DNA from: a virus
Reading direction: 5' to 3' (one strand)
Length of the DNA: 28,482 nucleotides
IMG/VR virus record: IMGVR_UViG_3300035180_000488
Coordinates: 1 to 28,482 of that record
In this document: positions 1 through 28,482 of the stretch, piece after piece
Position numbering within the stretch: position 1 is the first letter of the stretch
Layout: every line of letters begins with the position of its first letter
Program-made: the position numbers and the translations under genes
Notes under the pieces: model-generated
Databases searched by the model: none
What the model was told of the DNA's origin: nothing
The model's input: the letters and a program-made list of their open reading frames with translations, nothing else

Positions 1-354
1 GGTACAGGAAGTGAGGTATTTAAACTATGGTTGCATTACGTTGATAAATATATTATTAGTAAGTATCCTGAAGTCTTTATTACTAATAGGGTTCACGATA
101 GTATTATTCTTGATATACCGGATGATGAAGTTTTGTATACTGAACTTAGTAGAAAAGTTGCGCTATGCGCTCAAGCGGCTTGGTTTGAAATAATCCAGAA
201 CGCTCCGCTAGTTGATGTACCTATGCCGGTAGATGTTGCAGTAGGTTCAAATTGGGATGATATAGAACACGGTACATCTGACTATAACTTTGAGCTAGAT
301 GGTATGTATATGTATGGTAAAGACTTAGAAGAGGAGATTAACAATGTTAAATAG
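1..354 (+). CDS. DNA polymerase, family A (C-terminal part, cut by window edge)
   Basis: The frame is open from base 1 and ends at the TAG at 352-354, so only about the last 117 residues are present. The read begins GTGSEVFKLWLHYVDKY. The key signature is VHDSIILDIP, the family A polymerase motif C, in which VHD/E carries a metal-binding carboxylate of the palm. The polymerase would replicate the phage genome, consistent with the two exonucleases, ligase and helicase downstream in the same unit. A TTG at 31 can be read as a start but lies inside the domain, so the true start is upstream of the window. The stop overlaps the ATG of the next small gene (344). Confidence 0.85.
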   Translation, partial: GTGSEVFKLWLHYVDKYIISKYPEVFITNRVHDSIILDIPDDEVLYTELSRKVALCAQAAWFEIIQNAPLVDVPMPVDVAVGSNWDDIEHGTSDYNFELDGMYMYGKDLEEEINNVK

Positions 355-502
355 TTGTTTATTCTTTCATAAATGGGCTCCTTGGTTGAAGCCCTTTAAA
401 GTTTATGGTTCTCATTGGTATCAAATTAGACACTGTATTAAATGTGGTAAAGTACAAAAACGTGATTTAGGCCTTGTGCAAACAGATAAACTAGAATCTT
501 AG
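344..502 (+). CDS. Small zinc-ribbon-like protein, 52 aa
   Basis: The ORF begins at ATG 344, overlapping the polymerase stop by 11 bases, and is preceded by GAGGAG at 331-336. It ends with TAG at 500-502. The protein starts MLNSCLFFHKWAPW and contains HCIKCGKVQKRDLG, a CxxCG knuckle of the kind found in short phage zinc-ribbon proteins. An N-terminal Cys and His (SCLFFH) could supply the other two ligands. It is rich in aromatic and basic residues. No specific function can be assigned; nucleic-acid or protein binding is the usual guess for such knuckles. Its ribosome-binding region is an exact copy of the next gene's (see findings). Confidence 0.7.
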   Translation: MLNSCLFFHKWAPWLKPFKVYGSHWYQIRHCIKCGKVQKRDLGLVQTDKLES

Positions 503-514
503 AGGAGATTAACA

Positions 515-958
515 ATGACTAGCGAAGAAATAAAAGAGTGGAAAGATACAGAAAAACCTATTACCGATGCTAAATATTCGGAACTTATAACCCCTAAAAT
601 ATCCCGTACTGACGTAGGTTCGGATTGGAGAGATAAATGGGCCGGTTCAAATACTAACGTTAAACAAGATGCGGGTAAACTAAGATACGATCTTATGCCT
701 TTCGATGCTTTAGACTATGTAGCTAAAGTGTTAACTTACGGAATTAAGAAGTATCCTCTGCCAGCAGAAAACTGGAGAATTAACAGTACCAAAGAAGATG
801 TATCCAGATATAAAGCGGCCCTACTTAGACATTACAGTGCAACGGCACAAGGTGAAATAGTAGATCCAGAAAGTGGACTACCTCATATGGCACACATTGC
901 TACAAATAGTTTATTTATTTTAGCACTTGAAAAACAATTCGGAGCATATAATGTTTGA
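515..958 (+). CDS. DUF5664-type dNTP (dATP/dGTP) diphosphohydrolase-like protein
   Basis: A 147-aa protein with a clean GAGGAG Shine-Dalgarno at 503-508. The central part reads DAGKLRYDLMPFDAL, then a YGIKKYPLPAENWR segment, then SRYKAALLRHYSA and LPHMAHIATNSLFIL. This order (K-L-R-Y-D-L-x-P, G-x-K-K-Y, NW, helical RH, H-x-A-x-N) is the pattern I know from the phage DUF5664 domain, annotated as the N-terminal domain of dATP/dGTP diphosphohydrolases. Expected role: hydrolysis of purine dNTPs to dNMPs, adjusting pools during replication. The first 50 residues are charged and not conserved-looking. A link with the guanine modification genes 1.4 kb downstream is only contextual. It overlaps the next gene by 8 bases. 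Confidence 0.65.
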   Translation: MTSEEIKEWKDTEKPITDAKYSELITPKISRTDVGSDWRDKWAGSNTNVKQDAGKLRYDLMPFDALDYVAKVLTYGIKKYPLPAENWRINSTKEDVSRYKAALLRHYSATAQGEIVDPESGLPHMAHIATNSLFILALEKQFGAYNV

Positions 959-1781
959 TGAAACACGAATAGAAGAAAGAGAAAAGCTGGTTAAGAATAT
1001 ACATCTTAAACCAGATACAACAGGTAAGATTCTTTTAATTGATGCTGATACTATTGCTTATGCCACTTGCAGTGGTTGTGAGTATGGTGATGACGAGACG
1101 GGTTATGAAATTAATATGGAGGAAGCCTTTGAAGTAGCAAATGCAAAGATAAATAACTATGTAGAAATAACGGGTTGTAAGGACTTTGAACTACACTTCA
1201 CATCTGGCAAGAATTTTAGATATCATCTAACACCTGATTATAAGAGTAACAGAAAAGACACAAGATATCCAACAGGGTTGAGAGAATTAAAGACCTTATT
1301 AGTTGAGCATACTCCAACTAAGGCGTTTATTCATCGCGACTACGAGGCAGATGATATAGTTTGTATGCTTAAACGTGAGTATCCAGAAAAGTATATTTTA
1401 TGTTCTGTAGATAAAGATGTTTTTAATGGTGTTAGTGGAATTCACTTTAACTATTATGAAAACTTTAAGTACAAGATCTTAATGAGTTGGAAGGAAACAA
1501 CACAAGCGGAAGCAATAAGATGGCCTTACTTACAATGTTTAATGGGTGACTCTGCGGACGGAATTACCGGTGTTAAAGGTATCGGACCTAAAAAGGCTGA
1601 GGCTATACTAGGTTCAACTACAGATGAAATAGTGTTATGGCGAAATACCCTTAAAGCGTATTTAGACAATAAGCAAACAGAGAAAGAGGCAATACTAAAT
1701 ATGCGTCTAGTACATATGCACCAAGTAACAAAGGAATATAAACTTGAGTTATGGACAGCAAAATCAGGAGACGACGTATGA
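951..1781 (+). CDS. 5'-3' exonuclease / flap endonuclease (T7 gp6 / T5 D15-like)
   Basis: A 276-aa FEN-family nuclease. Visible metal-binding and DNA-binding motifs in order: ILLIDADTIAY (D31, D33), YKSNRK near 97-102, EADD at 132-135, SVDKD at 152-156, then D200 followed by the helix-3-turn-helix GVKGIGPKKAEAIL near 207-220. In T7-like phages this enzyme removes RNA primers and degrades host DNA, and it helps recombination. ATG 951 is chosen over a TTG at 927 because GGAG sits at 941-944 and the upstream gene stops at 958. Its own stop at 1779-1781 overlaps the ATG of the following exonuclease, giving translational coupling. Confidence 0.9.
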   Translation: MFDETRIEEREKLVKNIHLKPDTTGKILLIDADTIAYATCSGCEYGDDETGYEINMEEAFEVANAKINNYVEITGCKDFELHFTSGKNFRYHLTPDYKSNRKDTRYPTGLRELKTLLVEHTPTKAFIHRDYEADDIVCMLKREYPEKYILCSVDKDVFNGVSGIHFNYYENFKYKILMSWKETTQAEAIRWPYLQCLMGDSADGITGVKGIGPKKAEAILGSTTDEIVLWRNTLKAYLDNKQTEKEAILNMRLVHMHQVTKEYKLELWTAKSGDDV

Positions 1782-2368
1782 ATTACTCCCTATGGTATGA
1801 CGTTGAAACAACTGGTTTAGATATTAAAGACGGTGCGGCTATTGTTCAGATATCAGGCCTACTTTGTAACACAGATACAGGCGCAGTTATAGATGAGTTT
1901 GACTACTATATAAAACCTTCCACATATGGGAGAGAAGTTACAGTAGCACCTGAGGCTATGAAGATAAACGGCCTAAGTATTGATTGGCTAGAGGATAACG
2001 GTGTAGAGGCTGAATTTGTAGTTAAAAGCATTATGCATCTAGTCACGGTTAATTGTAGTAATGCTAAGGTTGTTCCTTGTGGCTATAATAATAGCACATT
2101 CGATAAGTTTTTCTTAGAAGAACTATTTAGTTTATTTAATAGGCAGATTAGTGCATATTTTACTAGAAAGCAAATTGATGTTTTTGAAGCATTAAAATTT
2201 ACTCAGTTTATGGGAGTCTTACCAAAGACGTTTAACCAAAAACTAGGTACAGTTTGTGAGGAGTTTGGTATCATAGAAGAAGGTAGCTTACACAATTCTA
2301 TGACGGACGTTAAGCTAACAAGAAAGTTAGCTCTATATATAAAGGAAAGAATAAATGGTAGCAACTAA
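1778..2368 (+). CDS. DnaQ-like 3'-5' exonuclease (DEDDh)
   Basis: A 196-aa DEDDh-family exonuclease. Motif ExoI is WYDVETTGLD (D8, E10), ExoII is GYNNSTFDKFF (D109), and ExoIII is HNSMTDVKL (H172, D177). These are the four acidic residues and the general-base His of the RNase T/epsilon group. Likely roles are proofreading or trimming of 3' ends, or nucleotide salvage, since it is encoded apart from the polymerase. ATG 1778 overlaps the previous stop in an ATGA junction and has CAGGAG at 1765-1770. A longer reading from 1751 would add nine basic residues without a Shine-Dalgarno and is rejected. Confidence 0.85.
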   Translation: MNYSLWYDVETTGLDIKDGAAIVQISGLLCNTDTGAVIDEFDYYIKPSTYGREVTVAPEAMKINGLSIDWLEDNGVEAEFVVKSIMHLVTVNCSNAKVVPCGYNNSTFDKFFLEELFSLFNRQISAYFTRKQIDVFEALKFTQFMGVLPKTFNQKLGTVCEEFGIIEEGSLHNSMTDVKLTRKLALYIKERINGSN

Positions 2369-2861
2369 ACAATTCAAGGCAGAGGTATCACATAGACTGG
2401 TATCATCATACAGTAAAAAGTGTCAAAGTATTCACGGGCATAGTTATATATTTGAGGTTTCACTTGAGTCTGAATATCTAAATGAAGATGGAATGGTTAT
2501 GGATTTTGGTGAACTAAAGAACAAACTTAGTCACTTGTTTGAAGCTTGGGATCATTCATTTATGTTCTATTCAGAAGACATATTAGCCGATCACTACAAA
2601 GCAATGTTAAGACTTCTTCCGCTTAGAATGATTGAAATTGACTATAACCCAACAGCAGAAAATATGGCTTACCATATATTTAGAGCTTGTGTTGATAACA
2701 GTTTGCCGGTTAAAGAAGTTAGAGTACAAGAAACTCTTACGGGTTGGGCTGTGGCTAAACGACTAAAACCGTTTATAGGTGAGGCAGTTACCTATTACAA
2801 TATACCAGAAATTGAAGTTCAACCGGGTGGAAATAAAAGGAGCTATAAGTGTTCAAAATAG
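2355..2861 (+). CDS. queD: 6-carboxy-5,6,7,8-tetrahydropterin synthase QueD
   Basis: A 168-aa protein of the PTPS/QueD fold. It converts 7,8-dihydroneopterin triphosphate (the FolE product) to 6-carboxytetrahydropterin, the second step towards preQ0. Zinc ligands are visible as SHRL (H13) and HGHSY (H27, H29), and the catalytic Cys is C23 in KKCQSIHGH. The VMDFG motif (D50-F51), WDHSFMF (D66-H67), PTAEN near 99-103 and RVQETLTGWA (E126, substrate anchor) complete the family signature. It is longer than the ~120 aa of E. coli QueD because of an insertion after WDHSFMF and a C-terminal extension. Overlaps of 14 bases with the preceding gene and 13 with queE place it first in the 7-deazaguanine cassette. 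Confidence 0.92.
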   Translation: MVATKQFKAEVSHRLVSSYSKKCQSIHGHSYIFEVSLESEYLNEDGMVMDFGELKNKLSHLFEAWDHSFMFYSEDILADHYKAMLRLLPLRMIEIDYNPTAENMAYHIFRACVDNSLPVKEVRVQETLTGWAVAKRLKPFIGEAVTYYNIPEIEVQPGGNKRSYKCSK

Positions 2862-3451
2862 TTGAAATGTTTAAGTCAATCCAGAGTGAGGGTCATCACT
2901 CCGGAACACCGGCATCTTTTATAAGATTCTTTGGGTGTAATTTAGCGTGTGATTTCGGAGGTGGTAAAGTTTGTGATGAACCACTACACACTGATAAGTC
3001 AAAGATAGACAAATGTTCTATCGAGGATATAATTAAATTTACTTCTGGTATAGATCACGTAGTTATTACAGGTGGTGAACCGTCACTTCAAGATCTAAAT
3101 GAGTTAATAACTAAGTTACAACTATTTGGGCATTACGTTCAAGTAGAAACTAATGGAGAAAACTTAGACAACATTAGTAAAGCTGATTGGATTACCTATT
3201 CACCAAAGTCAAGATGGTCAATTAAGGCTAAGGTCTTATTTGAAGGTTATGATGAGTTAAAACTCCCTGCTAGTAAAGATAATATACCTGGAGAGTTATG
3301 GAATATTACTCTTGCAGAGAAGTATCTTCAACCAATTAGTTTTGAGTCTGAACTAGACTTAGATAACATTAGATGGTGTGCTGACTATGTGGTTAACCAT
3401 CCAGAGTGGAAACTATCCATTCAACTACACAAATTATACGGAGGTCAATAA
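2849..3451 (+). CDS. queE: 7-carboxy-7-deazaguanine synthase QueE (radical SAM)
   Basis: A 200-aa radical SAM enzyme that converts carboxytetrahydropterin to 7-carboxy-7-deazaguanine. The N-terminal VEMFKSIQSEG matches the QueE opening (EiFxSIQGEG). RFFGCNLACDF supplies C30 and C34, TGGEP is at 74-78 (SAM binding), and VETNGE and SPKS follow. The next cysteine is C42, so the spacing is C-x3-C-x7-C and not the common C-x3-C-x2-C (see findings). The GTG start at 2849 is preferred to ATG 2867: AAGGAG lies at 2837-2842, and the extra six residues supply the conserved Glu. The stop and the next ATG share one base (TAATG). Confidence 0.88.
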   Translation: MFKIVEMFKSIQSEGHHSGTPASFIRFFGCNLACDFGGGKVCDEPLHTDKSKIDKCSIEDIIKFTSGIDHVVITGGEPSLQDLNELITKLQLFGHYVQVETNGENLDNISKADWITYSPKSRWSIKAKVLFEGYDELKLPASKDNIPGELWNITLAEKYLQPISFESELDLDNIRWCADYVVNHPEWKLSIQLHKLYGGQ

Positions 3452-4149
3452 TGTATCCAATAAGACTAGTACATATCGCTCCAACAAGCCTTATTAAGCT
3501 TGTTGATAAACATTATAATAAGGGACTAAATATGGTACTAACCCACTTAGTTCTTTCAGACCCTGCATATGCACAAGCGTTTGCTGAGATAGAGGGAGAA
3601 AAATATCTTGATAATAGTTTCTTTGAACTTGGATATTGTTTGTCACCTAAGGAAATGCTTGACGCCGCAGCTAAAGTAAATGCGACAACACTTATCTGTC
3701 CAGATGGAACACGTGATGGTTTAAAAGAGTTTAAAGAAGCTGGTTATAAAGTTATGTGTATTCCAAAAACACCAGAACAATTTCGTGAATTTATGTTTGA
3801 TAAAGACATAGATATGGTAGGTGTTAGTCCACAACACATTGACTACAGACATTCACCGGGTGCAAGATATGAACTATTTAGAGATCATATATCCTTAGAT
3901 ATGCCTAAAAAGAAAATTCACTTATTAGGCGCTACTGACAGTTGTTGGGAGTTAGGTATGTTATCACCGTATAGTTATTGGATATACTCTTGGGATAGTA
4001 GTGCAGCTATATGGCAGGGATTTTGTAAAGAGTTGTTACAGAGTCAGCCTAGAAAGAACTGTTTACCTGTCCGTTTTGGAGAACCAATTTCTTATATCAA
4101 TTTATTTATGCAGGAAAATATTGAGTTCCTGGAAAGGCTTGTAAAATGA
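3451..4149 (+). CDS. dpdA: DpdA-like DNA guanine transglycosylase (TGT-related)
   Basis: A 232-aa protein located inside the preQ0 cassette. Phage DpdA proteins are relatives of tRNA-guanine transglycosylase that exchange guanine in DNA for preQ0. Recognisable pieces are LDNSFFELG at 53-61 (place of the TGT barrel Asp segment), LICPDG near 81-86, VGVSPQH near 123-129, IHLLGATDS near 156-164 and YSWDSSAAIW near 179-188. It is much shorter than bacterial TGT (about 375 aa) and has no CxCxxC zinc site, which is known for some phage versions. ATG 3451 has GGAGG at 3440-3444; an in-frame extension to 3406 is rejected. The family call rests on motif memory plus context, and assignment of catalytic residues is inferred. 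Confidence 0.78.
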   Translation: MYPIRLVHIAPTSLIKLVDKHYNKGLNMVLTHLVLSDPAYAQAFAEIEGEKYLDNSFFELGYCLSPKEMLDAAAKVNATTLICPDGTRDGLKEFKEAGYKVMCIPKTPEQFREFMFDKDIDMVGVSPQHIDYRHSPGARYELFRDHISLDMPKKKIHLLGATDSCWELGMLSPYSYWIYSWDSSAAIWQGFCKELLQSQPRKNCLPVRFGEPISYINLFMQENIEFLERLVK

Positions 4150-4835
4150 AAGATACAGTATTAATTTATTCAGGTGGGCTTGATAGTACATCAGCTCTTC
4201 ATATCTATAAAGACCAAATAGTATTAGCTATTAGTTTTAACTACGGAAGTAAACATAACGGTCAAGAAATTAAGATGGCAAAACTAAACTGTGAACGCTT
4301 AGGTATTACACATAAAGTTATCCAACTTGATACTATATTCTCAAATATAAAATCTGCTTTGTTAAGTGACGGACCTATCCCACACGGACACTATGCAGAG
4401 GATAATATGAGATCAACAGTTGTACCTTTTAGAAACGGTATTATGCTTAGTATTGCTACTGGTATTGCTGAAAGTAATGGCTTAACTAAAATTATGTTGG
4501 CAAGTCATATGGGTGACAATGCGCAATATCCAGATTGTACTCAAGAGTTTAATAGTGCAATGGCTAGTGCTATTAAAAACGGTACTTGGGCAAGACTTGA
4601 ACTAGTGGCACCGTTCGCTAAAATAGATAAGCGTCAAATAGCTGAGATGGGTATTAAGGCAGGAATGGTTCCTGAACAAACCTATTCTTGTTATGAAGGT
4701 AACTTAGATGTTCATTGTGGAAGATGTGGAACCTGTGTTGAAAGAATATGGGCATTAGCTGACTCGGAAGATAAAACTGTATATAAAGATACAGAGTATG
4801 CAAAAAATTTACTTAAGGAAAGTGGAGAATGGTAA
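4146..4835 (+). CDS. queC: 7-cyano-7-deazaguanine (preQ0) synthase QueC
   Basis: A 229-aa ATP-dependent enzyme that turns 7-carboxy-7-deazaguanine into preQ0, the base to be inserted by DpdA. The PP-loop is SGGLDST at 9-15. The conserved VPFRNGIML segment is at 93-101 and YPDC at 128-131. The C-terminal zinc site is C182, C191, C194 and C197 (HCGRCGTCVER). Length agrees with bacterial QueC (about 220-230 aa), and no glutaminase domain is fused, so the expected product is the nitrile (preQ0) and not the amidine made via Gat-QueC fusions. It starts in an ATGA overlap with dpdA and overlaps folE by 7 bases. Confidence 0.92.
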   Translation: MKDTVLIYSGGLDSTSALHIYKDQIVLAISFNYGSKHNGQEIKMAKLNCERLGITHKVIQLDTIFSNIKSALLSDGPIPHGHYAEDNMRSTVVPFRNGIMLSIATGIAESNGLTKIMLASHMGDNAQYPDCTQEFNSAMASAIKNGTWARLELVAPFAKIDKRQIAEMGIKAGMVPEQTYSCYEGNLDVHCGRCGTCVERIWALADSEDKTVYKDTEYAKNLLKESGEW

Positions 4836-5392
4836 CTAGAAATGCGGCTGTAAAAGCAATGGAAAAAGTAATGGAGTATATTTCAAAAGGTAGACTAGAC
4901 CAACATACAGACGGTACTGCCTTAAGATTTATTAAGGCTTGGGATGATGATTGGGCAGAGGGTTATGAGAAAGAGTTTAAATTCACTACCTTTGAAGATG
5001 AAGGTACAGACCAGATGGTTGTAGAATTATCTATTCCAGTTGTTTCACACTGTTCTCACCACTTAGCGCCTATACTAGGTGTTTGTCATATTGCCTATTT
5101 ACCTAGTGATAAGATAGTAGGATTAAGTAAATTGAATAGGATAGTTGAAAAATTTTCAAGACGCTTACAAGTTCAAGAAAGACTTACTACACAGATTGCA
5201 GATGAATTGCAGGAACTATTACAACCTAGAGGTGTTGGTGTTCAAGTAGTTGCTGAACATATGTGTGTTAGTACTAGAGGGGTTAGACATCACGGTGCAA
5301 AGACTGTTACAACTAAGCTAACTGGTTTATTTCTAACGGAGTATAGTGTAAAGACTGAGTTTCTTAACACTATAAATACTTATGGAAAGTAA
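4829..5392 (+). CDS. folE: GTP cyclohydrolase I (FolE type IA)
   Basis: A 187-aa enzyme that opens GTP to 7,8-dihydroneopterin triphosphate, feeding QueD. Zinc ligands C75 and H78 lie in SHCSHHLAP, and C146 lies in EHMCVSTRG. LSKLNRIVEKFSRRLQVQERLT and the VRHHGAKTVTT segment are typical of FolE. The N-terminal helical arm is shorter than in E. coli FolE (222 aa), but the catalytic core is complete. A GGAG at 4823-4826 lies only two bases before the ATG at 4829, so translation probably depends on coupling to queC. Supplying its own FolE would make preQ0 production independent of host folate control. Confidence 0.93.
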   Translation: MVTRNAAVKAMEKVMEYISKGRLDQHTDGTALRFIKAWDDDWAEGYEKEFKFTTFEDEGTDQMVVELSIPVVSHCSHHLAPILGVCHIAYLPSDKIVGLSKLNRIVEKFSRRLQVQERLTTQIADELQELLQPRGVGVQVVAEHMCVSTRGVRHHGAKTVTTKLTGLFLTEYSVKTEFLNTINTYGK

Positions 5393-5675
5393 CCCATTAG
5401 TACTGCCTCTTATGGCAGCAATGCATCTATTAACTGAAAGAAAGTATACTAAGCCGCATATAGCAAAACTTATCGGTGTATCACCTTTACAAGTTCACTA
5501 CTACGCAACAGGAAAGACTAAATGTCCTACACCTATTATTTGTAAGGAAATACTAGATAACTTTAACATTCTTATATCTACATATAAGTCAGTAGAAGAG
5601 TTGGAAGCTCACCTTGAAATATTTAAAGAACAAAGGAGACTAAATGAAAATAGGCTGGAAACCACAAAAGGGTAA
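5382..5675 (+). CDS. Helix-turn-helix DNA-binding protein
   Basis: A 97-aa protein beginning MESNPLVLPLMAAMHLL. The segment KYTKPHIAKLIGVSPLQVHYYATGK (about residues 22-46) reads as an HTH of the Xre/Cro type: helix, turn at IGVS, recognition helix with PLQVHYYATGK. The C-terminal 30 residues are charged and helical. It overlaps folE by 11 bases and overlaps the ligase start by 32 bases, so it is transcribed with the modification cassette. Role not known; a repressor or a timing regulator are both possible. No obvious operator is seen near it. Confidence 0.6.
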   Translation: MESNPLVLPLMAAMHLLTERKYTKPHIAKLIGVSPLQVHYYATGKTKCPTPIICKEILDNFNILISTYKSVEELEAHLEIFKEQRRLNENRLETTKG

Positions 5676-6513
5676 AGCGTTTGATAAACTACCCGCTAAA
5701 ACATTAGAGTTATTTGATAACATCAGATACTTAGTTTCGACTAAGTATGACGGACACCAGATATTTATATCTAAGATTAGGGGTGTAGTTAGATTCTTTA
5801 CTAGTGATTGGAAGGAATTTAATCTACCTAAAATGAACTACTATATTAGTTCACTGCCTGGAGATAACTTCACCCTCGTCGGAGAGTTTAACTATGACTC
5901 AGAAGGTAAATTAGGTGATAGAAGTAAATCAGCTGTTCTAACTACGTTTAGAACCAACTTTAAGAAGGGTATTAAAACTAGTCCTGGTCAAGAAGATAGA
6001 TGTGTAGTCAAAGTGTTTGACTTTGTTGAGGTAGGTCTATACTTATATGCAGACAGGTTAGAAAGAGCTAGAAATCTACTATACACTGCATTACCTATGA
6101 ATATTTCAGTTGTTCATACAGTTATAATGTCTGGGAGAGAGGCCTTTAAGTATAAAGATGAACTAACCGCAAATGGTTGGGAAGGTTGTATGCTGGTAGA
6201 ACCAGATACTTATTACGAATTTAGTCGTCGAGTAAACCATAGTATAAAGCTTAAAAATAGACCGACAGTTGATTTACTATGTATCGGTGTTGAATACGGA
6301 CAAGGTAAATATGCTAATCAAATTGGTGCAATAGTTCTTAAAGATTCTATAGGTAGAACAGCATTAGCTGGTAGTGGTTTATCTGACCTACAACGACTAC
6401 AAGCACCGAAATATTTTATTGATAAGGTTTGGGAGATATCATATGAACAGATAATGGATACATATATACAGCCGGTAATCGTGTCACTAAGAGAAGATAA
6501 GGAAATAGACTAA
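5644..6513 (+). CDS. ATP-dependent DNA ligase
   Basis: A 289-aa nucleotidyltransferase. Motif I is STKYDGHQ with the adenylated lysine K34, motif III-like VGEFNYD includes E81, motif IV is EGCMLVEP (E180), and motif V is SIKLKNRP (K202, K204). A C-terminal OB-fold region follows (about 205-289). Size is close to the small ligases of T7-like phages (T7 gp1.3 is 359 aa) and smaller than T4 ligase. It seals nicks during replication. AAGGAG at 5634-5639 supports the ATG at 5644. The stop is joined to the next gene in a TAATG junction. Confidence 0.88.
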   Translation: MKIGWKPQKGKAFDKLPAKTLELFDNIRYLVSTKYDGHQIFISKIRGVVRFFTSDWKEFNLPKMNYYISSLPGDNFTLVGEFNYDSEGKLGDRSKSAVLTTFRTNFKKGIKTSPGQEDRCVVKVFDFVEVGLYLYADRLERARNLLYTALPMNISVVHTVIMSGREAFKYKDELTANGWEGCMLVEPDTYYEFSRRVNHSIKLKNRPTVDLLCIGVEYGQGKYANQIGAIVLKDSIGRTALAGSGLSDLQRLQAPKYFIDKVWEISYEQIMDTYIQPVIVSLREDKEID

Positions 6514-6803
6514 TGACAGAGCAACAAATACAGACTAAGATAATTAAGTATCTTGAAAGTATAGACGCTTATGTTGTTAAAATAGTTTCCGCCTCTAAAT
6601 CTGGTGTGCCTGACTTACTATGTTGTTATGAGGGTAGGTTTATAGCTATTGAGGTTAAAAGACCTGAGAGTAGAAATACAGTTTCTAAACTACAATCTTA
6701 TAACTTAGATATGGTTGAGAAGTCAGGTGGCATTAGTTTTGTTGCTTGGTCTCAAGAGTATGTAGAGGAGCAAATACTTGCACTACATAGAGGTGAGTTA
6801 TGA
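6513..6803 (+). CDS. VRR-NUC domain nuclease
   Basis: A 96-aa stand-alone VRR-NUC (PD-(D/E)xK) nuclease. GVPDLL (D34) and FIAIEVKRP (E47, K49) form the catalytic core, and KLQ with Q61 is the usual trailing motif. In phages these single-domain enzymes act on branched DNA and commonly sit next to an SF2 helicase, as here. The start is coupled to the ligase stop, and its own stop overlaps the helicase ATG by 4 bases. The exact substrate cannot be derived from sequence alone. Confidence 0.85.
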   Translation: MTEQQIQTKIIKYLESIDAYVVKIVSASKSGVPDLLCCYEGRFIAIEVKRPESRNTVSKLQSYNLDMVEKSGGISFVAWSQEYVEEQILALHRGEL

Positions 6804-8029
6804 TAACACCTCTACCCCATCAATTAGTATTTGCAGATAAATGTTGGCCTATTCTTAAAGAAAAAGGTTATGTATATTTGGCCGGAAAACCTAGAAGTGG
6901 TAAGACCTATACAAGTATATTAATTGCTGAAAAGTCAACTAAGATAACTAACATATTAGTCTTAACTAAAAAGAATGCAATACCCGGATGGGAAAAGTTT
7001 ATAGTTGGCAATAGTGCGTTAAAACATAAGTATACAATTACTAACTATGAACAAGCCCACAAGTTAAATCCAAACCACTATGACTTAGTTATAATTGATG
7101 AGTCACATAACTTAGGTACATTGGGTAAGCCATCGCTTAGAATTAAAACCATTAGTTCATTATGTAAACTAATGCCACATATACACCTTAGCGGTACAGC
7201 TATAGTTGAGAGTCCTTGTGGAATATACTACCAGATGAGTATATCAGAGTTTAATCCTTTTTCGGCGTTTTCAACCTTTTATAGATTTCATAATCATTAC
7301 GGTACAAGATATTCATTAAGGATTGCTGGAAGAGATATTCAACAGTATGATCGATATAAACCCGAATTAATTGATTATATAAACACTTTCACCGTGTATA
7401 TGACGCAGGAAGATGCGGGTATTTCAAAGGATTTGCAGGCAGTTGACCAGATACATTACATTGACCTAAATGAACCTACAAAGGCATTATATAATCAATT
7501 ACAAAAGGATTTTATAGTTGATATTTGGCCTGATATGTTTAACAAGGTTAGTGATGATAAGTTACCGTTAGTATGTGATAGTACAATGAAACTAAGGACA
7601 TCATTACATATGATGGAGTCGGGTGTGGCTAAGGTAGATGAGGAATATGTATTACTAGGTAATACAGAGAAAGTAGACTACATATTTAATACTTTTGGAG
7701 ATACAGAAGAAGTAGGTATAATGTGTAATTTTATAGGCGAAAGGATTTTACTTGAGAAAAGATTTAGACGAGCAAAAATATATTCATCAACAGCAGATGC
7801 CGAAGGTGTGGATCTTAGTCATCTCACTCATTTTGTTATCTTATCTAGCAACTATTCTGGCGCTAAGTTTATACAACGAAGGGAAAGAATTATTAACACA
7901 AACGGAAGTAATACATTAACTGTCCATCATATACTTGTTAAGAAAGCAATTTCAGACCAGGTGTATAATAAAGTCTCCAAAAAAGAAGACTTTAATAATT
8001 CAACTTACGAAAGACTATCTATTTCTTAG
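6800..8029 (+). CDS. SF2 (SNF2-like) DNA helicase
   Basis: A 409-aa helicase. The Walker A motif is AGKPRSGKT at 28-36, motif Ia-like LVLTKKNAIPGWEKF follows, motif II is DESH (100-103, in VIIDESHN), and motif III is LSGTAI near 130-135. The C-terminal domain shows EEVGIMCNFIGER and a motif VI-like FIQRRERIIN arginine region. It lacks any zinc or HNH extension. In phages this SNF2-like class is found beside VRR-NUC nucleases and is thought to act in recombination or replication-fork processing. It is the last gene of the + strand unit; its final 11 bases overlap the opposite-strand gene ending at 8019. Confidence 0.85.
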   Translation: MITPLPHQLVFADKCWPILKEKGYVYLAGKPRSGKTYTSILIAEKSTKITNILVLTKKNAIPGWEKFIVGNSALKHKYTITNYEQAHKLNPNHYDLVIIDESHNLGTLGKPSLRIKTISSLCKLMPHIHLSGTAIVESPCGIYYQMSISEFNPFSAFSTFYRFHNHYGTRYSLRIAGRDIQQYDRYKPELIDYINTFTVYMTQEDAGISKDLQAVDQIHYIDLNEPTKALYNQLQKDFIVDIWPDMFNKVSDDKLPLVCDSTMKLRTSLHMMESGVAKVDEEYVLLGNTEKVDYIFNTFGDTEEVGIMCNFIGERILLEKRFRRAKIYSSTADAEGVDLSHLTHFVILSSNYSGAKFIQRRERIINTNGSNTLTVHHILVKKAISDQVYNKVSKKEDFNNSTYERLSIS

Positions 8030-8153
8030 GTAGTTTTTTCATAGGTACCATAGGTACAACTTTAGCTTTTGCCATAGGTAGTTTTTTCATTGGTGCTACT
8101 GTAGGCGCTTTACTAGGTTTAATTGCCGACATTTTACTTGTTACTTTTGCCAT
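8019..8153 (-). CDS. 44-aa Lys/Pro/Met-rich basic protein
   Basis: On the minus strand, ATG at 8151-8153 is preceded by a strong AAAGGAG, and the frame closes with TAG at 8019-8021. The protein is MAKVTSKMSAIKPSKAPTVA followed by two PMKKLP repeats, ending in PKK. It has no acidic residues and eleven lysines, suggesting DNA or membrane interaction. It is the last gene of the late unit, right after the lysozyme-like protein, so a small virion or DNA-associated protein is likely, but I do not recognise a family. The internal repeat is also visible in DNA as two copies of GGTAGTTTTTTCAT on the + strand. Confidence 0.65.
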   Translation of the reverse strand: MAKVTSKMSAIKPSKAPTVAPMKKLPMAKAKVVPMVPMKKLPKK

Positions 8154-8166
8154 TCTATCTCCTTTC

Positions 8167-8883
8167 TTAGTATTTAATTCCTGCTCTATCTAACCGCTGT
8201 CTCATTTCAGATGCAACCCTCCCCCTTCCAGATGCAATGGTGTTAAGATAGCCTTCAAAGTCCTTTGCCTTAACCATATTATACAAATCATTTCTCGTCT
8301 TATTATTACTAGGTCTGAGATCCATATAGTATTGGCCTAAAACAACTACAGCCTTATATTGTTCGGGTATCTTAAACCCGAGTCTATTTTCAAGTTCTTT
8401 TAAACTGTAGTTAATCATATACTTTGAGGCATCTTCAACTTGCTGAGTAGTTATACTTACTGACTTATCACCTTGTAGTAATTTTGAGACTATCTTATTA
8501 CTAACACCTGCACTTCTTAGAGCATCAGCACCGACTTTAGGATTTTGAACTAAGTCTATTCCTGCCCCAATAGTTTTACCCATATGAAGTTTAGTGCCTA
8601 TATGTTCCTTACCGCCTAATTCAGCCTTAAGAATACTGTCATAGGTATCTGGGTTGTTTTTCTTATTCTCAGCTTTAGCGTAGTCCTTTAAACTCTTAGT
8701 ATTATCTAGACTAGGGTCACTAACGGGCTGAGGCATAGTAACCACAGGTGTTGTCTGAGTATTGTCACTACTAGAAGGTATACCTTGTGTAGCAGATAGG
8801 GAAGCTATTTTCGCTTCCTTCGCTGAACTTATGTAAGATCCAAAATCTTTTATAGCGTTAGCTAATAGTATACTACAGGCCAT
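8167..8883 (-). CDS. Lysozyme-like virion protein (T4-lysozyme/pesticin-type fold suspected)
   Basis: A 238-aa protein. Residues 1-75 are low-complexity, with Ser/Thr/Pro/Gln in the 35-60 stretch. From about 80 the read resembles lysozymes of the T4/pesticin group: a helix SILKAELG with E88, then KTIGAGIDL at 103-111 (compare T4 TIGxGHLL, with D110 as a candidate acid), a helical domain, a YKAVVVLGQYY segment and an Arg-rich C-terminus RGRVASEMRQRLDRAG as in R-rich phage lysozyme ends. Encoded directly after the 864-aa internal virion protein and overlapping it by 11 bases, it probably rides in the virion and opens peptidoglycan during DNA entry. Catalytic residue assignment is inferred. Confidence 0.6.
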   Translation of the reverse strand: MACSILLANAIKDFGSYISSAKEAKIASLSATQGIPSSSDNTQTTPVVTMPQPVSDPSLDNTKSLKDYAKAENKKNNPDTYDSILKAELGGKEHIGTKLHMGKTIGAGIDLVQNPKVGADALRSAGVSNKIVSKLLQGDKSVSITTQQVEDASKYMINYSLKELENRLGFKIPEQYKAVVVLGQYYMDLRPSNNKTRNDLYNMVKAKDFEGYLNTIASGRGRVASEMRQRLDRAGIKY

Positions 8884-11467
8884 TACAATCCTTCATTAGT
8901 TGGTCAAGTTTAAGTTGGTATATCTTGGCTACATCATCGGGATGAAGCTTAACACCGTTAGATTTATTTACATTAGAAACTAAATTATTTACTTCTCTAT
9001 CAAGTATTTTCTTTAATATTTTAGCGTTGCCCTCTCTATCATTAACCTTCATTCTTTCACTAGCATCTTTTAAGATGTTAGCTATTCGTTTACCGTCAAG
9101 GACATTTTTAATGGTTTGCATAACTTGGTCACTCTTAATTGAGCTACCTAGGCTTTCTTTAACTATCTGTAACTGTGCATCGTGTAAAGATGCTTGAGAT
9201 ATATCCGAACTAACTGTACCTTTTGATGTTGAATACATAGGACTTAAGTTAACGTCTCCCGTCGATTCTAGTTTAGGATTATATGCTATTTGTTTAACTA
9301 AGTCATCTTTAAACTTCTGTTTAACACCTTCTCCCAGTGAATTATACTCAGACATTAGACTCTTAACCTTAGTTGGTGAACTAAGTATCTTTGACAGTTG
9401 GTCCATTCTAAGTTCATATTTACTAGTCTCATTAAAAGGTATTCTTTTAGTCAAGGCTTTAAATACAGAACCTATAAACTTAACCTTAGCTCTTTCATAG
9501 ATATTTGAACCAATACCACTATCTGAGAAGTTTGACTTAGCTATAATAGCGTTTATAGAGTCGTCGGTTAAAAAGCTTTTTGAAACACTGTCTACAGCTG
9601 CCTTAATTGCTTTACCTTCGGGAGTAATAAAACCGTGCTGGTCTATATTTCTAGCTAAGTGAGCCCAATCGACTGTTTCTGAATTCTTACCCATTGCTTC
9701 TTTAAGTATAGCTTTTTCAAAACCCGCAGCATCTTTACTACCAACCATATCTTGTAAATTACTGAATAATGTTTCACCCGGCTTTAGTTTACTTATTTGT
9801 CTAATTCCGACTTCTGGTGTTATAATACCCTTTCTAACATTAGTCATAACCTCACCTACTTTACCATAGGTTACATCGGCCATTTTACTGTAGTCAGCAT
9901 TAGCTTCTGTCCAGGCTTTAAACTCGTTAGGGTTTAGTGATTTTTCTAAAGCAGTTTGTAAACTATCTTTAACTTTACCCCAGTTGTATTTAACTACGCC
10001 CTCAGATCTACTTATTAGCTTATTAATATTAGGCATAATATTAATGATATCTTGCGTAGTAACATTCGGCGAACTAAGTGTAGACTTTATAGCCTGTACA
10101 GAACCCGAACTTTCAGCGTCAACCATAGACTCAGGAATTTCAACCGGTGTAGCGTTTCTACCTAATTTGTTGGAACCAGAAGCCGCATCCTCCATCGCTG
10201 TCGTAATATCACTTTCTATTGTTGAACCCTTTAATAGAGTGTCTTTTATAGCTTTAGTATTACTAGTTAAAGCCTTTGTTAAGTCACTAGTAACATCCAA
10301 ACTAACCGGATTATTACCTATGGTTGACTTAACAAAGTTATAGTTATCTTTAACCGTGTTAGAGGCCTCATTAAGTGAGTCAGCTGTATATTCTATGGGT
10401 GATGCACCATTAGTCATATCTTTAACCGCTGTAAGACGTGCTTTCATCTCTCCCTCAGTTTCAGCTATGGCTTTAGGTGAATTGGCTACAGCGTTAACTT
10501 TTATTGCCGCACCCTTATTACCTAAGTAGTCAACTATGGCTTTAGATCTATTGGCTGCGGTATCTGGAGCGTCCATAACTTTAGACCAGTTATTAAAAAT
10601 ACCTGTTGCTTCATCTTCACTAATATTGTTATAGTCCTTAAGGTAGTTGTACACTTTAGAGGCCGTTGCTTCACCAACGGTACCACTTAACATATCAAGA
10701 CCCTTCATAACTGCACCACCAGCCGCGGCTGATATGGCACCTGTTGTTAGTGCTTCTCCATAGGATTTATTCTCACCTATACCCATTGCAGATGATATAC
10801 CCATAATTGAACCCATACCGGCTGCTATACCTTTACCCATAGGTGTTAGGAAATAATCGACACCTTCACCTAGTGTTGATGGAGCTATAGTTTGGTCTGG
10901 ATGCTGGTCATTATAAGTTTTCTCATATTCTTGTAAGGCATCAACGTTTGCTTGTCCTCCTGTATTCACACCGGTTGTATCATCAAAGGCTCTTTGAACA
11001 CCAGCTATAGGCGTTGCCATACCAGCCGCTACTTGACCGGTAAATTCACCTAGTGGTTGGGAAACATCTTGATTAAATGCTCCTGTATAGTTGTCTGGAT
11101 TATACTGTGTATCTCCTGAAAGAGTTGATACTTGAGGAACACTCTTTTTACTAGGCGTTGTATTTACAGACGTGTTATTAGCTACTGGTGCCTTAGGTGT
11201 TGTTTTAGCTTGTACCGTTTTACCGAATGAAGAATTCTGTAACGAACCCATTCTATCCAACGTACTGTTACCAGTACTTTTGGTTACGGTTATTGGAGTT
11301 GCTGATGACTCATCAGAAGACGGACCTTTGTAAGACTTTAACGCCGCTGTAATCTGGTCATCTCCATAGCCATCAGATTTCATTTTGTTTACATTGTAGC
11401 CCATTGCTTGGCCAATATCGCTTAGTGAATACCCATCACTAAGCATTTTATTTACATTGTAAGCCAT
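8873..11467 (-). CDS. Large internal virion / DNA-ejection protein
   Basis: An 864-aa protein, the largest of the window. The N-terminus carries a tandem repeat YNVNKMxSDGY at residues 3-13 and 24-34. Residues 50-140 are Ser/Thr/Pro-rich, and residues about 130-260 hold several Gly/Ala-rich apolar stretches (for example GKGIAAGMGSIMGISSAMGIG) that could insert in membrane. The remainder is helical and charged. Size and position between portal and lysozyme-like protein match ejection proteins of podophages (T7 gp16 or P22 gp16/gp20 in role, not by clear homology). It shares one base with the portal stop. I see no catalytic motif of my own certainty in it. Confidence 0.65.
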   Translation of the reverse strand: MAYNVNKMLSDGYSLSDIGQAMGYNVNKMKSDGYGDDQITAALKSYKGPSSDESSATPITVTKSTGNSTLDRMGSLQNSSFGKTVQAKTTPKAPVANNTSVNTTPSKKSVPQVSTLSGDTQYNPDNYTGAFNQDVSQPLGEFTGQVAAGMATPIAGVQRAFDDTTGVNTGGQANVDALQEYEKTYNDQHPDQTIAPSTLGEGVDYFLTPMGKGIAAGMGSIMGISSAMGIGENKSYGEALTTGAISAAAGGAVMKGLDMLSGTVGEATASKVYNYLKDYNNISEDEATGIFNNWSKVMDAPDTAANRSKAIVDYLGNKGAAIKVNAVANSPKAIAETEGEMKARLTAVKDMTNGASPIEYTADSLNEASNTVKDNYNFVKSTIGNNPVSLDVTSDLTKALTSNTKAIKDTLLKGSTIESDITTAMEDAASGSNKLGRNATPVEIPESMVDAESSGSVQAIKSTLSSPNVTTQDIINIMPNINKLISRSEGVVKYNWGKVKDSLQTALEKSLNPNEFKAWTEANADYSKMADVTYGKVGEVMTNVRKGIITPEVGIRQISKLKPGETLFSNLQDMVGSKDAAGFEKAILKEAMGKNSETVDWAHLARNIDQHGFITPEGKAIKAAVDSVSKSFLTDDSINAIIAKSNFSDSGIGSNIYERAKVKFIGSVFKALTKRIPFNETSKYELRMDQLSKILSSPTKVKSLMSEYNSLGEGVKQKFKDDLVKQIAYNPKLESTGDVNLSPMYSTSKGTVSSDISQASLHDAQLQIVKESLGSSIKSDQVMQTIKNVLDGKRIANILKDASERMKVNDREGNAKILKKILDREVNNLVSNVNKSNGVKLHPDDVAKIYQLKLDQLMKDCNGL

Positions 11468-13320
11468 TAGTGTCCTCCTTGAACATTAGGTATTCCCTGT
11501 TGAGCCTGAGGGGCTTGTTGCATAGGAGCGCCTTGTTGAGGTTGTGACCCGCCCTGAGGTAACTGTGAACTAACATTAGCTCCAGCACCTAATTGAGACT
11601 GCATCTGTGGCTGTGGGGTTAGCATCTGTGATGTCTGGTCAAGTATATCAGCTATGTTAGAACTGTATCTAGATTTAAGTGACTTTATACTTAAACTAGC
11701 AAGTTTCATATATCCGGCTGGATTAACAGTCATAAGTGCATTACCTAAGTTTCCGTTTAACACACCATTAAGCATTTTATCATTCTGCTCATCAGAGTCA
11801 TCATAAGCCGCCGTAGTTATTTCTAAGTCTACTTTTGAGAAACTAATATCAGTTCTACTATCATTTAGTGGAACCATAATAATATTACCTAGTGGATCTT
11901 TATTAGGTTCGCCTGATGCAGGGTCAATAGACTCGTCCATAACCGGTTGTGGTTGACCTTTTGAGTCAGGCATCATAATAGGTTTATTTAATTCAACCCA
12001 TCTTTGTCCAACTAACTCATCAGATATTCTTAGTATTTGATTAGCAGTATAATATTGTTTGATTAGATTGACTACATCCCAACCGACCATTTTATAGTAA
12101 AGTTCGAGTTTAGTTGTTAAGTATCTTAAAGCAACCATACTTGCATTTTGTTGGAGTTGTACTTTTCTACCGCTATCACTAGCATAAGCCATACCAAGAA
12201 AACTATCGTTTATACCTAATATTCTCTGAATACGATTAAATGCTTTATCTATAAGTAGATACTGTTGTTGAATATCACCACTAAGACTGTCTATCTTAAT
12301 ACCAGCTAGATTAGTTACAGGTATAACAGAGTTAACTCTATTAAATGCTTTAGTAAAGTCAGCTAGGTTTTCAACAGCACCATCTTCTACAAAGGCTTTA
12401 TTCGAGTTAGCCATCTGTTGGATCTGTATAATTGCTTGGTTTATAGCGTTTTGACTTTCCATAACATCTCTGAATATACCATAATATTCAGATTTATTTG
12501 AGTCACTAACCTTAACAACTCTATAAGGAAATTTTACATCTTTATAAGTTATTTTCTTTTTATCTAGTATAGTGAAGTCAGACCAATACACACTCCAACT
12601 ATCACCATCATCATCCTTCATAATAGAATGAACTATTAGGTAGTTCTTATGGAGTCTATATTGACCCATAAACTGCATACCGTATTTAAACTCAAAATCC
12701 GCTTCCTCAGCATTTAATGTGTTTCTGTAGTCTTGCAATTTATCTAAGCTACCTTTACCAAACGCTTCAATTACACCCTCTTCTGAAAACCACTTATGTC
12801 TATGAATAAATCTAGCGTCTTGACTGTCGGCTCTAATACTCATAGGGTCTAAAACTATTTCACTAGAAGGAACTCTTTCGAGTGTAATGTTATATATCTT
12901 ACGGCCAAACTTATCTGTATCACCTGAGTCTATAACATCTATATATGAACATAATAGTCCAGATAAAAAGCCATCTAGTTTAATAGCATCTGCTTCATTA
13001 GAAAAACTATTATCTCTTAATACTTCATTAGCTACATCATTTAGTAAAGACGCTGTATCAATATCACTATATTGAATCGGATTTACTTTTATTGTATTAA
13101 CTAAAGTAGAGTAATAACCAATAAGTTGTCGTGAAAAGAGTTTAATTATATTAAAGGTTTCCTTAGGCTGTCCTCTATCAGCTAATACAGACAATTGGTC
13201 AGTTGTGTACTGTCTATTGTGATAATAATCCTCACAGAGATTAGCCTCTTTACGACTTTCAAGATAAGCATTGTAGCCTATCTGAAAGGTATCTCTTAGG
13301 TTTTCTATTGTTATCGTCAT
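11467..13320 (-). CDS. Portal protein (P22-like podophage type)
   Basis: A 617-aa protein. The N-terminus (YNAYLESRKEANLCEDYYHN, then TFNIIKLFSRQLIGYY) is the typical start of phage portals of the P22-like group. RVPSSEIVLDP and the long helical QNAINQAIIQIQQMANSN region (clip/stem) agree, as does a segment around GINDSFLGMAYASDSGRKVQLQ that reads like the portal family. The last 45 residues are Pro/Gln/Gly-rich, a probable disordered barrel tail. It forms the dodecameric DNA channel at one capsid vertex and docks terminase. It is unusual in being far from the terminase and capsid genes, in the ejection-gene block. AAGGG precedes the start. Confidence 0.78.
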   Translation of the reverse strand: MTITIENLRDTFQIGYNAYLESRKEANLCEDYYHNRQYTTDQLSVLADRGQPKETFNIIKLFSRQLIGYYSTLVNTIKVNPIQYSDIDTASLLNDVANEVLRDNSFSNEADAIKLDGFLSGLLCSYIDVIDSGDTDKFGRKIYNITLERVPSSEIVLDPMSIRADSQDARFIHRHKWFSEEGVIEAFGKGSLDKLQDYRNTLNAEEADFEFKYGMQFMGQYRLHKNYLIVHSIMKDDDGDSWSVYWSDFTILDKKKITYKDVKFPYRVVKVSDSNKSEYYGIFRDVMESQNAINQAIIQIQQMANSNKAFVEDGAVENLADFTKAFNRVNSVIPVTNLAGIKIDSLSGDIQQQYLLIDKAFNRIQRILGINDSFLGMAYASDSGRKVQLQQNASMVALRYLTTKLELYYKMVGWDVVNLIKQYYTANQILRISDELVGQRWVELNKPIMMPDSKGQPQPVMDESIDPASGEPNKDPLGNIIMVPLNDSRTDISFSKVDLEITTAAYDDSDEQNDKMLNGVLNGNLGNALMTVNPAGYMKLASLSIKSLKSRYSSNIADILDQTSQMLTPQPQMQSQLGAGANVSSQLPQGGSQPQQGAPMQQAPQAQQGIPNVQGGH

Positions 13321-13329
13321 CTGTTACCC

Positions 13330-14856
13330 TTAATGTTTATAGTTGTCTAAATTTAACGGAGGCAACTTCTTAGTGTGGTGTGGTGGATTAGAATTAGTCT
13401 GACTTGGCGGATTATGCATTGGTTGGGCTACAGTATAGTCTGTTGCCGTATACGCCGAATACGGGGCTACAGCTTTTACACTTTCGGCCATTGAATTATT
13501 ATTAAAGACAAGTTCCGATCTAAATGACTGTAATGACTGTTTAACATAACTTAAATCATTAGTGTTACCGCCTAATATAATCTTAGTTAAACTAGATCTT
13601 TCTTGGTCAGATACGGTTAAACCGGATAATGATTTAATATAGTTTGTTAGTAGCATACCGGCTTGAGTATTAAAGTTTACGTTGTTAAATGCTTGAGCTG
13701 ATTGCACGCCTAGTTGAGACTGAACCCAAGTTTTAGCGTTAGATATAACGTTCTTTGATACTGGATTAGTTTTAGAATCCGCAGTACTAAGTAGTCTGTC
13801 AATATTAAGTACAACTGATCTATTAGAAGATAATTCCTGTAGCTTAGGCTTATACATTGCAACTTGGTCAGGAGGCATATTAGCAAATATTTTATTCTCT
13901 TGACTCTGAAGGGCTGCTGTATCAACCTTACCAGAGTTTAAGTTAGTTTGTGAACTATTTTGTGACCCAGTTACATCATTTGCTTTTTGTTGTGTAGCTG
14001 CGTACCCCGTGCCTAAAGTCATTTTCTGCAGAAAACTATGGTAAAAGGCACTTATCTGTTCTGGAGTTGGTGTTATACCCCTAGAACTATACTCAGCTGT
14101 AAATGCTCTTTCCATCTGTTGAAGAACAGTGTCAGAACCCCCACCGGCTTTAGCCATTAGTTTAACTTGAGCTTCTGGGTGAGCGATAAGATAAGAATTT
14201 AAAGAATCTTTTGCACCTACGGCCGGATCTGCCTCCTGAGCTCCTTGCACCATACCCTTAGTCGCGGTTAATGCTTGAACATTAGCCTCATTTGACGTAG
14301 AAGTTATAGCCTTAGATTTAGCTAGTTCGGCATCTCGTTGGGCTGCGTAAGTTGCATATCCTGTCTGAATCTTAATTTGATTTAAGTCAACTACGTTGGC
14401 AACAGGCTGACCGGTTGTAGGGTCCGTTGAGAATGTTTGGACGGGGTGACCGCCAGCGTCTGTAATGGCTTTAGCTTTATTAACTTGCTGGATATCATTT
14501 TGGTCAATATCGGCTACTCTTCCTACGTTAAATAACTTAGATATATTGGGATCTTTAAGAGCTGCATTTATACTCGTCATAGGAGTAGGGCTATCAAAAG
14601 CACTATATACAGTTTGCTTACTCATTGAATCTTGCATCTGTTTAGTTTGCATCTGTAATTGCTGTAATTGTTGAGCTTGTACAGCCATAGCACTATCGTG
14701 GGACTCTGAAGCCTGAGACGCTTGTTCAGCCTGAATAGTTAACGCTTGTTGCTTAGCCTGTCTGTCCATAGTATCAGACATTCCTGTTCTCATACCATTT
14801 ATATACCCGTTAATTCCTTGTGCTATTGCACCGCCAAAATCTGGTCCTGTTGCCAT
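13330..14856 (-). CDS. Internal virion / structural protein with Gln-rich coiled coil
   Basis: A 508-aa protein not recognised with certainty. It starts MATGPDFGGAIAQGINGYIN, a Gly/Ala-rich N-terminus common in ejection proteins. Residues about 30-85 are an alanine/glutamine coiled coil (AEQASQASESHD, QAQQLQQLQMQTKQMQ). The middle is helical, and the C-terminus ends in a Pro/Asn/His-rich tail (HNPPSQTNSNPPHHTKK). Placed between the 213-aa Gln-rich protein and the portal, it is likely an internal core or ejection protein. AGGA lies upstream of the ATG. Confidence 0.55.
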   Translation of the reverse strand: MATGPDFGGAIAQGINGYINGMRTGMSDTMDRQAKQQALTIQAEQASQASESHDSAMAVQAQQLQQLQMQTKQMQDSMSKQTVYSAFDSPTPMTSINAALKDPNISKLFNVGRVADIDQNDIQQVNKAKAITDAGGHPVQTFSTDPTTGQPVANVVDLNQIKIQTGYATYAAQRDAELAKSKAITSTSNEANVQALTATKGMVQGAQEADPAVGAKDSLNSYLIAHPEAQVKLMAKAGGGSDTVLQQMERAFTAEYSSRGITPTPEQISAFYHSFLQKMTLGTGYAATQQKANDVTGSQNSSQTNLNSGKVDTAALQSQENKIFANMPPDQVAMYKPKLQELSSNRSVVLNIDRLLSTADSKTNPVSKNVISNAKTWVQSQLGVQSAQAFNNVNFNTQAGMLLTNYIKSLSGLTVSDQERSSLTKIILGGNTNDLSYVKQSLQSFRSELVFNNNSMAESVKAVAPYSAYTATDYTVAQPMHNPPSQTNSNPPHHTKKLPPLNLDNYKH

Positions 14857-14864
14857 TTTATTTC

Positions 14865-15506
14865 CTATGGTAAGTTAATTGTTGTCGGAGCTGCTGGATG
14901 GTTAAAAGCATAACCTAAGCCCATTGCTGTAGCGCTAACAGCACTACCCATTGATTGATTCGCAGAGTTTAATTGGTTCATTGAAGAAGTATATTGATTA
15001 TTTGCCGTAGTAATTTGATTACTATAAGCATTACTAATATTATTCTGTAGAGCGCCTTGTTGTCCTAAACCAATTTGTAAAAAGCTTTGTCTCTGTTGAG
15101 CTACTTGTTGAGGTGCCAATATTACGGCTTGAGCCTTACTCATTTCATTTTGGTATGTACCTTGTGCAAATAGTTGAGTACTTAAACCAGAGTCTTGCAT
15201 TCCTCTTTGAGCCATTGCTTGGTTAACCTGAACCTGAGACTGTTGGAAGGCTTGTTGCATCGCATTAACATTACTAGCGGCTACCGTATTTGGATCTAGT
15301 GTATTGTAATAGCTAGAAAGATTCTTCTCCGTCGGGCCGAATACATCCTGCCAATCACTATATTGTTGTTTATTAAAAGCAAGTTGGCTAGCACTAGCCT
15401 GAGCACTAGAGGCACTAGCTCTATTTGCCGAATCTGAGGCCTTTCCTGCGGCGCTTGAACTAGCTACTGCACCAATTAGACCTGCTCCAAGTATTGCACC
15501 TGTCAT
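14865..15506 (-). CDS. DNA transfer / internal virion protein (Gln-rich)
   Basis: A 213-aa protein beginning with an apolar Gly/Ala segment (TGAILGAGLIGAVASSSAAG), then a helical Ser/Ala/Gln body. The motif YSDWQDVFGPTEKNLSSYYNTL followed by glutamine-rich helices and MAQRGMQDSGLSTQ is a pattern I associate with small podophage DNA-transfer or internal virion proteins. It probably enters the cell envelope with the genome. The start codon directly follows the previous stop, and AAGGAT provides the ribosome-binding site. Family name is inferred from pattern; structural role is likely. Confidence 0.6.
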   Translation of the reverse strand: MTGAILGAGLIGAVASSSAAGKASDSANRASASSAQASASQLAFNKQQYSDWQDVFGPTEKNLSSYYNTLDPNTVAASNVNAMQQAFQQSQVQVNQAMAQRGMQDSGLSTQLFAQGTYQNEMSKAQAVILAPQQVAQQRQSFLQIGLGQQGALQNNISNAYSNQITTANNQYTSSMNQLNSANQSMGSAVSATAMGLGYAFNHPAAPTTINLP

Positions 15507-15866
15507 TTATTTATCCTTTATAAAATAGAATTTACCGTTATACCCCATAAGAGGCCCGAACTGTTTACAATAATTAAGCATATACTTAGCTATTCCTTTA
15601 CTTCTAAGTTCCGGAGACACATATATTCTAGTTATTAGATAGTATGTGGAATTCCTAAGAAGTATATCTGTTTTATCCTCTAGAACTATTAAAGCTTTAT
15701 TACTACTATGGATATAAACTTTCCTAGTGTCTAAATCTAACTTAGTACTTATTAAATAATCTTTTAAATCTGTACTTCTACAATTAGGAAATTTCTCTTC
15801 ATAAGCAGTATAGTGTAACAGTGCTAGTTTATTAATATCCTTATCGGTGCATAATCTCATATACAT
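15507..15866 (-). CDS. GNAT-like acetyltransferase-fold protein (downstream copy)
   Basis: A 119-aa protein read from ATG 15866 (ATG 15860 is two codons later). It shows RLCTDKDINKLALLHY at the N-terminus, a KDYL segment, then TRIYVSPELRSKGIAKYML, which is the GNAT motif A (strand 4, V-x-P-x-x-R-x-x-G, helix 3) that binds the CoA pyrophosphate. It is shorter than a full GNAT fold (about 150 aa), with the strand 6-7 region reduced to YNGKFYFIKDK. The upstream extension to 15926 lies wholly inside the preceding gene and reads as apolar filler, so it is rejected. Overlap with the preceding gene is 26 bases. Target unknown. Confidence 0.6.
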   Translation of the reverse strand: MYMRLCTDKDINKLALLHYTAYEEKFPNCRSTDLKDYLISTKLDLDTRKVYIHSSNKALIVLEDKTDILLRNSTYYLITRIYVSPELRSKGIAKYMLNYCKQFGPLMGYNGKFYFIKDK

Positions 15867-16254
15867 AACCAAGTAGTTTATTTCTTTTACTAACAACGGG
15901 AAGATGTTTACTATTAGGCTCAACAAAGCCTACTATAACACCAGAGTAAGTCTTAAACATATGAGAGTATAATTTTTTAAGTATTCTACCATTTCTATAT
16001 TCTGGCTTTATGTACACACTAGCACCATCCCACATTTGTCTATTAATAACCGGTGAGGATACATCTTTAACTATAAATAGAGCTTTATCTTCATATAAGT
16101 AAACATCGTCTTCTTTAAGATGTTTGGATGCTAAATTTAGGTAGTCCTTAAACATAGTACTAGATAAATCGGGCTCCATTTCAGTATACATAGCCATAAG
16201 TAAATTGGCTACTATAGTTACATCATCTAAAGTAGCTGTAGTTATTTTATTCAT
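15841..16254 (-). CDS. GNAT-like acetyltransferase-fold protein (upstream copy)
   Basis: A 137-aa protein with the same plan as its neighbour: ITTATLDDVTIVANLL, FKDYLNLASKH, then ASVYIKPEYRNGRILKKLYSHM at the motif A position. The Gly-rich loop reads RNGRI where a typical acetyltransferase has Q/RxxGxG/A, so CoA binding may be weak. The C-terminal VGFVEPNSKHLPVVSKRNKLLGY matches the strand 5-helix 4 region of GNATs. The ATG has GAAGGAC six bases upstream and follows an AT-rich gap with a candidate promoter. GNAT-like proteins are known in phage virion modules with undefined roles. Confidence 0.6.
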   Translation of the reverse strand: MNKITTATLDDVTIVANLLMAMYTEMEPDLSSTMFKDYLNLASKHLKEDDVYLYEDKALFIVKDVSSPVINRQMWDGASVYIKPEYRNGRILKKLYSHMFKTYSGVIVGFVEPNSKHLPVVSKRNKLLGYVYEIMHR

Positions 16255-16275
16255 TAAAAGTCCTTCATAATATAT

Positions 16276-16303
16276 ATTATAGTATAATTTATATTAATTT
16301 AAA
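16276..16303 (-). promoter_or_regulatory. Candidate sigma70-like promoter for the ejection/portal unit
   Basis: The gap between the 48-aa gene (ends 16305) and the GNAT-like gene (starts 16254) is AT-rich. On the minus strand a perfect TATAAT lies at 16281-16276, with TTTAAA at 16303-16298 (four of six matches to TTGACA) and a 16-base spacer. It could restart transcription ahead of the ejection proteins. The region is so AT-rich that chance matches are likely, hence the low score. Confidence 0.3.
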
Positions 16304-16304
16304 C

Positions 16305-16451
16305 TTAAATAACCTTTATTCCGGCCTTATTAAGAGCTAAAGTTATTTTATTTATCTGAATACCCTGCTCATCAATTAATAAAAGAAGACTTTGTACAAA
16401 TAACCGCATAGCTTTCTCATCATTAAAGTCTTTTGGCATAACTAATGTCAT
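16305..16451 (-). CDS. 48-aa hypothetical protein
   Basis: On the minus strand the ATG at 16451-16449 shares one base with the preceding stop (TAATG) and has a perfect AGGAGG ribosome-binding site. The frame ends with TAA at 16305-16307. The protein starts MTLVMPKDFNDEKAMRLFVQ, has an apolar SLLLLID centre and ends NKAGIKVI. It reads as one amphipathic helical unit; no family recognised. The strong Shine-Dalgarno and coupling argue that it is expressed with the tail-hub protein. Confidence 0.65.
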   Translation of the reverse strand: MTLVMPKDFNDEKAMRLFVQSLLLLIDEQGIQINKITLALNKAGIKVI

Positions 16452-17944
16452 TATTTTCCTCCTGTGACACTGTAATTAATTTCACTTATTTCCGCCGTAC
16501 CAATTAATTCAATCTCAAGTCCATATCCATCTGAACTACTTAGTGCCTTAAGATTAAAACACTTATTGTCTTCAAAATCTTTTGTATTGACTAGTCTACC
16601 ATCTACATATAAATTTAATGTTACTGAACCATTATACTTAATAAATAAATCTCGCCAATACTTTCTTGTAGTATATTGTCCTTCCGTTAAGACAGGTGAT
16701 TTCCAATGATATTTTAGGGGTAGGCCCGAATTTAACTCATAAAGACCACCATTCTTTTGTCCATAGACTTTATTATTAAACACACCAATCCACGTTATTG
16801 GGTCAGTAATAAGTCTTACAGATAGGTTAAATCTAAAGTCAAATACTAGTATTCCAATACCTAAAACTATATAGTAACAACTGTTATAAACACCTGAATT
16901 TTGTAGACCAGTAATATCAAAGTTACCCAGCTTAGGTAAACTAAGTATTGTTATAGCTCCACCGGTTGTTGAGCATATACCATCAGCAGAAAGCCATACT
17001 AAACTATTGGCTACATAGTTAATAGTATAGTGTGATACACAACCGTGAACCATATCAAACAATGAGACTTGGAATGTATCTGGTGTATTTCCTGTTACTA
17101 TATAGGTTCGTGAACTTGTAAATATAAGTATACCGGTAGACAATGGTGCTATGGCTGTTATATCTGTTATAAAGTCAATATAATAGTCTTTAGGCCAATA
17201 ATTAGGTGTTCCAATAGCACTATAGTATAGGGTATTTCCTATTGCTCCAAATAACATACCATAAGCTTCAACTAAGAATTTTAAACCTGTCTGAGGTGGG
17301 TAATAATTAGAGGCATTAAATGTATGATTACCAGCTATAGAAATATCTGATTTATTGTCAGTATAACCCTGAGTAGCATTAGATAGTTCTACAACAAGAG
17401 TAAAGTTTGGTAACGCACCGCCAATTCTGTATAGCCTAATTTTATTTACTTGAGGATCTGAACTAGCAATAATGTTATTTACGTATATATTATTGTTAGA
17501 AACAACTATACCAGTGGTAATATTGCTTGCAACGGACTCAGTATCATCTGCACTATTATAGTAAGTATATATATACGTGTAGGTACCTGTTAGTATGCCC
17601 GTACTTCCGACACCACCAACAAACGTTTGAGGCGGTCCGATTATACCTAAGTTGTAGGTATGAACACCGTCATATTTAGTTGCTGGTAATCCTACTGAGG
17701 AGCTGTATAGAATCTTATTCCACTCTACAAAAGTAGTTTCAACGGCTGAACTTACTACTTGTTTAAGGTGGTTATAGTAGGTAAAATACTTATTAACGCT
17801 GGCTTGGTATAGTGTAGAGTCTTTCCAAGGCAGTATTGACCCTGTTGTAGCATCTATATTAGTAAATACTTGAGCCTCATTTGGTTGGAGTAAACTCGGA
17901 GCTATACGTGTGTTAAGTCCACCACTAAAATCCCTTAATAGCAT
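16451..17944 (-). CDS. Tail hub / stabilisation protein (P22 gp10-like, beta-rich)
   Basis: A 497-aa, almost purely beta-structured protein. It opens with DFSGGLNTRIAPSLLQPNEAQ, the N-terminal phrase typical of podophage tail-hub proteins (defect-free GGLNT..P..L...EA). Repeated blades such as GMLFGAIGNTLYYSAIGTPNYW, GILIFTSSRTYIVTG, SLVWLSADGIC and GILVFDFRFN suggest a beta-propeller. In P22, gp10 closes the portal-gp4 tube and binds the needle and spikes. Homology is inferred from this pattern and from the adaptor encoded upstream. The C-terminus ends in a small beta domain (KSPVLTEGQYTTRKYWRDL...). Confidence 0.65.
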   Translation of the reverse strand: MLLRDFSGGLNTRIAPSLLQPNEAQVFTNIDATTGSILPWKDSTLYQASVNKYFTYYNHLKQVVSSAVETTFVEWNKILYSSSVGLPATKYDGVHTYNLGIIGPPQTFVGGVGSTGILTGTYTYIYTYYNSADDTESVASNITTGIVVSNNNIYVNNIIASSDPQVNKIRLYRIGGALPNFTLVVELSNATQGYTDNKSDISIAGNHTFNASNYYPPQTGLKFLVEAYGMLFGAIGNTLYYSAIGTPNYWPKDYYIDFITDITAIAPLSTGILIFTSSRTYIVTGNTPDTFQVSLFDMVHGCVSHYTINYVANSLVWLSADGICSTTGGAITILSLPKLGNFDITGLQNSGVYNSCYYIVLGIGILVFDFRFNLSVRLITDPITWIGVFNNKVYGQKNGGLYELNSGLPLKYHWKSPVLTEGQYTTRKYWRDLFIKYNGSVTLNLYVDGRLVNTKDFEDNKCFNLKALSSSDGYGLEIELIGTAEISEINYSVTGGK

Positions 17945-18277
17945 CTATACTCCTTGTATATCAATTTCTAACTTATTTATAGTTGTCCTCTTATAGGCAG
18001 GTACCATAGTTAAATTACTAACTATAATAATCCAGTAATAAATTGAGCCTGGAATAATAGGTAACATTGCAGTTTCATCTGGACTAAAATTTACGTTAAA
18101 CCCGGTACTATCACTAGTAAGCGGAACATCTTTAGTATACTGCGCAACCGTAGTTGGATCTAAATCATCAACTAAAGATACTGAACACTTCCAGTTATGA
18201 TCCAAAGTAGCGTACCCATCAACCGTAAATTTTAGATTAATTGTACTATCACCCTTTATTACTTTATAAACTTTCAT
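17945..18277 (-). CDS. Small beta-structured virion protein (tail-associated)
   Basis: A 110-aa protein that begins MKVYKVIKGDSTINLKFTV and is made of alternating beta strands, with YYWIIIVSNLTMVPAYKRTT near the C-terminus, the closing-strand pattern of Ig-like or BppU-like fibre-attachment domains. It abuts the tail-hub gene by one base. No exact family is recognised. A tail or fibre connector is the most likely role given its neighbours. Confidence 0.5.
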   Translation of the reverse strand: MKVYKVIKGDSTINLKFTVDGYATLDHNWKCSVSLVDDLDPTTVAQYTKDVPLTSDSTGFNVNFSPDETAMLPIIPGSIYYWIIIVSNLTMVPAYKRTTINKLEIDIQGV

Positions 18278-18285
18278 ATAAGTCC

Positions 18286-18714
18286 TTAAATTTCTATTGG
18301 CAGTACATACTGCTCATCATTGGCTGCTAGTATAATAGTCTCATCTTTAGACACTAAATTAACCGTGCCTTTATCTATAACTAGTACCACTAATTCACCG
18401 GATGTAATTGGTTTTCTATACGTAGGAAGTATAAAATCATTTAATTTTAAGCCTAATTTACACTTAGTAGGACTAAGAGTTACCCCTACTCTAATACTAG
18501 GGGTAAGAGTAGCCATAATAAGTGTAACTAAGGCCGGAGATGCCTGTGTTCGGGCTATTGCAATAGTTGGCGTAAGAGTACTAATATAACTAGGTATAAC
18601 GTCTAGACCTAAGGCTACGTTAGTATAACCCGAACCAGCCCAAGTTGCATCCTGGAAGTCATTAAAGGTATAGTCCTGAATGGATGGACTTGGTGTAGTT
18701 ATAGTGGTAGTCAT
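18286..18714 (-). CDS. Hypothetical virion-associated protein
   Basis: A 142-aa protein that is Thr/Ser/Pro-rich at the N-terminus (TTTITTPSPSIQDYT) with beta-strand repeats: TPTIAIARTQASPALVTL and TPSIRVGVTLSPTKCKLGL. The C-terminus reads ELVVLVIDKGTVNLVSKDE. I do not recognise it. Its composition fits a surface or fibre protein, and it sits in the structural run between the tail hub and the lysis genes. AGGA precedes the ATG. Confidence 0.5.
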   Translation of the reverse strand: MTTTITTPSPSIQDYTFNDFQDATWAGSGYTNVALGLDVIPSYISTLTPTIAIARTQASPALVTLIMATLTPSIRVGVTLSPTKCKLGLKLNDFILPTYRKPITSGELVVLVIDKGTVNLVSKDETIILAANDEQYVLPIEI

Positions 18715-18717
18715 TTA

Positions 18718-19149
18718 TTATCCTAGTGTAAAGATACCATTTGCGTTCCAGTTAATAGTCATATCGCCGTAAGAAGGTGATTTATTTCCAGCAAAGTCAA
18801 GAAAGAATATAAGTGGAGATGTACTCGGTGTACCGGTATCTTTATAGACTACCGCACCAGCCGTGGTAAATGTAGAAAGCGGCCACGTAATATTATTACC
18901 TGAATATACAGCTAAATTGTTTACGTTATCTACGGTAACGGCTCTACCTACTAACGGAGCACCGCCGGCCGTATACCCAGCACCAACTACTTCATTTGAT
19001 ACGTCTGAAAACATCGTATGAGTATCCATATTAGCTGCATACTGGTCTGTAACTAATGCTACCTTAATATTTGTGGTAGCATTATCATCCCAATCGACGG
19101 TTCCGTTTCCTAGTTTTGCCTTAAATGAGTTATAAATTACATTTGCCAT
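18718..19149 (-). CDS. Conserved phage structural protein (143 aa)
   Basis: The protein reads MANVIYNSFKAKLGNGTVDW, then NIKVALVTDQYAANMDTH, DVSNEVVGAGYTAGG, and a FLDFAGNKSP...NWNANGIFTL ending. I have seen this architecture in many phages as an uncharacterised virion protein (short beta-sandwich with EV-x-G-x-GYTxGG). It may be a fibre or head-tail protein. AGGAC lies upstream of the ATG. Function not established. Confidence 0.6.
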   Translation of the reverse strand: MANVIYNSFKAKLGNGTVDWDDNATTNIKVALVTDQYAANMDTHTMFSDVSNEVVGAGYTAGGAPLVGRAVTVDNVNNLAVYSGNNITWPLSTFTTAGAVVYKDTGTPSTSPLIFFLDFAGNKSPSYGDMTINWNANGIFTLG

Positions 19150-19614
19150 TTATTTGTCCTTAGGCACTATTTTTACCTGGTCATTTTGTGACCCAGTATA
19201 TTTTTCAAAAGTTCTTAAACCCATATAACCACCAACTATTGTGATTAGTAAAGTTTGATAAATAGGAATATAAGCCGGATTAATGTGGAAATTACCTATG
19301 TTACCATCACAGAAGGTAATAATAGTAAACGCACCTAAAACCCACCAAACCATTAAAGGTCTAGTGATTGAAGGTAATCCCCCAGCTGTATTATCACTTA
19401 ACCATCTTTGAGTTACAGCGGCATTTTCATCTTTTGTTTGCTCAAGATTTAACTGAGCTATCTGAAGTTGAAAATTATCCTGAACTTCAACGAGTTTTTG
19501 TTCAAGTTCCATCCTATCTTTATCAGTAGTAACAAACTGTTTTACGGTATCACCTACGTCTTTAATAAAAGAACCTGCTACCGGAGTTATTAAATCAGTT
19601 AACCAACTCATCAT
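19150..19614 (-). CDS. Holin-like membrane protein (3TM / GTA-holin type)
   Basis: A 154-aa protein. The N-terminus is amphipathic, followed by a coiled coil (about 25-65, MELEQKLVEVQDNFQLQIAQ) and then ITRPLMVWWVLGAFTIITFC (first membrane segment) and PIYQTLLITIVGGYMGLRTF (second). The RP before the first segment and the order coil-TM-TM fit the holin family found in gene transfer agents and many phages. Start ATGATG overlaps the endolysin stop by 4 bases. It would permeabilise the inner membrane so that the endolysin reaches the wall. Confidence 0.68.
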   Translation of the reverse strand: MMSWLTDLITPVAGSFIKDVGDTVKQFVTTDKDRMELEQKLVEVQDNFQLQIAQLNLEQTKDENAAVTQRWLSDNTAGGLPSITRPLMVWWVLGAFTIITFCDGNIGNFHINPAYIPIYQTLLITIVGGYMGLRTFEKYTGSQNDQVKIVPKDK

Positions 19615-20048
19615 ACTGCCTTAAAGTTAATACCATCAGATGTGGTATAAAATGTTTGTGGTTGGGTAGAATTAGTTCTAACCTCAATATGTATCCAACC
19701 CATCTCAATAATTGCTTTTCTCATATTTGGAAGTTTATCTTTGTTATTAACTAACAGTTTAAACCCATTGGCCACTGACATATTTGTAGGTACAATATCT
19801 GCGGCTTCAAATCTTAAATGGGCTGAACTCTTAGCTTTTGAACCAACGGCAGTATTTAAGGCAGGATTTCTAAAACCTGAGTCTACGGTTATGGGCATAC
19901 CACCAAATAAGTCTCTAACTTGTTCAAGTAAGTCAGCTAATTTATCACCCGAAGAAATATATTTTTGGGCATCAAGTCTATTTTGAGGTACTAAAGTTGG
20001 GTGGTTTTCACTATTAGTTAGCTCTTCAAATGTAAAGTGTGTTGTCAT
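19611..20048 (-). CDS. Endolysin, M15-family peptidase (VanY/D-Ala-D-Ala carboxypeptidase type)
   Basis: A 145-aa protein starting at ATG 20048 (MTTHFTFEELTNSE). Signatures are HFTFEEL, ITVDSGFRNPALN, SSAHLRFEAADIV (zinc ligands H77 and D84) and GWIHIEVR (H120), the metal site of Peptidase_M15_3. The typical SxHxxGxAxD has Phe at residue 80 where Gly is usual, an oddity that leaves the ligands intact. It cuts peptide cross-links in peptidoglycan. A longer frame reaches 20111 but has no ribosome-binding site and runs into the neighbour, so 20048 is chosen (AGGCGGAC upstream). It overlaps the holin by 4 bases. Confidence 0.85.
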   Translation of the reverse strand: MTTHFTFEELTNSENHPTLVPQNRLDAQKYISSGDKLADLLEQVRDLFGGMPITVDSGFRNPALNTAVGSKAKSSAHLRFEAADIVPTNMSVANGFKLLVNNKDKLPNMRKAIIEMGWIHIEVRTNSTQPQTFYTTSDGINFKAV

Positions 20049-20389
20049 TCTAAATGTCCGCCTATAATAAAGTGTAATAACCCAGCAATTATTGCCGTAA
20101 ATACTATCCAAGCTATTTTACTTAGATTTCTTTCAATATGCTCAATTCTTTCATTTTGTCTTTTAATACTTTCAAGTTCCACTTCTTTCTGGGACTTAAA
20201 CTCTTGTCTTAGCATACGAATATCTAGAGATATCTCATTTTGTTTCTCAATAGCAACCTCTATCTTAGAAAGGGTTTTATTCATCTGCCGTAACTCTTGA
20301 TTTAAAAGGATATGTTCTCCTTCTAGTTTTTGCAATCGCGGAACCATATCCATTTCAGTCATCCTTTTCTCTATATCCGAGGAGTCCAA
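20045..20389 (-). CDS. Coiled-coil protein with C-terminal membrane anchor (lysis accessory)
   Basis: About 114 aa: a long charged coiled coil (RLQKLEGEHILLNQEL to IKRQNERIEHIERNL) followed by one membrane segment SKIAWIVFTAIIAGLLHFIIGG near the C-terminus. The start is uncertain: a TTG at 20389 is preferred, because GAGGGAG lies five bases before it and the previous gene stops at 20391. ATG 20362 is possible but its Shine-Dalgarno abuts it. The protein lies between a conserved lysis-region protein and the endolysin, which suggests an antiholin or a membrane partner in lysis; no lipobox or classic spanin signal is present. Confidence 0.6.
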   Translation of the reverse strand: MDSSDIEKRMTEMDMVPRLQKLEGEHILLNQELRQMNKTLSKIEVAIEKQNEISLDIRMLRQEFKSQKEVELESIKRQNERIEHIERNLSKIAWIVFTAIIAGLLHFIIGGHLE

Positions 20390-20390
20390 A

Positions 20391-20651
20391 CTATTCTCCC
20401 TCACTTTTACGACAATGATTGTAATCAAGTTTACTTAAAAGGCAACAAACTTTGTCGTCCCACCAAGTAGCTTTTCCTTGCTCTTGTAATCGGCCTATCT
20501 TTGATGATATAGTTTCATCTTGAGAATTATTCCAAAATAAAACACCGCATAACTGGTCAAAAGCAATAGCTAATCTAAGACCTTTACTCTTAGTCTGAAC
20601 ATCCGAGTCGAATTTAGTAAATAAAGCTGCTTGTTCTTCTTTTGTTCTCAT
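20391..20651 (-). CDS. Conserved small lysis-region protein
   Basis: An 86-aa protein. It shows AIAFDQLCGVLFW, DETISSKIGR and a C-terminal CCLLSKLDYNHCRKS. This triad (DQ-x-hydrophobic, DETxSSR/K, and HC at the end) is a pattern I know from small conserved phage and prophage proteins encoded near lysis genes, without a proven function. Four cysteines are spread over the chain. The ATG overlaps the previous stop (ATGA). Confidence 0.6.
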   Translation of the reverse strand: MRTKEEQAALFTKFDSDVQTKSKGLRLAIAFDQLCGVLFWNNSQDETISSKIGRLQEQGKATWWDDKVCCLLSKLDYNHCRKSEGE

Positions 20652-21172
20652 AGTTTAGCCGCTCCCGTAAATAAATTGTCTATATCTGAACTAGATAAAC
20701 CTAAAGAACCCATAAGTTGGATAATAAGTGGGTTAGACCTATCAATTTCTTTAGAATAATCCCACTCAATCTGAGCTTGTTCCTTCATAGGTGACGGCAA
20801 CGAGTCAATAGCTACTTGTACATTAGCAAGTTGCCCGTTGGCTAGTAGTGCAAGTCTGGCTTGACGCATCGTAACTGTTTTTGGTATTAGCGATATAGGT
20901 TCTTTATACTCTCGTCCTGAATGAAAGCCATAAGTTTTAACTTGGTCTACTGTAAGTAATCCTAAATCAACAGCCTGATTTGCGTCTACAAATAAACCAT
21001 TTATATGGGCTTCACCTATTCTAGCCACTAAAGTATCGTCTTCACTGGATTCAGAATACTCAAAACACTCACCTATATGGTCAGGTGAGGCTGTGTACAT
21101 CTGTGCAAAGTCATCATCTGCTATAATTACATTTATTACTATATTGTTATCTACAACTGCAAAATTTTTCAT
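20648..21172 (-). CDS. Tail fibre assembly-like protein (XkdW-like C-terminal domain)
   Basis: A 174-aa protein. The N-terminus MKNFAVVDNNIVINVIIADD and the body up to residue 100 are variable. The C-terminal portion VTMRQARLALLANGQL, IEWDYSKEIDRSNPLI and LSSSDIDNLFTGAA follows the common phage helical domain (M-x-Q-A-R-x-x-L; W-x(6)-R; L-F-x-x-A) found in tail fibre assembly and XkdW-type proteins. Gene order, directly after the Gly-rich adhesin, supports a chaperone or fibre-tip role. Confidence 0.68.
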   Translation of the reverse strand: MKNFAVVDNNIVINVIIADDDFAQMYTASPDHIGECFEYSESSEDDTLVARIGEAHINGLFVDANQAVDLGLLTVDQVKTYGFHSGREYKEPISLIPKTVTMRQARLALLANGQLANVQVAIDSLPSPMKEQAQIEWDYSKEIDRSNPLIIQLMGSLGLSSSDIDNLFTGAAKL

Positions 21173-21182
21173 TTGTTATTCC

Positions 21183-21842
21183 TCACCAATAAACTACGAT
21201 CTTACCTGAGCCGCCGTTACCACCGTTATCAGAGCTGCTTTGACTTGCTGAACCTCCGCCACCCGCTCCGGTATTAGCAGCGGCTGACCCGCCAGTTGCT
21301 TCCGACCCACCGGCAGCACCAGCCCCAAAAGCTCCACCGCCACCTCCGCCACCGCCATTTGCACCACCACCAGAAAATGAGGAACTTTTACCCCCTCTAG
21401 TTCCCCCTGCACCACCAAAACCTCCTGCCCCTGCACTACCTGCTGGACTAGCCGTAGAAGCATAAGCTCCATTACCACCAGCTCCCCCTTGTAAAGTTAA
21501 TGCACCAAACGCTGATGAACCCCCATCTCCCCCACTATTAGGAGACCCCCCTCCAGCACCTCCACCGCCAACTGTTACTGTTATATTACTACCAGCACTA
21601 ACCGCGACAATAGTAGGAACTATTTCTGAGCCCCCTCCACCACTAGAATAGCCAGGGGTAGGAGTACTATCTCCATAAGGACCGGGGTCCCCCTTTACAC
21701 CGCCACCCCCGCCGCCTCCACCACAGCCAACTACTCTAACTTGACTGACGCCAGCTGGAACAGTGAAAGTTCCGCTCGCTGTGAATGTTTGTGAATTTTG
21801 TGGGACCATACCCAGCGCTATACCGTTAATAAAAATTGCCAT
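21183..21842 (-). CDS. Glycine-rich tail adhesin / receptor-binding tip
   Basis: A 219-aa protein that starts with FTASGTFTVPAGVSQVRVVGCGGGGG and ends GSGKIVVYW, enclosing long Gly/Ser/Ala runs (GGGGAGGG, GGGGGGGG, GAGGFGGAGG and others). The TFTVPAGV opening with poly-Gly body and VVxW close is common in phage fibre-tip adhesins, where glycine-rich segments form polyglycine type II helices with variable loops that contact the receptor. The gene is much more GC-rich than its neighbours because of Gly codons. One VKGDPGPYG segment is collagen-like. Host specificity probably maps here. Confidence 0.75.
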   Translation of the reverse strand: MAIFINGIALGMVPQNSQTFTASGTFTVPAGVSQVRVVGCGGGGGGGGVKGDPGPYGDSTPTPGYSSGGGGSEIVPTIVAVSAGSNITVTVGGGGAGGGSPNSGGDGGSSAFGALTLQGGAGGNGAYASTASPAGSAGAGGFGGAGGTRGGKSSSFSGGGANGGGGGGGGAFGAGAAGGSEATGGSAAANTGAGGGGSASQSSSDNGGNGGSGKIVVYW

Positions 21843-21853
21843 TTTAGAACTCC

Positions 21854-22258
21854 TTAAGCATTGCTGCCATCTATTGTTAGGTATAAATTATTACCACTTA
21901 TTCTTGCCTTAATAACACCGCCTACTGTAGATGTTGCATAATTAGTATTTGTCACAACATTTGCAGGTAATACGTACTGAGAAAGACCGTCGAGTTTTGT
22001 CTTATCGGTACTTGACATAAATCCGTTAGCCGAGCCTGTAACTAGTGAGTGCGCAGAGCCATTTGATCCTACGTGGTTGGTTAAGTTTGTGGTAAGCGTA
22101 TCAGTTTCAGACTTTTTAGCTATCGGTATATTGTTAGTACCGTCACCTACATAAATCCTACCCTTATCACCACCAGCAGAATAATCATCATATCCTAATT
22201 CACCTTTAGCTAACGTACTCTTTGTACCGTTAGTGTCTTGTTTATTTATAAGTGCCAT
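21854..22258 (-). CDS. Tail fibre protein
   Basis: A 134-aa protein. The N-terminus MALINKQDTNGTKSTLAKGELGYDD plus KGRIYVGDGTNN is the usual shaft-type opening of phage tail fibres (surface-displayed G-D-G-T). The centre has SAHSLVTGSANGFMSSTDKTKLDGL, a very common fibre repeat. It is short for a full fibre and may be a fibre attachment or shaft fragment acting with the adhesin encoded after it. Confidence 0.7.
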   Translation of the reverse strand: MALINKQDTNGTKSTLAKGELGYDDYSAGGDKGRIYVGDGTNNIPIAKKSETDTLTTNLTNHVGSNGSAHSLVTGSANGFMSSTDKTKLDGLSQYVLPANVVTNTNYATSTVGGVIKARISGNNLYLTIDGSNA

Positions 22259-22270
22259 TTACTGTTTCCT

Positions 22271-22471
22271 TTACCATTCAGTTATTGTTGTAATACTAGA
22301 CTCAAAATTATTAATCTCAGTCGATACTTTACCCATTTCCGTGTTTAAATAAGCCTGTACTGAGTTTGCGTTAGTTGATAATATGGCTTGAATAATATCA
22401 TCGGTTTGGTTTATTTTAGTATCATTGGTTATTGTAAGCGGACAAGTCCAAGTTCCTGCTGTATAAGCCAT
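22271..22471 (-). CDS. Small tail-associated protein (66 aa)
   Basis: A 66-aa protein that starts MAYTAGTWTCPLTITNDTKI and ends ITTITEW. The TWTCPLTITNDTKINQTDDI stretch looks like a short fibre or appendage module. It lies one base from the preceding gene, and its C-terminal EW resembles the end of that neighbour and of the adhesin. No family known to me. Confidence 0.5.
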   Translation of the reverse strand: MAYTAGTWTCPLTITNDTKINQTDDIIQAILSTNANSVQAYLNTEMGKVSTEINNFESSITTITEW

Positions 22472-22696
22472 TTACCACTCCACTATCGCCGGAGTTCCGC
22501 TACCCGCGGCTACAAGACCGTCTAAAATAGTCTTAACGCTAACTACATCATTAGTGGCTGGGTCACCTGTATATGGAATACTGCCTGCATTAACCTTATC
22601 TACGACATAAAGGTTATTAAATCTCATCTGTTCAGCTTTACCCTGCCCAAATAAAATATCCTGAGTAACTATTAGTGATTTAGAACCATAAGCCAT
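22472..22696 (-). CDS. Small virion protein (74 aa)
   Basis: A 74-aa protein that starts MAYGSKSLIVTQDILFGQGK and ends GTPAIVEW. It shares its MAY start and EW end with the next small protein. The ILFGQGKAEQMR segment and the phrase DVVSVKTILDGL resemble phage fibre or tail appendages. It overlaps the adaptor by one base. Function not assigned. Confidence 0.5.
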   Translation of the reverse strand: MAYGSKSLIVTQDILFGQGKAEQMRFNNLYVVDKVNAGSIPYTGDPATNDVVSVKTILDGLVAAGSGTPAIVEW

Positions 22697-23430
22697 TATA
22701 ATCTCCTATAATCTGTTGCATAAAAGTTACCTGCTGTATAGTCTTTACTATTTGCAATGTAACCAGTTTTTATCTCATTATTATACAACTGGTACTCTTC
22801 ATTACCAAATTGTCTATTTTGAGTATCCTTGTCATCCCTTAGAGTAACTGCACAAACATAATGTCGTATAGCAGTATCCCAAGAATCACTTAGAGGACAT
22901 TCAGCCGCCATAGAGGTAACTAAAGGGGGTCGTTGAATATAATATATAACAAGACCAGATAAATCTTCATATATTCCGGTCATTACACCAAATACAGGTG
23001 AAACTGTTATATCATCTAAGTTAGTTATCACACCGAATGTATCTAAACCAACTATTTCTGAGTTGGGTGTAGGATATATTCTTAACTGATTGTTATTAAT
23101 CTTATCATATACAATATACTGAGGCGTATCACCTATATCTTCTTCCCATAAGGCTTCAATAGCATCCATTTCCTCGTGAGATTTGAATTCTAATGCTTGT
23201 CCGTTATACAAAGCTTTAGTAAGTCTTTGAACTGAACTAGGTAATGTATAGGTATTAATACCACCTAACAAAGGAACAGTAGTTTTACCTCTTATAGCCT
23301 TAACTAAACCATTAATGTTAGATATGGCCTCGTTAAAACCTCTAAGAAGTCTATCATTTGACCATCTATCACCATCAGGGTCATTAAGTGTATCTCTTAT
23401 AGAGTCTATAATAGTTAATACTTTTGACAT
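22696..23430 (-). CDS. Head-tail adaptor protein (DUF6682/P22 gp4-like)
   Basis: A 244-aa protein. IDSIRDTLNDPDGDRWSNDRLLRGFNEAI at the N-terminus is the standard helical opening of phage adaptor proteins (R-D-x-L-x-D...W-S/T-D-x-x-L-x-x-x-N-x-A). A beta region with INTYTLPSSVQRLTKALYN and LRIYPTP follows, and the C-terminus has AIRHYVCAVTLRDDKDTQN, all of which I associate with DUF6682-type podophage adaptors that sit below the portal and start the tail. It is preceded by an AGGAG-like site and the hairpin at 23455-23476. Confidence 0.75.
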   Translation of the reverse strand: MSKVLTIIDSIRDTLNDPDGDRWSNDRLLRGFNEAISNINGLVKAIRGKTTVPLLGGINTYTLPSSVQRLTKALYNGQALEFKSHEEMDAIEALWEEDIGDTPQYIVYDKINNNQLRIYPTPNSEIVGLDTFGVITNLDDITVSPVFGVMTGIYEDLSGLVIYYIQRPPLVTSMAAECPLSDSWDTAIRHYVCAVTLRDDKDTQNRQFGNEEYQLYNNEIKTGYIANSKDYTAGNFYATDYRRL

Positions 23431-23454
23431 TTATACTCCTATTAGATTAATTAT

Positions 23455-23476
23455 AAGTGCCTCCTAAGAGACACCT
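23455..23476 (-). other. RNA hairpin with TTAG loop between decoration and adaptor genes
   Basis: On the minus strand AGGTGTCTC-TTAG-GAGGCACTT can form a nine-pair stem including two G-T wobbles around a TTAG tetraloop. The following bases are ATAATTAATC, only moderately U-rich, so it is a weak terminator or a processing or stability element. It lies in the ~50-base gap between the decoration and adaptor genes. Confidence 0.45.
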
Positions 23477-23479
23477 AAA

Positions 23480-23869
23480 TTAACTAAGTCTAGTTAATTC
23501 ACCGTTAGATTTAGAGTACTCAATATACGTAAGAGTAATGTTGAATACAGTTGAACCTGTGGCAGGTGCTGTAGTACCAGCAACAACTTGAATTGCACCA
23601 CCTAGTGGTAAATTCTTAGTTACTGTATTAGGTAAAATGGCAGCCGGCGTCGCAGCGGCATTGGCAACTACTGCAGTACCAGCAATATTTAAACTAATTT
23701 GCGCTCCAGCTGTACCAGATGCAGTTACTATTTCAATAACTTCAGATACAATTAGTGAGTTATTAGGCAAATAGCCTAAAACAGTTCCTAAATCAGCTTC
23801 GGTTACGCCATAAGCAGCAAATACACTGACCCCTTTTTTATCATTAAAATTTCTAGCAGAAACAGCCAT
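23480..23869 (-). CDS. Head decoration / capsid-associated protein
   Basis: A 129-aa, Ala/Thr/Val-rich protein. It opens MAVSARNFNDKKGVSVFAAY, continues with LNIAGTAVVANAAATPAAIL and PLGGAIQVVAGTTA, and ends in FNITLTYIEYSKS. The beta-rich small-protein composition and its place right after the capsid gene fit a decoration or capsid-stabilising protein. TTTAAGGAGAATTT supplies a strong ribosome-binding site. The family is not identified from motifs. Confidence 0.55.
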   Translation of the reverse strand: MAVSARNFNDKKGVSVFAAYGVTEADLGTVLGYLPNNSLIVSEVIEIVTASGTAGAQISLNIAGTAVVANAAATPAAILPNTVTKNLPLGGAIQVVAGTTAPATGSTVFNITLTYIEYSKSNGELTRLS

Positions 23870-23879
23870 AAATTCTCCT

Positions 23880-23909
23880 TAAAATAAATAACCCACGCCT
23901 AAGCGTGAG
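23880..23909 (-). terminator. Leaky intrinsic terminator or processing hairpin at the end of the capsid gene
   Basis: On the minus strand CTCACGC-TTAG-GCGTGGG forms a seven-pair stem (one G-T) enclosing the capsid stop codon TAG, then TTATTTATTTT. The stem plus U-rich tail looks like an intrinsic terminator. It would lower expression of downstream genes relative to the major capsid protein, as seen after capsid genes in T7. Confidence 0.5.
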
Positions 23910-25086
23910 GTATATCAACGGCAATAACACCGAAGTCTAAACCAATAACGTTTGCTTGTTTGTAGACTGCTCCACCCTCAAGTTTAAGGTTTGTTTTACA
24001 AGCATTTGTCCAGAACTCAACAGCTGACTGTGAAGTAATACTAAAGTCAGTTGACTCTTGGAATTTATAATCCGGCATTTTACCGAACGCAACCTGACAA
24101 GCACCTTGTCCAAGAATTAACCCGCGGGAGAAAATTTTAGATGTTGTTACAGCATCAGTATCAAACGTAGTTTGACCAGACCAAGCACTAAAAACAGTTC
24201 CGTTAGCTGCCGTAGTTGTATACTGTCTAAGACCCGGAATTTCAACTTCAGTAGCATCTAAACCAAACGTACCTGTTCCAGCTGTATAACCAAAGAAATT
24301 TGATGCTTCAACAATAATCAACTGTCCAATACGTCCAATTACACCTGTTAAGGCACGGTTTTGTCCGCCGCGAACATCACCTGTAATAACTAGTGTTTGA
24401 TACTTAGAATCTTGTTTCAACAACTGCGCCATATAACTGTCAACTAGGAATAACCAAACTGACTCACCATTTTGTAATTGGTATGGCTCAAGAGGTGCTC
24501 TCTTCATTGCTGCTACGCCGGTATTAGGTGCGCCCGATGCAGATGGAGCTAAAAAGCCTACTCCAGATTTAAGTGCCGCTTCAATAGCTAACAAATCACT
24601 GTAACCAAAAGTTGCAACGCCTAACTTGTAAATATGTGATGGAGCTGTAGACATACCACCTTGAAGAGTATCAAAGATCATTTGATCTTTCCATCTAATC
24701 ATTAAGTCAGCAAGTTTTGCTCTTGAGTCAGTGTGTTGGTTGATAGTTAAATCACCGATATTTACACCGTCAAAGTTATCACCGTTGTCAACTGGAATAC
24801 GGTAACGCTCAACTGTTAGTTTATCAGAAAACCTACGTTTGATCTCACCTTTTCCATATGCAGTGTCTTTACCTTTGATAGCTCTACCACTTAACTTACC
24901 TGAGTAATCAAATACAACCGTATGACCATCAGATGCATTTTCGTTATTTGTTTGATACACGATAGAGTTTGAACTCATACCTGTATATGCAGCCCAAAAA
25001 GATAGGCTAGCTCTTTGAAGTAAGCCCTCTTGTAACCATTTTTTTCTTTCTAAATCAGACCCTAAGGCAACTGAACCACTTCCCAT
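23899..25086 (-). CDS. Major capsid protein (DUF4043 / N4-gp56-like HK97-fold)
   Basis: A 395-aa protein. It reads ERKKWLQEGLLQRASLSFWAAYTGMSSNSIVYQ near the N-terminus, then GHTVVFDYSGKLSGRAIKGKD, RYRIPVDNGD, HTDSRAKLADLMIRWKDQMIFDTL, and later QNGESVWLFLVDSYMAQLLK and IGRIGQLIIVEASNF. The order of a W..L...S.F helix, TG..V.F....L.G..V.G and LA.W..D is the DUF4043 capsid family pattern of podophages. It builds the icosahedral shell. No separate cleaved delta domain is visible, in keeping with an independent scaffold gene upstream. The stop lies in the hairpin described above. Confidence 0.85.
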   Translation of the reverse strand: MGSGSVALGSDLERKKWLQEGLLQRASLSFWAAYTGMSSNSIVYQTNNENASDGHTVVFDYSGKLSGRAIKGKDTAYGKGEIKRRFSDKLTVERYRIPVDNGDNFDGVNIGDLTINQHTDSRAKLADLMIRWKDQMIFDTLQGGMSTAPSHIYKLGVATFGYSDLLAIEAALKSGVGFLAPSASGAPNTGVAAMKRAPLEPYQLQNGESVWLFLVDSYMAQLLKQDSKYQTLVITGDVRGGQNRALTGVIGRIGQLIIVEASNFFGYTAGTGTFGLDATEVEIPGLRQYTTTAANGTVFSAWSGQTTFDTDAVTTSKIFSRGLILGQGACQVAFGKMPDYKFQESTDFSITSQSAVEFWTNACKTNLKLEGGAVYKQANVIGLDFGVIAVDIPHA

Positions 25087-25098
25087 AGAAGCTCCTTA

Positions 25099-25788
25099 CT
25101 ATAAAATTAGTTTTGAATAACCATCACTCAAAGTTTTTTCTGGCTTAAAGTCCTTCGGACTAACGGAACCACCAATCTTACCCATATTAGGTTGGCCCAG
25201 TGTTTCTGGATTAGCCACGGTCTTACCTTTGTTTAGATAAGAAGATACTTCAGTTAAAAACTCTTCGAATGAAATCTCATTCCTTGCAAGTTTATTAGTA
25301 ATTCGAGGCGGTACTTCGTTAGATATAATCTCGTCAGTAATAGCTATTGAAGCCGATGCATTAAATTCTTCTAAAACTTGTTGACGTCTTTCTAACTCAA
25401 ACTGTACACCGGCGGCCTTACCCGCTTCACCCGTCAGTTCAGCAAATTTGGCGTTGGCTTCTTGTTTTGCTTTTGTTTCAAAGCTATTTAACTTTTCTCG
25501 CCAAGCATCCGGATCTTCATACTTAAGATCATCAAGCTCTTGTTTTTGCTCCGGAGTTAATGTAACACTAACTGCTGAAGATAGTTGCTGTTTTAAGGCC
25601 TCTAGTTCCGCTTCCTTAGCTTTTAAAGCTTGTTGGCCTCTTGTATAAGCAGCCTGAGTTTCTTTACGTCTCTGTTCTGCTAGCTCAAGTTGTTTCTCGA
25701 TACTATCAGCAACAGGTGGCGTAGTCTGTGTAGGACTACCAGTTTGCTGAGTAGCATCTGCTGGTGTACCAGTTTCTGGATTACTCAT
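25099..25788 (-). CDS. Capsid scaffold protein
   Basis: A 229-aa acidic and helical protein. It starts MSNPETGTPADATQQTGSPT (disordered Thr/Pro-rich), then a long coiled coil (EKQLELAEQRRKETQAAYTR to LEALKQQL), a charged KQELDDLKYEDPDAWREKL region and a Lys-rich C-terminal tail. This composition and its location directly before the major capsid gene are the usual scaffold arrangement in podophages. Proteins of this kind assemble the prohead and then exit. AAGGAAAAAAG precedes the ATG. Confidence 0.75.
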   Translation of the reverse strand: MSNPETGTPADATQQTGSPTQTTPPVADSIEKQLELAEQRRKETQAAYTRGQQALKAKEAELEALKQQLSSAVSVTLTPEQKQELDDLKYEDPDAWREKLNSFETKAKQEANAKFAELTGEAGKAAGVQFELERRQQVLEEFNASASIAITDEIISNEVPPRITNKLARNEISFEEFLTEVSSYLNKGKTVANPETLGQPNMGKIGGSVSPKDFKPEKTLSDGYSKLIL

Positions 25789-25831
25789 CTTTTTTCCTTT
25801 AGTGTAAATTTAACCTAATTATAGGTAAACT

Positions 25832-25871
25832 GATGTTAGACATCATAGATATCAGGTGGGGCTGATATCTA
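25832..25871 (-). other. Pair of adjacent stem-loops in the capsid-operon leader
   Basis: A 10-pair perfect stem TAGATATCAG / CTGATATCTA with a six-base loop lies at 25846-25871. It follows directly after a shorter stem-loop (TGATGT-TAG-ACATCA, 25831-25845). Neither has a U-tract on either strand, so they are not intrinsic terminators. They lie in the 215-bp gap between the large terminase and scaffold genes, which holds no coding frame that I support. Confidence 0.55.
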
Positions 25872-25884
25872 GCTATCTAAGATA

Positions 25885-25948
25885 ACAATGGGTAGCGATT
25901 TTAAAGCCAAAGTTTAGGAGACTGTGTTGATGAATACCTACCCATTGT
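25885..25948 (-). repeat. 11-bp inverted repeat enclosing a 42-base loop
   Basis: ACAATGGGTAG at 25885-25895 pairs with CTACCCATTGT at 25938-25948, a perfect 11-base inverted repeat. On the minus strand it would fold the start of the capsid-operon leader, since a candidate promoter -10 (TATAAT) lies only a few bases upstream. It may act as a 5' stabilising stem or as a protein or operator site. Confidence 0.5.
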
Positions 25949-25951
25949 AAT

Positions 25952-25957
25952 ATTATA
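25952..25957 (-). promoter_or_regulatory. Candidate -10 promoter element for the capsid operon
   Basis: On the minus strand the sequence ATTAAGGAGTTTAGGTGTATAATATTAC contains a perfect TATAAT at 25957-25952 preceded by TG-like bases (GTG). No good -35 is seen at 16-18 bases (GTTTTT at best). Transcription would begin near 25945, at the outer edge of the inverted repeat. Phage-specific sigma or polymerase use is possible. Speculative. Confidence 0.3.
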
Positions 25958-26003
25958 CACCTAAACTCCTTAATAAAAACTAAAATTTTAAATTATACTT
26001 AGC

Positions 26004-27515
26004 CTATAACGCCATCCTATCTGAATAGTTTGCTTTCGCAATCTTATATTTCTCCTCATAAGTCTTCTCTATTGTATTTTTAATCTTATGATATGTAAGA
26101 CCTAGTGCAGAATACCTAATTACGTCAGCGTAATGTGAATAATCATCGTGTTCTGGCACACCTAAGTAGACATCTAATCTTTTATCGTACTTTTGTCTGT
26201 AGTTTTGGATAGCTATTATCGTTTCGTTACAGTTTTCATCTATCTCCACAACACTAAGGTACTGTCTAGCTGCGTTTATACCCTCTTGTAAACTAAGTTT
26301 GGGTAATATTTTACATCTAACGCCTAGTCGTCTAAACTCTTCAAGCCTAGTTCTACCGGTTGATAGTTCCTTAACGTTTGCATCGTGCGGTAAAATTGCC
26401 TGCTCAATATTATAAGGTAACTTAGACATTATTTCTACATAGAACTCTATACTTTGTCCATTATTATCATATTCACCAATTATTTTAGGTACACCTTGTA
26501 TAATTTGAGTAAAATTTATACACATTCTGTCGTTCATACCTAAGTCAAATATAGCATATACGGGTTGTCCTGGTGTATATGGTGTAGGCTTAATCCGTTT
26601 ACTATTGATTAGTTTCTCGTATTGTAGTTTGTAGTATGTTCCCTCGACGGCAACGTTAAATGCGCTCTCTGGACTATATGGGTATTCCTGGTCAAACTTC
26701 TCAGCTAGTCTCTCCCTTTTCGCTGAACACCAATTCTTCTGTTCTTGAGTTAGTGTTATAGCTAAGTCTTTCTCTACTCTTGTAAAGTACTCAAAGTCAT
26801 CTTCTGAAGCTTCATAGTACTCATCCATACTACAATCAGGATCGTCAACCCAACTAAGAAATATTGGGTAGAAGTCTAAGGGTGTTAAACCTTCTGCTCC
26901 AACCAGCTTAAATCTTCTTTCTGCAGTCCTCCACATAGTAAAGAATAATCCTGTTTTACCTTCTGCTGTTGACTCAACACTTATAGAACTATTTGTACTT
27001 ACAGCCTCAAAGGCTCCGGTGTTTAATTCCTCTGCCTTCTCAGGAAACCTCTTTGCAATCTTAGCTAACTCTGAGACGTGAAGTGATGAAAGTGTATCCC
27101 CCCTAAAGTTACCTATTCGTAATGTAGACCCATTTGAAAATGTTAGTCCCTCAGAGTTACTTGAAACTAATTTTAGCCCTAACAACTCTTTTATTTGTGG
27201 GTCAAAGTTATCCCACATAAACAAGGCTTTCTTATATAACTTCTTAGCCTCATTCTGACCATATGACTGTACACCTGCCTGAGTATTGTCCCTGAATATA
27301 CATTTATCTAGTCCCTCAGCTACTTTGAATGTACTAATACCCTGCTGTCGAGACTTCAATGTTATTGTCTTAGGATGTTTTACTGCGAATACCTTCTCCT
27401 GTGCAAAGTTCAACCGCATCTGAACTACGGTGTCCTCCTTGTTAACTATGTAGTAGAGATTGTTAAGTCTCCAGTGTCTATCTGAGAGATAGTCTCTTAC
27501 GAAGTCCTCAAGCAT
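26004..27515 (-). CDS. Terminase large subunit
   Basis: A 503-aa packaging ATPase/nuclease. The Walker A-like loop is KSRQQGISTF near residues 54-63 (a variant of RQ-x-GKST common in terminases). A Walker B-like segment is SSLHVSELAKIAKRF, and SISVESTAEGK is the coupling motif. The nuclease domain shows AIFDLGMNDRMCINF (first Asp), LPHDANVKEL and SHYADVIRYSALG (last Asp), the RNase H-like triad of phage terminases. The gene is the second of the late unit and overlaps the small subunit candidate by 8 bases. It cuts concatemers and drives DNA into the prohead. Confidence 0.9.
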   Translation of the reverse strand: MLEDFVRDYLSDRHWRLNNLYYIVNKEDTVVQMRLNFAQEKVFAVKHPKTITLKSRQQGISTFKVAEGLDKCIFRDNTQAGVQSYGQNEAKKLYKKALFMWDNFDPQIKELLGLKLVSSNSEGLTFSNGSTLRIGNFRGDTLSSLHVSELAKIAKRFPEKAEELNTGAFEAVSTNSSISVESTAEGKTGLFFTMWRTAERRFKLVGAEGLTPLDFYPIFLSWVDDPDCSMDEYYEASEDDFEYFTRVEKDLAITLTQEQKNWCSAKRERLAEKFDQEYPYSPESAFNVAVEGTYYKLQYEKLINSKRIKPTPYTPGQPVYAIFDLGMNDRMCINFTQIIQGVPKIIGEYDNNGQSIEFYVEIMSKLPYNIEQAILPHDANVKELSTGRTRLEEFRRLGVRCKILPKLSLQEGINAARQYLSVVEIDENCNETIIAIQNYRQKYDKRLDVYLGVPEHDDYSHYADVIRYSALGLTYHKIKNTIEKTYEEKYKIAKANYSDRMAL

Positions 27516-27807
27516 CTATCACCCCTATGTCCATAGTAGGCAACGGTCGTGTGTCTGTACTAGACCCATACCTATCAAGGAGTAGTTGTATAGTTCTAAC
27601 CTGTGCTCCCTCAGTAAGTTTATCTCCGAAAGAATCCTCTATGCTAAGAACTATATCCGTTAAAACCTTAATGTCCCGCGGTTCATAGTACTTAGCATCT
27701 TGGTGTGTAATTTTTTCGTATGTTAAGTTTAAAGCGGTTATTTTGTAGTCGTCTAGTCTAGCTAGTATCTCCTGCTTTGTGGCTTGTAAGCTAAGTGGTT
27801 TATTCAT
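27508..27807 (-). CDS. Probable terminase small subunit
   Basis: A 99-aa mostly helical, charged protein (starts MNKPLSLQATKQEILARLDD) that immediately precedes the large terminase with an 8-base overlap. It has a KVLTDIVLSIEDSFGD helix pair and a QLLLDRYG helix, but no unmistakable HTH motif, so the assignment comes from gene order and size. It would recognise the packaging site, which may lie in the adjacent repeat region. AAGGA lies seven bases upstream of the ATG at 27807. Confidence 0.55.
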   Translation of the reverse strand: MNKPLSLQATKQEILARLDDYKITALNLTYEKITHQDAKYYEPRDIKVLTDIVLSIEDSFGDKLTEGAQVRTIQLLLDRYGSSTDTRPLPTMDIGVIDA

Positions 27808-27888
27808 CCTGCAGTCCTTTTTTGTATTATATGTATTTATTCCTTAATATCTCCTTAATTCTTTAGTTTAATAGTGGCAGCGGTGGTG

Positions 27889-27984
27889 GATTAGTGGATT
27901 AGTGGATTATTGTATTATAGGATTAGTAGATTAGTTGATAGTGGGATTAGTAGATTAGTTGATAGTGGGATTAGTTGATAGAGT
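27889..27984 (+). repeat. 8-bp-phased tandem repeat array (GATTAGT units)
   Basis: Twelve consecutive 8-base units can be laid out without a gap. Seven contain exact GATTAGT (starts 27889, 27897, 27921, 27929, 27945, 27953, 27969), and the others are variants (GATTATT, TATTATA, GATAGTG twice, GATAGAG). All start-to-start distances are multiples of eight. Two exact 24-base copies (27920-27943 and 27944-27967) form a higher-order repeat. The + strand is G/T-rich. It may be an origin iteron set, a packaging recognition site or a regulator-binding array. Confidence 0.85.
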
Positions 27985-28060
27985 ACTATATATAATAGGC
28001 ATATAACAGGGGGATAGAATCTGTTTTATCGTTAAATCGAGTTACAAGCTAAACTCCACA

Positions 28061-28081
28061 CCCCGGGCTTGTTGAGCGGGG
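28061..28081 (+). other. GC-rich hairpin in AT-rich control region
   Basis: CCCCG at 28061-28065 pairs with CGGGG at 28077-28081 around an 11-base loop. Imperfect outer pairing (GCTAA on the left with TTGGCTAGC on the right) may extend it. The surroundings are strongly AT-rich, which makes the island stand out. There is no T-run after it, so it is not a terminator. An origin or cis-acting packaging element is possible. Confidence 0.4.
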
Positions 28082-28303
28082 GTTGGCTAGCTGGTTATAT
28101 ATTATAGGCTATCACGTACGTACTAATCACATCATTTAATATCTTATAAAAGTTACGTAATTTAATCTTGTTTTAAGTAAAGTTATGATATTCACGCGTG
28201 TACATTATATAGCGCATTACTTACTTATCATTAATCTAATTCTTTAAGGAGAATTTAATATTTATTATATTATAATTATATAAATAAAAATAAGGACGAC
28301 AAA

Positions 28304-28482
28304 ATGACACACAACGTAACTACTAAAATGACACGCGATGAAGTTAGAGAACTACTCGAAAGTTTAAGAAAAGATTCAACTTTAACTTTAGACGAATATA
28401 ATAGTTTAATGCGTAAAATAACGACAGTAAGCTGGATTATAGCAAACACAGACGCAGGCTGCCGAAGAATACAGATATGCTT
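28304..28482 (+). CDS. N-terminal part of an unidentified + strand (early-type) protein, cut by window edge
   Basis: ATG 28304 has AAGGACG at 28292-28298 and opens a frame that stays open to the end of the window (59 complete codons). It reads MTHNVTTKMTRDEVRELLES, then LRKDSTLTLDEYNSLMRKIT and TVSWIIANTDAGCRRIQIC. The first part is helical and charged. No family is recognised. Its orientation, diverging from the late unit across the control region, suggests it is the first gene of another early or replication transcription unit. Confidence 0.6.
   Translation, partial: MTHNVTTKMTRDEVRELLESLRKDSTLTLDEYNSLMRKITTVSWIIANTDAGCRRIQIC

Follow-up and report, generated by a model that had tools for sequence, protein, structure and literature searches.

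Apparent loss of queF and a changed transglycosylase loop in a predicted preQ0 DNA-modification cassette of a KF-1/PH1-like virus

Little is understood of how DpdA enzymes select among preQ0, preQ1 and other 7-deazaguanines. The locus described here raises this question in a particular form: which base would be placed in the DNA of a virus that carries a full preQ0 pathway, and by what enzyme? The stretch of DNA analyzed (hereafter the window) is an entire IMG/VR virus record, 28,482 bases long and linear, and therefore probably a fragment of a genome. By terminase and helicase, its closest cultured phages are Pseudoalteromonas phage PH1, Edwardsiella phage KF-1 and Vibrio phage VPMS1, which have genomes of about 42 kb and are 36-42% identical to it in these proteins. 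A nucleotide search of the window against phage records returned zero matches. A scan of genome contigs with the window's transglycosylase family found no relative, and therefore no prophage and no clue to the host.

The plus-strand genes on the left of the window (515 to 8029) encode replication and nucleotide functions, and the minus-strand genes on the right encode structural proteins. The region from DNA polymerase to helicase/ligase has no annotated preQ0 gene in PH1 or in Edwardsiella phage ZHX, which makes the cassette look like an addition within the window's lineage. The operon that holds it also includes a dATP/dGTP diphosphohydrolase-like gene (PF18909; 515 to 958), the product of which could act on nucleotide pools if the guanine of the phage is modified. 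A 97-residue protein without a family match is encoded directly after folE (5382 to 5675) and is kept in most relatives. Amid the structural genes, two adjoining small proteins encoded on the minus strand (15507 to 16254) read like acetyltransferases (GNAT-like).

The five adjoining cassette genes described in a first-pass annotation of this DNA are all present, overlaps included (Table 1), and all four enzymes of the GTP-to-preQ0 route that it proposed have family matches. The synthesis of preQ0 from GTP by FolE, QueD, QueE and QueC is established chemistry for these families, and the joint presence of the four is one mark of a phage preQ0 DNA-modification cassette. The matches differ in strength: QueD scores 82.8 bits against TIGR03367, slightly below the cut-off of 89.25, and QueE falls well below the cut-off of the NCBIfam QueE models; each of the two matches a phage-specific PHROG family. 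QueC is an unfused protein of 229 aa without an amidotransferase domain. The iron-sulphur cysteines of the window's QueE are spaced CX3CX7C, not CX3CX2C as is usual; we also observed the CX3CX7C form in Cellulophaga phage phiST and in five other loci (L001, L003, L010, L012 and L139, by our locus numbers), and the usual spacing in L004, L009, L011 and L137.

Table 1. Features of the predicted preQ0 DNA-modification cassette, by position in the window.
Feature	Position	Strand	Description
queF-absence junction	1771..1778	+	alignment with L001: window 1771/1778 = L001 1586/2038
queD	2355..2861	+	6-carboxytetrahydropterin synthase; Pfam PTPS 1.2e-26; PHROG 2389 QueD-like 6.5e-26
queE	2849..3451	+	radical-SAM 7-carboxy-7-deazaguanine synthase; GTG start; PHROG 2076 QueE-like 1.2e-28
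dpdA-like	3451..4149	+	divergent guanine transglycosylase (predicted to act on DNA), 232 aa, ATG start; fold, motif order, family, context
loop codons 126-129	3826..3837	+	Ser-Pro-Gln-His, following strand 122-125; all relatives with queF read SEEH
queC	4146..4835	+	7-cyano-7-deazaguanine (preQ0) synthase; Pfam QueC 3.4e-52; TIGR00364 170 bits, above cut-off
folE	4829..5392	+	GTP cyclohydrolase I; Pfam 3.5e-57; NF006825 184 bits, above cut-off

The order queD-queE-dpdA-queC-folE is kept in eight IMG/VR relatives (the contig of L004 being cut within or before queD) and in two further distant loci. Between the window and its nearest relative, L001, dN/dS is 0.06-0.18 across all cassette genes, which indicates that all of them are under purifying selection between these two. 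On sequence comparison, the kept order and the low dN/dS together exclude a chance arrangement. Successive genes overlap by 13, 1, 4 and 7 bases, and to the first-pass annotation this coupling, with the gene order, had suggested stoichiometric co-expression. We reject this suggestion because the overlaps are not specific to the cassette: genes overlap in the same way across the entire early operon (515 to 8029).

The protein encoded between queE and queC had no match in the Pfam, PHROG or NCBIfam libraries, and searches of PDB sequences with it or its profile gave nothing significant. Its earlier reading as a TGT-like transglycosylase would require a TGT-like barrel, and the AlphaFold model that we obtained (38 sequences; mean pLDDT 90.7) is a high-confidence beta-alpha (TIM) barrel. 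In fold searches, TGTs were among the best matches and gave the longest aligned stretches (209-216 of 232 residues), as for 1iq8 (216 residues, Z 13.2) and for 1p0b with preQ0 (212 residues, Z 12.7). Aldolases and other TIM barrels scored as high as TGT (Foldseek, VIA-align ranking), and because such generic barrels reach equal Z we did not accept the fold alone as proof of a TGT. The protein also carries the motifs LDNSFFELG, CPD, DMVGVSPQH, KIHLLG and SWDSS, which correspond in the same order to TDSGGFQ, FDECT, GGLAVGE, RYLMGVG and DMFDCV of Escherichia coli Tgt. Asp54, Asp85 and Asp182 are conserved in every aligned family member that covers these positions. The protein thus has both a barrel fold and the catalytic aspartates, ordered as in TGT, an assignment made by motif order and not by superposed coordinates. 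Based on fold, motif order, family and context, the identity of the dpdA-like protein as a guanine transglycosylase is likely.

Close relatives of this protein, 47-84% identical, are encoded on eight IMG/VR contigs. More distant ones, 25-30% identical, are found in Vibrio phage D479, Aeromonas phage Ahp1, Vibrio phage Bakedbeans and Rhizobium phage RHph_I1_18. Distant IMG/VR loci with the family number well over a hundred. At 130 of 175 family loci (a count that includes some loci fetched twice and covers short flanks only), at least one of folE, queD and queE lies nearby. In the Rhizobium phage (L007:5989-7257), the transglycosylase is fused at its C-terminus to an additional domain with a match to PHROG 480; the annotation of the gene reads DUF3310 domain-containing.

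The family profile found exactly one match in Campylobacter phage CP220 (gp056, 1.6e-16) and exactly one in phiST (CGPG_00065, 2.9e-16), each spanning nearly the whole length of the protein, which places the window's enzyme in the same family. We detected no sequence relationship between this profile and DpdA of CAjan (E 0.33) or Rinkes (E 0.05), nor was there a match in the record of Vibrio phage nt-1, where DpdA2 scored a non-significant E 0.18. Profile-profile comparisons with single DpdA and DpdA2 proteins were weak and aligned only the HxLG/DSS region. The transglycosylase is therefore of the CP220/phiST kind (profile E ~1e-16) rather than of the DpdA or DpdA2 kind described in the literature, to which it had first been assigned. 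The name DpdA3 was reportedly given by Cui and colleagues in 2023 to a transglycosylase family that is reportedly linked to full guanine replacement; we take the window/CP220/phiST family to be probably DpdA3.

CP220 is a firehammervirus, and all deoxyguanosine in firehammervirus DNA has been reported to be replaced by 7-deazaguanine derivatives (PMC10273834). The first-pass annotation referred to phages that replace part of their guanines, which need not hold here in view of this reported complete replacement; because of the relationship to CP220, we consider a high extent of replacement plausible for the window's phage, by analogy. The same relationship bears on whether the substrate is DNA at all. 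Fold comparison alone cannot tell the protein from other TIM barrels, and it might act on tRNA or some other substrate, with the preQ0 genes serving tRNA queuosine or host metabolism. We regard this as very improbable, since the zinc-binding motif CXCXXC of tRNA TGTs is absent from the protein and CP220, a phage of the group whose DNA is reported to be fully substituted (PMC10273834), yielded no candidate transglycosylase other than its member of this family. A further point against a tRNA role is that the TGT Pfam model PF01702 has no match in the CP220 and phiST records. It matched nothing across the eleven phage records searched, these two included, and its absence is uninformative because even phages known to be modified give no match.

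If DNA is the substrate, the choice of base would depend on QueF, which converts preQ0 to preQ1. In L001/L002, L003, L009, L010 and L011, queF lies directly upstream of queD (Pfam QueF, 70-75 bits). In all five lineages QueF exceeds the cut-off of the NCBIfam preQ1-synthase equivalog and retains both the ALCPxSGY cysteine region and the ELKxxKLxI motif. These queF carriers include the window's closest relatives, the dpdA of which is 84% identical. Across the window, a QueF search gave only a weak QueF-like match, to FolE, and no QueF, ArcS or fused Gat-QueC is encoded within its 28 kb, beyond which about 13 kb of the genome may lie.

The absence of QueF, ArcS and a fused amidotransferase-QueC from the window had been noted at first pass and was confirmed by our search; alignment with L001 adds that, for queF, it is a specific loss relative to close relatives. 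In L001, queF occupies 1592-2041, and the window has a gene-precise absence of 451 bases (Table 1) between flanks of 84-89% DNA identity. The upstream exonuclease gene of the window overlaps an RNase T-like gene by 4 bases (ATGA), and the same ATGA overlap joins queF and the RNase T-like gene in L001. Five lineages have queF between the exonuclease gene and queD, so that a loss in the window is a simpler account than repeated gain. A second contrast comes from a single metagenome (3300003872), in which L012 also lacks queF whereas L003 has it. These two loci are 92% identical in QueD, 85% in QueE and 82% in helicase, with identity dropping to 50% for DpdA and 56% for QueC, a pattern suggesting that co-occurring phages have swapped a module.

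The DNA might nonetheless be modified with preQ1, if the host or the unsequenced part of the phage genome supplied a QueF that reduces preQ0 and the enzyme still accepted preQ1. The near relatives do encode queF, the 28-kb linear record is shorter than the cultured genomes of about 42 kb, and QueF is common in bacteria (PF14489 matched 11 of 14 control genomes, 7 above cut-off, with FolE also matching weakly). We nevertheless find preQ1 unlikely, since queF sits just upstream of queD in all queF-bearing relatives and is missing from that place in the window, and since a loop of the transglycosylase that is conserved among all queF lineages differs in the window.

This loop (Table 1) corresponds, by motif order, to GGLAVGE of TGT, a loop in contact with the 7-substituent of preQ1 in established TGT structures. 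We compared it across ten phage lineages with a queC-containing cassette, having chosen it after the alignment was seen. The loop reads SEEH in five of five queF lineages, and the pair EE occurs in none of the four queC-bearing lineages without queF (SPQH in the window, SYIH in L012, SFFH in L137 and L139). The tenth lineage, L004, has SEEH on a contig that stops short of the queF position. Most queC-less relatives read SIL-G/A. When a tree is built from the four remaining cassette proteins, three changes are seen in queF and three in EE, always together; these three independent contrasts run in the same direction, a number at which significance is out of reach (sign test, p 0.25).

One proposal, which we advance tentatively and with somewhat less than even confidence, is that residues 127-128 are a specificity switch for the 7-substituent, coupled with queF loss, in which Glu-Glu would go with preQ1, hydrophobic residues or Pro-Gln with preQ0, and Ile-Leu with the queC-less loci. 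If so, related phages would repeatedly alter their DNA chemistry through a single gene and two codons. The queF loss and the loop change could also be unrelated outcomes of drift or shared ancestry, with an enzyme that takes preQ0 and preQ1 alike, an account that is compatible with dPreQ0 as the predicted base and to which we assign appreciable, if minor, credence. There are three contrasts only, and dpdA is in any case the fastest-changing cassette gene (16% vs 8% amino acid difference). Against a lack of connection, two adjacent and otherwise conserved residues are altered in the window, by at least three base changes, and L012, from the same metagenome as L003, also combines the absence of queF with a different dpdA. 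With the loop omitted, a DpdA tree places the window among the queF/EE lineages, beside L001. We rejected an acceleration of dpdA evolution where queF is missing, as the window branch has 14 changes and the L001 branch 13.

We consider it probable that the preQ0 cassette and its CP220/phiST-type enzyme modify the phage DNA, and that a preQ1 lineage switched to dPreQ0 through queF loss and the loop change. FolE, QueD, QueE and QueC would make preQ0 from GTP, and the small TGT-fold enzyme would exchange guanine for it in the phage DNA, with Asp182 presumably the nucleophile and Asp54 and Asp85 acting in catalysis and base recognition, as in TGT. The ancestral lineage would have had QueF and hence used preQ1. 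A gene-precise deletion would then have removed queF from the window's phage, and its transglycosylase would have lost both glutamates from the loop whose TGT counterpart reads the 7-substituent. With queF and the acidic pair gone, the predicted product is the neutral cyano base preQ0, while the queF-bearing relatives would use the positively charged aminomethyl base preQ1. The modified base may hide the phage DNA from restriction enzymes, a protection seen in experiments on other phages (PMC6884629). The main expectation of the first-pass annotation, dPreQ0 in the phage DNA, is likely, given the preQ0 pathway and the lack of QueF in the window. As queF is lost here and kept in near relatives, nearly identical viruses probably carry different DNA bases.

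The DNA base of close relatives would then not be predictable from the gene content of one phage. The window and its relatives offer natural matched cassettes: their proteins share 84-96% identity, and what sets them apart is queF together with two residues of the loop. A second natural contrast is that between L003 and L012 of one metagenome, and the queC-less loci, a large group, have a third loop type. This group comprises more than 50 loci (within L015-L203) in which the family accompanies folE, queD and queE with no detected queC and the loop SIL-G/A. Such loci may use a pre-QueC base, for example 7-carboxy-7-deazaguanine or a derivative. A large phage protein family so far without annotation also gains a likely function.

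Among known systems, the CAjan and Mycobacterium phage Rosebush/Rinkes type resembles the window in having FolE, QueD, QueE, QueC and a TGT-fold transglycosylase without an amidotransferase, and dPreQ0 has been measured in Escherichia phage CAjan and in Rosebush (Hutinet et al. 2019, PMC6884629). Unlike the window's phage, which is KF-1/PH1-like (about 42 kb in cultured relatives), phages of this type have a different gene order and a transglycosylase without detectable sequence relationship to that of the window. Vibrio phage nt-1 has the same pathway enzymes, and its DpdA2 (PMC6884629), which we took from its motifs to be the 464 aa protein L095:5913-7307, shares the signature HxLG...S-aromatic-DSS. 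It differs in length from the window's protein of 232 aa and gives no significant profile match, and nt-1 encodes a DUF5591 protein, interpreted as ArcS, which the window lacks. Streptococcus phage Dp-1 has a QueF-bearing cassette and dPreQ1 (PMC6884629); its QueF is among the nearest matches to that of the relatives (~36% identical), whereas the window has no queF. CP220 gp056 and phiST CGPG_00065 give significant, near-full-length profile matches and keep the same conserved aspartates. The modification genes are scattered in CP220, and phiST has no queC match; in the window, by contrast, all genes lie in one operon with queC, to which its relatives add queF.

Follow-up and report, generated by a model that had tools for sequence, protein, structure and literature searches.

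SPP1-type pac sites carry repeats on both sides of the cut locus near terS, as does the candidate cut locus analyzed here, while SPP1 boxes are few and lie within or near terS, unlike the array described below. P22-type portals often go with headful packaging, i.e., with a pac site and not with cos. The terminase and portal families of T7 differ from those of the phage analyzed here, and its CCTAAAG arrays, which lie near the left end and again near the right end of the genome, adjoin the terminal repeat. The cosB of phage lambda spans 120 bp, contains three sites for the small terminase subunit (TerS), and lies beside cosN; the simple cosB of N15 does without IHF (PMC4669245). How start sites are chosen by terminases that have no obvious DNA-reading domain is poorly understood.

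We analyzed an IMG/VR phage contig of 28,482 bases from an uncultured bacterial virus, referred to here as the window. An array of short repeats sits between a terminase operon on the minus strand and divergent early genes, adjoining a GC-rich island (Table 1). The locus resembles lambda cos (cosQ-cosN-cosB) in its GC-rich candidate cut region and in the order of putative cut site, repeats (TerS sites in lambda), terS, and terL; the repeats lie between the candidate cut site and terS, as in a lambda-type cosB, and the 120 bp of cosB are close to the 96 bp of the array. However, lambda has three separated R sites and an IHF site, read by the winged helix-turn-helix of TerS, whereas the window has 12 contiguous octamers, a putative TerS without a helix-turn-helix-like segment, and no match to the IHF site (WATCAANNNNTTR), a trait of complex cosB, within 27808-28303. 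The end repeats of T7 and T3 are similar in being a strand-biased array of a short motif near a genome end (a putative one in the window) with early promoters next to it. They differ in the spacing of CCTAAAG (approximately 13 bp, for which T7 was rejected as a 7- or 8-base-phased analogue), in having the same orientation at both ends, and in that no GC island was seen. By analogy with these systems, we classify the array as a putative variant of known genome-end arrays.

Table 1. Features of the array and the intergenic region around it (positions in the window unless a relative is named)
Feature	Coordinates	Strand	Basis or remark
Large terminase subunit (TerL)	26004-27515	-	phrog_2, 6e-20
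Putative small terminase subunit (TerS), 99 aa	27508-27807	-	Aligned relatives L011 and L012 match a TerS PHROG
Longer TerS of relatives	L007 988-1470; L009 3428-3946; L010 9415-9900; L011 785-1357; L012 9301-9975		
TATAAT-like -10	27826-27831	-	By eye; immediately 5' of the ribosome-binding site of terS
8-base-phased array, 12 units, GATTAGTN consensus	27889-27984	+	Top strand G/T-rich; shuffles and TRF
TATAATAGGCATATAACAG, TATAAYAG-like motif twice, 11 bp apart	27991-28009	+	By eye and TRF; between array and island
GC-rich island, 39 bp, CCACACCCCGGGCTTGTTGAGCGGGGGTTGGCTAGCTGG	28056-28094		Intergenic region 30% GC; candidate terminase cut locus
Lone inverted GATTAGT	28122-28128	-	Beyond the island, toward the early genes; possibly a chance match
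First early ORF, 66 aa (complete in L005)	28304-28482	+	Runs off the window end

The octamer array and its surroundings

We found that the array reads, octamer by octamer, GATTAGTG, GATTAGTG, GATTATTG, TATTATAG, GATTAGTA, GATTAGTT, GATAGTGG, GATTAGTA, GATTAGTT, GATAGTGG, GATTAGTT, and GATAGAGT. GATTAGT is present in seven of the twelve units, with starts at 27889, 27897, 27921, 27929, 27945, 27953, and 27969 (spacings of 8, 24, 8, 16, 8, and 16 bases), and a 24-base higher-order unit, GATTAGTAGATTAGTTGATAGTGG, occurs in two exact copies (27921-27944 and 27945-27968). The motif count, the spacings, the twelve contiguous units, and the exact 24-base pair had all been reported in a first-pass annotation and were confirmed here, and its placement of the array in a divergent control region is likewise correct, since the putative terS lies on the minus strand and the early ORF on the plus strand. 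The self-match of the array is 58 at lag 8 and 59 at lag 24, compared to shuffle means of 30 and 25, and neither value was equaled in any of 5000 dinucleotide shuffles; the occurrence of one 7-mer seven times within 99 bp was also met in 0 of 5000. The TRF scores of the array, 93 for period 8 and 118 for period 24, are the top two in the window.

Overlapping contigs of the same phage (L002 and L005, 99.9-100% identity) contain an identical array with an equal unit count, and the array sequence is restricted to this one phage within viral_contigs. A direct DNA similarity search of GenBank phages with the region returned no match, and a search of 27500-28482 against Rfam returned no family at E<=1, i.e., no structured RNA element was found. 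A hairpin within the array was rejected since neither strand folds. Separately, short non-coding runs of GATTAGTN occur in seven unrelated viral contigs, and non-coding tandem runs of GATTAGTT/GATTAGTA were observed in the unrelated viral contigs L110, L112, L113, L114, and L115, the last with approximately 20 units.

The minus strand of the window encodes a P22-like portal (PF16510), a major head protein, TerL, and, upstream of TerL, a protein of 99 aa where terS would be expected, while the plus strand encodes an exonuclease, 7-deazaguanine synthesis genes, a ligase, and a fragment of DNA polymerase A (E 3.7e-6, short of the Pfam cut-off). Beyond the right end of the window, small genes of the early region and one for a primase-like protein (phrog_19785) follow in L005 and L002. 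The TerS PHROG is matched by the aligned relatives L011 (9e-8) and L012 (3e-6). In the alignment, the putative TerS of the window, L003, and L006 comprises the C-terminal helical part only, and an N-terminal helix-turn-helix-like segment is found in L007 and L009-L012; this segment was called from the alignment by eye, and a domain search gave no hit. A comparison of TerS folds was abandoned, the helical model being of too low confidence (pLDDT 58.9).

The TATAAT-like sequence nearest terS was not reported by the consensus promoter scan. Since the array is located upstream of it, the array is probably outside the terS leader. 11-bp pairs similar to the TATAAYAG-like one between array and island are also present in L003 and L006 (by eye and TRF). 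On the early side, a promoter-like, AT-rich leader of approximately 70 bp is repeated 5' of three successive small early genes (window 28230-28301; L002 1674-1745 and 1434-1504), and two of its copies have CTCTT...AAGAG arms.

Layout and 8-base phase among relatives

Relatives were collected by TerL scans and range from L003/L004 (98% TerL), L123 (74%), and L006 (53%) to many more distant loci. Approximately 20 of them share a common anatomy of terminase genes, an AT-rich and often repeat-bearing segment, a GC island, and early genes. This order is found in the nine genomes referred to here as the window group (the window, L003, L006, L007, L009, L010, L011, L012, and L123), and it is kept, with the terminase genes in the opposite orientation, in PH1, VPMS1, KF-1, Amaethon, ctXG1253, L016, L020, and L021. 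Within the window group the layout runs from the terS promoter region through an AT-rich segment with a G-rich top strand, the GC island (short in L009 and L007), and a C-richer segment to the early promoters. Nearly every lineage has a different repeat sequence. Most genomes of the window group carry direct repeats of their own on the left of the island, with lengths of 57 bp (L006), approximately 50 bp (L007), 62 bp (L009), 56 bp (L010), 17/44/77 bp (L012), and 9 bp (L011) and with sequences unrelated among lineages, and TRF finds no tandem repeat in the segment beside the island in L003 and L123.

The first-pass annotation had also raised the question of whether the array is absent from close relatives. 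GATTAGT is indeed gone from L003, despite its 98% TerL, while its top strand is still biased toward G and an 8-base phase, though weak, is kept. The phase is significant in the sisters with a diverged array sequence, being reached by 11 of 3000 shuffles for L003 and 6 of 3000 for L123, and on the left side of KF-1 (14 of 3000); these values carry no correction for the several sides that were tried. As a general property of all relatives, 8-base phasing was rejected: for sides without a strong array, the mean rank was 13.1 out of 26.

Strong arrays were scanned at periods 7, 8, 10, 11, and 13 across 1.33 Mb of relatives' loci. Six of the eight period-8 hits, belonging to five loci (the window, PH1, L016, L021, and L020), lie beside the island, and the remaining two are a GATA microsatellite and one weak hit; since the scanned loci were chosen by TerL, this count is not a genome-wide rate, and the arrays of PH1, L016, and L021 are mutually non-independent. 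Among the few hits at periods 7, 10, 11, and 13 in the same 1.33 Mb, none was recognized beside an island. In PH1, the island is directly followed by approximately 340 bp of degenerate octamers (TCTGGACG type); an array of this type is found at the same place in L016 and L021, and a 32-base repeat (by eye) in L020. Like the window array, those of PH1, L016, and L021 adjoin the GC island and combine a degenerate 8-base phase with higher orders of 16/24 bases. Unlike it, they have a different consensus, are longer in the case of PH1, and lie on the early side of the island and not on the terminase side, with terL upstream of the array. Unusual here are the octamer phase itself and its recurrence in PH1-like phages, where both the sequence and the side of the island are different.

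These comparisons bear on two other readings of the array. The octamers might have been built by slippage, as a neutral or near-neutral tandem expansion in a little-constrained spacer that is kept to give the divergent promoters room. Such an expansion would fit an array sequence confined to one phage in viral_contigs, a sister with 98% TerL that is without it, a repeat of its own in most relatives, and the short GATTAGTN runs of seven unrelated viral contigs. However, in the 1.33 Mb scanned, nearly all strong 8-base arrays adjoin the island, the 8-base phase outlasts sequence divergence in the sisters, and a switch in strand composition at the island (see below) is consistent in all nine window-group genomes, and we consider neutral expansion unlikely. 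The array might also lie upstream of a late (terS) promoter as a set of activator or repressor sites that time packaging-gene expression, which would suit its start approximately 55 bp upstream of the TATAAT before terS. This role appears very improbable given that PH1-like phages have their 8-base array across the island, following terL, that a spacing of 8 bases is not helical, and that the consensus scan left the terS promoter unscored.

Strand composition and record ends at the GC island

The first-pass annotation had described a G/T bias of the top strand. We found that the bias is real and common to the nine window-group genomes but flips at the island, which thereby forms a strand-composition switch, with G exceeding C on the terS side and C exceeding G on the early side in nine of nine genomes. 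In the PH1/KF-1 group the switch is weak or absent. Furthermore, the island flanks in the window group have the reverse of the coding skew seen in the neighboring genes. A common motif or common dyad was not supported for the islands, which are not alignable as one motif and do not share a dyad; of three islands folded, L006 alone was clearly better than shuffles (z -2.3).

Strand composition is also relevant to a replication origin, in which the array would be bound, in the manner of iterons, by an initiator or helicase loader of the phage, the AT-rich flanks would melt, and forks would run in the direction of transcription on both sides. The presence of direct repeats between divergent genes in AT-rich DNA, a primase-like protein (phrog_19785) encoded in the early operon, and a coding-strand skew that is G-rich outward on both sides are consistent with an origin, and a genome end and an origin can share one region. 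Yet the non-coding flanks are skewed opposite to the genes, and the primase-like protein is 94-96% conserved between the window's phage and L003/L004 while the array differs. A strict DnaA box (TTWTNCACA) is absent from 27808-28303, although phage-specific iterons may be present, and an origin leaves the record starts of two relatives in the island, described next, unexplained. Overall, we regard an origin as a minority possibility. Nothing was found in favor of the melted-DNA filament that had been suggested earlier, 27808-28303 having neither a strict DnaA box nor a strict IHF site.

The records of two isolated relatives begin in or at the island. For Edwardsiella phage ETP-1 (MK574011), record start and record end both fall inside the island of the near-identical KF-1 (KF-1 2300|2301), and its first bases, GCCTAGGGTCCC, and last bases, GGCGGTCCGGT, adjoin each other there. 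The record of vB_EpP_ZHX (OL959999) starts at KF-1 2273, 28 bp before that of ETP-1, and its first 1288 bases are perfectly repeated at the record end, which may be an assembly artifact; the genome size of these relatives is approximately 41.7 kb. That two records start within 28 bp of each other, at a landmark already chosen on anatomical grounds, is the best indication of a putative genome end at this position. Since ETP-1 was deposited as circular and the ZHX repeat ends at an 83-bp tandem repeat, a place where assemblies break, neither record proves a physical end; record starts can be chosen by authors, and one of the two may have been rotated to agree with the other. The KF-1 paper gives no information on genome ends. 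Edges of IMG/VR contigs near the island (L007, L011, L020, and L022) were rejected as evidence of ends since repeats could break assembly there. The 83-bp repeat is itself a second tandem array (83 bp x 3), located at 3546-3787 of KF-1 (L093) in an early intergenic region, and the vB_EpP_ZHX record ends at its start.

A candidate packaging-initiation site

The first-pass annotation had offered an origin, a terminase site, and an initiator filament as possible functions. Terminase or genome-end recognition is the best supported of the three because the position by the terminase genes and the island is conserved and because two isolate records start there. We propose, with confidence that is about evenly balanced, that the array could be one arm of a genome-end (packaging-initiation, cos/pac-like) site, with the island beside it as the candidate cut locus. 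Also in favor are the 8-base arrays that recur beside the island, the phase that outlasts sequence divergence in the sisters, and the composition switch in all nine window-group genomes. In such a site, terminase would cut the concatemer at the island, and the G/T-rich, 8-base-phased segment between island and terS would serve as a docking or wrapping array. Several terminase subunits might assemble on this degenerate, periodic pattern, bound through TerS or another part of terminase, and after the cut, packaging would presumably proceed from this end. The P22-like portal would count against a cos reading if it goes with headful packaging, which uses pac.

Simple recognition of the array by TerS meets complications, as judged from the alignments. 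The putative TerS of the window and L003 are 95% identical, yet their arrays are not the same, an argument against TerS reading a strict sequence, and the helix-turn-helix-like segment is absent from the predicted proteins of the window, L003, and L006. Further points against a genome-end site are that some relatives have no tandem repeat in the segment, that the islands share neither motif nor dyad, and that the PH1-like arrays lie on the early side. Recognition may be loose and periodic, another protein may read the array, or the array may be a slippage by-product in a composition-constrained segment. That the array is a terminase-recognition element in which period and strand composition would be read in place of a fixed sequence, while the repeat sequence turns over, seems to us quite doubtful.

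The first-pass annotation mentions neither the GC island nor the shared anatomy, nor that 8-base arrays are found again in PH1-like phages. Literature on 8-bp repeats near packaging sites was searched, and nothing relevant was found. The landmark amounts to a concrete predicted genome end in approximately 20 related podovirus genomes, testable in cultured PH1 and KF-1/ETP-1, and, if true, it would provide a rule by which the ends of metagenomic genomes from this podovirus group could be located.

Elsewhere in the window, a 7-deazaguanine synthesis cluster (QueD-like, QueE-like, QueC, and FolE) occupies 2355-5392, which suggests modified guanines in the phage DNA. Within this cluster, 3406-4149 encodes an unassigned protein of 232-247 aa that could be a DNA transglycosylase.
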